A stretch of 64,000 nt of DNA from the NCBI GenBank assembly GCA_026414975.1, contig JAOAHZ010000001.1:1-64000 (forward strand), written 5' to 3'. Below the pieces are notes generated by a model that was not told where the DNA came from, did no database searches, and worked only from the letters and a program-made list of their open reading frames with translations. Shown piece by piece: positions 1 to 64,000 of this stretch; position 1 is the stretch's first letter; the number at the start of each line of letters is the position of its first letter. Made by a program: the position numbers and the translations under genes. This stretch comes from Bacteroidia bacterium (GTDB lineage: Bacteria; Bacteroidota; Bacteroidia; SpSt-205).

Positions 1-72
1 GCCTTGTTTGGCAGAGCTCTGTGTGAATATTCAAAAAAAGCTTTTAAATCCTACATAGAAAAATCTTATAAG

Positions 73-1176
73 TCAGGCTTGTGCCGGCTGATATTCTCGG
101 AAGCGATAGAGCTGATCTCGCAACTGCGGTTCAAAGCCCGCTTCTCGTATCACCCTCTGAATCTCCTCTGCCGTAAATCTATATCGGGCCCCTGCCGCCG
201 AGACCACATTCTCCTCAATCATGATAGAGCCCATATCGTTAGCCCCTGCATGTAGGCATACCTGAGCAACTTCTGGTCCCACGGTGAGCCATGAGACCTG
301 AATATTTGGAATATTAGGAAGCATAAGGCGAGAAATAGCCAGCATGCGTACATAGTCGTGAGCGGTCACCTGATTACGAACTCCCCTGATCTTTTTTAGC
401 TTCGTCCCTTCATCCTGGAAAGGCCACAGAATAAAAGCTGTGAAGCCAAGGCTATCCTCGGGCTTTTCAGCTTGGAGCTCTCGGATTTTGACAAGGTGAA
501 TCATTCGCTCTTCTATCGTCTCCACGTGCCCAAACATCATAGTCGCACTGGTGGGAATGCGCAGGCGATGCGCTGTACGCATCACCTCCAGCCACTCGTC
601 AGCGGTACATTTCCCTGTGGATATAAGCCGCCGGACCCTATCTACTAAGATTTCTGCGCCTGCACCCGGAAGCGAATCCATCCCAGCTCTACGCAATCTA
701 ATAAGGGCCTCTTCATAACTCAGCCCGCCCATTTGACAGATATGGACTATTTCTGAGGGGCTCAGCGCATGGAGGCGGAGATTGGGATACCAGCTTTTGA
801 GCTTTCGGAAAAGGTCTTCATAAAACTCTATACCCAAATCTGGATGATGTCCACCCTAAAGGAGAAGCTGATCGCCGCCGAGGCTTAGGGTCTCTTCTGT
901 CTTTCGCTTGTAAGTCTCGTCATCTGTTATATATCCTTCCTGATGCCCAGACGGACGAAAAAAGTTGCAGAACTTACAGTTAGCCACACAGATATTAGTG
1001 GTATTGACGTTACGATCTATTTGCCAGGTGACGATATAGGGGGTGTCGGCTTTGATTTTGAGACGCAGAGCGTGGGCATATGCCATGAGTAAGGGAAGTG
1101 GCGCTTGGTGATACAGCTCTACCCCTTCTTCTACGGAGAGCCATTCGCCCGATAAAGCTTTCTCTAAGGCCCTCAT
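73..1176 (-). pseudogene. mqnC: Cyclic dehypoxanthinyl futalosine synthase (radical SAM, menaquinone futalosine pathway), interrupted by an in-frame TAG at 858-856
   Basis: ORFs 856..1176 and 73..837 are in the same frame. The N-terminal part has CX3CX2C (CVANCKFC); the join reads ..GDQLLL*GGHHPDLGIEFYEDLFRKLK.., where LLLQGGHHP is expected. Confidence 0.85.
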
Positions 1177-1327
1177 CGCTTAGCTGAGTATGATATGGAC
1201 AAAACAAAGGTAGTTGAGCGTTAGCTATTCATGGCAAAGTGAAAAAGAAGGGGTCAGAGGGTATTAGGCTCTTGTTGACTTTTAGAGGGGATTGAAAAAA
1301 AGTTGATGAGGTTGGTATATTATGCTG

Positions 1328-1364
1328 GGGGGGGCGCCAGCGCCTTCGGCGCTGGCGCCCCCCC
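1328..1364. repeat. Palindromic element copy 1 (17-bp stem, 3-nt loop)
   Basis: GGGGGGGCGCCAGCGCC-TTC-GGCGCTGGCGCCCCCCC. Confidence 0.9.
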
Positions 1365-1516
1365 ACCTTATCAACATTCCGCTACACCACAGCCTTCCCT
1401 TACACCCCAATCTCTGGCAGCTACAAAAGCCAAACGGCCCCCCTCAAACTGCACGCCAGGGGCTATGCGTTTGAGTGCTATCTCACTTAGGCTAAAGATG
1501 TGGAAAGACAGAAGAG

Positions 1517-2110
1517 CTATTTTTTGGGTGTAACAAGGTTCGTATCGGGGCGCTGAATCTTTGTCGTATCCACGCCCAGCTTCTTGAGCAGTTTCTCGGT
1601 AACATCGTGCTCTTTCGGTCCATGAAGAATAAAAGCCACACCCGTAGAGTTTGAGTTATTTAGGATGTAGTCATAGCCCTCTGCAGCTGCCAACTCATCT
1701 ATGGCTTTCTGGAGCTTTTGTATGATCGGTTGAAGCAGCTCAGCTTTCTTCTTGAGATAATTCTGCTCTGACTCCTCCTGGAAGCGCTTGATTTCTTCAT
1801 CTAAACGCATAAGCTCTTTACGGCGCTCCTCCTCTTGAGCGGCGGTGAGCTTGCCTTGCTGCTTGAGCTCGGTATACTCTTCCAGCTTCGTTTGGAGGTA
1901 GCTTTGTTTGATATTGAGCTGCTCAACTATCTTGCGTTCATAGGTGCGAAGCTGCTGCTCCACTTGTTGAGCTTCAGGGAGATAGCTAAGGACAAGCTCT
2001 AAGTTGGTGTAGCCAATGCGAAGGGCTTTTTGAGAAGACTGAGCTGGAGACACCTGGGGCTGGCCACAGGAGAGGAGGATAATGAGTCCAAGGGCACGCA
2101 CTTTTTGCAT
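1517..2110 (-). CDS. OmpH/Skp-family periplasmic chaperone, probable lipoprotein (MQKVRALGLIILLSCGQP)
   Basis: Coiled-coil OmpH-like sequence; start reassigned to the ATG at 2110-2108 (residue 7 of the ORF), which gives a lipoprotein signal; adjacent to bamA. Confidence 0.8.
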   Translation of the reverse strand: MQKVRALGLIILLSCGQPQVSPAQSSQKALRIGYTNLELVLSYLPEAQQVEQQLRTYERKIVEQLNIKQSYLQTKLEEYTELKQQGKLTAAQEEERRKELMRLDEEIKRFQEESEQNYLKKKAELLQPIIQKLQKAIDELAAAEGYDYILNNSNSTGVAFILHGPKEHDVTEKLLKKLGVDTTKIQRPDTNLVTPKK

Positions 2111-2114
2111 CGGC

Positions 2115-2122
2115 CAAAGGTA
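2115..2122 (-). promoter_or_regulatory. TAnnTTTG -7-type box, 4 nt before the ompH-like ATG
   Basis: TACCTTTG-GCCG-ATG. Confidence 0.65.
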
Positions 2123-2130
2123 GAGCATTC

Positions 2131-2640
2131 TCAGCGAATGCCAAGCTTAGCAGCCACGGCATCCGTGAGGTCGTACGCCCCTTCTCCATATAAGACTACA
2201 CCTCCAGCGCTGCGATCTAAGACGATGGCGAACTTCTTCTCTTGAGCGGCGCTTTGAATGGCCTGCTGAAGCCGGTCTAAAATGGGCTTCATTTTCTCTT
2301 CTCGCTGCTTGAAGAGGTCTCCATTTGGTCCGAACCGCCTACGCTGAAGCTCGCGGGCCTTTCGCTCTTCTGCTTCTATCTCCTCCTGTTTGCGGCGCTT
2401 CATCTCAGGGGACATAAGGGGCTCTTGTTCTCGATACTGCTGGAAGAGCCGTTCCACATTAGCATACAAGTCATCTATCTCCTTTTGCCACTGCTGTGTG
2501 AGCCGCTCTATCTCTTGTTCAGCGGCTTTGTATTCCGGCATGCGTTCTAAGAGACCCTGGCTGTCCACGAAGCCGACCTTTTGAGCTCTGAGGCTGCTCA
2601 GAAGGAGAAGTCCGAATGCAACGATATGCAGGGTTTTCAT
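2131..2640 (-). CDS. OmpH/Skp-family outer membrane chaperone
   Basis: KVGFVDSQGLLERMPEYKAAEQEIERL.. coiled coil with signal peptide; directly downstream of bamA. Confidence 0.85.
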   Translation of the reverse strand: MKTLHIVAFGLLLLSSLRAQKVGFVDSQGLLERMPEYKAAEQEIERLTQQWQKEIDDLYANVERLFQQYREQEPLMSPEMKRRKQEEIEAEERKARELQRRRFGPNGDLFKQREEKMKPILDRLQQAIQSAAQEKKFAIVLDRSAGGVVLYGEGAYDLTDAVAAKLGIR

Positions 2641-5099
2641 AGCTGCTGACCTATCATGAAGTGGAAGCGACTCCCGCCTAAAGGTAGCCCATTAGGGTCT
2701 CGGGCATCGTCAAATCCGTATCCATAATCTACCCCCAATAAGCCAAACATAGGCAAAAAGATGCGTACCCCTGCGCCAAACGATCTCCTGAGCTGAAGGG
2801 GATTGAACGCTTTGAGAGAACCCCAGGCATTACCACCTTCCGTAAAGGCATGTACCCAGAGCGTAGCTGTAGGGTTGAGGGAGATAGGCTGACGCAGCTC
2901 TACGGTGAACTTACTGAAAGCTAAAGCACCGTTCGCTGGACCGATAAATGGCGAAGCATATCCCCGTAGGGCTATGATCTCTCTGCCGTCTATATTGAAT
3001 CCCTGTATCCCATCGCCTCCAAGGAAAAATCGTTCAAAGGGCGAAAAGGGGAGATTAGGGTTATACCTACCCAGCAAGCCCAAGCGAAACCGAGGCGCCA
3101 ACACCATATTACCTAACACTCGGAGGAAAAACTGGGCATCCATGCGCCACTTATGGAACTCTAAAAGGCGTAGCGCATCGCGGTTTGGGTTGTAATCCCT
3201 ACCCAAAAGATACGACCAAGGGGGTGTCGCTTCCACAGAGAGAATGACCGATGAGCCTGAGCGGGGATAAATCGGTGCATCTATGCTCGTGCGTTCTATG
3301 GCTTGACGCAGAGCGAAGATATTGACAAATGCCGTCCCTCGGTCGCCTAAGAGCGTAAAAGCGTTTTTAGCTGTGTAGTAGCGGTAAGAAAGAGTAGTGT
3401 AGCTGCGAAAGAAGTCATCGGGAAATTGCAGACGCCGGCCTAAATCCGCTGATACACCGAGTATAGAGAGGTAATAATCCGAGAAAAGGGCCCGCTGGAC
3501 AGAATAGTAAGCGGAAACGCCAAAGGAGTTAGGCTTTTTCCCACCGAACCATGGATCTAAGAAGTTGATAGCGTAATTTTGGAAACCGCGTCCATTGAGC
3601 TGGATCTGTAGCCCGAGCTGCTGCCCATCCCCTGTAGGAAGGGGTTTCCATGCCCGCTTATTCAGGATGCGGCTAAAAGAGAAGTTATTGAATCGCAGCC
3701 CGGCGGTTAAGATAAGACCACCCCCAATAGGATTGCCGTAAGCGTCGCGGATGCGCCCTCCCCAGCCGCCTTGAAGGAAAACTTGATCAGAAGGGCGTTC
3801 TTCCATGGCGTACTTGAGGTCCACCACCCCTTCACTTGGCTCAGGCAAAGGGATGATCTGCGTCTTCTCCTGGTCAAAATACCCTAAGGCTAATAGCTCT
3901 CGCTGCGAGCGGATCAGCGCGCTCCGGCTAAACTTATCCCCTGGCAGCGTACGAATCTCGCGTAAGATAACCCGATCGCGCGTCCGGTCGTTCCCTTCCA
4001 CTAAAATACGGCGGTTGGTAGCCTGAGGCCCTTCAAAAAGACGAATCGTAATATCTACCGAATCATCTCCAACTATCTTCTCTACCGGCTCAGCTCGGAA
4101 AAAAAGATAGCCATCGTCCAAGTACAGCGAAGCGACATCGTTCCCATTTGGGTCCATCTGAAGACGACGCTCCAACAGAGAGGGGCTATACACTTCTCCC
4201 CGTTTAATCCCTAAAATACGACTAAGGGTTGCTGAGTCATGTACCGAGTTACCTTCCCAGCGGATCTCTCGGAAGTAGTATCGCCGACCTTCATACAGCT
4301 CCATTTGAACTCGCAGGCGTTTAGGGGCTGTGAGAAACACTGTATCCCTTAGAATACGGGCATCTCGGTAGCCTCGATTCCGAAGGGCAGCGACGAGACG
4401 CTCTTGGTCCTGCTCAAACTCATTGCGCTGGAATTTGGACCGCTTCCAGAATCGATAGAACCGACGCTCTTTAGTCTCTTTGAGCTTTCTCTTTGCCCAA
4501 GCTGGGGTATTAGCCTGAAGCCCAACTACATCTATGCGGTCTATCTTGACCCGAGGGCCTCGTTTGACCACGAACAGGACCTTCACGGTATTTAGTCCGG
4601 TGTCTGGGTCTATCTGGGTGATAACTTGGGCATTGTAATATCCTTTGGCTTGAAGGTAGTTTCGGATGACACGCTGGGCGTTGAGACGCTGTGCCTCAGT
4701 AAAAATAGTGCCACGCACTAAACCGATTTTCTCGGAGAGCTCCTTAGACTGGGATTTATTCACGCCTCGGAAGGTATAGCGGCTCAGTCTGGGGCGTTCC
4801 TCCACCTGAATAACAAGCCAAACTTTGGTATCAGTGAGGCTATCTGCGAGGATTTGGACATCGCCAAAGATGCCTTGGCGCCATAACTTCTGGACCGCCA
4901 ACGCAAGATCATCGCCCGGGATGCGTATCTTCTGGCTCAGATAGAGTCCGCTGGCTATGAGCACCGCCTGGGGGTCTAAATACTGGGTACCTTGAACCCG
5001 CAGTCCCGCTATCTCCACGCTACGCGGGCTATCCTGAGACCACAAAACACCTATGATAGCACTCGCCCAAAGCGCCGCTCGCGCTGCTGAAACTCCCAT
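2637..5099 (-). CDS. bamA: Outer membrane protein assembly factor BamA (POTRA repeats + Omp85 barrel)
   Basis: POTRA-like repeats and C-terminal Omp85 barrel (FFLGGDGIQGF.., GVDYGYGFDDA..). Confidence 0.93.
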   Translation of the reverse strand: MGVSAARAALWASAIIGVLWSQDSPRSVEIAGLRVQGTQYLDPQAVLIASGLYLSQKIRIPGDDLALAVQKLWRQGIFGDVQILADSLTDTKVWLVIQVEERPRLSRYTFRGVNKSQSKELSEKIGLVRGTIFTEAQRLNAQRVIRNYLQAKGYYNAQVITQIDPDTGLNTVKVLFVVKRGPRVKIDRIDVVGLQANTPAWAKRKLKETKERRFYRFWKRSKFQRNEFEQDQERLVAALRNRGYRDARILRDTVFLTAPKRLRVQMELYEGRRYYFREIRWEGNSVHDSATLSRILGIKRGEVYSPSLLERRLQMDPNGNDVASLYLDDGYLFFRAEPVEKIVGDDSVDITIRLFEGPQATNRRILVEGNDRTRDRVILREIRTLPGDKFSRSALIRSQRELLALGYFDQEKTQIIPLPEPSEGVVDLKYAMEERPSDQVFLQGGWGGRIRDAYGNPIGGGLILTAGLRFNNFSFSRILNKRAWKPLPTGDGQQLGLQIQLNGRGFQNYAINFLDPWFGGKKPNSFGVSAYYSVQRALFSDYYLSILGVSADLGRRLQFPDDFFRSYTTLSYRYYTAKNAFTLLGDRGTAFVNIFALRQAIERTSIDAPIYPRSGSSVILSVEATPPWSYLLGRDYNPNRDALRLLEFHKWRMDAQFFLRVLGNMVLAPRFRLGLLGRYNPNLPFSPFERFFLGGDGIQGFNIDGREIIALRGYASPFIGPANGALAFSKFTVELRQPISLNPTATLWVHAFTEGGNAWGSLKAFNPLQLRRSFGAGVRIFLPMFGLLGVDYGYGFDDARDPNGLPLGGSRFHFMIGQQL

Positions 5100-5785
5100 A
5101 CTGCTTGATAAAAATGCTCCCGCCGAAAGTCAGGCCAAAGGACAGGCAAAAATACAAACTCCGTGTAAGCACATTCCCATAAGAGGAAGTTACTAATCCG
5201 CTGCTCCCCACTCGTGCGAATCAAAAGCTCTGGGTCTGGCAGGTCTTTCGTCCACAGGAAGGAACGAAAAGTACCTTCATCTACATCTTTAGGGGAAAGC
5301 ATACCCGCTACAGCGGCCCGAACTATGGCCTTCGTAGCCTGAAGAATATCTTGCCGGGCCCCATAACTTAGAGCCAGCGTAAGAGTCATGCGCGAGCCTG
5401 TGGCTGTGCGTCTCAGAGCCCCTTCTAAGCGGCGGCGCACCCCTTCAGGAAGAGCTTCTAAGTCTCCGATCACCTTGAGCTGAATACCCTGCTCAATAAG
5501 TCGTGCCTCCTCCTGCTCCAAAACAAACGAGAGAAGCTGCATCAATCCAGAAACCTCCTCGGGGGGGCGGTGCCAGTTTTCAGTAGAAAAAGCGTACAAG
5601 GTCAGAAAAGGGATGCCCAGTTCAGCCGCTGCCTCTACGGCAGAGCGGACAGCGGTTATAGCCGCTTTATGTCCTTCTATGCGAGAACGGCCTTGGCGCT
5701 GAGCCCAACGGCCATTCCCATCCATAATGATCGCCACATGGCGCGGCAGCGCCGACAGATTGATCTGCGAGAGGATAGATTCCAT
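5051..5785 (-). CDS. uppS: Isoprenyl transferase / undecaprenyl diphosphate synthase
   Basis: HVAIIMDGNGRWAQRQGRSRIEGHKA..; LYAFSTENWHRPPEEV; RTSGEQRISNFLLWECAYTEF. Confidence 0.96.
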   Translation of the reverse strand: MESILSQINLSALPRHVAIIMDGNGRWAQRQGRSRIEGHKAAITAVRSAVEAAAELGIPFLTLYAFSTENWHRPPEEVSGLMQLLSFVLEQEEARLIEQGIQLKVIGDLEALPEGVRRRLEGALRRTATGSRMTLTLALSYGARQDILQATKAIVRAAVAGMLSPKDVDEGTFRSFLWTKDLPDPELLIRTSGEQRISNFLLWECAYTEFVFLPVLWPDFRREHFYQAVWEFQQRERRFGRVLS

Positions 5786-6642
5786 CAGCGGAACTTCGGG
5801 CAGCGATCACCCGGGTCTATGATGTAAGTAAGGCTAACCCCCGTATAGACGTACCAATCCTTCTGGTTGACGAAACCCCGAACATCATTAGCTTCATACC
5901 CGCTACTCCCCTGAGCCCGATAGCCGCTCCGATCAGAGAGCTCAGCCGCAATCGGCCCCATCTGGGCTAACATTAGGTCAGGCGGAGCATAGCGGTCGCT
6001 CACATCGTCTAAGTAGTCGGTAAAGGTCTTTCTGAGACCCAGCTCAAGCCACAAATCCCAGCGCTCGCCTACCCTCCATCGAGCCCCTATACCCATCGGA
6101 ATGGAAACTTGAGTGAGCGCATACGGCTTAGGATAGGTTCGGGTTGGATCATTCAAAAACTGACCCTCCGTCCCAAGAGGCTGAAGGCGGTACCATTTGC
6201 CATCAGAGGCTTTCGCCTTCGGATCAAAGTTGAAGATAGCCACCCCACCGAATATAAAGGGAGAGAAAGCAGGGCGATAACGGTACAGGCGGGGTGAGGC
6301 AAAAAATTCGTAAATAAACTGCAGGCTAAATTCCGTTATATGAGAGCGAAAATGCAGATTTCGCCATTTCCTGAACCGATCAACGCTAACAGAGTCCGCT
6401 GCCCCTATCCATCCTTGCGTGAAAGATAGCCGAGCTCGTAAATGGGGATGAAAGTTATAGAATAGGCCAAACCCAAATCCTGGTCGAGTAAACTTTAGCG
6501 TAAAGTCATCATCCAAGTCTCCTTTGTAGTTGGTGATCCCGACGGATGGACCGAGGGCTAAATAACTTTTGTAGCTGCCTCGCTGAGCCCATATGAAACT
6601 CACGAAGAGGCATAATCCACCAGTAAGCGCAAAGGAGCGCAT
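5785..6642 (-). CDS. DUF6089-like outer membrane beta-barrel protein
   Basis: Signal peptide MRSFALTGGLCLFVSFIWAQ; GDLDDDF..FGLFYNFHPHLRARLSF; typical position beside uppS/bamA in Bacteroidota; start moved to the ATG at 6642. Confidence 0.7.
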   Translation of the reverse strand: MRSFALTGGLCLFVSFIWAQRGSYKSYLALGPSVGITNYKGDLDDDFTLKFTRPGFGFGLFYNFHPHLRARLSFTQGWIGAADSVSVDRFRKWRNLHFRSHITEFSLQFIYEFFASPRLYRYRPAFSPFIFGGVAIFNFDPKAKASDGKWYRLQPLGTEGQFLNDPTRTYPKPYALTQVSIPMGIGARWRVGERWDLWLELGLRKTFTDYLDDVSDRYAPPDLMLAQMGPIAAELSDRSGYRAQGSSGYEANDVRGFVNQKDWYVYTGVSLTYIIDPGDRCPKFR

Positions 6643-6665
6643 AGCGCAAAGTAAATAACTTTCTC

Positions 6666-7253
6666 TCAAAACGGTGAGGGGAAGGCTCTAACCGACGAAG
6701 CACTAATCCAAAAAGTGTGCGGAGCGTATCTCCAACAGCGCACTATAGGAAAAGTCTGAGCTAATAGGCCATAGATACGATCGGATTGAGAACGGCGCAA
6801 TACATTCCACATAAGCAGTCCTTCAGGGGCTAATCGACTATGCAGAGCCTCTACGAAATCCTTTCGGATGAGAACCTCCGGCACCTCCTCTTCTACGAAG
6901 GCATCCACGAATAGGCCATCGTATATCTCTGTGAGAGTATGAATAGTCTGAGCGGCATCCCCCATTCGCAGTTCGTAAGTCTGAGGTAGATGGAAGTAAA
7001 TCTCTTGAAGCCGTACCATCTCAGGGTCGATTTCTAAGACGGTCATCCGCGGGGGTGAGATTTTACCTTCGGACAGGATTTGGATAAGACTTGCACCCAT
7101 TCCAATAAGCAGTACATTCTGCCAAGGTCGCTCCTCCAAGCCACAGGCTGAGAAAGCCTCCCTCCAAGCCCGAGCCAAGTTGCCCCCGACATAATGCACC
7201 TTCTCTCCTGCAATAATGGTCTCCTTACGATGACGAACTACGCGATACTTCAT
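6666..7253 (-). CDS. Spermidine synthase-like / class I SAM methyltransferase-fold protein
   Basis: NVLLIGMGASLIQILSEG..MTVLEIDPEMV..LRMGDAAQTI..YDGLFVDAF. Confidence 0.7.
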   Translation of the reverse strand: MKYRVVRHRKETIIAGEKVHYVGGNLARAWREAFSACGLEERPWQNVLLIGMGASLIQILSEGKISPPRMTVLEIDPEMVRLQEIYFHLPQTYELRMGDAAQTIHTLTEIYDGLFVDAFVEEEVPEVLIRKDFVEALHSRLAPEGLLMWNVLRRSQSDRIYGLLAQTFPIVRCWRYAPHTFWISASSVRAFPSPF

Positions 7254-7891
7254 CGGAGCTCAGTTTCCCAACCCTCCGCTTGGAGACGCTGACGCAGAAT
7301 AGTTATGGCCCGACTAAGCTGAGACTTGACGGTGCCGAGGGGCAGGCGCAGCTCCTTGGCAACCTCCTCTACAGAAAGTCCCTGCCAAAAGCGCAGCTCT
7401 AATGGACGCCGATAGTGATCCGGCAGCCGCTCCAAATGAGATAACAGTACTCGCTGTATATCCATAAGGTCCCGCTCTTGATAGATAGACTGCTCACCCA
7501 AAACCTCCGCAACGATGCGGAAGCTCTTCCACTCTTCCTCCTCCACCTGAAAGCTGTCTATGGTTCCCCTGGGGCGGCGACGCAGAACATCTGTGGCGTA
7601 GTTAATCAAGCAGCGATTGAGCCAGGTACGCAGGCTGCCTCGAGACATGTCATACTTCCGCAAGATGCGAGGCAGCAAATCCACCATGAAATCATGCGTA
7701 ATGTCTCGGGCCAGAGAATCTATACCCTCGTACATGAGACGAGCATTACGAAGGTTGAAGAGATAACTGCGACAAGTTTTGAAAAGGGCTTGATAGTACC
7801 GACTCACAAGCTCATTGTAAGCCTCTTCAGCCGCTTCCGAGGCACTCTGATAAATACTAACAAGCTGTTCATCACTTGTCGCTGATATCAT
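7250..7891 (-). CDS. RNA polymerase sigma-70 family (ECF-like) sigma factor
   Basis: Sigma region 2-like N-terminus and region 4 LPDHYRRPLELRFWQGLSVEEVAKELRLPLGTVKSQLSRA; start taken as MISATSD at 7891. Confidence 0.88.
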   Translation of the reverse strand: MISATSDEQLVSIYQSASEAAEEAYNELVSRYYQALFKTCRSYLFNLRNARLMYEGIDSLARDITHDFMVDLLPRILRKYDMSRGSLRTWLNRCLINYATDVLRRRPRGTIDSFQVEEEEWKSFRIVAEVLGEQSIYQERDLMDIQRVLLSHLERLPDHYRRPLELRFWQGLSVEEVAKELRLPLGTVKSQLSRAITILRQRLQAEGWETELR

Positions 7892-7924
7892 GCAGAGGGA
7901 ACTAAGCAAATATACGGCTTAGGC

Positions 7925-8992
7925 TTACCAGCGGCTGCGTCTGAGCCAGACCCCGATGGGATACACAGTCTGAACGACAAGCAAAATCCAGTCAAAGGCT
8001 AAAGCCATCCAGGCTTGAGGGGACCGCACAATCCAGAGCGCGCAGCTCTTAGCCAGGGGAGGTCCAAACAGCGCCACAGGAGAGAAGGCCGCCAAAGGAA
8101 GGAGCACGAGCTGTAAAAAAGGGATCACAGCCAAAGATGCACGAAGCCAACGAGAGTAGTATCGAGCCGTCTGAAGGTGACGCCACTTCCGATTGAGAGC
8201 TGCTCTAAAGGTGCGAGGCGCATACGAATAAGATGTAGCTTCTCTGATGCCGACTGCATGCCGCGGTACAAGCTGAAGTGTCAAATCATCGTCGCCTGAG
8301 ATAACTTCCCGCCAGGCGTACAGGCCAGCTATAAGCCATTGTCGCCTAATAGCCCACCCCCGACCTGTACTCATGTAGGGAAAACTCCATGCGGCACGCC
8401 CCATACACTCCACCTGAACTATGGCCGCCTCATACGCAGCGAAATGACTAATAAGCCCCCCTGCCCCCTGAAGCCATGCCCACCCAACTAAGGCCTTTTC
8501 ATTCTCAGACACTTTCCCCATCAGGGCAGAAAGCCAGTTAGCTCGTACTATCACATCCGCATCGGCGACAATGCACCACTCATAGCGAGCTATTTGTGCG
8601 GCTCGCCATAGAGCGTACTTCTTGGGCGACCAAGGAGGGATGGAGGTTGCTATTTCTACCCAACGCAGAGAGAGCTTATCTACATATCTCTCAGCAATAG
8701 ACTTCGTAGCGTCGGTGCATCGGTCTAAGGCGATGATGACTTCATAGGGCGCTGGGTAGTCCTGACACGAAAGACTTGCTAAAAGTCCATCTAAGGTTTC
8801 CTCAGCGTTATGGGCAGGTATCAAAATAGAAACCGCTGGGGCTCTCCATGAAGCCTCTCCCGCTGAATAGGAGCAAGCCACCGCCGCCCGCACTGAGAGA
8901 AGAATCCAATACAAGCTCACTATGCCTGAAATCCCGTAGCTTAGAAAGGATGCGAGGGCTTCTGAGTCTAGGGCTTCTATCCAGTTTAGCAT
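7925..8992 (-). CDS. Family 2 glycosyltransferase, membrane associated
   Basis: VSILIPAHNAEETLDGLLASL..EVIIALDRCTDAT..CIVADADVIV; C-terminal TM segments. Confidence 0.88.
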   Translation of the reverse strand: MLNWIEALDSEALASFLSYGISGIVSLYWILLSVRAAVACSYSAGEASWRAPAVSILIPAHNAEETLDGLLASLSCQDYPAPYEVIIALDRCTDATKSIAERYVDKLSLRWVEIATSIPPWSPKKYALWRAAQIARYEWCIVADADVIVRANWLSALMGKVSENEKALVGWAWLQGAGGLISHFAAYEAAIVQVECMGRAAWSFPYMSTGRGWAIRRQWLIAGLYAWREVISGDDDLTLQLVPRHAVGIREATSYSYAPRTFRAALNRKWRHLQTARYYSRWLRASLAVIPFLQLVLLPLAAFSPVALFGPPLAKSCALWIVRSPQAWMALAFDWILLVVQTVYPIGVWLRRSRW

Positions 8993-9961
8993 GGAGCTGG
9001 GGCTTCTGGGCTCACCGCCGCATTAACCGCATGGCTGTCTTTGCTCTGCCAGAGACACTCTTTGCTTTTTACCGCTTGCACATAGATCATGTAACCCGCC
9101 AGGCGACCAAGCCAGATGAGCGTCGCATGGCCTTTATCTGGGAGCCGCCGCGACACTACATAGACTTGGACCGCTATCCACCTCGCCTTCCTCGTCTGTG
9201 GAGAGAGGCAGTAGCCCTTCTCTCGGAGGATACCCTGAATGTCCATGGTATCCTGCCGTGGCATTTGGAGCAGGCCTTCTGGGAGCTTGTAGAAGCCTTT
9301 CGGTATCAAGATGCTCCCCGAATCCTGCGACTCTCTGCCGAAATAGGCCATTATTTGGGAGATGCCCATGTACCCCTTCACACCACCGCAAACTACAACG
9401 GACAGCTCACAGACCAACATGGCGTCCATGCCTTATGGGAGTCACTTATTCCAGAGCAGTATGGCGAGTCCTATGACTACTGGGTGGGACCCGCCCGACT
9501 CTGGCACAGCGTTCAAGATACGCTTTGGACTATCGTCTATGAAAGCCACAATCTGGTAGAGAGCGTACTAAGTGCAGAGCGGCACGCCACCCATCGGGTA
9601 GGGGAGGAGCGCAAATACACCTACCGTCTCCGTGGGAAGCAGACCATCCGCAGCTACTCAGAGGTATTTTTGAGGACCTATCATACTCTTTTGGAAGGTA
9701 TGGTAGAACAGCGCCTAAGACTTGCAATCCATCGCCTATCGAGCCTTTGGCTCACCGCTTGGCACTTAGCTGGACGGCCGAGCCTCCCTTCTCAGATAAT
9801 AGCACCCGAAGACGATTTGGCGCCGGACTCGGTTTATTTAGACCCTCGGTGCGGAGAGAGTACAAGTTTTCACCCTCATCGTAGAAAACTCAGCGAAGAT
9901 AGCGATGGCTTCTCTCTGGGCGAGGGAGCTTCGGCTGATAACGTATATTCGCCGCTCATGA
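8950..9961 (+). pseudogene. S1/P1 nuclease-like / zinc-dependent phospholipase C domain protein; probable frameshift after ~9841
   Basis: WGFWAHRRINRMAVFALP..HYIDLDRYP..GHYLGDAHVPLHTTANYNGQLTDQHGVHALWES. ATG at 8950 gives a signal peptide. The +1 frame from 9842 is open and ends in TGA (9959-9961) overlapping the next ATG. Confidence 0.7.
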
Positions 9962-10671
9962 TGGAATGGTTCTCCAGTCCGTACTATCGCCTCCTCTATG
10001 CTCATCGGGATGATAAGGAAGCCGAGGGGTTCGTTGAGACGCTTATGAGCTTTCTCAAGCTACCTGCGGGAGCTAACGCGCTGGATGCGGGCTGCGGTGA
10101 GGGGCGCTACGCTCGGGCTCTGCATAAGAAGGGACTTTCGGTGGATGCCGTGGATATAGCTGTGACTCATCCCCATCTCCCAAAGGAGGTCCGGTTTTTC
10201 CATGCAGACCTCCGAACTTGGAGCCCAAGCCATTCCTATCACCTAATTGGCAGCTTTTTTACCAGCTTGAGCATAGGCATGGAACGCTGGGAAGAAGTAA
10301 GGGAACTAGTCAGCCGTTTCGCCAAATGGCTCCTACCTCAGGGCTGGCTTGTCATAGATTATCTCAACATTTATCAGCGTAACCCCCTATCCCGAGAAGA
10401 GCGACTCATTCAAGAACATTTATTCTACATAGAGCGCTGGCAGGATAACCTCCATCTGTACAAACGCATTACGATTCGTCCGCTTGACAAGGAGGGGCCG
10501 CCGCATACCTTTGAAGAACGCATTTTGAAACTCACCCAAGGCGACCTGTATCAAATAATACAGAGGGCAGGGCTACTCCCTATAACGACTTGGGGCGATT
10601 ACGAGGGCCATCCTTTCCATCCGACTCATAGTCCCCGACTGATCGTACTTGCTCAGAAGCCTGTATCTTAG
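9958..10671 (+). CDS. Class I SAM-dependent methyltransferase
   Basis: MMEWFSSPYYRLLYAHRDDKEAEGF..NALDAGCGEGRYARALHKKGLSVDAVDIA; begins at ATGATG within the fused ORF 8848..10671. Confidence 0.8.
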   Translation: MMEWFSSPYYRLLYAHRDDKEAEGFVETLMSFLKLPAGANALDAGCGEGRYARALHKKGLSVDAVDIAVTHPHLPKEVRFFHADLRTWSPSHSYHLIGSFFTSLSIGMERWEEVRELVSRFAKWLLPQGWLVIDYLNIYQRNPLSREERLIQEHLFYIERWQDNLHLYKRITIRPLDKEGPPHTFEERILKLTQGDLYQIIQRAGLLPITTWGDYEGHPFHPTHSPRLIVLAQKPVS

Positions 10672-10675
10672 GGGA

Positions 10676-11353
10676 GTGATAAGGGTATATGCTTACGACG
10701 CTTGCTTAGAGTTAGCCAAGCTGCCGCCAAACGTCAAAGGTCTGCCCACTACGCAAGTTCTGCCAAAGGAGCGTCCCTCTCGTCTCATCTATTTGCCTTC
10801 TACCCTTGAGAAGGTACGCACCTTTCATCTACAAATCGGAGATTCCAACAAATCAAGTCATACCACTTTATATTTTCCCTCGGAGGAGGCTATTTATCGC
10901 TTTTGGGAAAGTTATCGAGCCACATTTCAAAATATCATGGCTGGCGGGGCGGTTGTGATGGATGCTGCTGGCCACCTCCTCTTCATTTGGAGAAGAGGAC
11001 GCTGGGATCTCCCTAAAGGCAAAGGCGAGCCTAACGAACCTTTGGAGCAAACCGCCCAGCGAGAGCTCAAAGAGGAAACAGGCTTAGATTGCGCCGTACT
11101 AGAGCAGTATCTAACTTCTACCTTTCACATTTATACCGAATCCGGTCAGTATATCCTGAAGGAAACGCGCTGGTACCTTTTTCGGTGCTTGGAGACCCGA
11201 CCGACCATTCAGGTGCAGACTGAAGAAGGCATTCAAGGGTACAGATGGGTCTCTCCCAGTGAAGTTCCCTTTCTGTATCCTCGATCGTATGGCACCATTC
11301 AAGATGTGATAGAACATGTACTGCGCGAGATTCGTCCTGCCTCTTCGTCATAA
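10676..11353 (+). CDS. NUDIX hydrolase
   Basis: Nudix box GKGEPNEPLEQTAQRELKEETGL; start taken as GTG at 10676. Confidence 0.9.
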   Translation: MIRVYAYDACLELAKLPPNVKGLPTTQVLPKERPSRLIYLPSTLEKVRTFHLQIGDSNKSSHTTLYFPSEEAIYRFWESYRATFQNIMAGGAVVMDAAGHLLFIWRRGRWDLPKGKGEPNEPLEQTAQRELKEETGLDCAVLEQYLTSTFHIYTESGQYILKETRWYLFRCLETRPTIQVQTEEGIQGYRWVSPSEVPFLYPRSYGTIQDVIEHVLREIRPASSS

Positions 11354-12167
11354 AGCCTATCCTTTGTATCCACCTCGCATCTTAGGTATTATCAATGTAA
11401 CGCCAGACTCCTTTTCAGATGGAGGCGAAGCCTATACGCCTGAAGCGGCCTTACGCCGAGCCGATCAGCTAATCCAAGAGGGAGCAGATATATTAGACAT
11501 AGGGGCTGTCTCTACCCGCCCCGGCGCCCCTGAAGTAGATGAAGAGGAAGAGCTGCGTCGTCTCCTTCCCGCCCTACGGCTTATCCGACGGACTTTTCCC
11601 GATAAGCCTATCAGTGTAGATACTTACCGCGGCACGGTGGCTCGCATCGCTTTAGAGGAAGGAGCGGACATGATAAACGACATTTCAGGGGGGGCCTTTT
11701 GTCCTACCCTTTGGGAGGTTATCGCTCATTATAGAGTCCCTTACGTTCTCATGCACATCAAAGGCACACCCCAAACCATGCAGCATAATCCCACTTACAC
11801 GGATGTAGTCCAAGAGGTTTGGACTTATTTTGTGGAAAAGCTAAATGCCCTTCGGACCTTAGGCATACAAGATGTGATAATAGACCCGGGGTTTGGATTT
11901 GGTAAAGCTTTATCGCATAACTACGCCCTCTTCCAAGCCATACCAATGTTTCGGCGACTGGAGCGTCCCATCTTGATAGGGATTTCGCGCAAATCCATGC
12001 TTTGGCGCCCTTTAGGAGAGACACCTCGTACTGTTTTACCTGCCATGACCGCCCTTCACTGGGAAGCCTTGAGGAAAGGGGTATGCCTCTTACGTGTTCA
12101 TGATGTAGCTCCTGCTCGTCAGCTTGTTTCCCTCCTGACCTTATGGAACTCTTCCGAATCGGCCTAA
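11316..12167 (+). CDS. folP: Dihydropteroate synthase
   Basis: ILGIINVTPDSFSDGG..ADILDIGAVSTRPGA..ISVDTYRG..INDISGG..IIDPGFGFGK. Confidence 0.96.
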   Translation: MYCARFVLPLRHKAYPLYPPRILGIINVTPDSFSDGGEAYTPEAALRRADQLIQEGADILDIGAVSTRPGAPEVDEEEELRRLLPALRLIRRTFPDKPISVDTYRGTVARIALEEGADMINDISGGAFCPTLWEVIAHYRVPYVLMHIKGTPQTMQHNPTYTDVVQEVWTYFVEKLNALRTLGIQDVIIDPGFGFGKALSHNYALFQAIPMFRRLERPILIGISRKSMLWRPLGETPRTVLPAMTALHWEALRKGVCLLRVHDVAPARQLVSLLTLWNSSESA

Positions 12168-12916
12168 TCCCTATCACATGGCAAGATATTGCCGATGTAA
12201 TCTTACTTGCAATCGGGCTGTATTTCATCTTACGATGGTTCTACCGAAGCAACCTGCTCGGCGTTGCCATCCTTATGCTGCTTTTGATCTTGTTTCAGAA
12301 AGGGGTAGCCTTCTTGGGGCTAACCACCGTCGCTTTTGCCCTACGGAATGCCCTATTTTGGATTGGAGTATTTTTAGCGGTGATATTAGCCCCTGAACTC
12401 CGCCGCTGGGTGTATGGGCTGCGTCCGTTTGGGGGCCTAAAGCTCTTCCGGAAAGATGTATTTCCTGAGGAGAAAGTTGAAAAAATCGCCGAAGAGCTCA
12501 CCGAAGGTCTGCAAATCCTCTCTAAAAACGGCTTAGGTGCTTTGATAGTGATAGAAGGCCAAGATGACCTGAGTAGCTATGCTCAGACGGGTGATGCTCT
12601 ACAAATGCCCGTGGAAGCGCGCATGTTCTTGGCTATCTTTGAGAGAAAAAGCCCCCTTCACGATGGAGCTTGCATTGTACGAGGAGATAAGATTGTAGCG
12701 GCTCGGTGCACCCTTCCCCTGAGTGACCGCTTAGACCTGCCTCAAACCTACGGACAGCGACATCGGGCGGCCTTGGGTATATCGGAGCAATCTGATGCGC
12801 TTACGCTCGTAGTATCCGAGGAGACTGGTAGCCTCTCTATCGCTTATCGAGGAGAGCTGACCCGCTTGCCGATTATAGAGATTCGGCGACGAATCGTTCA
12901 GTTTTACCTTAGCTAA
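12143..12916 (+). CDS. cdaA: Diadenylate cyclase (CdaA/DisA_N type)
   Basis: N-terminal TM helices; SPLHDGACIV and GQRHRAALGISEQSDALTLVVSEETG; adjacent to folP as usual in Bacteroidota. Confidence 0.95.
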   Translation: MELFRIGLIPITWQDIADVILLAIGLYFILRWFYRSNLLGVAILMLLLILFQKGVAFLGLTTVAFALRNALFWIGVFLAVILAPELRRWVYGLRPFGGLKLFRKDVFPEEKVEKIAEELTEGLQILSKNGLGALIVIEGQDDLSSYAQTGDALQMPVEARMFLAIFERKSPLHDGACIVRGDKIVAARCTLPLSDRLDLPQTYGQRHRAALGISEQSDALTLVVSEETGSLSIAYRGELTRLPIIEIRRRIVQFYLS

Positions 12917-13606
12917 ATGCCTGTTGCCGTCGTCACTGGTTGCACCCGAGGCATCGGCTACGCTATCGCTAATCGCCTCCAAAAAGCCTACACCATCGTA
13001 GGCTGTGGAAGTACCCCCGCTCTCGTGGAGGAAGTGCGGCAAAAGCATCCTCAGTGGGACGTACGAGTCCATGACCTCAGCCAGAAAGCCGAGGCTAAGG
13101 CCTTTGCAGCCTACATTCAGACAGCATATCCTTCCATTGACCTGTTGATCAATAATGCCGGACGCTTCATACCCGGGCAAATCGCCACTGAGCCAGATGA
13201 GGTATATGAAGCAATGATGTCAGTCAATCTTAGCAGCGCTTACTACCTCACTAAAGGGCTTCTGCCAGTATTTATGGCACAGCGCCGCGGCCTAATCATC
13301 AACATCGCTTCCGTAGCCAGCCTAATGGCTTATCCCAATGGAAGCGCCTACAGCATAGCAAAGGCAGGACTGCTCGCCTTGTCACGGAACCTCCGAGAAC
13401 AGCTCAAGCCTTATCAAGTGGGCGTTACAGCACTCTTACTGGGGGCAACCCTCACTCAGTCTTGGGAAGGAAGCCTTTATCCCCCTGAGCGGTTTATTCC
13501 TTGCGAAGCTGTAGCCGACTTAATTTGGGCGCTTACCCAGCTTCCCCATCAGGCAGTCGTAGAGGAGGTTATCATGCGTCCTATGCTGGGAGATATCCTA
13601 AGCTAA
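12917..13606 (+). CDS. SDR-family NAD(P)-dependent oxidoreductase
   Basis: VTGCTRGIGYAIA..NNAGRF..SAYSIAKAGL (YxxxK). Confidence 0.93.
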   Translation: MPVAVVTGCTRGIGYAIANRLQKAYTIVGCGSTPALVEEVRQKHPQWDVRVHDLSQKAEAKAFAAYIQTAYPSIDLLINNAGRFIPGQIATEPDEVYEAMMSVNLSSAYYLTKGLLPVFMAQRRGLIINIASVASLMAYPNGSAYSIAKAGLLALSRNLREQLKPYQVGVTALLLGATLTQSWEGSLYPPERFIPCEAVADLIWALTQLPHQAVVEEVIMRPMLGDILS

Positions 13607-13678
13607 CGGAGCCCCCAGGTACGCCGTAAGCCAAGATTTCGTGTAACGCCCCCCACTTTATCTCGCCACCCCAGCCTA

Positions 13679-14164
13679 TTAGAACTCGTCCATTCCGCCC
13701 GTTACCTGCTGCTCTATTTCATCGGCTACACCAGCGACACCAGCACACACTGACCGTATGAAGGTTGGCTTCAAGGAGGAGAGCGGTACTTTGACCTTGA
13801 AGATAGCATACACAAGACCCTCCCCATAAACAATCTCCCATCCACCTACTTTGCGCTTCGTCCCGTCTGTAGATAGAAGGAGCAAAGTTTCTCGAGAAAC
13901 TTCGCTGCCCTTATAGGCAGGAGACCATATTTCTACGATAGACTCTTCTCCAAACTGCTCTACTTTTGATAAAATGAAAACCATTTGGGTGCGTTCGTTG
14001 CTCACCTCAAAGGTCATTCTGAAATCGCCTTCTTCATCCACGGTGTAGCTTAGCTGAGCCTTATCAAGGATGCGTTTGATTTGAGGATTTTGGGCCAAAC
14101 AAATGCTCAGCTTTACGGCACTCAGCACAAACGCTATTTTTAGGACATGCAGGCCGACAGGCAT
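13679..14164 (-). CDS. Secreted protein of unknown function, YbjN-like (paralogue of the next ORF)
   Basis: Signal peptide; LSYTVDEEGDFRMTFEV..RTQMVFI; clear similarity to 14168..14686. Confidence 0.6.
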   Translation of the reverse strand: MPVGLHVLKIAFVLSAVKLSICLAQNPQIKRILDKAQLSYTVDEEGDFRMTFEVSNERTQMVFILSKVEQFGEESIVEIWSPAYKGSEVSRETLLLLSTDGTKRKVGGWEIVYGEGLVYAIFKVKVPLSSLKPTFIRSVCAGVAGVADEIEQQVTGGMDEF

Positions 14165-14167
14165 AGA

Positions 14168-14686
14168 CTAAAAATCGTCTGAGTTAGGCGAGAGCTTATT
14201 TTCCATTTCATCGGCTGTCGAAACTACCCCCTCGCAGACAGCTCGGAGAAAACTCGGAGTGAGAGAGGTCAAGGGTAACTTCACCTTGAAGGCAGCAACC
14301 TTTCCTCGGGGTGAGGAGGCTACTTCCCAGGCCCCTATCTTTCTACCGCCGCTGTCCAACAGAAGTCTCTTTAGCATCTCCTCATCAATCTCTGGTTGGA
14401 GATAGGATGGAGACCAAATCTCAATAATAGATTCGCCTGCCATCACCTCCACGGTTGAATTAATAAACAGGACTTGGGTCCGACCAGACCTCAACCTAAA
14501 GATGAGCTTGTAATCTCCATCTTTATCCACGGTGTATTGGAGCCCAGCCTGATTGAGCAGGTCTTGAACCTTAGAGTTTTGTGCCCATACGATTCTTTCT
14601 CCAACAAGGATTAGAACGATACAGGCCCAACTTATGCCGTGGTACTTCATAGGTCGAACTGTCCCCCTTCCTTCAGCCAAAGCCAT
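14168..14686 (-). CDS. Secreted protein of unknown function, YbjN-like (tandem paralogue)
   Basis: LQYTVDKDGDYKLIFRL..RTQVLFI; shares ESI(V/I)EIWSP.Y and the terminal DEF/DDF with its neighbour. Confidence 0.6.
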   Translation of the reverse strand: MALAEGRGTVRPMKYHGISWACIVLILVGERIVWAQNSKVQDLLNQAGLQYTVDKDGDYKLIFRLRSGRTQVLFINSTVEVMAGESIIEIWSPSYLQPEIDEEMLKRLLLDSGGRKIGAWEVASSPRGKVAAFKVKLPLTSLTPSFLRAVCEGVVSTADEMENKLSPNSDDF

Positions 14687-14740
14687 GGATAGCTTATGGC
14701 ATCAACAAAGTTACATTTCTCAAGGGAAGGATTCATACTC

Positions 14741-15628
14741 CTATAGACCCTCTCGCCGGTCCACCCCCCAAGAGAGCCTATCCCGAAGGGTCTGAAAATA
14801 GCTGTAACTGGAAAGCTTGATGACCTTGAGAGGGGTTAGGGCACGACGCAAAGCGACAGCGGTGTGATCGGGCACCGTAACGCTGCACCCGTCTAAGGCG
14901 ATTTGCACTTGACCTGTGCGGGAGCGAAAGGTTACAGTGAGAACTCCATTATCTGGCATCACAAGAGAGCGTACAGTGAGGGAATGGGGAGCAATGGGGG
15001 TGAGAATGAAGTTGGCGCAACTGGGCGTAAGAATAGGCCCTCCACAGGCTAACGAATACGCTGTTGAACCTGTCGGCGTGGAGACGATGAGACCGTCAGC
15101 CCAATAAGTATTCACCAGCTCCCCATTCAGATACACATCCAAAAGAATCATCTCACTCGTGAGGGCTTTAGAAAAGACCACTTCATTCAGAGCGAAAGCC
15201 TCCTCCGAGCGAAATACCTCAGGTTCGGTAACGATGGCTATCAAGCTGCGCTTTTCTATGGAATAATGTCCTGAGAGAAGGGCCTCAGTGGCGCTAATAA
15301 GCTGTTGCTGGGGGATATCTGTGAGAAACCCTAGCCGTCCCGCATGAATCCCAATGAGGGGAACCCCTATGGGAGCCACCACGCGCGCCGCTTCTAAAAA
15401 CGCTCCATCCCCCCCTATCACAAAGGCTAAAGAGACCTCGGTTATCTCACTGCGCTCAGAAAAAAGCTCCACCGACAGAGGCGTTTTTTCTACCGCTTGC
15501 CAGTGCTGAGCGAAGCTCTGTTCCACCCACAGCGATATATCTCTGTCTCGGACGAACCGAAGCCAATTCTGTAAGATAGCCTGATCAATCCGGGCTGTCC
15601 AACGACCAAAGAGAGCTATAGACTTCAT
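14741..15628 (-). CDS. nadK: NAD kinase
   Basis: VIGGDGAFLEAARVV..PLIGIHAGRLGFLTDI; SPTGSTAYSLACGGPI. Confidence 0.96.
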   Translation of the reverse strand: MKSIALFGRWTARIDQAILQNWLRFVRDRDISLWVEQSFAQHWQAVEKTPLSVELFSERSEITEVSLAFVIGGDGAFLEAARVVAPIGVPLIGIHAGRLGFLTDIPQQQLISATEALLSGHYSIEKRSLIAIVTEPEVFRSEEAFALNEVVFSKALTSEMILLDVYLNGELVNTYWADGLIVSTPTGSTAYSLACGGPILTPSCANFILTPIAPHSLTVRSLVMPDNGVLTVTFRSRTGQVQIALDGCSVTVPDHTAVALRRALTPLKVIKLSSYSYFQTLRDRLSWGVDRREGL

Positions 15629-16095
15629 CGGCTTTGAAACTCCCTGTAGGCATCTTGCTCCAGCTCGCGCTGAAGGACTAAACTTTCCAATCGGATTTCA
15701 GTATTGCGAGTGAGAATATTCTGGTCGTACAGCAAAGCCGCTTTCTGACCTACCCAACGATAGCGAGGCGCGTAGCCCTCTTGCTTGCCTCGTCCAAAGT
15801 AGGTTTCCAGTAGAACCAGGGCTGCTTCGCTGGCTTCTGGGCCCTCTATGCGAATCTGAATCGTGTGTAACTTGCCCTTGTAAAAACCATATTTGACCTC
15901 TTTGAGAGGAATTCCTTCCCATGAGGTATCAGTAGAGCTTCTATACCAAGTCTTACGCTGAAAGCTCCCCTTAGGAATAAGCCCCGAAAAGGCGCTCTGA
16001 GGCGACTCTAAGCTGCGCCCAAGTAGGCCATAGATGGAATCTATGGGGACCTGCGCTCCCAGCCAAAAGGGAAATAGAATGCATAGCAGCCGCAT
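15625..16095 (-). CDS. Hypothetical secreted protein
   Basis: Signal peptide MRLLCILFPFWLGAQ; between nadK and the DUF2851 gene. Confidence 0.5.
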   Translation of the reverse strand: MRLLCILFPFWLGAQVPIDSIYGLLGRSLESPQSAFSGLIPKGSFQRKTWYRSSTDTSWEGIPLKEVKYGFYKGKLHTIQIRIEGPEASEAALVLLETYFGRGKQEGYAPRYRWVGQKAALLYDQNILTRNTEIRLESLVLQRELEQDAYREFQSR

Positions 16096-16117
16096 AGCTG
16101 ACAAAAGGTATGCAAAT

Positions 16118-17341
16118 CTACCGCTCTAAAAGCTGTCGTCCCACTGAGCAGGCAAGACAAGCCTGAGGTTCGCAGGCTTCTCGCCATAGCTGAATCTGTC
16201 CCTGAGTTTGCCAGGCATTTTGGGGTGGGTAAGCGTACTCAGCATAAAGCCGAGCGTAGGTATGGGACTCAGGGGGAAGCTGACGAAACTTGTCCAGCAC
16301 AGCTAACGCCTGCTCTATGCGCCCTATGCTCCGAAAATAGTAAATGGCAAAGGGGTAGATAGCATTGATCAGAACGCTACGATAAAGGAAAGGTGTAGAA
16401 CGGCGCAGCGGCTTAGGAAAGGGACGCTGCCACGCCCAGTGCGTCTGCCAATAGAGGTTGGGTAGAGGCAGTTCAGCAGGTGGATGGACGAGAAGACCTA
16501 ATAAGGTAGGATGTCCTTGTACGAGAGCTGCCAGTTGAGCGAGACGCCTCCAAGGAGAAGTAGGGGGACGCCAAGTCCTCCACTGAAAACGGTGAGAAGT
16601 CCATCCCATTTTTCTCCGCAAATAAGCCCAAGTTTCTACGAGCTGCTTCTCATAGTCCTCTACAGGAGGCGAGACGGAGTCTAAGAGTCCTGCCACGCCA
16701 AGAAGAGCCGCTTCCTTTTCTATCAAACTCTCGGCGTGGCGGCAAAATGTCGCCCATGGAAGGAGTTCAGCTATCTGTTTATAGGGTTCGCCGTTCGGCA
16801 CACCGAAGCTGTACAAAAGCGCTGACCAGAAAGCCTGTATGAGTTCATGTTCGCTGCGATACAGACGATGGCGTGCTCGGAGTCGATTCTCTCCCCACTG
16901 ATCGTAAAGGCTGAGCCAGGCTTCGGCAGGCAAGTTCCGAGCCAGACCTGCACAAGGAAAACTTTTCTTTTTAGGATAAAGCCGTTTTATTACATCCTCA
17001 GGCACAGCCGGGGCCAGCGGAAGGATGGGAATCTCCCTACCCTCTGCATCTCGAGTGGAAGCTGCAGGAGGACTCGTCCATACAACATGTAGAATAACCC
17101 CCTGATAAGCAGGGGAACGATGATGGCCATGAGCTTGCCAAAGAGAGGGATATAAATCTATCTCTACGCTGCCTATCCACAGGAGCCCTTCTATTCGTAT
17201 GTGAGCTCCTTGAAAATCGGGTCCTTGGGAACAAGGGTTGCCAGGATGCTTAACCTCTACTACCTCACCGCAAAGGGTCCGCAATGCAGCGGGCTCATAC
17301 AAACGATTCTTCCATATCCAGTGCAGGACGAGCTCGGACAC
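16118..17341 (-). CDS. DUF2851-family protein
   Basis: HWIWKNRLYEPAALRTLCGEVVEVKHPGNPCSQGPDFQGAHIRIEGLLWIGSVEIDL. Confidence 0.88.
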   Translation of the reverse strand: MSELVLHWIWKNRLYEPAALRTLCGEVVEVKHPGNPCSQGPDFQGAHIRIEGLLWIGSVEIDLYPSLWQAHGHHRSPAYQGVILHVVWTSPPAASTRDAEGREIPILPLAPAVPEDVIKRLYPKKKSFPCAGLARNLPAEAWLSLYDQWGENRLRARHRLYRSEHELIQAFWSALLYSFGVPNGEPYKQIAELLPWATFCRHAESLIEKEAALLGVAGLLDSVSPPVEDYEKQLVETWAYLRRKMGWTSHRFQWRTWRPPTSPWRRLAQLAALVQGHPTLLGLLVHPPAELPLPNLYWQTHWAWQRPFPKPLRRSTPFLYRSVLINAIYPFAIYYFRSIGRIEQALAVLDKFRQLPPESHTYARLYAEYAYPPQNAWQTQGQIQLWREACEPQACLACSVGRQLLER

Positions 17342-17464
17342 GAGTAGGTTTCAAATATCTAAAGCATCTACTAAATAATGCCCTGTTCTGTCTCCATGCC
17401 TCATCCTCCTGCGAGCATGCAACCTTCCCCTAAGTCAAGCCTAAAACAACCATCCTAAGGTCAG

Positions 17465-17905
17465 TCAGGTAGGCTTATAGGCAGAAGGGTCTGCATCAAA
17501 TCCCTCAGGCAATCCACCTTGGCGTAAGGTCCACGCCCAAATGGACTCTGGAACAGGTAGGACAGAGAGCCGAGGTTGCCGAACCAGAGCAAAATCTACA
17601 AAACCTGCCGCTTTATAGGCTGCCAAAGAGACGGGCTGAGCTAAGGCGCATACAGGTATCACTTCTATCGCTATGTAGTCAGGGTTAGTAGGGTCAGGGA
17701 AGGCTTCACGACTGACTCGGGCTATGCCTACCACAGCTCGGACTGTACCTGTGTAATAAAATAAAGCTAAGTCCCCTACTCTCATTTGACGAAGGAAGCC
17801 CTGAGCTTGGGGATTACGGACTCCGTCCCATACGGCCTTGCCCTCTCGCATCAGGTCGGCATAGCTATACTCCTCGGGCTCTGATTTGAGCAGCCAATAG
17901 CTCAT
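17465..17905 (-). CDS. EVE domain-containing protein (thymocyte nuclear protein 1-like)
   Basis: MSYWLLKSEPEEYSYADL..AVWDGVRNPQAQGFLRQMRVGDLALFYYTG. Confidence 0.93.
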   Translation of the reverse strand: MSYWLLKSEPEEYSYADLMREGKAVWDGVRNPQAQGFLRQMRVGDLALFYYTGTVRAVVGIARVSREAFPDPTNPDYIAIEVIPVCALAQPVSLAAYKAAGFVDFALVRQPRLSVLPVPESIWAWTLRQGGLPEGFDADPSAYKPT

Positions 17906-19098
17906 TAGCTGAGCCCTGCTTCCTTCAAAAGGTCACGGGAGATGACCAGAAGCTGAATCTCAGACGTGCCCTCTCCGATCGTACAAAGCTTGATGTCGCG
18001 ATAATACTTCTCTACGGGATAGTCTTTTACATACCCATAACCGCCGAAGATTTGCACCGCCTCGTTGCAAATCTTGACTCCGACTTCACTGGCGTAGTAC
18101 TTCGCCATGGAAGAATAACGCGTAACAGCCTGTCCTGTATTTTTGAGGTAAGCGGCTCGGTAGGTGAGCATTTCGGCTGCGGCGAGTTCCATCGCCATAT
18201 CAGCAAGCTTGAAGGCTATCATCTGATGTTCAATCAAGGGCTTATCAAACTGACGACGCTGCTTGGCATAGTTTAGCGCAGCCTCGTAAGCCCCTCGTGC
18301 AATCCCTAACGACAGGGCGGCGATAGAGATGCGGCCCCCATCTAATACCTGCATGGCTTGATGGAAGCCATCACCTACCTCACCAATGCGCTGGGCATCC
18401 GAAACCCATACATCTTCAAGTCCTACCCATGCAGTCTCACTGGCACGCATGCCCAGTTTATCTTCCTTTTTGCCGGGTATGAGTCCATGGGTCCCCTTCT
18501 CTATGATGAAAGCGGTAGCGTTACTCCGGGTGCGACGCTCCCCTGTCCGAGCTATGACGACATACACATCGGCTGAAATGCCATGGGTGATGAAGTTCTT
18601 TTGTCCACGAATCCGCCACCCTTCTCCGTCGCGCACGGCTATGGTGTCCATATTGGAGGCGTCAGAACCTGTATTTGGTTCAGTGAGGGCCCATGCCCCT
18701 ATCCATTCGCCAGAGGCCAACTTAGGAAGGTATCTTCTTTTTTGCTCTTCATTTCCATGATAGTAAATATGGCCTGTGCACAGGGAGTTATGAGCGGCTA
18801 CAGAAAGCCCAAAAGCCCCGTCTACTGCTCCAAGTTCTATGAGCGCTGCTACATATTCGTAGTAGCTCAGTCCGGCTCCTCCATATTCTTGCGGGATGAA
18901 TATTCCCATCAGACCCAGTCCTCCCGCTTCGCGCAGCAAATCTACAGGAAATAGTTGCCGCTCATCCAGTTCCCGCACATGGGGGGTCAAACGCTCTTGA
19001 GCAAAACGCCTCACTATATCGCGCACCTGATATACAGTCTCTGGTAGCTCCAAGGAAAAGCCAAGCTGCTCTGCAAGCAAGGTGTTTGACTCCATCAT
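17905..19098 (-). CDS. Acyl-CoA dehydrogenase
   Basis: WALTEPNTGSDASNM; QIFGGYGYVKDYPVEKYYRD; TSEIQLLVISR; start taken as MMESNTLL. Confidence 0.95.
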   Translation of the reverse strand: MMESNTLLAEQLGFSLELPETVYQVRDIVRRFAQERLTPHVRELDERQLFPVDLLREAGGLGLMGIFIPQEYGGAGLSYYEYVAALIELGAVDGAFGLSVAAHNSLCTGHIYYHGNEEQKRRYLPKLASGEWIGAWALTEPNTGSDASNMDTIAVRDGEGWRIRGQKNFITHGISADVYVVIARTGERRTRSNATAFIIEKGTHGLIPGKKEDKLGMRASETAWVGLEDVWVSDAQRIGEVGDGFHQAMQVLDGGRISIAALSLGIARGAYEAALNYAKQRRQFDKPLIEHQMIAFKLADMAMELAAAEMLTYRAAYLKNTGQAVTRYSSMAKYYASEVGVKICNEAVQIFGGYGYVKDYPVEKYYRDIKLCTIGEGTSEIQLLVISRDLLKEAGLS

Positions 19099-19334
19099 GA
19101 CAATATTAAGACAAAACCCCTGTACAAAGTTCGGATAACGCTTTTCAGACCATAGCCCACGCTTTACACCTCTTGCGGACCAATACATGCAAATCACCCC
19201 CGCTAAATCGGTTGAGCGGTATCCTATTTAGAGGAAAGAGCGGATGAGCCTCAACTTCGTATCTCGTTTATCCTCTCGGCTAAGGAATGCTCTATATTTG
19301 CCAAAATTCGGCAAACATCACGGGCTGGAAGAGT

Positions 19335-20558
19335 ATGAGTAAAGTACCCATAATAGAGGTTAGGGGATTGGGCAAAAAGTATCGCGTACGCTCAAGGCAG
19401 TTATACCTTACCCTCCGAGATAGGTTGAGTTTGGTCTTTACTAAACCTTGGAAAGCCCTGAATGCCCCTCGCTCCGAGACCTTCTGGGCTTTACGAGATA
19501 TCAACTTTGAGGTAGAAGAGGGGGAGGTGATAGGGATCATCGGTCGCAATGGGGCCGGTAAAAGTACGCTGCTCAAGATTTTATCCCGCATTACAGAACC
19601 GACAGAAGGACAGGCTATCCTAAGAGGACGCGTAGGAAGCCTGTTGGAGGTCGGCACAGGATTCCATCCTGAACTGACTGGACGAGAAAATATATTCTTC
19701 GTCGGCATACTTCTCGGTATGTCTAGATCAGAGATTCGCCGAAAGTTTGATGATATTGTAAGTTTCTCCGGCGTAGAGGAGTTCTTAGATACACCCTTGA
19801 AGCACTACTCCAGTGGGATGGCTATGCGATTAGCCTTTGCGGTAGCGGCGCACCTGGAGCCTGAAATCCTTATAGTAGATGAAGTACTGGCCGTCGGAGA
19901 TATTGATTTTCAAAGAAAGTGCCTCAGTAAAATGGAGGACATATCGAAGAATGCAGGACGAACAGTGCTATTTGTGTCTCATCAAATCGGGCAGATTCGC
20001 AAACTATGTTCTCGGACTATCTGGTTAGATGGAGGGCATATTCGTATGATAGGCTCTGCTTTAGACGTTACAACGGCCTACGAGCGGACAATGACAGGTC
20101 AAACCGATGTATCTCATCACCTATCTCGTCAAGCAGGTGCCTTTGGGAAGTGGCGCATCGCTAACAATTCGGCGGAAGAGCCCCATACCTTGCGCACCTT
20201 CGGGCCCGTTGAGGTTGAGTTCGATCTAATGATTTCCAAGCCAATGAGGCTTATCTTTCATGGTATTTCTCTAATCAGCATGGATGGCAAAGTCCTATGG
20301 AGCACCTATATGAGAATACCCTCCTTAGCCCCCGGCAAATACCAACTATCCTATACCTTTGACATGCTGCCCTTACCCACCGGTCAATATTACTGGCATA
20401 TAAGCCTTTACGACGAATCAGGCTTGGTAGACGTATGCGACTGTTTGCCTTATATGGAAGTCTATCTACCCGACTACCAACACCCAGATGAGTATTGGAA
20501 AGGAGTTATGAATCTACCTCATACCAAGACGATAAAGAACATAGCGGTCCCTGTATGA
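19335..20558 (+). CDS. ABC transporter ATP-binding protein of the Wzt polysaccharide-export type with C-terminal domain
   Basis: Walker A GRNGAGKSTLLK, YSSGMAMRLAFAVAAHLEPEILIVDEVLAVGD; about 170-aa beta-rich C-terminal extension. Confidence 0.9.
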   Translation: MSKVPIIEVRGLGKKYRVRSRQLYLTLRDRLSLVFTKPWKALNAPRSETFWALRDINFEVEEGEVIGIIGRNGAGKSTLLKILSRITEPTEGQAILRGRVGSLLEVGTGFHPELTGRENIFFVGILLGMSRSEIRRKFDDIVSFSGVEEFLDTPLKHYSSGMAMRLAFAVAAHLEPEILIVDEVLAVGDIDFQRKCLSKMEDISKNAGRTVLFVSHQIGQIRKLCSRTIWLDGGHIRMIGSALDVTTAYERTMTGQTDVSHHLSRQAGAFGKWRIANNSAEEPHTLRTFGPVEVEFDLMISKPMRLIFHGISLISMDGKVLWSTYMRIPSLAPGKYQLSYTFDMLPLPTGQYYWHISLYDESGLVDVCDCLPYMEVYLPDYQHPDEYWKGVMNLPHTKTIKNIAVPV

Positions 20559-20596
20559 CGCCAAGGCAGAGATACCCAGGGATACAAACCGCATGT

Positions 20597-20624
20597 AAGA
20601 CCTTCTCCCAAAAGAAGGTCTTTT
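20597..20624 (+). terminator. Rho-independent terminator
   Basis: AGACCTTCT-loop-AGAAGGTCTTTT, 39 nt after the Wzt-like stop codon. Confidence 0.75.
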
Positions 20625-20710
20625 GAGAAACATACGGGGAACGACGAAACGGATGTTTGCTTCCGCTATCCACTAAGTCGCTCTAAAGGTGAAGTCGTAA
20701 CTTTCCAAAT

Positions 20711-23700
20711 ATGCGTAAAGAATATATCTATCTACTGGCCAGCTTAGCTGCCTTGGGAGGGGTTATCGTGTGGGTAGGTCTTCAAAAGGCTGACTTTGAA
20801 GTTGTAGGAAGGGCGGATGGCCTACCTCCGGGCGTGCGTACCCTTACGATACGAGTAAAAGAGGAGCTCCCCTTGGAGAAGATAGCTTTCTCTATAGAGC
20901 CAGAAGATATACCCATATTAGGCCTTCGGTCAACAGGGGACCAGACGCTTATGCTTGTATTGGGAGCACCCCTAGAACCAGGAAAAAGCTACACCCTCCG
21001 AGCAACACGAGGACTGCGAGGCAAGAGGTCATTCAAGGTGCTACCCCTTCGTGTGCAGGTGACTCCGACGACTTTTCATGGCCCTAATAATGAACCAGCC
21101 CTACTCTTCACAGCTAATGGTTCTCTATTCCATCTTGAAGTACCTTTGCGGAACGAGCAGGGCAACTCCATTCAGGCTCAGCGAGTAGCCCTATCCGATA
21201 GAGAGGCTTTGTACCTTCTTAAAAGTCCTGCTCCAGTCGTTGAGGTACCCAATCTGAGGGAAGAGAGATACGAGCTTAAGGGGGAGCGCCTACGCATTAC
21301 ACCGACCCCCTTTACGCTCCGAGAAAGCGTCGTGGAAGAAGAGAGCGGCCGCTTGCGAGTAAGACTACGCTTCAGCCACTGGATAGAAGGACGCATCCAA
21401 GACCCTTCCCTGTACATTTCCATAGCCGATGGGATACCTTTCACAACAGAGGTAAGAGGGATAGACCTGTATCTCTATCCAGAGACACGACCAAGCGGAC
21501 CTTTTCAGGTAGTAGTACGGGCCGGCTTTCCAGGGATTGGACCGACTTTATCGGATACAGAAAAGCTCCTTCTCTCACCCAAGGGGGAGTCGCTGCTCAG
21601 TTGGCATCAACCTTATGTTCATTTTGTATCGCCGGGAACTCCCATTCTTTTTCAAGCTAAAGAAGAACAGGAGGCAAGTATTTCTATCTGGAGGGTGCTT
21701 CCGCAGAATATTCGGTTATTCTTTCGTCAAAAGGCGGAAGGTCTTTGGATGAACTATACCTCTGATTTAGAGGGGTGGGGAGGTAGTTGGTGGGGCGAAG
21801 ATAGAGATATGCCGTCTTATGCGGAGGTAGTGCGAAAAATGACACTTTCTCCGAAGCTCTTACGCAAAGTGAAGCACAAAGGACAGACTTTATATGCGAT
21901 AGGTGAGGATTTGCCTCCGGGTATCTATGTCATTCAGATACAAAGCAGCTGGGAAACCATCCATAACTGGTTCATCGTTGGCTCTTATGGTCTTATCGCT
22001 CGGCGAGGGGCTGATGGCCTACACCTATGGGCTGTCTTACACAAGGGGCTATCACCCTTAGGAGGAGTGGAGATAGAAGTTTGGGGCCCTGCAGGACAGG
22101 TTCTGGGACGAGGCACCACGGATAGAAAGGGTAAAGTATTGCTGCCTATAGAAGCCTCAGCGGACATAGAGGGGGTTTGGGCGATATGGAATGGTGAGCC
22201 TAACTACCTACCTCTACGAGGGCTTCGGCCGGGACGATGGACCTTTGAAACGGGAGGCTTAGATGTTCAGCAGAGCGGCCTTCTTTGCTATTTTACAGCA
22301 GCTCGCACCGTATTTCGGCCTGGAGAGAAGGTAGAAATAGCAGGCGCTTTACGCACTGCTCTTCTGCAGTACCCCGCTCTTAAGAAGCTATGGGGACGAT
22401 TTCGAGACCCGCTCGGACGACTCATCCGAGAAGTAGAAATCCCTTGTACCTCTGACGGAAGCTGGACATGGTCTTATACCTTATCTCTCTCAGCTCCCAC
22501 TGGCAGCTATCAGTTAGAACTATTGACAGCCTCAGATGGCGAACTAATAGCGACCTTTCCCCTGCGTGTAGAGGCATTTCGTCCGAATCGCCTTAGTGTG
22601 CAGGTACAAGGTGCCGTGAGGGAGAAACAGCTCAGTCTTCAGACCCACGTATCTTACTTGTATGGGGCGCCAGGTTCAGCTCTGACGGGGGAGATACGAG
22701 GGCATTGGAAACCTCTCTCTCCTTTAGGGGAGGGAGATTATGAATGGCTGCTTGCTCTGCCTGAAGAGAAACTGCGCGAAGCCCTATCTAATCAAGTGCG
22801 CACCGATCGTTCTGGAGAAGCCCAATCCTCTTTGCCTCTCCCCAAGGGCTGGGGCTATGGGGAACTGAAAGTGATAGCTGAGTTCATAGACGATGAGGGA
22901 CGTCCCAATAGAGGGGTCGCCTCCTTCCCTGTATTTACTCAGCCCTATTTAGTTGGCATGCGGAAACTTCCGCCGTACGTAAAAGGGGGGACGACGCTTT
23001 CAGTACCTCTGAAGGTCTTGAGCACGCCTCAGCTAAAGGCCTCTACAAACCCCGTCTCAATACGAGCCGAGGTTATAGAACGGCATTACGAACCCTTGCT
23101 TGTAGAGCAGCCTTGGGGGGGATATCGCCAAGAGTATCGTCCTATAGAGCGCCTCTACCTCCGAACCATCTTAGAAACACAACGAGGTGAGGGGCTATTG
23201 TCCTTTACGCCTCAGCGGGGAGAGTATGAGATTCGTTTGTGGGCTCCTGAACAGAGCTTCCCCACGGTCCAAAAGGTAGAAGTTTGGGAGTGGGGTGGAG
23301 AAAGTTTGCTTGCCAGCGACCCAGAGGGAGGTATAGAGCTTCACCCACAAAAGCCGACCTATACTATGGGTGAAACGGTTCGCCTCCTTGTCAAACTACC
23401 GCTACCTGGACTAACCTTACTAACCGTAGAGCGCGAAAAGGTGCTATACAGCCAGTGGATTCGTGTCTCGGGCGATGCGGTAGAGATAGAGCTTCCCACT
23501 ACACGAGATTACCTGCCGGGCGTTTATATCCATGCGATGACTATACATGAAGAAGGAGCGCCATTTCGTGTCTCGCGTGGCCTGCTCTACCTACCCGTGG
23601 AGGACCCTGCCACTCGGGCCAGAGTAAAAGTCAAGGCTCCGGAACACGTGCTCCCCGGCGCAACCTTTCCGCTACACATAGAGACAAACAAGCCCCAAGC

Positions 23701-25831
23701 TCGGCTCATTATTGCGGGGGTAGATGCAGGGATTTTACCCGTACAGCCCCGAGACATAGAGAGCCCGCATGACTTTTTCTATCAAAAGCGGGCCCATACG
23801 GTCAAAGTTGCAGAGCAGTTTCCCTATACAGCTCCTTGGGGACCTCGTGTAATCGGAGGTGGTGAGGGGATAGCTCCCGACCTCCCAGATGAAGGCAGTG
23901 GGCTTCTTCCTGAGCGAGCAGAACAAGGTGTAGCTTTCTTCTGGACCGAAGTGAAAACAGACCCTAATGGAGCCGCTACCGTTGAGGTTAGGCTTCCTCC
24001 CTTTACAGGGCGCATACGCTGGCGAGCCTACCTCCTCGCCGAGCGGCACTTTGGCATGGGAGAAGCCTACACAACCGTAGCTGTACCCGTAGTAGCCCGG
24101 CTGAGCCTGCCTCTCGTCTTGAGCGAAGGAGATGAACTCCTTTTGCCTCTTACCTTCCAAAATACTACAGAGACTCCCCAATCTGGCTCGTGGCACATCC
24201 AACTGGAAGGCGAAGGCCTTCAATTGTCTACTCAGCGAGGTACCTTTGCCCTTCCAGCTAAAGGAAAGGAAATCAAAGTCCTTTCCTTGCGTGGAACCGC
24301 TCCTCTCGGAAAGGTTACGGTAAAGCTATACGCTCAAGATCAGCTTCTTCAGAAGCAAGAGGTCCTCATACGCCCCGCCAGTGGTGTACGTCGGGAGGTG
24401 TTCAGTCATACCCTACAACCCAGCGAATCTCTAATCCTACCTGACGTAGGCTCAACCTTCCTACAAAAGCGTGTGCGACTTATCGGAGGAACTATCCCTG
24501 CGATTCTATACGCTGGAGCCCTGTGGGACCTGATTCAGTTTCCCCACGGTTGTGCAGAACAGATTACCTCGCAGGCATTTGCCACCTTAACGGCTGCTCC
24601 TTGGTTAGAAAAGCTATTAGGGCTTTCAGCCGATACACAGATTGCTCATGTAAAAGAAGCTCTAAGCCAACTATCCTCTATGCAGATCTCCGATGGAGGA
24701 TTTAGCTATTGGCCAGGGGGCGGATCTGACCCGTGGCTCAGCGTGTATGTAGCCCACTTTCTGTATGAGGCTTACAAAGCAGGGTACGCAGAAGCTGAAC
24801 CATTGTATCTACGAGCAATTGAGCGAGAGAAAGCTCTTTTGCCGTTGTACCCACCCCAGAGCCGAACCCAAGCCTACCGAGCGCTTCTCTTGGCTCGGGT
24901 CTGGAGAGAAAAGGTGAGAGGGCTATTTCCTTCCGTAGCGGAGATAGAGGCCATAGGTGATCCTACCGTTAGAAGTCTGTGGCGCGGGGCATTTGCCCAG
25001 GCTGGCCTACCCCTTCCAGCCCCTCCCAAAGCCTTACATAAGGTTACCCGGCAGTGTGCCGAGGAGCTGACCTCTACCCTGAGAGAGCTGGCTCTGCTCC
25101 TGTATGCGGAGAGTTTCGTTCCACAGGCTCAACGATCTTTCCTCATCCCAGAAGCCCAGGCTGCCTTGACCAAAGATATCCGTGCCCTTTCCACGCATGA
25201 GACTAGCTGGCTCTTGATGGCTCTCAAACAGCTGGAGTCAGCTGACCCCGTCCGAGCCGAGGTTCGCTTTGGAGACTGGTCCCGGACTTACACAGAGGCC
25301 CTCTGGGCGGAGAAACTAAGTGGCACGCAGTCGGTCGTGATTGTGAATAGAAGCTCACGCCCGCTGCACGTGGCTTTACTGGTTGAAGGGATACCCAAAG
25401 ACCCTCTACCTCCCCTAAGTATGGGATTTCGTTTAGCGAGTCTGCTTCAATCGGAGGATAAAGGCCCCTTGGCAGTTGGGCAGCGTGCCGTATGGACGAT
25501 AGAAGCGAGACTTGAAGACTTTGTACCCCTTCCTCTTCAAAATGTAGCTCTCACGCTTCCTCTGCCTGCCGGTTGCATGATAGAACCACCTAACTTAGGT
25601 GATGCAGGGTTTGAAATAGAGGGAGCTGAGGTTATTTACGCTGACCGAAGAGATGATAGATTGAGTTTGTACTTGACTATTACAGAACGAAAGCTCCGAC
25701 TAAAAGTACCGCTACGAGTCTTACTGTCAGGGGAATATGCGATTCCGAGTGTGACCTTATTGGCTATGTACGAGCCTGCGTTATACGCTACGACGACGGT
25801 AGAGTTAAGGCGGGTTATTTCGCTGCCGTGA
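20711..25831 (+). CDS. Bacterial alpha-2-macroglobulin-family protein
   Basis: MG/A2M domains; thioester-type motif FPHGCAEQITSQ; N-terminal TM/signal anchor. Confidence 0.92.
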   Translation: MRKEYIYLLASLAALGGVIVWVGLQKADFEVVGRADGLPPGVRTLTIRVKEELPLEKIAFSIEPEDIPILGLRSTGDQTLMLVLGAPLEPGKSYTLRATRGLRGKRSFKVLPLRVQVTPTTFHGPNNEPALLFTANGSLFHLEVPLRNEQGNSIQAQRVALSDREALYLLKSPAPVVEVPNLREERYELKGERLRITPTPFTLRESVVEEESGRLRVRLRFSHWIEGRIQDPSLYISIADGIPFTTEVRGIDLYLYPETRPSGPFQVVVRAGFPGIGPTLSDTEKLLLSPKGESLLSWHQPYVHFVSPGTPILFQAKEEQEASISIWRVLPQNIRLFFRQKAEGLWMNYTSDLEGWGGSWWGEDRDMPSYAEVVRKMTLSPKLLRKVKHKGQTLYAIGEDLPPGIYVIQIQSSWETIHNWFIVGSYGLIARRGADGLHLWAVLHKGLSPLGGVEIEVWGPAGQVLGRGTTDRKGKVLLPIEASADIEGVWAIWNGEPNYLPLRGLRPGRWTFETGGLDVQQSGLLCYFTAARTVFRPGEKVEIAGALRTALLQYPALKKLWGRFRDPLGRLIREVEIPCTSDGSWTWSYTLSLSAPTGSYQLELLTASDGELIATFPLRVEAFRPNRLSVQVQGAVREKQLSLQTHVSYLYGAPGSALTGEIRGHWKPLSPLGEGDYEWLLALPEEKLREALSNQVRTDRSGEAQSSLPLPKGWGYGELKVIAEFIDDEGRPNRGVASFPVFTQPYLVGMRKLPPYVKGGTTLSVPLKVLSTPQLKASTNPVSIRAEVIERHYEPLLVEQPWGGYRQEYRPIERLYLRTILETQRGEGLLSFTPQRGEYEIRLWAPEQSFPTVQKVEVWEWGGESLLASDPEGGIELHPQKPTYTMGETVRLLVKLPLPGLTLLTVEREKVLYSQWIRVSGDAVEIELPTTRDYLPGVYIHAMTIHEEGAPFRVSRGLLYLPVEDPATRARVKVKAPEHVLPGATFPLHIETNKPQARLIIAGVDAGILPVQPRDIESPHDFFYQKRAHTVKVAEQFPYTAPWGPRVIGGGEGIAPDLPDEGSGLLPERAEQGVAFFWTEVKTDPNGAATVEVRLPPFTGRIRWRAYLLAERHFGMGEAYTTVAVPVVARLSLPLVLSEGDELLLPLTFQNTTETPQSGSWHIQLEGEGLQLSTQRGTFALPAKGKEIKVLSLRGTAPLGKVTVKLYAQDQLLQKQEVLIRPASGVRREVFSHTLQPSESLILPDVGSTFLQKRVRLIGGTIPAILYAGALWDLIQFPHGCAEQITSQAFATLTAAPWLEKLLGLSADTQIAHVKEALSQLSSMQISDGGFSYWPGGGSDPWLSVYVAHFLYEAYKAGYAEAEPLYLRAIEREKALLPLYPPQSRTQAYRALLLARVWREKVRGLFPSVAEIEAIGDPTVRSLWRGAFAQAGLPLPAPPKALHKVTRQCAEELTSTLRELALLLYAESFVPQAQRSFLIPEAQAALTKDIRALSTHETSWLLMALKQLESADPVRAEVRFGDWSRTYTEALWAEKLSGTQSVVIVNRSSRPLHVALLVEGIPKDPLPPLSMGFRLASLLQSEDKGPLAVGQRAVWTIEARLEDFVPLPLQNVALTLPLPAGCMIEPPNLGDAGFEIEGAEVIYADRRDDRLSLYLTITERKLRLKVPLRVLLSGEYAIPSVTLLAMYEPALYATTTVELRRVISLP

Positions 25832-25846
25832 GGGTTAGGTGAGTTT

Positions 25847-25879
25847 GGGGGCGCCAGCGCCTTCGGCGCTGGCGCCCCC
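25847..25879. repeat. Palindromic element copy 2 (15-bp stem, 3-nt loop)
   Basis: GGGGGCGCCAGCGCC-TTC-GGCGCTGGCGCCCCC, identical to the core of copy 1. Confidence 0.9.
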
Positions 25880-25990
25880 CCTTTACTATCCAAACCAGAA
25901 AAAGCTTCCCCCATGGCCCTTTGCCACCGCCTTAGGCGGTCGGAATGGCTGCCTACCCAATAGCCTACGACCTATGCGCATCCAGACCCA

Positions 25991-27034
25991 TCACGAGCGA
26001 GGGTGAGACTTAGATTCAAGGTACCGTAAGGCTTCCTCGGCCTCAGGAAAGCGCCCCTGAATCTCTAAGCTCCGCTTGTAGTGATATCGGGCTTTATCGT
26101 AATCACCTTGACGCTCATACAGGCTACCTGCCATAAAGTGCGCTCGGCTATCCTGAGGGTTGAGCTCCAAAGCCCGAACGAAATCGTCTAGGGCCTTACC
26201 ATATTTCTCCATGAGAAAGTGCACAAAACCCCGATTGTAATAGGCTTGAGCGTAGGTGGGGTGAGCTAAAATGGCTTGGGTGTAGGCTTGAACGGCCTGA
26301 AAAGCATAAGTAGCTCTGGCTTTGGCTTGGTCTTTGCCCGGGGGAAGGCTCTGCAGCTTTTTCAAGAAGTAGTTACCCAACTGAAAGTTGAGAAGGGGAT
26401 CGAAACGGTTGAGCCGCCAGTAGGGGTCCAAGTAATAAGCTTTGGCGGTTTCAGGTTGAGCTAACTCGTTGAGGTACAGGTCGTACAGAAAGGTGCGCGC
26501 TTTATCATGTGTGGTGTCAAAGGTTAGAGCTTTTTTCCAGTACGCGGCGGCTTCGGATAGTCGTCCTTGAAGACGAGCCCATAAGCCGAGAGCCACCCAG
26601 ACATCGCCATTAGAGCTATCAGCAGACAAAGAGCGCATGAAGTGATAGCGGGCTTCATTCCAACGGCGCTGTATCAAATAAACGCTACCGACCCTATAGT
26701 GAAGCGTCGGGCTATTTCCTCCCCTCTCTAAGGCTTTCCGATAATAAGCCAGAGCCATGCTATCTTCCCCTCTAGTGTAATGGTAGTAGCCCCTTAGCTC
26801 GTATAGAAAGGGTTCTTCAGGATTCAAACGGAGGGCTTGTTCAGCCGCTTGAAGGGCTTCTTGGGTATCTCCGCGAGCGAAAGCCTGCAGACCTTGATTT
26901 AGAAGGTCTGTCCAGCGGGTGGTGTCAGAACGGAGTGTATCGGTGGCAACGGTAGGCCCTCGGGGGGATTGACACGAAAGCCCCAGTCCGAAGTACAAAA
27001 GCGCTGCCACAACTCGGCGACCGTCGCGTTCCAT
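25991..27034 (-). CDS. TPR-repeat (lipo)protein
   Basis: Multiple TPR motifs (AQAYYNRGFVHFLMEKYGKALDDFVRALELNP); N-terminus MERDGRRVVAALLYFGLGLSC resembles a lipoprotein signal. Confidence 0.85.
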   Translation of the reverse strand: MERDGRRVVAALLYFGLGLSCQSPRGPTVATDTLRSDTTRWTDLLNQGLQAFARGDTQEALQAAEQALRLNPEEPFLYELRGYYHYTRGEDSMALAYYRKALERGGNSPTLHYRVGSVYLIQRRWNEARYHFMRSLSADSSNGDVWVALGLWARLQGRLSEAAAYWKKALTFDTTHDKARTFLYDLYLNELAQPETAKAYYLDPYWRLNRFDPLLNFQLGNYFLKKLQSLPPGKDQAKARATYAFQAVQAYTQAILAHPTYAQAYYNRGFVHFLMEKYGKALDDFVRALELNPQDSRAHFMAGSLYERQGDYDKARYHYKRSLEIQGRFPEAEEALRYLESKSHPRS

Positions 27035-27447
27035 TTAGGTAGATAAAAATACGGTGCAAGTTCGTTCCATGGACCTAAAACAAAGGCGCGGTGAGGTATC
27101 CACGGATGAGGCAAAATCAGACGAGCCGAGGAGCGAGTCTCCCAGCCATGAGCTAACAGGTCTAAATCTATCACCCGAGCTTCCCAGCGTTTTCGGAGGG
27201 TGGCTGGGCGTCCCAACGACCACTCCACCTTCTGGAGAATATCTAATAGCGATTCGGGTGAAAAAGGCGCTTCTACTTCCCATACCGCATTCAAGTAATA
27301 GGGCTGCTCTGTATCTCCCCAAGGCCGTGTCTCATACACCGGCGAACTCCTAAGGACGCGCACTCCTCTCTTTTCTAACTGCGCCCACGCCTCTGACAGA
27401 GCAAACCACCGATCCCCCAAGTTGCTTCCTACTCCGATGAATATCAT
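26899..27447 (-). CDS. folK: 2-amino-4-hydroxy-6-hydroxymethyldihydropteridine diphosphokinase
   Basis: IFIGVGSNLGDR..SSPVYETRPWG..YLNAVWEVE..RVIDLDLLAHG..LPHPWIPHRAFVLGPWNELAP. Confidence 0.95.
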   Translation of the reverse strand: MIFIGVGSNLGDRWFALSEAWAQLEKRGVRVLRSSPVYETRPWGDTEQPYYLNAVWEVEAPFSPESLLDILQKVEWSLGRPATLRKRWEARVIDLDLLAHGWETRSSARLILPHPWIPHRAFVLGPWNELAPYFYLPKWNATVAELWQRFCTSDWGFRVNPPEGLPLPPIHSVLTPPAGQTF

Positions 27448-28403
27448 CTCCGTCTAAGAGCTCTATCTACCGCTGCCATAATGTGACGCGCTGTCAGCCC
27501 GTACTTTTCTAAGAGTTCATCCGGTTTTCCACTTTCTCCAAAGGTATCCTGTACGGCGATCCGCTCTACGAAGCGGGGACAGAACTGCGTAGATACATGA
27601 CTCACTATGTCTCCCAGTCCATTATGAACTTGATGTTCCTCAGCCGTAACGACTATAGGCGTGCGCTCTAGCCACTCCCTGATACCCTCCACATCCACAG
27701 GCTTAAGGGTATGCACGTTCACGACGGCTATAACAAGCCCTTGCTCTTCCAGCGCATAAGAGGCCTGTATAGCGTGCCAGACCATATGCCCTGTAGCAAA
27801 AATAACCCCATCATACCCGTCCAAGACTACTTGGACCTTTCCTATCTGAAAAGAGGGGTCGTCAGGCGGAGTAAAGTTGGGGACGGCTGGACGACCGAAT
27901 CGCAAATACACTGGTCCTTCTATACGAGCCGCAGCCAGGGTAGCTAACCGAGTTTGATTGTAATCACATGGACTCAGTACCGTCATGCCTGGCAGCCCCC
28001 GCATTAGACCGATGTCTTCCAGCATCTGATGCGTAGCGCCATCCTCCCCTAAGGTTAAGCCAGCGTGCGAAGCAGCTATCTTAACATTTTTGCCTGAATA
28101 GCAAACACTTTGGCGAATTTGATCGTATACTCGTCCCGTAGCGAAGTTAGCGAAAGTCCCCACAAAGGGAATCAACCCAGTGGTAGCGAGTCCAGCTGCC
28201 ACTCCAATCATGTTCGCTTCAGCCACCCCGCACTGAAAGAACCGCTCGGGAAAGCGCTTTGCGAAAGCGTCCATCTTTACAGAACTCATAAGGTCCGCTG
28301 ATAAAGCGACAATCCGAGCATCTCTTTCAGCAGACTCCACGAGTCCAGCGCCAAAGCCGGAGCGCGTGTCTTTTGCCCCAAAATCCGTCAACCGTGGTCT
28401 CAT
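27444..28403 (-). CDS. Transketolase, C-terminal subunit
   Basis: Pyrimidine-binding/C-terminal transketolase motifs (FAKRFPERFFQCGVAEANMIGVAAGLA). Confidence 0.94.
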   Translation of the reverse strand: MRPRLTDFGAKDTRSGFGAGLVESAERDARIVALSADLMSSVKMDAFAKRFPERFFQCGVAEANMIGVAAGLATTGLIPFVGTFANFATGRVYDQIRQSVCYSGKNVKIAASHAGLTLGEDGATHQMLEDIGLMRGLPGMTVLSPCDYNQTRLATLAAARIEGPVYLRFGRPAVPNFTPPDDPSFQIGKVQVVLDGYDGVIFATGHMVWHAIQASYALEEQGLVIAVVNVHTLKPVDVEGIREWLERTPIVVTAEEHQVHNGLGDIVSHVSTQFCPRFVERIAVQDTFGESGKPDELLEKYGLTARHIMAAVDRALRRR

Positions 28404-29257
28404 CAGAAGTCTCGCAAGGTAGCGGGAAGCTGCAAAATCGCCCGCTCGTATTCAGCTGAAGTGGGAGGCTTCCCATGCCAGCGATAGTCGTTCTCCATGA
28501 AATCCACTCCCTTACCCATGGTTGTGTAAGCGATTATCATGATAGGCTTGCCTTGACCTGAGCGATGAACAGCCTCGTTGAGCGTCGCAAGAATAGCCGA
28601 AAAATCATGGGCTTGCCTTAGAGCCAGCACATCCCACCCAAAGGCTCGCCACTTTTCCTCTAAAGGGTCTGTATTGAGCACATCTCGGGTATCTCCGTCT
28701 ATCTGCTTGTAGTTTCGGTCGGTGATAACGATGAGGTTATCTACTTGATGATGAGCCGCAAAAAGAGCCGCTTCCCATATTTGACCTTCGTTTGTTTCCC
28801 CATCCCCTATCATAGCGTAGACCAAGTGCGAGTCCTTCAGTAGCTTTTTCCCTAAGGCGATGCCAATAGCTGCGGAGAGCCCTTGACCGAGGGAGCCGGT
28901 GGCAACTCGGACCCCCGGAAGGCCTTCTTTTGTAGCTGGATGCCCTTGAAGTCGGCTATGGATGCGCCGAAAGGTCGCTAGCTCCTCTATAGGAAAGTAC
29001 CCACTACGAGCTAACACTGCATACCAAGCAGCACAAATATGTCCATTGGATAAGACGAACACATCCTCGCCAATTCCCGTAGGAGAAAAGGGCTGGGGGC
29101 GATGCCGAAGATGTGCGAAATAAAGCGCCACAAATATATCCGCCGCTCCCAAGGCCCCGCCCGGATGGCCTGATTGAGCCATATATATCATCCGCATAGC
29201 ATCCCGCCGTACTTGCGCCGCTATCTTTTCCAACTCGGCTATATCCATGTCCGCCAA
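28403..29257 (-). CDS. Transketolase, N-terminal (TPP-binding) subunit
   Basis: SGHPGGALGAADIFVALYF; GDGETNEGQIWEAALFAAHHQVDNL; probable start at ATG 29248. Confidence 0.94.
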   Translation of the reverse strand: MADMDIAELEKIAAQVRRDAMRMIYMAQSGHPGGALGAADIFVALYFAHLRHRPQPFSPTGIGEDVFVLSNGHICAAWYAVLARSGYFPIEELATFRRIHSRLQGHPATKEGLPGVRVATGSLGQGLSAAIGIALGKKLLKDSHLVYAMIGDGETNEGQIWEAALFAAHHQVDNLIVITDRNYKQIDGDTRDVLNTDPLEEKWRAFGWDVLALRQAHDFSAILATLNEAVHRSGQGKPIMIIAYTTMGKGVDFMENDYRWHGKPPTSAEYERAILQLPATLRDF

Positions 29258-29262
29258 AGTTA
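29255..29262 (-). promoter_or_regulatory. TAnnTTTG -7-type box, 6 nt before the transketolase-N ATG
   Basis: TAACTTTG-GCGGAC-ATG. Confidence 0.6.
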
Positions 29263-29273
29263 GAGAGAAGGCT

Positions 29274-29281
29274 TACTTTTG
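29274..29281 (+). promoter_or_regulatory. TAnnTTTG -7-type box, 4 nt before the EGF-lipoprotein ATG
   Basis: TACTTTTG-TGGG-ATG. Confidence 0.7.
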
Positions 29282-29285
29282 TGGG

Positions 29286-29795
29286 ATGAGAATTCTTCTA
29301 TGGGCCTCAGGCCTCCTCTCTATCCTTCTATTTGGCTGCAGACGGCGTTCCTGTGAAGGGGTGGAGTGCTTGAATGGAGGCTCGTGTCGAGGCGGTCGTT
29401 GCCAGTGTCCTGCCGGCTTCGGCGGGTCCCGTTGTGAGCAGAAGTGGAGCGATGGATGGGTAGGTAGCTACACCGTGGATGATCGCTGTGCCATAGTCGG
29501 TTTGATCCCCCAGTATGAAGCCACCATTTCACCCTCCCCCATCTACCCTGATGTAATATACTTTGAAGGATTCGGCGATGTACGATGCGAAGGACAGCGG
29601 TTACGCGTGGAAGGACGACTCATAAACTCAGACCGCGCAGAAATCGCTCGGCAGAGTAGCTGTAACCGCCGTTACGCCATTCAAGGAATTGTCCAAAGAG
29701 ACGCTGGCCGGCGCTCTCTACGAGTGGAGTACTATTTTCAAGACTTCCAGACAGGCGTCAGTGATACATGCAGAGCCGAATGGTTTCGGTACTGA
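29286..29795 (+). CDS. Lipoprotein with an EGF-like domain
   Basis: Lipoprotein signal MRILLWASGLLSILLFGC; CEGVECLNGGSCRGGRCQCPAGFGGSRCEQ matches the EGF cysteine pattern. Confidence 0.8.
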   Translation: MRILLWASGLLSILLFGCRRRSCEGVECLNGGSCRGGRCQCPAGFGGSRCEQKWSDGWVGSYTVDDRCAIVGLIPQYEATISPSPIYPDVIYFEGFGDVRCEGQRLRVEGRLINSDRAEIARQSSCNRRYAIQGIVQRDAGRRSLRVEYYFQDFQTGVSDTCRAEWFRY

Positions 29796-29851
29796 ATGTC
29801 TTTCGCCGAACTCAGTTCATTGAGTATGTCCTGTCTAAGGTCGGAGGGCGG

Positions 29852-30484
29852 ATGGTACTTTTGTATCCCCTGAGACCTTTCCTTCATATAACGCCCCGTC
29901 TCTTGATTGCGGTGTCCTTTACTGTGCTTGGATGTAAATCCGGGGCTCCGTCTGAAGCGGCTTCAAGCCCTTCTAATACTCCCTTTACTCCCTCTGCACC
30001 TAATCAATATGACTCTTGGAGGCAGATTGCCGATAGTCTCACCCTATCTCGGCAGCAGGCAATCCTACAGCGCCTCCTTTACGCCGCCGAAAAAGAAGGC
30101 TGGGGAGGAGCGGTGCGATACTGCCACACCGCCGCTGAAACCTTGACTTTCTATCGCAGCCCACAATTTTACGTACAGCGGGTAGCTCTCTACCATAGAA
30201 ACCCCCGAAATGCTTTGGCCGACTCTTTAGATAGGGCCGCTTACAACCACTTTCGCCAGACGGGCAAAACAGAGAGCTTTATAGTAGAAGCCAAAGAGGG
30301 GACCCTTCGCTATTATCGCCCTATATACATTCCCATGGTACAGTGCCTAAAGTGCCATGGTAAGCGCGAAGATTTAGACGGACAAGCTCTGGCAGAGATC
30401 CGAAAGCGTTATCCGGGAGACAAGGCGATAGGTTTTTCCTTGGGAGACTTGCGAGGGATGTGGAAAGTGGAGATATATCCTTAG
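29852..30484 (+). CDS. DUF3365/Tll0287-like c-type haem domain lipoprotein
   Basis: CXXCH (CLKCH); ETLTFYRSPQFYVQRVALYHRNPRN..YRPIYIPMVQCLKCHG; signal ending VLGCKSG. Confidence 0.75.
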   Translation: MVLLYPLRPFLHITPRLLIAVSFTVLGCKSGAPSEAASSPSNTPFTPSAPNQYDSWRQIADSLTLSRQQAILQRLLYAAEKEGWGGAVRYCHTAAETLTFYRSPQFYVQRVALYHRNPRNALADSLDRAAYNHFRQTGKTESFIVEAKEGTLRYYRPIYIPMVQCLKCHGKREDLDGQALAEIRKRYPGDKAIGFSLGDLRGMWKVEIYP

Positions 30485-30502
30485 AGCGACTTGGATTAGG
30501 AC

Positions 30503-30510
30503 TAACTTTG
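30503..30510 (+). promoter_or_regulatory. TAnnTTTG -7-type box, 4 nt before the DUF6580-like GTG
   Basis: TAACTTTG-CGTA-GTG. Confidence 0.65.
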
Positions 30511-30514
30511 CGTA

Positions 30515-31018
30515 GTGCAGAAGCAGCTACTGGGTGCATCCCTACTACTGATAATAGGACTCGTGGGGCGGCTTGTACCCCACCCCCCCAATTTTACGCC
30601 GGTGGAGGCTGTTGCTTTGTTTGGGGGGGCGTGGCTATCGCCCTTCTGGCTTAGCCTTCTGGTGCCCTTAGGTGTGATGGCTATAAGCGATCTTATTCTC
30701 GGATGGCATAATCTATGGCCCTTCACATGGGGGGGAATGCTTATAGGCACCTACTTAGGACACTATGTTATGCAGACCCATCGCTGGGTGTCTGTGGCAG
30801 GCACCGCTACTCTTCAGGCCACCCTCTTTTTTCTGCTGACAAATTTTGGCGTATGGATAGGGGGTTACTACGGCCACACCTTCACAGGGCTTATCACCTG
30901 CTATGTAGCTGCTATTCCATTCTACCATTATCAGGTGTTGGGAGCCCTTAGTTATAGTACCCTTTTTTGGGCGGCTGAGCATAGCCTATTTCGGAGACTT
31001 ATGCCAGCGAGGCGATGA
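30515..31018 (+). CDS. DUF6580-like integral membrane protein (ECF S-component-like)
   Basis: Polytopic; PPNFTPVEAVALFGGAWL..AISDLILGWH. Confidence 0.7.
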   Translation: MQKQLLGASLLLIIGLVGRLVPHPPNFTPVEAVALFGGAWLSPFWLSLLVPLGVMAISDLILGWHNLWPFTWGGMLIGTYLGHYVMQTHRWVSVAGTATLQATLFFLLTNFGVWIGGYYGHTFTGLITCYVAAIPFYHYQVLGALSYSTLFWAAEHSLFRRLMPARR

Positions 31019-32061
31019 AAAGATTGGGTTGGATTGGACTGCTACTGCTCTTAGCCTGTAGTCGCAAGCCCCGAATAGACGAGGATACCCCTCAACCAGC
31101 TTACCGCGGTCTTTTCGTACTCAACGAAGGGCAATGGACGCTGGGAAATGCCAGTTTAGACCTAATAGCCTCCGATGGCACCTACTACGAAGATGTTTTT
31201 TACACTGTCAATCGCCAGCCTTTGGGGGATGTAGCTAACCACATTTTGCGTCAAGGGGACACTTTATGGATTACCATGAATGGCTCTCGGCTCTTGTGGG
31301 GCCTCAGCCTACCCTCTTTAGCTGCAAGGGTCCGACTCGCCTTTCCTTCTGAAGCTAGTCCAAGGGAATTCCTCCCGCTCAGCCCGAATAAAGCCTACGT
31401 CAACTCTCTGCTGGATAGCACCATATACCGGGTAGATCCGCGGCGCGGCACGCTATCCCCTCCCCATATTCGTATAGAGAACTTCTCAGAGAGCATGCTG
31501 TATCATGCTGGGCGGGTATGGGTCACTTGCGGTAACTATGCGTACCCCCTAAGAAATTGGAAGGTGGCCTGCATAGACCCTCAGCGCGATTCGGTATTGT
31601 ATTACCTCAACCTTCCTCGTGAAAATCCTGGTCCAATAGAGCGGCTTCCCTCGGGGGAGGTGCTGGTCGGGTGCCGTGGCAACTACGCCGACCAAAAGGG
31701 CATGCTTGTCCACATAGATCCCTCCACAGCTACTATCACTCGCACGACTCCCCTCAATACCAGTGTATTTATCCTCCGACGCTATGGAAACGAGATTTAC
31801 ATGCTCACGGATTCAGGGGTAAGCCGGTATCAGTGGCAGACCGGCGGGGTGGAGTATGGATTCATATCTAAAAGGCATCTTAGGATCGCCGACCCCGAAC
31901 TGATGTACGGCTTTCACTATGACAGCCTTACAGGCGAATGGATTATCGCGAATGCTCGGGCTGGAGGCGTCCGCGGTGAAGTAATCGTCTATAAGGATGG
32001 CCAAATCATAAGACGACAGAATGTAGGCGTCTTTCCCGCTAAGTTTCTAAGATACCCATGA
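31015..32061 (+). CDS. DUF5074/YncE-like beta-propeller lipoprotein
   Basis: Lipoprotein signal GLLLLLACSRKP; YRGLFVLNEGQWTLGNASLDLI. Confidence 0.75.
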   Translation: MKRLGWIGLLLLLACSRKPRIDEDTPQPAYRGLFVLNEGQWTLGNASLDLIASDGTYYEDVFYTVNRQPLGDVANHILRQGDTLWITMNGSRLLWGLSLPSLAARVRLAFPSEASPREFLPLSPNKAYVNSLLDSTIYRVDPRRGTLSPPHIRIENFSESMLYHAGRVWVTCGNYAYPLRNWKVACIDPQRDSVLYYLNLPRENPGPIERLPSGEVLVGCRGNYADQKGMLVHIDPSTATITRTTPLNTSVFILRRYGNEIYMLTDSGVSRYQWQTGGVEYGFISKRHLRIADPELMYGFHYDSLTGEWIIANARAGGVRGEVIVYKDGQIIRRQNVGVFPAKFLRYP

Positions 32062-32693
32062 TGGAAGCAGACAAACTTACCCAAAATGGAGTTCTTATCA
32101 TCGGAACGGGGCCGCTGGCACGATGGGCTGCCCAAATTTTAGAGATGGAAGGCAAACTGGTGTATGGGTTCGCTCCGACCCGAGAACTTCAACAAAAGGA
32201 GCAGGATACCCTAAGCATCCTGCCCCCTATCACGCGAGCCCGAATATGGAAACTGCTCCGATCTGAAGAAGCAGACTACCTCATAGCTCTTACTGACCCC
32301 GTGGCTCGGGAGCGCATGGCCAATCAACTTTTTGAGCGGGTAGGACGCTCCGCCCGAAACTGCATTCACTCCAGTGTAATTGTACCGCCTACCACTCAAC
32401 TCGGAGGTGGTATCATCGCTCTGCCCTATGTAGTCTTCGGAGTCTCTGCTCAGATCGGTGGGTATGTGGCGATAGAAAGCCATACTTATATTGGCGCCGA
32501 CACCCACATACACGACTTCGTGAATATCGGAAGTGGCTGTCAAATCGGTGAAGGTTGTGAGATTGAGTGTTATGTATGGATAGGACGAGGCAGCCTGATA
32601 GATGCAGGAACGAAGATAGGCAAAGGAGCTCAGATTCTCCCGGGCAGCGTGGTACGACAGAACATAAGACCTGGAGAAATCTACGGCAGCTAA
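32058..32693 (+). CDS. NeuD-like sugar O-acyltransferase with left-handed beta-helix
   Basis: Hexapeptide repeats (IGADTHIHDFVNIGSGCQIGEGCEIE); N-terminal nucleotide-binding-like segment. Confidence 0.75.
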   Translation: MMEADKLTQNGVLIIGTGPLARWAAQILEMEGKLVYGFAPTRELQQKEQDTLSILPPITRARIWKLLRSEEADYLIALTDPVARERMANQLFERVGRSARNCIHSSVIVPPTTQLGGGIIALPYVVFGVSAQIGGYVAIESHTYIGADTHIHDFVNIGSGCQIGEGCEIECYVWIGRGSLIDAGTKIGKGAQILPGSVVRQNIRPGEIYGS

Positions 32694-32697
32694 ACGT

Positions 32698-34077
32698 ATG
32701 CGAGCTTTATTTTCGGTATGGGACAAAGAGAGGGTGTTACCTTTAGCTCAGCGGGTGCATGCTTGGGGAGGCGAAATCTGGGCTTCAGCCGGCACAGCCC
32801 GAACCCTCGCTGAACAAGGCATACCCGTTCAATCCGTAGAAACCCTGACGGGGTTCTCTGAGCTGCTTGGCGGACGCGTCAAGACGCTTCATCCAGCAAT
32901 TTTTGCCGGCATTTTAGCTCGCCCCAGCGAGTCAGGCCCCCCTCTCACCTGGGACATGGTCGTGGTAGAAGTATATCCCTTTCAGAGAGAAGCCCAGGAT
33001 TGGATAGACCTCATAGACATTGGAGGGGTGAGCTTACTGCGAGCCGCAGCAAAAAACTACGAGTCCGTTTGGGTGGTCGCCGGCCCGGACTTATACATGG
33101 ATGCCCTTCACGCGTTGGAGACTCACAAGGGGATCCCCCCCTTAGAAGTACGCTATCGCTTTGCAGCTCAAACATTTGCTCTCATAGCTGCTTACGACAC
33201 TCGGATTGCCCAGGGGTTTTTAGCTCAGCCTACCTACGCCGAAGAGCTACGATACGGAGAGAATCCCCATCAAAGAGCATTCTTCTTGGGAGATAAACCG
33301 CGCCTTTTATCGGGTAAGCCCCTTTCGTATAACAACCTATTAGACCTATCGGTAGGCCATCGCATTGTTATGCCTTGGGACATGCCGGCTTGTGCTATTC
33401 TCAAGCATACGCAGCCTTGCGGAGCTGCCTACGCTGAATCCCCTGAGTTAGCCTACCAAAATGCTTTAGCTGGCGATCCCATAGCGGCATATGGCGGTGT
33501 AGTGGTGTGTAACTTTCCTATCACGGCTTCTTGGGCTCATCTGACTAAGGGGCACTTCATAGAGGTCTTAGCAGCCCCCAGCTTTACGCCTGATGCAGTA
33601 GAGTGGCTCCATCATCATAAAACCATCACCCTCGTAGAATGGCCTACCTTTCAACCTACCGCTTGGGAAGTTCGGAGTGCCTTAGGCGGGCTACTGTGGC
33701 AGACTCCTCATATACAGGAGGAGCGAGATATGGAGGTGAGGTGGGCCGCTCGCCTGCTTAAGAGCATGTATTCTAACGCTGTGGTGATTACAGCCGAGGG
33801 GCAGCTTGTGGCAGCGGCGGGTGGTCAGACCTCGCGCATAGAAGCTGTTCGGTTAGCGATAGAGCGTGCTAAACACCGATCCTTCCCCCCTGAAAAACTT
33901 CTTCTGGCAAGCGATGGATTTTTCCCTTTTACAGATAGTTTGGAGCTAATCCATGCAGCGGGGATTCGCCGAGTTGCCGTGCCCCCCGGAGGCAAGCGCC
34001 AAGCCGACATAGAAGCCTTTGCCCAGAAGTGCGATATTTGCCTGATTTTTCTGGAATACCGACACTTTCGGCACTGA
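32698..34077 (+). CDS. purH: Bifunctional AICAR formyltransferase/IMP cyclohydrolase, compact form
   Basis: GRVKTLHPAIFAGILAR; SLLRAAAKN; LRYGENPHQ; KHTQPCG; C-terminal RHFRH. Confidence 0.92.
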   Translation: MRALFSVWDKERVLPLAQRVHAWGGEIWASAGTARTLAEQGIPVQSVETLTGFSELLGGRVKTLHPAIFAGILARPSESGPPLTWDMVVVEVYPFQREAQDWIDLIDIGGVSLLRAAAKNYESVWVVAGPDLYMDALHALETHKGIPPLEVRYRFAAQTFALIAAYDTRIAQGFLAQPTYAEELRYGENPHQRAFFLGDKPRLLSGKPLSYNNLLDLSVGHRIVMPWDMPACAILKHTQPCGAAYAESPELAYQNALAGDPIAAYGGVVVCNFPITASWAHLTKGHFIEVLAAPSFTPDAVEWLHHHKTITLVEWPTFQPTAWEVRSALGGLLWQTPHIQEERDMEVRWAARLLKSMYSNAVVITAEGQLVAAAGGQTSRIEAVRLAIERAKHRSFPPEKLLLASDGFFPFTDSLELIHAAGIRRVAVPPGGKRQADIEAFAQKCDICLIFLEYRHFRH

Positions 34078-34079
34078 CT

Positions 34080-35105
34080 ATGTTTGGGCTTCTCTTGAGA
34101 CAAGATATAGCAATAGACTTAGGCACCGCCAACACTGTCATTATGGTAGATGGGGAGGTGGTGATTGATGAGCCTTCTATAGTGGCGATAGATCAAACGA
34201 AGAATCGCGTCATCGCTGTGGGGCAAGAGGCTTTATACATGCACGAGAAGGCTCATAAGAACATTCGCACTGTTCGGCCTCTGCGAGGAGGGGTGATAGC
34301 TGACTTTGCCATGGCAGAGGCAATGATTAGGGGCTTTTTGGCTAAGATTCCCGGCAGTCGTCGCCTGCTCAAGCCCAACCTACGCCTTATGGTCTGTATT
34401 CCCAGTGGTATAACCGAAGTCGAGGAGCGCGCCGTGCGGGACTCCGCCGAACGTGCCGGAGCTCGGGAGGTATATTTGATTCATGAACCCATGGCTGCTG
34501 CGCTCGGCATGGATTTAGATGTAGAAGCCCCTGAAGGGAATATGGTCATAGACATTGGCGGAGGTACCACGGAGATTGCAGTCATAACCTTAGGGGGAAT
34601 CGTGTGCGACCGAAGCATCCGCATAGCCGGAGATGAGCTAAACGCCGACATAGTTGAGTATATTCGCCGCCAACATAACCTTCAAATCGGGGAGCGAACA
34701 GCTGAACGCATCAAGATAGATATAGGCGCTGCTATCGCAGACATTCCTGACCCTCCCCCCAATCAACCCGTACGCGGAAAAGACATTATGACCGGAACGC
34801 CTCGGACGCTCTCCATCTCTTACCGAGAGATAGTGAGTGCCTTAGACAAATCCATCTCTAAGATATTGGAAGCCGTAATGCAAACCTTAGGAGCCACCCC
34901 GCCTGAGATTGCAGCCGACTTGGTAGAACGAGGTATCCACATGGCTGGGGGCGGAGCCCTACTGAGAGGATTGGACGAACGTATCGCTCAACAAACCCAT
35001 TTACCCGTGCGTATTGCTGAAGACCCTCTCCGAGCCATCGCTAAGGGCACCAGTTATGCTCTCCGAAACCTAAATAAGTTCCACTTCCTCCTCGTAAAGA
35101 GCTGA
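34080..35105 (+). CDS. mreB: Rod shape-determining protein MreB
   Basis: IAIDLGTANTVIMVDGEVV..DIGGGTTEIAVITLGGIV; start moved to ATG 34080. Confidence 0.96.
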   Translation: MFGLLLRQDIAIDLGTANTVIMVDGEVVIDEPSIVAIDQTKNRVIAVGQEALYMHEKAHKNIRTVRPLRGGVIADFAMAEAMIRGFLAKIPGSRRLLKPNLRLMVCIPSGITEVEERAVRDSAERAGAREVYLIHEPMAAALGMDLDVEAPEGNMVIDIGGGTTEIAVITLGGIVCDRSIRIAGDELNADIVEYIRRQHNLQIGERTAERIKIDIGAAIADIPDPPPNQPVRGKDIMTGTPRTLSISYREIVSALDKSISKILEAVMQTLGATPPEIAADLVERGIHMAGGGALLRGLDERIAQQTHLPVRIAEDPLRAIAKGTSYALRNLNKFHFLLVKS

Positions 35106-35116
35106 TCTATAGCCCC

Positions 35117-35911
35117 ATGGGCCTTATATGGCTGCGTATGCTGGTACATCCTCTGACGTTATGGCTATTCGCTCAGGGCTTGGCTTTGTACTTTTACCTA
35201 AACTTCTCCCCTCTGCCACGCAGCGCCGTAGAGAGATGGTTGACGGAGCTACGACGATCTTTTCACCAAGCAGTCTCCTGGGTAACTGCCCCTTGGAGAG
35301 CTCTACAACGAGTCCGAGAGTTAGAAGTCCTCACCGCCCAGCTCCAGCAGCAGCTTAGCTTACGCTTAGATACACCGCTTAGTAGTCCTATCCCTATCGG
35401 TAGCATAGGAGACTTCTCAGCCATAGCAGGATACAGGTTTCTGCCCGCTAAAGTGGTCTACCGCACCTTCTTCCTCCGAGAAAACTATGCTCTACTTGAT
35501 AAAGGGGGACGCGAAGGCCTATATCCGGGTTTAGGAGTCCTCTCTGAACGCGGCGTCATCGGAATCATCGCCGAAACCACCGCCACAACAAGCATCATGT
35601 ACGCTCTCTTCCATAAAGATGTGCATTTGTCCGCCATGCTACCCCGTCATAACATGCTTGGGATAACGAGCTGGCAAGCAGCGACTCTGAACCGCTTGAA
35701 CTTAGACTATGTCCCCCTATATACTCAGGTAGAGCCCGGAGAGGAAGTCTGGACAGCCTCCAACAGTCTGATTTTCCCAGCAGGATTGCGTATAGGTCGG
35801 GTAGAGACAATCCGCAGTGATTTTACTCGGGGTTTTCATGCCATAGAGCTTAGCACTTATGCAGATTGGGGACGCACTTGGGATGTCTTTGTTCTTCTAC
35901 CTCCTTCATGA
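35117..35911 (+). CDS. mreC: Rod shape-determining protein MreC
   Basis: N-terminal TM, coiled coil, MreC domain; position after mreB. Confidence 0.9.
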   Translation: MGLIWLRMLVHPLTLWLFAQGLALYFYLNFSPLPRSAVERWLTELRRSFHQAVSWVTAPWRALQRVRELEVLTAQLQQQLSLRLDTPLSSPIPIGSIGDFSAIAGYRFLPAKVVYRTFFLRENYALLDKGGREGLYPGLGVLSERGVIGIIAETTATTSIMYALFHKDVHLSAMLPRHNMLGITSWQAATLNRLNLDYVPLYTQVEPGEEVWTASNSLIFPAGLRIGRVETIRSDFTRGFHAIELSTYADWGRTWDVFVLLPPS

Positions 35912-36420
35912 GAGAAGAGGGAAGAATGCTCTTGCTGGGAGTATCGCTGGTGGCTTTCCAAGCCGTTCTGTCCCCTGCCCTATCCATACAAAACTTAGCC
36001 TATCCGTCGCCTCTCGTACTCTTCTGGCTCGTTCTACCTTTTGCATGGAATCCTGTGATAGGCACTTTGGTAGCGATCGGTTTTGGCGTAGTTACAGACC
36101 TTTTATTTCCCCCTGGAGGTCTTCAGACTTTTTGTGGGCTTTGGGTGTGGATTCTGCGCAAGTCTGTTTACCAACTCTTACACCCCAATCTTCCAACTGA
36201 CTGGGAGCTTATGGTTTCACCCCGAGACCTAAGCTCAACGGGGTTTTTTGCCTATGCCTTTCCGCTTACGCTGATGCATCACCTCCTCTATATTCCCCTT
36301 GCAGCTTGGAGGTTATCAGGCGAGATTCTTGCCTATGCAGGACTGAGTGCGATTTATAGTTTTATGTGGGAATGGATTATTTTTGAGCTAAGCCTTCGCA
36401 AGCGCCATGCACAAGTCTGA
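35908..36420 (+). CDS. mreD: Rod shape-determining protein MreD
   Basis: Polytopic protein between mreC and PBP2; ATGA overlap with mreC. Confidence 0.8.
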   Translation: MREEGRMLLLGVSLVAFQAVLSPALSIQNLAYPSPLVLFWLVLPFAWNPVIGTLVAIGFGVVTDLLFPPGGLQTFCGLWVWILRKSVYQLLHPNLPTDWELMVSPRDLSSTGFFAYAFPLTLMHHLLYIPLAAWRLSGEILAYAGLSAIYSFMWEWIIFELSLRKRHAQV

Positions 36421-38239
36421 CTACACAGACAGGCGATGGGGCTGGGCGGCAGTCGTGATAGCGACGGGGCTTTTGTTGATTGGACGATTAGGTCAGATTC
36501 AGCTTACTTCGTCCGAGGGGCGGCGACAAGCGGCCATGAATACAGTCCGTCGGGTAGAAGCGATTCCCCCCCGAGGCGTCCTACGCGACCGTAAAGGGCG
36601 GCTGTGGGTTTCCAACGTGCCCTTCTTCAATATCTTCCTCACCCCTAAGGAAGTCTCAGGTTTGGACACCACGCGGGTAGCCCAGGTTTTTGGACTTTCA
36701 CCTACCACCCTTCAACAGCGCATAGAACAGGCACGACAGTTTAGTCGGAGCAAACCCAGCCTACTTATCCGATATGTATCGCTTGCCCGTTATGCTAACC
36801 TCATGGAACAGTCCTGGCGCCAGACAGGCTTCTCCGCTCAAGCCCTTCATACGCGGCGATACCTGTATCCAGTCGGAGCTCAAATCTTAGGATATCTGAG
36901 TGAGGTTACGCCTCAGGAAATCGCTGAATCCGAAGGACGCTACACTCTTGGAAACCTTATAGGCCGCTCGGGCATTGAACGGCAGTATGAGGCCTTACTC
37001 GCCGGTCGTAAGGGCTACCGCTACGTCGTCGTAGACGCAATGGGGCGCGAGCTCTATCCTTACCAGGAGGGCAAGCATGACATTCCCCCTGTTCGGGGCA
37101 CTGATCTTGTCCTTACCGTGGATTTAGACCTTCAGCAGTTTGCGGAAAGCCTTTTTTACGGAAAGGTAGGCGCCCTCGTTGCGATTGAGCCTTCTACAGG
37201 CGAAGTTTTGTGCTCTGTTAGCTCTCCTACCTACGACCCCAATTTGCTCTCAGGAGAAGAAATGTCCTCGCAGTGGCAGAGGCTTCAGCGGGCCTCCTTC
37301 TTTCCCCTTTACAATCGCGCCATTCAAGCTATGTACCCTCCCGGCTCTACATTCAAGCTTCTCAACGCCCTCATAGCACTTCAGGAGAGCACCCTAACCG
37401 CAGAGATGACTTACCCCTGCGCCATGGGATTTATTCGAAATGGTGGCAAACCCGCCTGCCATAGCCACCCCTCCCCTCTGAGCCTGATAGGGGCCATCCA
37501 ACACTCCTGCAATGCCTATTTTGCTTCGGTTTACACCGACTTCCTCTACCATTCGCGATACAGCAGCCTGACTCACGCCTATGAGAAGTGGCGCGAATAC
37601 ATGATGTACTTCGGTGTTGGGCGACGTTTAGGGATAGACATCCCCTCTGAGAAGCCAGGGAACTTGCCTTCTACCTCCTTCTACGACAAAGTTTATCGTC
37701 CCAAACGCTGGAATCCCTTCACCATCATCAGCAATAGCATCGGTCAAGGCGAAATCCTCATGACTCCCCTCCAGATGGCCAATGTCATGTGTATCATCGC
37801 TAATCGGGGGTTTTACATTCAGCCGCATTTTTTGCGTCATGTCTATAAACAAGAAGGACGCCAAGTGAGCTATTTTGACACCATACGCGTACCTATCGAA
37901 CCGCAGCACTTTGAGACCGTGATAGAAGGGATGCGTTTGGCGGTAGAGGCTGGTACGGGCTACTCGGCCTATGTAGCCGATTTAGGCTTATGCGGTAAAA
38001 CGGGTACAGCTCAAAATCCTCATGGGCAAGACCATTCCCTCTTTGTAGGCTTCGCTCCATGGGATAATCCCAAAATAGCTATCGCCGTCATCGTAGAAAA
38101 CGGGGGGTGGGGAGCCTCATGGGCGGCCCCCATCGCCAGTCTCGTCGTAGAGAAGTACCTTCGGGGTCAAGTCTCACGTCCAGACCTCCTGCGTCGCATG
38201 AAGGAAGCTGTTCTCATACCTCAGTCCCATGCACACTAA
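36407..38239 (+). CDS. mrdA: Penicillin-binding protein 2
   Basis: PPRGVLRDRKGRLWVSNVPFF; PGSTFKLLNALIAL (SxxK); KTGTAQNPHG. Confidence 0.95.
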   Translation: MHKSDYTDRRWGWAAVVIATGLLLIGRLGQIQLTSSEGRRQAAMNTVRRVEAIPPRGVLRDRKGRLWVSNVPFFNIFLTPKEVSGLDTTRVAQVFGLSPTTLQQRIEQARQFSRSKPSLLIRYVSLARYANLMEQSWRQTGFSAQALHTRRYLYPVGAQILGYLSEVTPQEIAESEGRYTLGNLIGRSGIERQYEALLAGRKGYRYVVVDAMGRELYPYQEGKHDIPPVRGTDLVLTVDLDLQQFAESLFYGKVGALVAIEPSTGEVLCSVSSPTYDPNLLSGEEMSSQWQRLQRASFFPLYNRAIQAMYPPGSTFKLLNALIALQESTLTAEMTYPCAMGFIRNGGKPACHSHPSPLSLIGAIQHSCNAYFASVYTDFLYHSRYSSLTHAYEKWREYMMYFGVGRRLGIDIPSEKPGNLPSTSFYDKVYRPKRWNPFTIISNSIGQGEILMTPLQMANVMCIIANRGFYIQPHFLRHVYKQEGRQVSYFDTIRVPIEPQHFETVIEGMRLAVEAGTGYSAYVADLGLCGKTGTAQNPHGQDHSLFVGFAPWDNPKIAIAVIVENGGWGASWAAPIASLVVEKYLRGQVSRPDLLRRMKEAVLIPQSHAH

Positions 38240-39527
38240 GCCAGTCCGACTCCATATCACCACCTTAGGGTGCAGCAAGAATATATTTGACTCCGAACGC
38301 TTAGCCGCTGCTTTAGGCCATCGGTACGCAACCTCGCATTCTACGGATTTAGAACCAGCCGATATAGTGATTCTCAACACTTGCGGTTTTATTGACCGAG
38401 CCAAACGAGAGTCGGTGGAAGCCATTCTAAGCTATGCCGAGGCGAAGCGGCGAGGCGAAATCCAGCGTTTGTATGTCGTGGGATGTTTAGTCGCTCGCGA
38501 TAAAGCCACCCTGCAAGCCGAACTGCCTGAAATAGACGGATTCTACACCCACTCAGAGTACGATACTCTTATCCAAACCCTGCAAGGTGACCTTCGGCGA
38601 TATCTCTTAGGCGAAAGAACTCGAATCGGCTACCCCCATCACGCCTACCTCAAAATTTCAGAGGGCTGCGACCGAAAGTGCAGTTTTTGCGCCATCCCTC
38701 TTATGCGTGGACGGCATGTGTCCCGCCCTATGGAAGATATCCTTGCCGAGGCCCAAACCCTCATAAGTGAAGGCGTCAAAGAAATCAGCCTGATTGCCCA
38801 GGACTTGACCTTCTACGGCATAGACTTATACGGCAAACGGCGACTGGGTGAGCTATTAGAAAGACTGGCTGCTTTAGACGGCATAGGGTGGATTCGTCTG
38901 CATTATGCCTATCCCGCTGGATTTCCCAAAGACATCTTGCCTATCCTTCGGGATTGCCCTACCATCTGTAAGTACTTAGATATACCCCTTCAGCATATCT
39001 CGGATCGCATCTTGCGACGGATGCGGCGCGGGCTCTCTCGGGCTAAAACCGAAGAGCTTATAGATAGCATCCGAGCCGCTGTCCCGGGTATCGTTCTGCG
39101 ATCTACCTTCATCGTAGGCTTCCCTGGCGAGACAGAAGAAGATTTTGAAGCCCTACTGCACTTTTTAGAGACCTATCGCTTAGAACGGGTAGGAGCTTTT
39201 TTGTACTCCCATGAGGAAGGCACCGCCGCTTACGGGTACGGAGATGACGTGCCCCCTCGCATAAAAAAGCGGCGATATCATGAGCTGATGTCGCTCCAGC
39301 AGCGCTTATCCTATGAATGGAACCAGACCTTGATAGGTCGCTCGCTTCGAGTACTCGTGGATGAGCGGCAAGGGGATCAAGTCATAGCGCGAACAGAATA
39401 CGATGCCGTAGAGGTAGATAACCTTGTCTATGTTTCGGACCCTTCTCAAAGCCTTAGGCCTGGGGATTTTGCTTGGGTACGGGTGGAGGATGCTACTGAA
39501 TACGACCTTTGGGCAAAACCCCTTTGA
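38229..39527 (+). CDS. rimO: Ribosomal protein uS12 methylthiotransferase
   Basis: TTLGCSKNIFDSE; ISEGCDRKCSFCAIPLMRGRHVSRP; TRAM-like C-terminus ending EYDLWAKPL. Confidence 0.96.
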   Translation: MHTKPVRLHITTLGCSKNIFDSERLAAALGHRYATSHSTDLEPADIVILNTCGFIDRAKRESVEAILSYAEAKRRGEIQRLYVVGCLVARDKATLQAELPEIDGFYTHSEYDTLIQTLQGDLRRYLLGERTRIGYPHHAYLKISEGCDRKCSFCAIPLMRGRHVSRPMEDILAEAQTLISEGVKEISLIAQDLTFYGIDLYGKRRLGELLERLAALDGIGWIRLHYAYPAGFPKDILPILRDCPTICKYLDIPLQHISDRILRRMRRGLSRAKTEELIDSIRAAVPGIVLRSTFIVGFPGETEEDFEALLHFLETYRLERVGAFLYSHEEGTAAYGYGDDVPPRIKKRRYHELMSLQQRLSYEWNQTLIGRSLRVLVDERQGDQVIARTEYDAVEVDNLVYVSDPSQSLRPGDFAWVRVEDATEYDLWAKPL

Positions 39528-40164
39528 AGTACAAGCTGTTCGCAGCCCCTCAGAGGCTTATTTGTGGATTCTATTTTCGCCAGCGTCCTACATTCAAGCC
39601 GAGGGCTATTGTATGGGCCGATATGATGTAGAAATACTCGTGCGCAATCAGCAGCGCCCTTATGTCTATCATCGGCGAAGCCTTTTTCTGCGCAGTACCT
39701 CAGCGGAGCTGCCCGAGACAAGTAATCTATTCTCATGGAAGCTACCTCCCTTACCTGAGACCGCCTCATGGGAGGTCGTTGTTTGGGACCAGCAAACTCG
39801 CCGAGTCTTTTTCCAGACAGGCAGCTTTTCCTCTGAGCAGTGGGCGGTAGCTTTTAGCGAGGTCGGCCAGGGATTTGCTTCGGGGGTTCTTTTAGCTTCC
39901 CTTATGGTACTGTATCATTTGCCTGCTGGCACTTACTTAGGGCAAGCGGCTCTATACCAAAGCGCCTCCACGCTTCCAGAACTCAGACGCTACCTATCTA
40001 TAGAGGAGCGCCGTTTTACCCTCCATGCCAGTGGGCGATGGGATACACTGCGTCTCAACTGGCGCGTTGAGGACTTGCCTTCTAATGCCTATCTAATCGG
40101 CCTTTACCTCTACAAGGGCGAAGAGCTCCAATACCAGTACTTCTATTCAGTGCGCCGCAGATGA
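39430..40164 (+). CDS. Hypothetical protein with N-terminal signal/TM segment
   Basis: MFRTLLKALGLGILLGYGWRMLLNTTFGQ signal-like; overlaps the rimO 3' end by about 98 nt. Confidence 0.6.
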   Translation: MFRTLLKALGLGILLGYGWRMLLNTTFGQNPFEVQAVRSPSEAYLWILFSPASYIQAEGYCMGRYDVEILVRNQQRPYVYHRRSLFLRSTSAELPETSNLFSWKLPPLPETASWEVVVWDQQTRRVFFQTGSFSSEQWAVAFSEVGQGFASGVLLASLMVLYHLPAGTYLGQAALYQSASTLPELRRYLSIEERRFTLHASGRWDTLRLNWRVEDLPSNAYLIGLYLYKGEELQYQYFYSVRRR

Positions 40165-40625
40165 AACAAAAACTCTAAGTCTGTCTCGGGCACATCCTTC
40201 CAGGCGCCATTCCAAGCAAACCCTACGATATCAGTCGTCGCCATCTCCATAGCTTCGCCTCGCCAACGGCTTGCCACCTCACTCCAGAGCGGATTGTGTC
40301 CTACAAGACCAACAGTATTAGCTTTCTCGGGAAGCTCACGCACCGCCTCATAAATGGCTTCAGGGTCTTCCCAGTAGAAAGCCATAACTCCACGCACCCA
40401 TTGGTGAGGCAAGGAGGTTACTTGCGCTAGGATATGAGCCGTTTGCCATGCCCTAATCGCCGGGCTAGATAAAATGATATCAGGACGATACCCTTGGCGT
40501 AAGAGAACGGTGGATTGATGCAGCGCATCACGAAGCCCCTTTTCACTAATCGGACGATTGAAGTCCGAGAGGGTTTCAGTGCTCCAATCCGATTTGGCGT
40601 GCCGAATCAGAAGAATGACCTTCAT
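40143..40625 (-). CDS. SixA-like histidine phosphatase
   Basis: LLIRHAKSDWSTETLSDFNRPISEKG; VGLVGHNPLW. Confidence 0.9.
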   Translation of the reverse strand: MKVILLIRHAKSDWSTETLSDFNRPISEKGLRDALHQSTVLLRQGYRPDIILSSPAIRAWQTAHILAQVTSLPHQWVRGVMAFYWEDPEAIYEAVRELPEKANTVGLVGHNPLWSEVASRWRGEAMEMATTDIVGFAWNGAWKDVPETDLEFLFHLRRTE

Positions 40626-40635
40626 AAGCTTAGGC

Positions 40636-43386
40636 TTACTGGTGCCGGAGCCAAGCTCCGAACGACCCCACTAAGGTAAGCAAAATCCCTCCCCAGAAAA
40701 GGCTGATGAAAGGCTTATAGAGGATTTTGAGCGTAATAAAGCTATCGGGGCGGCGTCGGAGGGCTAAGCGAAACATCAGCTTACCTTCTCGCACAGAAAC
40801 CTTTTCAAGCTGAACCGATAGTCCAAGAGTAGGCACAGAAGCCGTAGGCGTAACCAGCTCTTTCTCCTGAATGGCAAACTCTACAGGAAAGCGCTGAGCC
40901 AACTGGGGCAAGCCCTTCCAAGCAGCAAGCCAAGCGCGAAAAGTCGGATGAGGTGTACCTTCTACTTCTGTCAGACGCTCTAACTTCAGGGAGAGAGCCT
41001 CCCAATGAACCGTATCACCCACCCCTAAGCCCACAATACCTTGGGCTACTGGCGGTCCATCTAGTCTCGGTAGGCTCGTCAGATGCACATACAAGTCTCC
41101 GTGCCACAGTCGTACATGGGCCGGATGGGCCAGGAGTCCTGAGCTCTCACTAAGGTCAGCTTCCAGTAGAAGGGGATAGGTTCGGCTGCTGTCTAACGAG
41201 GTGAGGCTTACTTTATACCGGTATCGGTGGTCAGCGGGCTCTGCGGGAAGCAAGGCTATGTTGGCTTGTATAAAGTTATGGACGGAGGGCTGACCAACGG
41301 GATGAATCCAGCCTCCTTGAATTAGAAGACCATCGGGGAGCCACACTTGATAAAGCAAACCTAAGCTATCTCGGAATCGCCAGAGGGTCTGGCCTCCCTC
41401 CTGTATAACAGGACGCACTTCTTGAATGGGTGGCACAGGCTCCATTAGACCCTCATACCGAACGAAATACCCTAAGGCCACCGTAGAAGCTCCCTGTGGT
41501 AGGAAGAGGTTGTCCCCACTGCCAGGGCTGCGAGGGTTAAAGTTTTGGCTCAGGACCTTTTCATACCCACTGGAGAGAATAGCTCCAATGATTAGAATAG
41601 CAAAGCCGCTGTGCCCCAGCCCAGCCCAGAGGTGGCTTCGCCCCCTAACCTGAATAAGAACGGCTATGGCAGCCCCTAATGCTACGATTGCCCCTCCCCA
41701 TAAAAGGTCATCCAAGAGCAGAAACAGAGCACCCCGCAAGCGATACATCCAGTTTTCACTCTGTAAGAGAGACCGATAAGCTGGATGATACACTAAGTCC
41801 CACCCTGCCCACCATAAACTTAAGATGATAGCACTTAGAACAAGCGCTGACACCCATAGGAGAAGCTCCCAGCCTCGTGCTCGGTAGGCTTTCAGAAGCG
41901 CGTAGCCCATAAGGACCAAAGCCGGAGCTGTAAAAATACCCATCCACTCGTAATACACCTGTAAAGCCCCTGAACCCAGCGTCCAGTTTGTTCCGAAGGC
42001 CTTATTCAAGACTGGCAGGGATGTCAGCAACAGGAGAAGAAAAGCCAGCCAGAGTAATAAAGCCCCTCCCACAGCTAAGGCCAAACGAGTCAAGAGGCGC
42101 ATCGCCTCTCGGGCTAAATGAGGGAGGTGTCTAAGCCCTAAAATCAACAGTCCGCCTAAGCTAACCCCTATGCCCCAAGCCAGCCAGTGCCCTAAACCTA
42201 AATCAGTAAAGCTATGGACAGAACTATCAGACAAAACGCCGCTACGGGTGAGATAGGCGCTATAGATGACTAAGGGAAAAGGCAGAAGCGTCAGCGCCAG
42301 AGCGGATGAGCCACCTCGGCGCTGGCGACGCCAGACCCATATGAGATGAGCCGCTGCCACTAACACTAGCCAAGGAGCCAGTGAGGCATTCTCCACTGGG
42401 TCCCAGTTCCAGTAGCCGCCAAAGTTGAGCGTCTCATAAGCCCAGTAAGCTCCTAAAGCTATGCCCAATCCCAAGAGACCCACCGCCAACCATGTCCATC
42501 GTAAGAGACGCCGACTTCTTTCTCCCGTTAGCCCCCCTGACCTCACAGCCAAAAGCCCCTCCCAAAAAGGCAAAGCAGCTGCTGCATACCCTGAAAAGAG
42601 CACAGGTGGATGAATCACCATCCAGTAACTCTGCAGAAGCGGATTCAGTCCATTTCCATCGCTGGGGATAAAACCTACAGGCATATCCGATCGAACCTCC
42701 CACACATACAGAAAAGGGAAGCTGCCCCAGCTCTCCCCCATCGGAAGAAGCAGAATAGCCAGAGCTGAGATAGCGGCTCGAGGTGAAATCCCACCCATCC
42801 AGCTCAAAAGAAAGAGACCCCCTATCAGAGCAAGTCTAACAGGTGAGAAGGGAAGCATACAGACCCCTGCTAACAACGCCGCCCCACTCAAGCGCCAGAG
42901 GGTAGGTAAGGCTTCAGCTGCCCATAGACCCCACAGAAGCCCAGCACCAATCGCTATGCTCCACTGCGGCAGAGCTATGCCCAATAAGAAGGTAGCCAAA
43001 TAAGCATTCGTCGCTAAAAGCCCAGCCAGGAGCCCCCAGCGATGGGGGTCTCGGCTCAGCCAGATAGCCCATCCCAAGACACCATGCCAGAGCATCCAAA
43101 GCAAAAAGCTACCCTCCTGCCCCTCCCACAAAGCCGCAGTGATATACTGAAGGGGAAGCAGACGAGAGCCATGAGACCACGCGTAGTGAAACTCATAGCG
43201 ATGCCCGAGCAAAATATATAAGAGCAGGCCCACCGTGCCGAATAAGGTGAGATTATGAATAAGCCACGCCACCCATCCCGCTCTCTTCCAAGAGCTTTTC
43301 CCTTTGTACGCTTCCCAAGCCGCTATAGCCCCCCATACGCCGCTCACCCACAGCCCCACAGTTAGAGCCGAACCTACACTCTGCAT
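40636..43386 (-). CDS. ccmF: Cytochrome c biogenesis haem lyase, CcmF/CcsA family
   Basis: WEGQEGSFLLWMLWHGVLGW; WWD-type motif GGYWNWDPVENASLAPWLVLVAAAH; polytopic. Confidence 0.88.
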   Translation of the reverse strand: MQSVGSALTVGLWVSGVWGAIAAWEAYKGKSSWKRAGWVAWLIHNLTLFGTVGLLLYILLGHRYEFHYAWSHGSRLLPLQYITAALWEGQEGSFLLWMLWHGVLGWAIWLSRDPHRWGLLAGLLATNAYLATFLLGIALPQWSIAIGAGLLWGLWAAEALPTLWRLSGAALLAGVCMLPFSPVRLALIGGLFLLSWMGGISPRAAISALAILLLPMGESWGSFPFLYVWEVRSDMPVGFIPSDGNGLNPLLQSYWMVIHPPVLFSGYAAAALPFWEGLLAVRSGGLTGERSRRLLRWTWLAVGLLGLGIALGAYWAYETLNFGGYWNWDPVENASLAPWLVLVAAAHLIWVWRRQRRGGSSALALTLLPFPLVIYSAYLTRSGVLSDSSVHSFTDLGLGHWLAWGIGVSLGGLLILGLRHLPHLAREAMRLLTRLALAVGGALLLWLAFLLLLLTSLPVLNKAFGTNWTLGSGALQVYYEWMGIFTAPALVLMGYALLKAYRARGWELLLWVSALVLSAIILSLWWAGWDLVYHPAYRSLLQSENWMYRLRGALFLLLDDLLWGGAIVALGAAIAVLIQVRGRSHLWAGLGHSGFAILIIGAILSSGYEKVLSQNFNPRSPGSGDNLFLPQGASTVALGYFVRYEGLMEPVPPIQEVRPVIQEGGQTLWRFRDSLGLLYQVWLPDGLLIQGGWIHPVGQPSVHNFIQANIALLPAEPADHRYRYKVSLTSLDSSRTYPLLLEADLSESSGLLAHPAHVRLWHGDLYVHLTSLPRLDGPPVAQGIVGLGVGDTVHWEALSLKLERLTEVEGTPHPTFRAWLAAWKGLPQLAQRFPVEFAIQEKELVTPTASVPTLGLSVQLEKVSVREGKLMFRLALRRRPDSFITLKILYKPFISLFWGGILLTLVGSFGAWLRHQ

Positions 43387-43562
43387 ACCTATTTCCTAAC
43401 AAATGTACTGCCTACCCCCTACACTGCCACTGAGCTACCTGTCAGATCGCATTACTCTTCCGAGAGTTAGGTTCATCCTACACCTTGAGCAGCAGGCCTG
43501 AGCACCTGGCTCCAAGCCCCTTACCCAGCCCCTTTGAGCCTTGCGTGACGGCTTGTCTCGTA

Positions 43563-43570
43563 TACCTTTG
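43563..43570 (+). promoter_or_regulatory. TAnnTTTG -7-type box, 4 nt before the rfbB ATG
   Basis: TACCTTTG-TAAC-ATG. Confidence 0.7.
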
Positions 43571-43574
43571 TAAC

Positions 43575-44624
43575 ATGGTCAGGGTTTGGGTTACGGGCGG
43601 AGCGGGGTTCATCGGGTCTCACCTTGTACGCCACCTTATCCATACAAAAAGCGATTGGGAGATACACACGATAGATGCCCTGACTTATGCGGGCAATCTG
43701 GAAAATCTCGCCGATGTTCTTGACCATAAACGCCATATCTTTCACAAGGTAGATATCGCCGACTCAAACTCCGTAGAAAACCTATGGACAGAGGCTCCGC
43801 CTGATATTATCCTTCACTTAGCAGCCGAAAGTCACGTGGATAGAAGCATTTTATCCCCTTTGGACTTTGTGCATACGAACGTGTTAGGCACGGTTACGCT
43901 CTTAGAAGCTGCCCGCCGGCATTGGAGAGGGCGCTCCGACACGCTTTTCTATCAAGTCTCAACAGATGAAGTCTACGGTAGCTTAGCAGAAGGCGAGTTT
44001 TTCTCAGAGGCGAGCCCCTATGATCCCCGTAGTCCTTACTCAGCTTCCAAAGCAGCAGCCGACCATTTTGTGCGGGCTTACGGTCATACCTATGGACTAC
44101 CCTATCTTATCAGCAACTGCGGCAATAACTACGGACCCTATCAGTTTCCCGAGAAGCTCATTCCTCTCACCATCACTCACCTAATGGAGCGCAAACCCAT
44201 CCCAGTGTATGGGTCTGGACAGAATGTACGCGACTGGATACACGCAGAGGATCATGTACGAGCGATTGACTTGCTTATTCAGCGAGGTCAGCGGGGTCGT
44301 ACTTATTTGATTGGAGCGGAGAATCCGCGTCCCAACTTAGAGGTCGTGCGACTGCTCTGCAGGCTATACGATGAGCTGACTGGCAGCTCTGGCTCTGAGT
44401 CGCTTATCACTTTCGTCAAGGACCGACCCGGTCATGACTTTCGGTATGCTATCAAGCCATCCCCTTCTCTCAAGGCCTTGGGATGGTCTCCTCAAGTGTC
44501 GTTTGAAGAGGGACTGCGTCAGACAATAGCGTGGTACCTATCACACCCAGACTGGCTGGATCGGGTTCGCTCTGGAGCGTATCAAGACTACTATAGGTTT
44601 CAATACGGGGAGCGTCTCGGCTAA
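43575..44624 (+). CDS. rfbB: dTDP-glucose 4,6-dehydratase
   Basis: VTGGAGFIGSHLVRHL; LAAESHVDRSI; STDEVYGSL; YSASKAAADHFVRAY; GNNYGPYQFPEKLIPL; start moved to ATG 43575. Confidence 0.96.
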   Translation: MVRVWVTGGAGFIGSHLVRHLIHTKSDWEIHTIDALTYAGNLENLADVLDHKRHIFHKVDIADSNSVENLWTEAPPDIILHLAAESHVDRSILSPLDFVHTNVLGTVTLLEAARRHWRGRSDTLFYQVSTDEVYGSLAEGEFFSEASPYDPRSPYSASKAAADHFVRAYGHTYGLPYLISNCGNNYGPYQFPEKLIPLTITHLMERKPIPVYGSGQNVRDWIHAEDHVRAIDLLIQRGQRGRTYLIGAENPRPNLEVVRLLCRLYDELTGSSGSESLITFVKDRPGHDFRYAIKPSPSLKALGWSPQVSFEEGLRQTIAWYLSHPDWLDRVRSGAYQDYYRFQYGERLG

Positions 44625-44635
44625 AAGTCAGTTTA

Positions 44636-44643
44636 TACCTTTG
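44636..44643 (+). promoter_or_regulatory. TAnnTTTG -7-type box, 4 nt before the response-regulator GTG
   Basis: TACCTTTG-TATT-GTG. Confidence 0.7.
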
Positions 44644-44647
44644 TATT

Positions 44648-45040
44648 GTGCCCAAAAAGCGTATATTGTGCGTGGACGATGAAAAAGTCGTTCTAAACAC
44701 CCTCATGGGACAGCTCTATCAGACCTTTGGAAATCGGTACCTGTACGAGTCCTTCACGAGTGCCGAGGAAGCGGAAGAGTACATAGACGAGATTTACGCC
44801 GAGGGGGAAAATGTACATCTGATCATTTGCGACTGGCTCATGCCTCGGATAAAAGGCGATGAATTTTTGGTACGGGTACATAAGCGATTTCCAGAGGTAG
44901 GACTCATCATGCTCTCCGGCCAAGCCAGCCCCGAAGCCATAGATCGGGCTAAAAATGAAGCCCAGATTCTGGCTTTTGTCCCCAAACCTTGGGACAAGGA
45001 TGAACTTATGACCCTAGTGCAAAAAGCCTTAGAGCAGTGA
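44648..45040 (+). CDS. Single-domain response regulator (REC only)
   Basis: ILCVDDEKVVLNTL..LIICDWLMPRIKGDEFL..FVPKPWDKDEL. Confidence 0.92.
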   Translation: MPKKRILCVDDEKVVLNTLMGQLYQTFGNRYLYESFTSAEEAEEYIDEIYAEGENVHLIICDWLMPRIKGDEFLVRVHKRFPEVGLIMLSGQASPEAIDRAKNEAQILAFVPKPWDKDELMTLVQKALEQ

Positions 45041-45429
45041 GTCGGCCTGTTATTCTTTTTGTAGATGATGAGAAGCTGGTCTTAGACACCCTTACCGTGC
45101 AAGTGCGGTCGGCCTTCGGAGACCTGTATGACTACGAAACGGCTCAAAGCGCTGAGGAGGCTTGGGAACTCATTCAGGATTACAAAGAAGCCCAACGCCG
45201 AATCGTCCTGCTCATAAGTGATTGGCTGATGCCTCTGGAAAAGGGGGACAGTTTCCTCATACGAGTGGCCAAGCATTATCCCGACATTCGGCTTATTATG
45301 TTATCTGCCTATGCCGATGAGGCTGCCATAGAGCGAGCTCAGCGATACGCCAATCTTTTTGCTTTTATTCGCAAACCATGGGAACGCGACGCTCTCCTGT
45401 CTCAGATACGAAAGGCCCTCCCCGCCTGA
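45037..45429 (+). CDS. Single-domain response regulator (REC only), tandem paralogue
   Basis: ILFVDDEKLVLDTL..LISDWLMPLEKGDSFL..FIRKPWERDAL. Confidence 0.92.
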   Translation: MSRPVILFVDDEKLVLDTLTVQVRSAFGDLYDYETAQSAEEAWELIQDYKEAQRRIVLLISDWLMPLEKGDSFLIRVAKHYPDIRLIMLSAYADEAAIERAQRYANLFAFIRKPWERDALLSQIRKALPA

Positions 45430-45518
45430 AGGTGTGGCTCCAACGAGGAGGCATTGGTTTGTTTTTATTTTTCCTCCTAAAGGGATTGGCTTGGCTTATC
45501 ATCCCGGCTCTGACGGTG

Positions 45519-45526
45519 TATTTTTG
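45519..45526 (+). promoter_or_regulatory. TAnnTTTG -7-type box, 6 nt before the histidine kinase ATG
   Basis: TATTTTTG-TAGTAG-ATG. Confidence 0.6.
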
Positions 45527-45532
45527 TAGTAG

Positions 45533-47179
45533 ATGACGGAGGAATATGTTTTTTTAGGCGAACTGGCCTGGCGTCCAGAAGACACCATAGAAGCATGGGG
45601 GCTTCGTTTCCTACATACCCTCCGTCGTCGGCTTCCTCTCCTCTCTGCAGCGCTATACGGCGTGATAGAAGCTGACAAAATAGAATACATCGCCAGCTAC
45701 GGGGTCGTTTTTCAGGGCAAGGGCACCTTGGAATGGGGAGAAGGGCTAATCGGCGAAGCCGCTCGCCATCAGCGACCCTTTCTATATCAGCCAGAGGGCG
45801 CTCCGCCTCATTCTTACGGGTTCGGTGTGGTTTATCCTCGCTATCACTGGGTCTATCCTTGGGTGTATCAAGCCCAGACTTGGGCTGTGGTGGAGTCCCT
45901 TCTCCTGCGTCAGCCTACACCAGATGAGCTCAGTTGGCTTGAACACAATCAGCGCCTTTTAGGCATGCTGCTAAGTAATGTATTCCAACAGCAGCGTATT
46001 CGGAGGCTACTGGTAGAGCAGCAGCGGCAAAACGAACTACTCCGAGAAAATATCATCCGCTTAGAAGAAGCCCGAGCCGAACTGAATAACCTCAACGCTT
46101 CCTTAGAGGAGCGAGTTCGACAACGCACCCAGGAGTTAGAATCAGCGCTACGCGAGCTGCGCTCCGCTCAGCAGCAGCTCATTCTTTCAGAAAAAATGGC
46201 TGCTCTGGGGCAGCTTGTCGCTGGCGTGGCCCACGAGATTAATAGCCCCCTTGGAGCTATCAAGGGATCAGCCGAAACCCTCTTAGATGCTCTTCCTCAG
46301 CTTTTGAGCCGGTTAGCTGAAGCGAGCGAGCCGGATTGGACTATCCTCAACCATACACTTAGGTGGCTAAACGAGTATTTCCAGACAGCTCAGCGGCCCG
46401 TTCTAACTTCAAAGGAAGAGCGCGCCCTAAGAAAACGATACGCTTCGGAGTTAGAATCCAAAGGGCTCAGCGAAGCCGACACCTTAGCTCGTCGCCTCGT
46501 AGAAGCAGGTATCATTTTAGAAGATTTTTCTCCTCTTCTGCCAGCTTTGCGCTTGCCTTATGGTCCCGATATCCTCTACCTCCTCGGTCAGCTCAAACTT
46601 CAACTGGAAAACATCGTAACCGCTGCGAATCGTACCCGAAAAACGGTATTCGCCCTAAAGAGCTACGCCCACACGACCGACCATACCAAACCCACCCTTA
46701 CTCGCTTAGATGAATCGGTGGAAACTATCCTCACGCTTTACCAAAACCAGCTCAAGCAAGGCATAACCGTCTATACCGAATGGGACCCTAAAGTACCCCC
46801 CTTGTACCTTTTCTCCGACGAGATTGGACAGGTCTGGACCAACCTCATCCAAAATGCCATTCAAGCTATGCAGGGACAGGGCGAATTGCGAGTAGAGATA
46901 CACTTAGAGGGCGAAGAAGTAGCCGTCTCCGTAATAGACAACGGTCCAGGCATCCCTCCAGAGATACTTCCACGGATTTTTGAACCCTTCTTCACCACTA
47001 AAGCCAAGGGAGAAGGTACAGGCTTAGGACTGGATATTTGTCGGCGCATCATTGAGAAACATCGGGGGCGCCTCACCGTAGACAGTCAACCTGGCTACAC
47101 TCGCTTCACAGCCTTTCTACCTCTAAGCCTTCAGAAGCCCGATTGGTACCCATATGAACCTCATCCTCAAAGGGTTTGA
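45533..47179 (+). CDS. Cytosolic sensor histidine kinase with GAF-like N-terminus and an insert in the HisKA region
   Basis: AALGQLVAGVAHEINSPLGAIKGSAETL (H box); N box TNLIQNAIQAM; DNGPGIPPEIL; GTGLGLDICRRIIEKHRG. Confidence 0.92.
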   Translation: MTEEYVFLGELAWRPEDTIEAWGLRFLHTLRRRLPLLSAALYGVIEADKIEYIASYGVVFQGKGTLEWGEGLIGEAARHQRPFLYQPEGAPPHSYGFGVVYPRYHWVYPWVYQAQTWAVVESLLLRQPTPDELSWLEHNQRLLGMLLSNVFQQQRIRRLLVEQQRQNELLRENIIRLEEARAELNNLNASLEERVRQRTQELESALRELRSAQQQLILSEKMAALGQLVAGVAHEINSPLGAIKGSAETLLDALPQLLSRLAEASEPDWTILNHTLRWLNEYFQTAQRPVLTSKEERALRKRYASELESKGLSEADTLARRLVEAGIILEDFSPLLPALRLPYGPDILYLLGQLKLQLENIVTAANRTRKTVFALKSYAHTTDHTKPTLTRLDESVETILTLYQNQLKQGITVYTEWDPKVPPLYLFSDEIGQVWTNLIQNAIQAMQGQGELRVEIHLEGEEVAVSVIDNGPGIPPEILPRIFEPFFTTKAKGEGTGLGLDICRRIIEKHRGRLTVDSQPGYTRFTAFLPLSLQKPDWYPYEPHPQRV

Positions 47180-47903
47180 GAGCTTCGGCTTGTATATTCT
47201 GCTTTTGCGGAGGAGCTTCACGGGGCTTTTGCGGTTTAGGTTGTATTGGAACCTATGGACGCACGAGTCCATCCAGATTGGTCGGGATAGTTTATTTCTC
47301 GTAGCGATCATTTCTCTCTTCACGGGTGCGGTCACGACAGTCCAAACCGCCTATCAGATTGTCTCTCCCTTTATTCCCAAATCCACGATTGGGGCGATCG
47401 TCTCTACCTCCGCTATTTTAGAACTGGCCCCTACGATTACTTCTCTGGTACTGGCTGGGCGTATCGGGTCTAACATAGCCTCGCAGATTGGCTCTATGCG
47501 TGTCAGCGAACAGATTGATGCGCTAGAGGTTATGGGTATCAACTCAGCTACCTACCTCATCCTACCTCGCCTTTTTGGTGCTCTTATATTTTTCCCGATT
47601 TTGGTCATATATGCCTGCTTTATCATTCATATAGGGGGCATCGTGGCAGGGGCGCTCTCGGGGGCGGTCAATCCCACCCAGTTCGTCATCGGCATCCGCA
47701 GCTTTTACGAGGATTTTCAGATAATCTTCATGCTAATCAAGGCTCTAACCTTTGGCTTCATCATCTCCACTGTATCGGCTTACCAAGGCTACTATGTGCG
47801 AGGGGGCGCTTTAGAGGTGGGCAACGCCAGCACTCGGGCAGTGGTGATTAGCTGCTTGATGATTTTGATAGCTGATTATGTGCTGGCTCAACTGCTTCTA
47901 TGA
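47154..47903 (+). CDS. mlaE: MlaE-family ABC transporter permease
   Basis: MlaE-type polytopic sequence; SAILELAPTITSLVLAGRIGSNIASQIGSMRVSEQIDALEVMG. Confidence 0.94.
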   Translation: MNLILKGFESFGLYILLLRRSFTGLLRFRLYWNLWTHESIQIGRDSLFLVAIISLFTGAVTTVQTAYQIVSPFIPKSTIGAIVSTSAILELAPTITSLVLAGRIGSNIASQIGSMRVSEQIDALEVMGINSATYLILPRLFGALIFFPILVIYACFIIHIGGIVAGALSGAVNPTQFVIGIRSFYEDFQIIFMLIKALTFGFIISTVSAYQGYYVRGGALEVGNASTRAVVISCLMILIADYVLAQLLL

Positions 47904-48655
47904 GTCAGCTCCGGATAGAACACATATCCAAGTGGTTTGGACGGCAGCAGGTTCTTCACGACATATCCTTTACTTTCCAGCCCGGGCAGGTGAATATGAT
48001 CATCGGCCCCAGCGGCTGCGGTAAAACCGTCCTCCTAAAGTGCATCGTCGGATTAATCACGCCTGAAGCGGGCAGGGTCTTCTTCGGAAATGTAGATTTC
48101 CTCCAGGCTAACCCCGAAAGTAGGCGCATGATTCTACAGAACCTTGGCATGCTATTTCAATCCTCAGCTCTTTTTGATTCCATGACGGTGGAGGAAAATG
48201 TAGCTTTTCCGCTGAGGGTCTTTACGCAGCAAAGTGAATCGGAGATTCGGGAACGAGTCGCTTACTGCTTAGAAAGAGTCGGATTAGCAGGGACGCAAGA
48301 GAAATACCCCGCTCAAATCTCAGGGGGAATGAAGCGTCGCGTGGGATTAGCTCGAGCCATTGCTCTAAATCCTAAGTATCTCTTCTGCGATGAACCTAAC
48401 TCTGGGCTAGACCCCCTCACAGCCCGGCGCATAGATGAGCTTATTCAAGAACTGACAGAAGAGTTTGAAACTACGACAGTCGTCGTTACACACGACCTCA
48501 AAAGTGTGGTAGACATGGGGCAGCGCATTTTGTTTCTTTATGAAGGACGCTCCGAATGGCAGGGCGACAAAACGGATATGTTGCGAGACCCCCATGCTCT
48601 ACCAGCTAACCTACGAGCTTTTTTAGAAGCCTCTGGTCTCATGCGCGATTGGTGA
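47900..48655 (+). CDS. mlaF: MlaF-family ABC transporter ATP-binding protein
   Basis: Walker A GPSGCGKTVLLK; ISGGMKRRVGLARAIALNPKYLFCDEPNSGLDP. Confidence 0.94.
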   Translation: MSQLRIEHISKWFGRQQVLHDISFTFQPGQVNMIIGPSGCGKTVLLKCIVGLITPEAGRVFFGNVDFLQANPESRRMILQNLGMLFQSSALFDSMTVEENVAFPLRVFTQQSESEIRERVAYCLERVGLAGTQEKYPAQISGGMKRRVGLARAIALNPKYLFCDEPNSGLDPLTARRIDELIQELTEEFETTTVVVTHDLKSVVDMGQRILFLYEGRSEWQGDKTDMLRDPHALPANLRAFLEASGLMRDW

Positions 48656-48777
48656 AAGCCGCAGATACAGCCCCCCACTATATGGAATGTTGTTCCGCCA
48701 AAGATGCCCCATTTAGACTTTATACACCCTTCTTCTAAGCCTTCTTAGAGAGCTTCCTCCTCCAATGAACGGCCTGT

Positions 48778-50421
48778 TCAGTTATAGATATCCCACTGAA
48801 CGCCGAAACTGAAAGCTCGTCCAGGCATTGGATACCAAGCTGATAGGTAGTACCCAGGGGCTATCCACCCTTCTGTAACATGCTCTACCCGTAGATACAC
48901 CATGACTCGCTTAACCAGTATAACCAAGTAGGGGTCTGCCCATAGGTAGGGCTTTAGCCCATAGTCGGCATAAGTTGGATTGAGGTAGAAGGTTCCTAAA
49001 GCCAAATCGTAGGATAACGGACGAAAAGCGGTGAATCCCCACAGCCGCACCCCCAGTTGATACACAGGCGGGGTCTTGCGAAGCTGCCAACGAAGGAAAG
49101 GTTGAACCCATCCCGTCAGAGCAGGAATAGTCAAATGCCAAGTAGAGGGAGCCTGTAATACACGCTGGACGGTAGCTCCGCATAAAAACCCCAATACCCC
49201 CTTTCGCCATCCGCCCTGTACAGTCCAGCCTGCGCTAAGTATAGACCTACCCTGATAATAAGTAGTCTCAGCCAGCCAAGGTTGTCGCCACTGCGCCAGC
49301 CAGATACGCCCACTAAGCGGCGGAAGCGTAGTATCGCCAGAAGAAAGGCTCACACCCACCCATCCCTTGGTCAGTCCCTCTGTGGCTTGCAAATAAGCCA
49401 GCCAAGGTAGATTACGCTGCTCATGAGAGAAGCCCACCTGATACCAGGAGGGGCGCCACTCTGCCTCTACTCGGAACGCAGGAGGTAGCCTACGAGGGCC
49501 TAACCACCGACGATAACTCAAGCATGAAAAAATTTTCTCCCGAGAAACCTGCGCTTGAAGCTCCACCGCAGAGAGATTCCAACTTTGCCTGAAAAAGGTG
49601 TCAGCTCGCCCTTCGTGTTGAGTCAAGCGAGCTTCTCCCTGAAAGGACCCCCAATAGAGGCGTATACCCCCTAATCGCCGAATCTGACGCACTCCGAGGG
49701 CGAATCCAGCGCTATCGTTGAATAGAGGGCTCTCGCGACGCAGGGCAGCCGGCCCCTCCCGCTCTATGCGATCCTCTGAAAGGCGGGTAAAAAAAGCTAT
49801 GGCGTACTGGGCTCCCATGCGAAGCCCTACTTCTCCTTCAGCAAAACGATACCACCGACGCAGACGAGCACCGTTTGTACGGACGACCTGCCGCTCTTTT
49901 CTAAAACCATCCATCGGAGATGCCTCATACACAACGCCGCCATTTATGCCGTCCTGAAGCTGATTCCAACCACCTTTAAGCAGGAACCATACCCCCCTCC
50001 CGCAACTGTAGAAAGCTACTCCCGTACCGTAATGATCCGTTGTTTGCCCTAAATACTCGCCTGTACGAGTGCGTCGCTGATAGATGAAAGAAAGTCCTGT
50101 GCCTCTACGAAAAGTTTGGCCATGTTGGATAGCCAATAACTGAGTCCTACGACTGCTTTGATCAAACCGAACACGGGTATACGGTACCCGGCTCCATAGC
50201 AGAGGGACAGTATGCAGTAGATAGACATCTTGATTTTGGGGGAGAGCTGGGGGGGCTTCCTTCTCGTACAGGAAGACCCCCTCCCGCCAGAGAGCGTAGG
50301 GCTTGTAGTATCCCTGCCGTATAGAGAACCCTACGACCGTATCTAAAGGATCATGCCAAGGCAGGAGTCCCATTAGGTAAGCTGGGGGCGTGCCCGCCGT
50401 CGTGTCAGCAAGCGTAGCCAA
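48778..50421 (-). CDS. Putative porin (outer-membrane beta-barrel); true N-terminus probably extends upstream of the called start
   Basis: Tyr/Trp/Gly-rich barrel-like sequence; neighbours PNP and lpxK as usual for the Bacteroidota putative-porin family. Confidence 0.65.
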   Translation of the reverse strand: MATLADTTAGTPPAYLMGLLPWHDPLDTVVGFSIRQGYYKPYALWREGVFLYEKEAPPALPQNQDVYLLHTVPLLWSRVPYTRVRFDQSSRRTQLLAIQHGQTFRRGTGLSFIYQRRTRTGEYLGQTTDHYGTGVAFYSCGRGVWFLLKGGWNQLQDGINGGVVYEASPMDGFRKERQVVRTNGARLRRWYRFAEGEVGLRMGAQYAIAFFTRLSEDRIEREGPAALRRESPLFNDSAGFALGVRQIRRLGGIRLYWGSFQGEARLTQHEGRADTFFRQSWNLSAVELQAQVSREKIFSCLSYRRWLGPRRLPPAFRVEAEWRPSWYQVGFSHEQRNLPWLAYLQATEGLTKGWVGVSLSSGDTTLPPLSGRIWLAQWRQPWLAETTYYQGRSILSAGWTVQGGWRKGVLGFLCGATVQRVLQAPSTWHLTIPALTGWVQPFLRWQLRKTPPVYQLGVRLWGFTAFRPLSYDLALGTFYLNPTYADYGLKPYLWADPYLVILVKRVMVYLRVEHVTEGWIAPGYYLSAWYPMPGRAFSFGVQWDIYN

Positions 50422-50462
50422 GCGACGCGGGATAGTTTGTCCAAAGACAAGCGATAGCCCGA

Positions 50463-51290
50463 TTATAACTCGCGCACCAGCTCGGTAAATATCTGGGTGA
50501 GTTTGGGTTCAGAACCGTTCGCTACGCGTATAATCTCTTCCAGAGACACAGGTTTTAGGTTATCGGGGTCTCCAAGGTCGGTGATAATAGACATAGCAAA
50601 CACGCGCATACCCATATGATTAGCCACTATACACTCAGGCACAGTGGACATACCCACAGCATCACCGCCGATGATGCGTAAGAAGCGATATTCAGCCCGA
50701 GTTTCTAAGTTAGGGCCTGGGACAGCCACGTACACGCCCTCGCGCACAGGGATGCCCAGCCGATGAGCTATAGCTTTGGCTCGGTTAATTAGTTCGGGAT
50801 GATAGGGAGCACTCATATCAGGGAATCGCGGGCCAAGCTGGTCTAAGTTCATGCCACGTAGGGGATTCTCAGGAAGCAAGTTGATATGATCGGTGATAAT
50901 CATTAGGTCGCCTAACTCAAAGGAGAGATTGAGTGCCCCAGCAGCATTAGAGAGCAGCAAGGTATGGGCTCCGAGGAGCTTGATGATACGAATAGGGTAG
51001 GTAATCTGATACATGTTGTACCCCTCGTAGTAATGAAATCGCCCCTGCATAGCGACGACCTTCTTCCCGCCTAACTGACCAAAAATCAAGCGACCAAAAT
51101 GGCTCTCCACAGTGCTGATGGGGAAATGAGGAATGAAGTTATACGCTAACTGATGTACCTTTTCTATGGCATCCGCAAGGCGGCCCAATCCTGTTCCCAA
51201 CACAATCCCGATCTCTACCTCACCTTGAAAGTAGCGGCGAATGTACTCTAAAGTCTCTCGGAAGTGCGTATAAGCCTCAGGCGTAGTCAT
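50463..51290 (-). CDS. Purine-nucleoside phosphorylase
   Basis: IGIVLGTGLGRLADAIE; FHYYEGYNMYQITYPIR; SNAAGALN; GGDAVGMSTVPECIVANHMGM. Confidence 0.95.
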   Translation of the reverse strand: MTTPEAYTHFRETLEYIRRYFQGEVEIGIVLGTGLGRLADAIEKVHQLAYNFIPHFPISTVESHFGRLIFGQLGGKKVVAMQGRFHYYEGYNMYQITYPIRIIKLLGAHTLLLSNAAGALNLSFELGDLMIITDHINLLPENPLRGMNLDQLGPRFPDMSAPYHPELINRAKAIAHRLGIPVREGVYVAVPGPNLETRAEYRFLRIIGGDAVGMSTVPECIVANHMGMRVFAMSIITDLGDPDNLKPVSLEEIIRVANGSEPKLTQIFTELVREL

Positions 51291-52381
51291 GATTCTAAAA
51301 GGTTTTGGAAAAAGCGAGTTAGCAGCTCATCCGTCTCGGATGGGTTAGTCGGGACCATGGCTATTTGCACAGCATACAAAGGTAGTCCTTCCAAGATATG
51401 GTAATGCTCGCTTTCTCTGAGACGCACAAGGTCTTTTTCGGTCGTGAGTAGGATCAGATTGGTTCCCCTCAGGCGTGTTTCGCATCGGTGATAGGCCCTG
51501 CGGATGCGCCGCAAGTCCGAATCCGTGTAGAGATGATGGTCGGGAAAACGCATTTCTTTTAACACATAGGCCTTAGCTTGGTAGAGGGTGGTATAAAAGC
51601 TATCTGGGCGCGCTATACCGCAGAATACCAAAACGCCCCGAAAACGAATATCGTCGACCGAAAGAGAGGGCAAATGAGGCCAAGCAGGCCTAAGTCCCGC
51701 CACAGCATACTTAAACTCAAGTGTAGGCTTGTGAAACCGCGGTCTACGCAGTACTTTGTCTAAGCTCTTCCTATTCAGGACAATAAGGTCAGCGCGCCGA
51801 TAGGCCCTCAGGGGCTCTCTGAGTCTGCCCAGAGGAAAAATCCAATCCTTCCATATCGGCCGCTGCATATCTATGAGAAGGATGTTGAGATTTCGATGCA
51901 GGCGCCGATGCTGAAAGGCATCATCCAGTACGATTACTTTGAGATGCGGGTAGCGCTGCAGAAGCTCTCGGCCCCCAGCAACTCGATCCTCACACACAGC
52001 GACAGGAAGGTGAGGGAACCGAACCTTCGCTAAGCAGGGTTCATCTCCGTACATGGCGGCTGCTTGAGGGGTAGCCAGAGAGACCTCAGCAAATCCCCTC
52101 GTTTGACGACCATAACCTCGGCTGAGATAAGCCGCCCGTATACCCCGATTAGAGAACCACTCCAGCAGATAAAGCGCAAAAGGCGTTTTACCACTTCCTC
52201 CCAAGGTCAGGTTACCGACGCTGACCACTACACAAGGAAGGCGATAAACGGGTAACCATCCTCTATCGTAGAGCCAGTTACGAATAGAGACCCCAACTCC
52301 ATACAGTAGAGCTACCGGCAAAGCAGCCAAACCGAGAAATAAGCGTCCTACTTGTCTTGCATAGCGACTTATTCTCGGCAT
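51287..52381 (-). CDS. lpxK: Tetraacyldisaccharide 4'-kinase
   Basis: VVSVGNLTLGGSGKTPFALYLLEW; YLSRGYGR; VIVLDDAFQHRRLHRNLNILLIDM. Confidence 0.95.
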   Translation of the reverse strand: MPRISRYARQVGRLFLGLAALPVALLYGVGVSIRNWLYDRGWLPVYRLPCVVVSVGNLTLGGSGKTPFALYLLEWFSNRGIRAAYLSRGYGRQTRGFAEVSLATPQAAAMYGDEPCLAKVRFPHLPVAVCEDRVAGGRELLQRYPHLKVIVLDDAFQHRRLHRNLNILLIDMQRPIWKDWIFPLGRLREPLRAYRRADLIVLNRKSLDKVLRRPRFHKPTLEFKYAVAGLRPAWPHLPSLSVDDIRFRGVLVFCGIARPDSFYTTLYQAKAYVLKEMRFPDHHLYTDSDLRRIRRAYHRCETRLRGTNLILLTTEKDLVRLRESEHYHILEGLPLYAVQIAMVPTNPSETDELLTRFFQNLLES

Positions 52382-52394
52382 GCCGCAAAGTAGA

Positions 52395-52402
52395 TAGTTT
52401 TG
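52395..52402 (+). promoter_or_regulatory. TAnnTTTG -7-type box, 4 nt before the bioB GTG
   Basis: TAGTTTTG-CTGT-GTG. Confidence 0.7.
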
Positions 52403-52406
52403 CTGT

Positions 52407-53375
52407 GTGATTCGTTATGACTGGACCCTCGCTGAGGTCGCTGAAATCTACCGTCGCCCCCTCCTGAATCTGATAATGGAGGCGGCTGCCGTGCACCGCC
52501 AGTTCCACATACCTGGTCAAATACAAGCCTGTACGCTTCTCTCTATCAAGACGGGAGGCTGCCCAGAGGACTGTGCCTATTGTGCACAGTCGGTCCGTTA
52601 CCAAACGGGTGTTCAAGTTCATCGGCTTTTGGATGTAGAAACGGTGGTAGAATCTGCACGTCAAGCTAAACGGAATGGAGCAACGCGATTCTGTATGGGG
52701 GCAGCCTGGCGCGAAGTACGCAGTAATCGCGACTTTGAGCGAGTCTTAGAGATGGTGCGTCAGGTACGAGCCTTGGGACTGGAGGTATGCGCTACGCTGG
52801 GCATGCTTACCCCGCAACAAGCTGTAGCCCTCAAAGAAGCAGGGCTCACGGCATACAATCACAATTTAGACACGTCAGCTTCTTACTACGGTGAAATCAT
52901 TACGACGCGCACTTACGAGGATCGCCTTCGTACATTAGAAGTGGCCCGAGCGGCTGGCCTCAGCCTCTGTTCAGGCGGTATTTTAGGCTTAGGGGAATCC
53001 GAGGAGGACCGCATAGCTTTGCTCCACACACTGGCTACCATGCAACCTCATCCCGAATCGGTTCCCATCAATGCTTTAGTTCCTATTCAAGGCACCCCCT
53101 TAGAACATCAAGAACCACCTTCGGTATGGGAAATGGTACGGGCCATCGCCACCGCTCGCCTCCTCATGCCGCGCAGCATGATTCGCCTGGCAGCGGGACG
53201 TGAGCGCCTCTCCCCCGCCGAGCAGGTCTTATGCTTCATCGCTGGAGCCAACTCTATTTTTTTAGGCGAAAAGCTCCTCACAACCCCGAATGCCCCTCTC
53301 GGCGAGGACGAAAAACTGTTTGAGATACTGGGGATACAACCCCTTCCCGCATTTGCAAACGCTTTACATGAATGA
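52407..53375 (+). CDS. bioB: Biotin synthase
   Basis: [40 protein letters not shown]-like motif; [16 protein letters not shown]. Confidence 0.97.
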
Positions 53376-53390
53376 GTTAGCCTTGCAGCG

Positions 53391-54386
53391 GTGAAAGTAC
53401 CTGGCTGGATTTGGTGGAGTGTAGCGAGTGGGCTTTACGCTCAGCTTTTACCGAACTTAGGGGGCCAGCGCGTGGGGATATCAGCCCTCACCTTTTTGCG
53501 AGTAGACCCCTCCCCTCGCTCGGTAGGTATGGCCGGAGCAGCCGTCACCATCAAAGGCGACCCTTATGGGGCCTACTGGAATCCCGGCACCCTGACTCAC
53601 CTGCCGTTTTTCGGCATGGCTGCTTCTCATACTTTCTGGATTGCTGGACTGGATTATTCTTATGTAACCTTTAGCGTGCCCTGGCGTCGTTCTTATCGTA
53701 TAGGCCTACAAGCTCAGTTCCTAAGTAGCGGACCCATAGAACGCCGAACCGAGTTCCAATCGACTGGCACAGGCGAATACTTCACAGCGACCTATTGGGC
53801 TATGGGTCCCGTAGTGGCCTATGAGTTCAGCGACCGCTTCTCAGCAGGCAGCAGCTTCAAAATCGTGCGAGAGCAACTGGACTTCTTCCAAGCGACGACC
53901 TGGCTGGTGGATGTAGGTTTTCTTTATCAGACAGATGTGCGGGATTTTCGCTTTGGAGTGATAGTGCAGAACTTTGGCCCGAACTCCCGGCTGCGCGTGC
54001 GCCGCAATAAGCAGGACCAAGCCCCCTCTATTTCCGCCAGCTCCTACCCGGCTCCAACCCTTTTCGCTATTGGAGCAGCCATTCGAGTAGTAGAGAAAGG
54101 CTCACATCGCTTGGAAGCGGCGCTCCAACTCAACCACCCCAACGACAACGCTGAGAATCTCCGCTTGGGTTTGGAATACACCTATGCAGGCTTTCTTTTC
54201 ATCCGAGTGGGACAGAAGGTTGGCGTCCAAGAGCAGTATATCCCTACGGGGGGCCTGGGCGTTGCCCCAGGACTTGGACGCGGCCGGCTTAGAATAGACT
54301 ATGCGGCTGAGTGGATCGGTCGCTTAGGACTGCAGCATAGAGTTGGACTGCTATGGCAAAAAGAAGTCTCCTCTTCCTCGCGCTGA
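53391..54386 (+). CDS. PorV/PorQ-family outer membrane protein
   Basis: FLRVDPSPRSVGMAGAAVTIKGDPYGAYWNPGTL; beta-barrel; signal peptide. Confidence 0.82.
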   Translation: MKVPGWIWWSVASGLYAQLLPNLGGQRVGISALTFLRVDPSPRSVGMAGAAVTIKGDPYGAYWNPGTLTHLPFFGMAASHTFWIAGLDYSYVTFSVPWRRSYRIGLQAQFLSSGPIERRTEFQSTGTGEYFTATYWAMGPVVAYEFSDRFSAGSSFKIVREQLDFFQATTWLVDVGFLYQTDVRDFRFGVIVQNFGPNSRLRVRRNKQDQAPSISASSYPAPTLFAIGAAIRVVEKGSHRLEAALQLNHPNDNAENLRLGLEYTYAGFLFIRVGQKVGVQEQYIPTGGLGVAPGLGRGRLRIDYAAEWIGRLGLQHRVGLLWQKEVSSSSR

Positions 54387-55534
54387 TACTAATTAGCTGC
54401 GGGGACTTTTTCGGACGCAAGACAGACCTTAGTTTCATAGAAGTGCCCGAATATGACAATACTCTGATCGCTTATGTCCCCATTCTGCCCTACTGGGAGG
54501 GATTTCAAGCACCTGTAGATATTTGCGTAGGGTACGATGAGCTGTATTATGTAGCTGATTCCCTCGCAGGCTTGATTGTGTGCTTAGACGAAGCCGGCAG
54601 ACGAATCGGCACCTTTCGCTTGCCAGGGGTGCATGCCGTGGCTCAAGATCGGCGATTAGACTTACTTGCTGCAGCTCCAGCCGACACAATCATTGGCGGT
54701 CAGCGATACACGCTGGACGCTATCTATCGGATCCGTCTCCGAGGTCCCTCAGGGTACGGACTCAATCAAGCTGTAATTGTCAGCCGCTCTATACATCCCT
54801 TTTACTTTAAAAGCACTTTTTCAACGACGGATACCTTGGTACGCTTCAGACGCATCGCTGTTTTGGGCGACAATAGCTACTACGTAACCCGTAACGGACC
54901 TGACAACAATCCCGTCAAGTTTGGAGGACCTGATGATGCGGTCTTGCGCTTCGGAAGCCGAGATGAATGGCAAGAGGCGATTGTAGTTGAGTCAGCCACA
55001 GGCTCACAACCAGACTTCTTCAGAAAAGCTTGGGGTATAACTACTCGGGCTCGTCCCCCTCAATCACCCTTTGTATCCACTGCAGAGGGGTTCTGGGTCG
55101 GACTCACGGCCCCTGGACTACCTCTGAAGGTCCATTCTGTATTACCCCGAGAGGGAGAACAGGGACGATTTTATGAGGTAGAGTTTCGGTGGGTTCAAGG
55201 TGATAGCACTGTAGCGGATGGATTTCTGGCGACGCCGGGTCGCTTTGAGCGTCCCGAAGGAATCGCCCTCACGGGCGGAGCTCAGCCGTATTTGATTATC
55301 GCCGATGCGGGGAAGGATTCGGTTTATGTCTTCACCCTCTCGGGGTTAGAGGGGGTAATGCCCCCTCCAGCCGCCGGTACACGGCGTCCCGTCAAGGTCT
55401 CCTTTGGAGGGCGAGGGGTAGGTCCCCTTCAAATGCAGCGTCCTACCGCCGTAGCTCATCATAAACGCATCCTTTACGTAGCGGATGCCGGAAATCGCCG
55501 CATCATGCGACTGCGCCTGACTACCGACTGGTAG
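54353..55534 (+). CDS. NHL-like beta-propeller lipoprotein
   Basis: Lipoprotein signal FLALILISCGDFFG; NHL-like repeats (PTAVAHHKRILYVADAGNRRIMRL). Confidence 0.75.
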   Translation: MAKRSLLFLALILISCGDFFGRKTDLSFIEVPEYDNTLIAYVPILPYWEGFQAPVDICVGYDELYYVADSLAGLIVCLDEAGRRIGTFRLPGVHAVAQDRRLDLLAAAPADTIIGGQRYTLDAIYRIRLRGPSGYGLNQAVIVSRSIHPFYFKSTFSTTDTLVRFRRIAVLGDNSYYVTRNGPDNNPVKFGGPDDAVLRFGSRDEWQEAIVVESATGSQPDFFRKAWGITTRARPPQSPFVSTAEGFWVGLTAPGLPLKVHSVLPREGEQGRFYEVEFRWVQGDSTVADGFLATPGRFERPEGIALTGGAQPYLIIADAGKDSVYVFTLSGLEGVMPPPAAGTRRPVKVSFGGRGVGPLQMQRPTAVAHHKRILYVADAGNRRIMRLRLTTDW

Positions 55535-55579
55535 TAGGGCTGGTCTCTCCCTTACCTTTGTGGCGAACACCTCATCCCT

Positions 55580-56560
55580 ATGCGCATCGGTATCGTAGGC
55601 GTTACGGGCTTGGTCGGACGAACCTTCCTTCAGGCCCTTCCCTTATATGGTTTCGAAGAAGCTGAAGTTTACGGAGCTGCTTCCGAGCGGTCCGTCGGGC
55701 AGCGAATCCCCTTCCGTACAGGCGAGCTGAAAGTGGAATCTATAGAGTCGCTCTTCCAACGGGACTTGGATATAGTGTTTTTCTCGGCTGGGGCCTCGGT
55801 GAGCCGAGAATGGGCGTTGCGCTTCGCTGAAAGAGGCATTCGGGTAATTGATAACTCCTCAGCTTGGCGATTAGAGCCAGGGGTACCCCTCGTCGTCCCC
55901 GAAGTCAATACCCACGCCATCGGTGAAGCCCGACTCATCGCTAACCCAAACTGCTCTACTATCCAGTTAGTAGTCGTGTTAGCTCCCCTGGCTAAGGCTT
56001 TCGGGATTGAACGAGTCATTGTCTCAACTTATCAAGCCGTTACGGGTACAGGCCAAAGGGCTGTAGCTCAGCTCATGGCTGAAAGAGAAGGGCGCTCGCC
56101 CAATCCCCCTGTGTATCCTCATCCAATAGACCTCAACTGCATCCCCCAATGCGATATATTTGAAGCTGAAGGCTACACCAAGGAAGAGTGGAAGATCATT
56201 CGCGAATCCCGCAAAATCTTAGAAATGCCCAGTTTGGCTATCACAGCTACGGCGGTACGAGTCCCTGTTTTAGGGGGACATAGTGAAAGTGTGAATGTTA
56301 CGCTCACTCGTCCCGTTTCGGTGGAGGAGGTACGAGCTGTGCTGTCCGCTGCGCCCGGGATCATTTTACAAGATGAACCTGAGCGCCATTTTTATCCCAT
56401 GCCTCGGTATGCCAGCGGACAAAATGAGGTATTCGTAGGGAGAGTGCGTCGCGATACTTCTCACCCTCATGGTATCCATTTGTGGATAGTCGCTGACAAT
56501 CTGCGAAAAGGCGCTGCCACCAATGCCCTCCAGATAGCGCAACATGTATTGGGTCTTTAG
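55580..56560 (+). CDS. asd: Aspartate-semialdehyde dehydrogenase
   Basis: IGIVGVTGLVGRTFLQAL; DNSSAWRLEPGVPLVVPEVN; NPNCSTIQLVVVLAPL; VSTYQAVTGTGQRA. Confidence 0.96.
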   Translation: MRIGIVGVTGLVGRTFLQALPLYGFEEAEVYGAASERSVGQRIPFRTGELKVESIESLFQRDLDIVFFSAGASVSREWALRFAERGIRVIDNSSAWRLEPGVPLVVPEVNTHAIGEARLIANPNCSTIQLVVVLAPLAKAFGIERVIVSTYQAVTGTGQRAVAQLMAEREGRSPNPPVYPHPIDLNCIPQCDIFEAEGYTKEEWKIIRESRKILEMPSLAITATAVRVPVLGGHSESVNVTLTRPVSVEEVRAVLSAAPGIILQDEPERHFYPMPRYASGQNEVFVGRVRRDTSHPHGIHLWIVADNLRKGAATNALQIAQHVLGL

Positions 56561-58184
56561 AAAACGACTTGGAGCTTATGTCATAGCAGCGGTTTTTTTT
56601 GTAGGGTGGGTTTTAGGGCTAGGGCATGTCGCTCTCTTTGATTGGGATGAAGTAAATTTTGCTGAGTGCGCCCGCGAGATGCGTCAAACGGGCGAATATC
56701 TATATGCTCAGATCGGCTTTCTACCTTTTTGGGAGAAACCTCCTCTCTTTTTCTGGCTCCAAGCTCTGAGTCAATCTCTATGGGGAGAAACCGCTTTTGC
56801 TGCCCGCTTGCCTAACGCAATCATTTCCTTTTTGACCCTTATTGTGTTGTACGAGACAGGACGAGTCTGGCATAGCCATACTTTTGGATTGACTTGGCTT
56901 TTTTTATACGGCATCTCTCTCCTACCTGGATTTTATGCGCGCAGCGGTCTTATAGACCCGCTCTTCAATCTCTTCATGCTAGGGGCGCTGCTATCAGGGG
57001 CGTCGGCATTTCAGTCGAGAGATCAACGACTTCCCTATGCTACCTACGGCCTACTTTGTGGTCTAGCCACCCTTACGAAAGGACCAGTCGGCCTGTTCCT
57101 GCCCAGCTTAGCCTTAGCCACCCTCAGCCTGGGAAAACGACGACTAAGCCCTCTACTAAAATTATCCATCATTGGAGGGAGCGTGTGGATTGCACTCGTA
57201 GGAGGATGGGTGCTTGCCCTGTATCTAAAGGGCAAAAGCAAGCTCTTAGCCGACTTTTGGGTGTATCAGTGGCGGCTCTTTTCCACGCCTGATGCGGGAC
57301 ATGCAGGGCCGTGGTTCTACCATCTCCTTGTGCTCGGCATAGGGGTATTCCCGGCCTCTTGGTGGGCATTCGGAGCCCGCCAACTGCATCGTCTCCCCCT
57401 TGGCGGACAAGCTCTTCTTCTTATGACAGCTTGGACTATCATCATATTTAGCGTTGTGCGAACTAAGATTATCCACTATTCCTCTTTAGCTTACTACGGG
57501 ATTGCCTATTTAGCGGCGTGGACTTGGAGTGAGAGACGCTACTGGATCAACACGCGCGGATGGCTGCTTTTAGGGCTGGGAGGGTTTATGTTCGGACTAT
57601 TGACTATCGCTGCGGGCATTCTGATGAACCAGAACTATCGCTGGATAGGTTTGATACAAGACCCGTTTGCTCAGGCTGTGCTTCGCTCTGAACCTATCGT
57701 CTGGACGGGGTGGGAAGGATGGGCGGGCTTTGTACTGATTTCAGGACTGAGTCTGATTTTCCTCCGTCGGATGGGAAGCTGGAAGCGACTGGGGCTTGCA
57801 GGTCTCGTGCTTATAGTTTGGGAGGCCTTAGTTCTATCTGCATTTGCACCTCGGGTAGAGGCTTACACTCAGGCTCCCTTGCGCCGATTTTGCGAAGAGA
57901 AAGCGGCGGAAGGGGCTATCGTCTGGAGCCTGGGTTTCAAAAGCTACATACCTTACTTCTATGGGAAAATGCGTCCTGACTTATCGCCTCGTCTTACAGG
58001 TAGTTTTGAGTCTTTTCAGACCCTTTTACTCTCTGGCGACCTTTCCTGGCCCGTGTACTTTGTGAGCCGCGTGGAAAGGTATCAAACCTTCGTAGAGAAA
58101 TACAACTTAGAAGTCATAGGCCGCCGGGGTGGCTATGTATTTTTAAAGGGGGGACCCTACCGACCTGAAGCAAAAAGGCCATAA
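56544..58184 (+). CDS. ArnT/PMT-like glycosyltransferase (polytopic)
   Basis: FDWDEVNFAECAREM..FWEKPPLFFWLQALS..AARLPNAIISF. Confidence 0.88.
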   Translation: MYWVFRKRLGAYVIAAVFFVGWVLGLGHVALFDWDEVNFAECAREMRQTGEYLYAQIGFLPFWEKPPLFFWLQALSQSLWGETAFAARLPNAIISFLTLIVLYETGRVWHSHTFGLTWLFLYGISLLPGFYARSGLIDPLFNLFMLGALLSGASAFQSRDQRLPYATYGLLCGLATLTKGPVGLFLPSLALATLSLGKRRLSPLLKLSIIGGSVWIALVGGWVLALYLKGKSKLLADFWVYQWRLFSTPDAGHAGPWFYHLLVLGIGVFPASWWAFGARQLHRLPLGGQALLLMTAWTIIIFSVVRTKIIHYSSLAYYGIAYLAAWTWSERRYWINTRGWLLLGLGGFMFGLLTIAAGILMNQNYRWIGLIQDPFAQAVLRSEPIVWTGWEGWAGFVLISGLSLIFLRRMGSWKRLGLAGLVLIVWEALVLSAFAPRVEAYTQAPLRRFCEEKAAEGAIVWSLGFKSYIPYFYGKMRPDLSPRLTGSFESFQTLLLSGDLSWPVYFVSRVERYQTFVEKYNLEVIGRRGGYVFLKGGPYRPEAKRP

Positions 58185-58262
58185 AAGAAGGAGAACCCTT
58201 TTGGCTATGCATGAGTCGCTACGGAGATGCCGACGTTGAAAGCAACAGAGTATCCGTTAGGT

Positions 58263-60257
58263 TTAGCGGGCCTGAGCTTTTAGGGCGGCGAGCCGGGCTT
58301 CTAGTGCATACAGCTCGTCCCTATACTTGGCTGCTGTAAGGTACTCTTCGGCCTCGGCAGCTTCTATCATGCGACGACGGGTCTCTTCTATTACCGCTTC
58401 CAATTGGGTAGGGGAGAGCGTCTGCATGCCAGGTAGGTCTAAAACCGAAAGCAAGCTCTCCGCTGCTTCCGTCATAAGCTGCTCTTGCCGGCGCCCTGCG
58501 CTGCGAGGCACAATCCCGTGAGCAGCATTATAGGCCAGCTGCTTCTGACGACGTCTCTCAGACTCCTTTATAAATCGTCTCATGGAGTCCGTAATACGAT
58601 CTGCATAAAGCACCACTTCTCCATCTACGTTCCGGGCTGCTCGCCCCGCTATCTGAATAAGAGAGGTCTCCGAGCGAAGGAAGCCCTCTTTGTCTGCTTC
58701 CAAAATAGTTACCAGAGAAACCTCAGGCAAATCCAAACCCTCTCGCAGTAGATTCACCCCGACGATTACTTCTATCTCTCCCCGGCGGAGCTTGTCTATA
58801 ATCTCCACCCTCTGAATAGCATTCAGGTCTGAATGGAGGTAGCTTGCTGCGACCCCTAAGCGTAAGAAGAAATCGGCTACCTCTTCGGCCAGTTTCTTAG
58901 TGAGGGTAATAACGAGGGCTCGCCCCCCTTGCTTACGATGCCGCCTCACTGTCTCCAGGAGGTGGTCTATGGCACCTTCCATCGGTAAGACGTAAACAGG
59001 CGGGTCCACTAGCCCCGTAGGACGAACAATTTGCTCCACAAAAGCCCCTCCCGTTTGTCCCATTTCATAGGGGCCTGGCGTAGCGCTGACGTAGATTACC
59101 TGTTCCACCAAGGACTCAAACTCCTCAAACCGTAAAGGGCGGTTATCTAAGGCAGAGGGAAGGCGAAACCCGTATTCCACTAAGACCAGCTTGCGAGATT
59201 GATCGCCTCCTATCATTGCCTTGAGCTGGGGCACTGTAACATGGCTCTCATCTATCACCGTCAGAAACGGACGAGGGAAATAGTCAATCAGCGTGTAAGG
59301 TCGCTCACCCGCAGCCCGTCCTGTAAGATGTCGAGAGTAGTTCTCTATGCCGTTACAAAAACCCAAAGTCCGCAGCTGCTCTATGTCGTACAACGTACGC
59401 TTACGCAGTCGGACGGCTTCTTCTGTTCTTCCTATGGACTCTAAGTAGCGAGTCTGGGCTTCCAGCTCCTCTTGAATGCGGGCTATGGCGACTTCCAACT
59501 TCTGAGGAGAGAGAACAAACATGTCGGAAGAATACAAAGTGAGCTCGCTCAAGCGCTTCTGAGGACGCAGCCCTGAGGGGTCTATCTCTTCTATCCCCTC
59601 TATGGCAGGTCCATAAAAACTAACTCGGTAACCTTTATCGGAATAGGCAGGGAAAATATACACCCTATCCCCTCGTGTCCAGAATGTACCAGGAGTCGAG
59701 CCTTCGCTGGTGCGGCGATACATCATTTGGACGAGCTGGTGGATGAGAGCTTGGCGGGGGTATCGCTTCCCAGGCGAAAGCTGGACCACATGCCGAGCAA
59801 ACTCAGCAGGGTCTGACAAGCCATATATCGCCGAAACCGAGGCTACCACTACTACATCCCGTCGTCCACTGACCAGCGCCGTCAGAGTCTCTAAGCGATA
59901 GCGCTCTATTTCTTTCAGGATACTTAGCTCCTTCTCTATGTAAGTGTCTGTAGCGGGCAGATAGGCTTCCGGCTGATAGTAGTCATAGTGCGATATCCAA
60001 TAGCAGACGAGGTTGTGAGGGAAAAACCGCTTGAACTCTGTATAAAGCTGCCAGGCTAAGGTCTTATTGTGGCTCAAAATAAGCGTCGGGAGCTGGACTT
60101 GGGCGATTACATTAGCTATCGTGAAAGTCTTACCCGAACCCGTCACGCCAAGTAAGACCTGGTGCTTTTCTCCGCGCTGAATCCCCTCTACCAGTTGAGC
60201 TATAGCTTGCGGCTGATCCCCCAGAGGAGTCAGCTCACTAACAAGCTGGAATCGCAT
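58263..60257 (-). CDS. uvrB: Excinuclease ABC subunit B
   Basis: LLGVTGSGKTFTIANVI; YYQPEAYLPATDTYIEKE; IDESHVTVPQLKAM; NLLREGLDLPEVSLV. Confidence 0.98.
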   Translation of the reverse strand: MRFQLVSELTPLGDQPQAIAQLVEGIQRGEKHQVLLGVTGSGKTFTIANVIAQVQLPTLILSHNKTLAWQLYTEFKRFFPHNLVCYWISHYDYYQPEAYLPATDTYIEKELSILKEIERYRLETLTALVSGRRDVVVVASVSAIYGLSDPAEFARHVVQLSPGKRYPRQALIHQLVQMMYRRTSEGSTPGTFWTRGDRVYIFPAYSDKGYRVSFYGPAIEGIEEIDPSGLRPQKRLSELTLYSSDMFVLSPQKLEVAIARIQEELEAQTRYLESIGRTEEAVRLRKRTLYDIEQLRTLGFCNGIENYSRHLTGRAAGERPYTLIDYFPRPFLTVIDESHVTVPQLKAMIGGDQSRKLVLVEYGFRLPSALDNRPLRFEEFESLVEQVIYVSATPGPYEMGQTGGAFVEQIVRPTGLVDPPVYVLPMEGAIDHLLETVRRHRKQGGRALVITLTKKLAEEVADFFLRLGVAASYLHSDLNAIQRVEIIDKLRRGEIEVIVGVNLLREGLDLPEVSLVTILEADKEGFLRSETSLIQIAGRAARNVDGEVVLYADRITDSMRRFIKESERRRQKQLAYNAAHGIVPRSAGRRQEQLMTEAAESLLSVLDLPGMQTLSPTQLEAVIEETRRRMIEAAEAEEYLTAAKYRDELYALEARLAALKAQAR

Positions 60258-60333
60258 TAGGAGAGGTTAACCCTTTTGCTGCCCTGCCAAGTTGGTCTCT
60301 GTAGGACATAACCACCTTTGCGACTGCTGAGCT

Positions 60334-62688
60334 TCATTCGTCCTCATAAAGAGGGGGAAATCGTTGAGGTTCCACTTCTCGCATGAGCCGATACACACGG
60401 TCTATGATAAGCTCAGCGCTGGGCTTTGAGAAAAAGTCCCCGTCACTACCGTAGGCAGGCCGATGGTCCTTACCCGATATAAGGAGAGGGGGCGAGTCTA
60501 ACCAGAAGTAACCATTCTGCTTGTCCAAAACATGCCAAAGCATATAAGCGGTGGCCCCACCCGAGACATCTTCATCTATAAAGGCAATCCTGCCTGTCTT
60601 TCGGAGAGAAGACCCAATAACCCCGTGAAGGTCAAAAGGCAGGAGGGTCTGTACATCAATCACCTCGCACGATACACCCAGTTCAGCCAAGGCTTCAGCG
60701 GCTTCTATGGTTATTCGCACCATAGCCCCGTAGGTTACAAGGGTAATGTCAGTGCCCGAGCGCAAAACTTCAGGCACACCCAGTGGCACTCGGAACTCGC
60801 CAATATTCTGGGGCATAGGTTCGCGAAGGCGATAGCCATTCAGCACTTCTATAAGAACAGCCGGTTCGTCAGCACTTAGAAGCGTATTGTAGAATCCGGC
60901 AGCTTGAGTCATATTTCGGGGGACGAGTAGATAAAGCCCCCGTAAAGACCCCAGTAAGAGCTGCATCGGGGAGCCTGAATGCCAGATTCCCTCTAATCGG
61001 TGGCCTCGGGTACGGACAATCAGGGGCACCTTCTGCTTGCCTACGGTACGCCAAGAGAGCGTGGCCACATCGTCCGACAGAATTTGTACTGCATAAAGCA
61101 GATAGTCTAAGTACTGGACTTCTGCGATAGGGCGCAAGCCACGCAGCGCCAGCCCTATACCTTGTCCGACTATAGTAGCCTCACGAATGCCCGTGTCGGC
61201 GACTCTAAGAGGACCAAATGCGGCTTGGAGTCCAGCGCATCCTTGATTGACATCCCCCAGCTTACCTACATCTTCGCCAAAGATAACAACCCGCGGATCA
61301 CGCCTCAGAGCCTCTCGAAAGCAAGCGTTGATGATGCGAAAGCCCTCCACATGTTCGGCTTGGGGGGAATACTGAGGGGGTATGGGTGGCACTTGCAAAG
61401 CCGTACCCCTATACAGCAGAGAATCATAGCGCTTCTCTAAATCGGCGTACCGCTCTCGGTAAAGGCGAGACAAAGCTTGGCCCACGGGGCTGCCACGGAA
61501 GCGTCGCACACTCCGATGAAGGATTTCAAATACCTCTCGGTAAGTAACTGGCTTGAGTTTCTCTAACGCTGAGCATTCCTCGGAGGGAGGGAGCAGCTCT
61601 AAGACCTCTCGCTGAAAGGTATAGATAGGTCGCAAATAAGCCTCCCAAGCTCGGCGCTGAGCAGAGCGAGCCTCGGCTGTAGCTTCTTTCTCTATACCAT
61701 CCAGCTCCTCGGCAGCAGCTAATCCCGCTTCTATGAGCCATGCTCTCATACGCTGAAGTCCATCGTGGGCTCTCTCCCAGGCTAAGCGCTCTTGGGATTT
61801 GTAGCGTTCATGACTACCTGATGTAGAATGTCCTTGAGGCTGAGTCAGTTCGGTTACGTGGATGAGGGCAGGCACGTGGGTCTCCCTCACCTGCTGAGCC
61901 ACCTTTATGTAGGTTTCTACTAAAGTCGGATAATCCCATCCACGCAGCGTGTAGATTCGAATAGCGGGGGACATCCCTTGGAGAGCCTCGGATATGCTAG
62001 CCTTAGCGGTTTGCAGCTCCACGGGAACGGATATTCCATAGCCATCGTCCCAAACGCTCACAATAGCCGGTGCGCGCAGGACGGCCAGAGCGTTGATAGA
62101 CTCCCAAAAGAGTCCCTCACTGGTACTGGCCTCTCCAATCGTACCCCACGCGATTTCATCGCCATTTTGAGAAAAGTCGGTGAAAGCCGCAAGCTCAGGC
62201 AAATGACGATAAAGCACCGAAGCCCAAGCCAGTCCAACCAGCCGAGGCAGCTGGCTGGCTGTAGGGGATATGTCAGAGACGCTATTTTTTAGACTGACCA
62301 AGCTGAGCCACCTGCCCTGGTCATCTAAAAAAGCCGTAGCGAAGTGATTATTCATCTGGCGCCCCCCCGAGGCAGGTTCTCGTTCAGGATTCGTATCCGC
62401 ATAGAGCTGGGCAAAAAACTCTTCTGGCTTCATAAGCCCAGCAGCTAACATGAAAGTTTGATCTCTATAATACCCTGAGCGAAAATCCCCCGCTCGGAAA
62501 GCATGAGCCATCGCTAACTGAGGCAGCTCCTTCCCATCTCCAAAAATGCCAAACTTAGCCTTGCCTGTGAGAACCTCCTTGCGCCCGATGAGGCTAAGCT
62601 GACGACTCAAGTACCCTATATAATAATCCCGCAAGATAGCCTCCCGAGTCAGCCCGCCAGGTAAATCAACCGCCTTCACATGACTCAT
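60334..62688 (-). CDS. Fused alpha/beta E1 component of a 2-oxo acid (branched-chain type) dehydrogenase
   Basis: Alpha half: YYRDQTFMLAAGLMKPEEFFAQLYAD; beta half: VVIFGEDVGKLGDVNQGCAGLQAAFGPLRVADTGIREATIVG..FAEVQYLDYL-like. Confidence 0.92.
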   Translation of the reverse strand: MSHVKAVDLPGGLTREAILRDYYIGYLSRQLSLIGRKEVLTGKAKFGIFGDGKELPQLAMAHAFRAGDFRSGYYRDQTFMLAAGLMKPEEFFAQLYADTNPEREPASGGRQMNNHFATAFLDDQGRWLSLVSLKNSVSDISPTASQLPRLVGLAWASVLYRHLPELAAFTDFSQNGDEIAWGTIGEASTSEGLFWESINALAVLRAPAIVSVWDDGYGISVPVELQTAKASISEALQGMSPAIRIYTLRGWDYPTLVETYIKVAQQVRETHVPALIHVTELTQPQGHSTSGSHERYKSQERLAWERAHDGLQRMRAWLIEAGLAAAEELDGIEKEATAEARSAQRRAWEAYLRPIYTFQREVLELLPPSEECSALEKLKPVTYREVFEILHRSVRRFRGSPVGQALSRLYRERYADLEKRYDSLLYRGTALQVPPIPPQYSPQAEHVEGFRIINACFREALRRDPRVVIFGEDVGKLGDVNQGCAGLQAAFGPLRVADTGIREATIVGQGIGLALRGLRPIAEVQYLDYLLYAVQILSDDVATLSWRTVGKQKVPLIVRTRGHRLEGIWHSGSPMQLLLGSLRGLYLLVPRNMTQAAGFYNTLLSADEPAVLIEVLNGYRLREPMPQNIGEFRVPLGVPEVLRSGTDITLVTYGAMVRITIEAAEALAELGVSCEVIDVQTLLPFDLHGVIGSSLRKTGRIAFIDEDVSGGATAYMLWHVLDKQNGYFWLDSPPLLISGKDHRPAYGSDGDFFSKPSAELIIDRVYRLMREVEPQRFPPLYEDE

Positions 62689-62692
62689 GGAA

Positions 62693-62700
62693 CAAAGATA
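62693..62700 (-). promoter_or_regulatory. TAnnTTTG -7-type box, 4 nt before the E1 dehydrogenase ATG
   Basis: TATCTTTG-TTCC-ATG. Confidence 0.7.
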
Positions 62701-62914
62701 GCCCTTTCACTTAAAGAGAAATCAACCCTAAAAACCGATAGCTGCGCTAAACAAAGATGGCCAACTGAGCAAAGGCACAAGAGCAGGCATACCCTGAGCA
62801 GGACCGAGCATGGCTATCGGCAGCCTCCTTGAACCCTCCCCTAAAGACAAGCCGCCTCTAATCAACAAAAGAGCACCTCAACTTGCCCGAACAAGATAAG
62901 CGTATCTACCCCTT

Positions 62915-63793
62915 TCAATCCATTGGGGCAAAGAACCCTTTTACTTGCTGCATCCCAGTAGGGGTATATATACGCACCACAGCAGGGCCGAAAGGTCGGA
63001 TTATCCATGTGCCTTCGCCGATTTCTCTGACTTCGGCAGATATAGGCTGCCCTAAGAGATTCCAGGCCTCGAACAAAGGCTGGACAAGACTGCGGATGGT
63101 AACGCCTGTCGGGCCTATTTGATAGGCGAGGGAGTTAGAGCTAAGCTGATGGATGGCGACTATGCCATCTAAGTCCGCACTCAAACGGTCAGGCGGTTGC
63201 CAAGAGGTAGCATCCGTCACTCGCACATATTTTGCCCAAGCAAGTCCCACTACAGACAAGTCAAAGGCGTCCCCGCCCGACTGAGAGGGGTCCTGCCAGT
63301 TTATAGGGCCTGAGCAGCCCATGCAGCCTGTTGGCGTGCGTCCCGCCAGTCCTTGCCCAGTTATGGAGTCAAAAGGAAAAACGACCCAGTTTATCCCGTC
63401 TTGAGAGACCGATACGATCATCCACTCGTCAAAGACCTGGCCACTTCCATAGCGGAAGGGGTTTTCAAAAACAGTAAAATCGGGACCCGGCCCATCGGCT
63501 ATGGGCGGATCAAACTCCAAAGCAATAAATCCCCCCTTCCCCAAGGAAACCACCTGACAGGGGTCAGCGCAAGGATTGGTGGGTGTTGCCGAAGTGCATA
63601 TTTCTCCCAGCACATTGTATGGGAAATACTGAGGGTCCTGACCGAAACTCTGGGAGGAGCCCAGTTGATAACTATACACTCGCACAGGCCAGATACTGGG
63701 AGAAGCAACGGGCCAGCAGCGAGGGCCGCATGCACATTGAGCCCATACAAACCCCACTAAGGCTAAACTAAAGCGGGCGAAGGCTCCCCCCAC
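62915..63793 (-). CDS. Secreted cell-surface protein with a possible T9SS C-terminal sorting domain
   Basis: Signal peptide MGGAFARFSLALVGFVWAQ; C-terminus LFEAWNLLGQPISAEV..VRIYTPTGMQQVKGFF. Confidence 0.6.
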   Translation of the reverse strand: MGGAFARFSLALVGFVWAQCACGPRCWPVASPSIWPVRVYSYQLGSSQSFGQDPQYFPYNVLGEICTSATPTNPCADPCQVVSLGKGGFIALEFDPPIADGPGPDFTVFENPFRYGSGQVFDEWMIVSVSQDGINWVVFPFDSITGQGLAGRTPTGCMGCSGPINWQDPSQSGGDAFDLSVVGLAWAKYVRVTDATSWQPPDRLSADLDGIVAIHQLSSNSLAYQIGPTGVTIRSLVQPLFEAWNLLGQPISAEVREIGEGTWIIRPFGPAVVRIYTPTGMQQVKGFFAPMD

Positions 63794-64000
63794 AGTACGC
63801 TACGAAGGTAGGGCGTAATAAATATCCCATTTGGGTCCGACGCCCTCTGAATGTGAAGAAACCGTTCTAGCTCTGGATACACCCGCCGAAGGTATTCCGC
63901 AGAAGCGGTATGCAATTTTCCCCAGTGAGGCCGTCCTTCATAGGCTTGGAAGATAGCTTCTATCCCCCGAAAGTAAGTCTCATACGGCATCCGATGGTAC
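63763..64000 (-). CDS. D-arabinono-1,4-lactone oxidase-like FAD-linked oxidase, C-terminal part (5' end beyond the window)
   Basis: GRPHWGKLHTASAEYLRRVYPELERFLHIQRASDPNGIFITPYLRSVL, the typical C-terminal ALO motif. Confidence 0.82.
   Translation of the reverse strand, partial: YHRMPYETYFRGIEAIFQAYEGRPHWGKLHTASAEYLRRVYPELERFLHIQRASDPNGIFITPYLRSVLWGEPSPALV

Follow-up and report, generated by a model that had tools for sequence, protein, structure and literature searches.

The window, a 64-kb stretch of DNA, forms the beginning of contig 11 in a 2.2-Mb genome with 97% completeness and a GC content of 52%. Seven of its genes carry a perfect TAnnTTTG octamer exactly four nucleotides (N4) before the start codon, all of them where the initial annotation had located them (Table 1). 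Two further boxes that had been placed at six nucleotides (N6), before the genes for a transketolase N-terminal subunit and a histidine kinase, were also correct. Near-matches had been listed before lpxK and before putative SDR, NUDIX and DUF6089 genes; all four are present, but before lpxK and DUF6089 the box has the form TACTTTG, with the TA one base nearer than in the consensus. Pfam agreed with the names given to the OmpH, DUF6580, rfbB-like, response regulator, BioB, E1, transketolase-N, histidine kinase and LpxK products, whereas the EGF match of the lipoprotein gene starting at 29286 falls under the Pfam curated cut-off.

Table 1. Boxes upstream of start codons in the window, with coordinates running over box, spacer and start codon.
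Gene	Gene coordinates	Box-spacer-start codon	Spacing	Box-start coordinates	Strand	Identification
OmpH-like	1517-2110	TACCTTTG-GCCG-ATG	N4	2108..2122	-	OmpH by Pfam
Transketolase N-terminal subunit	28403-29248	TAACTTTG-GCGGAC-ATG	N6	29246..29262	-	Pfam
EGF-like lipoprotein	start 29286	TACTTTTG-TGGG-ATG	N4	29274..29288	+	weak EGF match
DUF6580	30515-31018	TAACTTTG-CGTA-GTG	N4	30503..30517	+	Pfam
rfbB-like	43575-44624	TACCTTTG-TAAC-ATG	N4	43563..43577	+	Pfam: sugar-nucleotide dehydratase
Response regulator	44648-45040	TACCTTTG-TATT-GTG	N4	44636..44650	+	Pfam
Histidine kinase	45533-47179	TATTTTTG-TAGTAG-ATG	N6	45519..45535	+	Pfam
lpxK	51287-52381	TACTTTG-CGGC-ATG		52379..52392	-	LpxK by Pfam
bioB	52407-53375	TAGTTTTG-CTGT-GTG	N4	52395..52409	+	Pfam: biotin synthase
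E1 dehydrogenase	60334-62688	TATCTTTG-TTCC-ATG	N4	62686..62700	-	E1_dh by Pfam

Dinucleotide shuffles of the window predict 0.64 occurrences of the pattern TANNTTTGNNNNRTG; the window itself has eight, a number that none of 100 shuffles reached. The eighth match, at 34471, lies out of frame within the gene at 34080-35105 and is best read as a chance occurrence. BioB of the window has its top identities (75-86%) with the metagenome-derived genomes Bacteroidia bacterium SKYG57, SKYB95, SKW103, KatS3mg025 and KatS3mg026. These are presumably hot-spring genomes, as their isolate series, to which a Gloeomargarita genome also belongs, suggests, and the source family of uncultured Bacteroidota probably lives in hot springs.

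A genome-wide count against a control had been proposed as a check. The source genome contains TAnnTTTG-N4-RTG (RTG standing for ATG or GTG) 270 times and the reversed pattern 17 times. Each of the 12 genomes in its GTDB family is enriched (194-302 against 6-33). In the one genome taken from the sister family of the same order the counts were 96 and 60, and in draws of 399 genomes from the phylum and 396 from the class the ratio of pattern to reversed pattern was mostly near 1-2. The nearest competitor is family f91, with 419/96, 350/114 and 393/127 in genomes of about 2.9 Mb each, followed by f98 (224/91 and 224/80), f72 (around 150/50) and, within f7, a single genus (159/60).

For gene-level analyses we used 400-kb stretches of two species of the family, the source genome and one other (800 kb in total), with genes called by a simple home-made codon-model caller and start codons left uncurated. 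Comparison genomes G033, G272 and G410 were taken in larger stretches; a mixed set of 20 stretches of 20 kb each had yielded too few gene calls to be usable. Over 400 kb of the source genome, TAnnTTTG-N(k)-ATG was found 32 times at k=4 against about 4 at k≥10, and the corresponding GTG pattern 11 times against about 3, with no enrichment of TTG (2) or CTG (3) at N4; the second family member had 41 ATG codons at N4. Among called genes N4 is a sharp mode, 2.8 times as frequent as N5 and 7 times as frequent as N3, so that box and start codon keep a constant short spacing, as in leaderless genes. The exact octamer TAnnTTTG stands at N4 before 69 of 397 called starts that are not operon-internal, where the 29 other permutations of its six letters averaged 0.31 (800 kb). 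The exclusion of TTG at N4 is visible in the raw spacing counts but does not reach significance when called starts are compared (p 0.56). A preference for GTG over other start codons at N4 was also considered and rejected (17/83 vs 88/568, Fisher p 0.27).

The strictly N4 genes exceed background by about 36 per 400 kb, which extrapolates to some 200 genes in the whole genome, a share of 11-12%. When one mismatch is allowed (five of the six fixed bases, TAnnTTCG being the commonest variant), a box lies at N3-N6 in 47% of divergent genes against 2.4% in distal control windows, and at N3-N9 in 57%. The initial annotation had called leaderless mRNAs widespread; if boxes close to the consensus are included, along with leaders predicted to measure 0-2 nt, this amounts to about 40-50% of first genes, and about half of the first genes have no recognisable box at N3-N9.

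The boxes belong to first genes of transcripts. Of the 651 genes called over the 800 kb, 83 have a possible start codon at N4, among them 43 of the 178 with a divergent upstream neighbour and 37 of the 219 whose same-strand neighbour is more than 15 bp away. Only 3 of 254 operon-internal genes do, against 80 of the 397 others (Fisher p 2.5e-15), and N4 is thus nearly absent from operon-internal starts. Divergent pairs are packed tightly: only 25 bp separate the starts of bioB and lpxK, whose boxes lie back to back in between, an arrangement conserved in 8 relatives with TACTTTG-N4-ATG on the lpxK side, and the EGF-like lipoprotein and transketolase-N genes start 37 bp apart. Median start-to-start gaps of divergent genes are 76 and 68 bp in the two family members, compared with 152 and 259 bp in two ordinary Bacteroidia, and gaps of 40 bp or less make up 23/89 and 1/46, respectively. 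Gaps this short leave no space for the usual leaders.

Genes without a start codon provided evidence that is independent of translation. ARAGORN found 13 tRNA genes in the 800 kb, 9 of them first in their cluster. In all nine first-in-cluster genes TAnnTTTG lies 4-15 nt upstream of the mature 5' end; none of the four that directly follow another tRNA has it, and among random 60-mers 1.6% do. The octamer is therefore a promoter rather than a ribosome signal and, as expected of the Bacteroidota sigma-A -7 element, it also drives untranslated RNA genes. In Flavobacterium johnsoniae the identical octamer was mapped to positions -12 to -5, and transcripts begin 4 or 5 nt beyond it (PMC6847099), which together with the tRNA genes bears out the equation of TAnnTTTG with this -7 element in the initial annotation. 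The consensus TAHHTTTG lacks G at two positions, and in the 83 aligned N4 genes G is reduced there but not absent (13% at -10 and 6% at -9). These genes show an additional preference for C at -9 and -10 and no other strong signal. A -33 element (TTG, TTTG or TTGAC) was not found among them; the alignment carries almost no information between -60 and -20, and the annotators had rightly missed a consistent one. The -33 element is hardly visible in F. johnsoniae too (PMC6847099) and is thus disputed as a defining feature of a sigma-A promoter. Our claim covers the -7 element, not a full two-part promoter.

Spacing was also followed in orthologues of the family, and the N4 distance persists in those of E1, ompH and bioB even where the start codon has moved. 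For E1, TAnnTTTG-N4-ATG is present in 10/10 scored sequences and in an eleventh that was read by eye beyond a frame shift; the bases of the four-nucleotide spacer differ between sequences, as does the region upstream. The ompH orthologues have N4 in 10 of 11 sequences with the start codon shifted by up to two codons, and bioB has it in 10/10, with the start four codons further out in seven. The rfbB sequences comprise six with exact N4 (our own included), two with N4 and TTCG, two with N3 and one cut by a contig end. The response regulator has N4 in the source genome and its three closest relatives, and mostly N5-N10 in the others. Coupling between box and start codon is thus strong but not absolute and short leaders seem to be tolerated; the drift of the response regulator to N5-N10 indicates that a leader of exactly zero is not always selected. 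From N4 to N10, its orthologues form a natural series of predicted short leaders across species.

Bacteroidota serve as the textbook example of a phylum lacking Shine-Dalgarno (SD) sites. In agreement with the initial annotation, which predicted none on these genes, SD-like words precede 4.8% of N4 genes, below the 10.8% of the distal control, and no gene class in the 800 kb was enriched in them. The Bacteroidota form of bS21 hides the anti-Shine-Dalgarno sequence (PMC10783764). Loss of bS21 is ruled out as a cause, the protein being present in 11/12 family genomes. A search for 16S rRNA (RF00177), intended for its anti-SD tail, found none in seven family genomes (the source genome, G399, G401, G402, G405, G406 and G408, one of them single-contig); the same search missed 5 of 14 controls, so that nothing follows from this absence, and masking or a limit of the tool may account for it.

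Taken together, we consider it very likely that in many first genes of this family the housekeeping -7 element is set such that the first nucleotide transcribed would be the first of the start codon. Given the distance of 4-5 nt mapped in F. johnsoniae between the box (-12 to -5) and the start site, N4 would put the start on base 1, give or take the one base by which that distance varies. The leaderless mRNAs predicted by the initial annotation are strongly supported by the sequence-level predictions tested, all of which hold: the N4 spacing, the limitation to ATG and GTG, the position in first genes, the conservation and the tRNA promoters. In the mechanism that we propose, the octamer is the -7 element of a housekeeping promoter of the sigma-A type, RNA polymerase would start 4-5 nt past the box, as the Flavobacterium mapping suggests, and the mRNA would have no leader or one of 1-4 nt. 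Its 5'-terminal AUG or GUG might be taken directly by the ribosome, through a whole 70S particle or by IF2-dependent entry, as happens with leaderless mRNAs in other organisms. The default leader in the family would have moved from about 15-30 nt to zero, at little cost, because Bacteroidota ribosomes do without SD pairing anyway.

The best-surviving alternative accepts the promoter as real but lets translation begin at a downstream codon, or takes N4 as the edge of a general leader of 1-5 nt. Spacings N5-N8 do exceed background (25, 12, 10 and 9 genes against about 1-2 per spacing) and the response-regulator orthologues sit at N5-N10, as it would predict; the height of the N4 mode over N5 and N3, however, the restriction of the enrichment to ATG and GTG, and the retention of an RTG at N4, without exception among the scored orthologues of E1 and bioB and with few exceptions among those of ompH, make this reading improbable. 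It is distinctly less probable again that the N4 octamer serves as a signal for translation in an ordinary leadered mRNA, comparable to the Kozak-like A-rich contexts of Flavobacterium. Such a signal would account for a fixed distance to the start codon in a phylum without Shine-Dalgarno sites, but it would be needed at operon-internal starts too, where the box is nearly missing (3/254), and has no place before untranslated tRNA genes; moreover, the box is identical to the mapped -7 element, and where divergent starts lie 25-40 bp apart, separate promoters would hardly fit between them. Chance or a gene-calling artefact, suggested by a home-made caller, uncurated starts and a pattern chosen after looking, has a negligible probability given raw pattern counts that are independent of gene calls and replicated in 12 genomes, and given reversed-pattern, permuted-octamer and distal-spacing controls all near zero.

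We also compared the family with other Bacteroidota. In two ordinary Bacteroidia N4 occurs in 10/303 non-internal genes (3.3%), and the other boxes lie mostly at N15-N25, a distal class that is nearly gone in the family; other sampled Bacteroidia have a small N4 peak as well. These positions agree with published leader lengths: 5.5% of Flavobacterium psychrophilum transcripts are leaderless (PMC9723704), 3.7% of Bacteroides thetaiotaomicron leaders are shorter than 10 nt (PMC7366714), and in F. johnsoniae 87% of leaders exceed 10 nt and 13% have 10 nt or less (PMC6847099). Because these three mapped species are leadered, leaderless translation is ruled out as the reason for which the phylum lacks SD sites. 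Their leaderless minority uses the same promoter and probably the same form of transcript, but it amounts to a few percent, whereas N4 is the main class of recognisable promoters in the family studied here. Compared with the sigma-A (sigma-ABfr) promoters of Bacteroidota, those of the family share the six fixed bases at -12 to -5 and the role at tRNA and first genes; they differ in having no trace of a -33 TTTG, apparently in tolerating G at -10 and in a box-start distance that has shrunk from about 15-40 nt to 4 nt. In Actinobacteria and Deinococcus-Thermus, leaderless genes likewise combine a fixed short box distance with ATG or GTG, first genes only and no SD. Their promoter element is a different one (a -10 box directly upstream of the start), and they mix leaderless with SD genes, whereas Bacteroidota ribosomes use no SD at all.

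Among 37 Bacteroidetes/Chlorobi genomes, Zheng et al., who considered Pribnow-like boxes only, found leaderless genes in a single one, at 2.4% (PMC3160421), and Nakagawa et al. suggested on base composition, not promoter spacing, that the phylum might have many leaderless mRNAs (PMC5397173). No report of a leaderless-rich Bacteroidota lineage was found in the literature searched, which covered few subscription journals. Within that literature, the new element is the combination of known parts, the Bacteroidota promoter and leaderless mRNA, which had not been described for this lineage or to this extent. Judged from promoter positions, the lineage as a whole has very probably gone over to transcripts that are leaderless or nearly so, although its phylum is described as leadered. 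On balance we also favour the view that leaderlessness became the default of the family for first genes after SD sites had been lost, on a single -7 element, and arose separately in similar form in at least one other lineage, f91.

A leader collapsed to zero, with in-between relatives, would allow one to ask how genomes shift between leadered and leaderless expression, what the ribosome needs for it and whether heat or genome compaction favours leaderlessness. Start codons and transcript starts would become predictable from sequence in uncultured organisms, and expression rules of Flavobacterium or Bacteroides should not be borrowed for this family. In the sister family, boxes of G410 are bimodal, at N4-N9 and at N20-N28, and this genome looks intermediate between leadered and leaderless ones. 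The f91 member G444, an AT-rich Bacteroidia, has 20 of 215 genes at N4 and many distal boxes besides.
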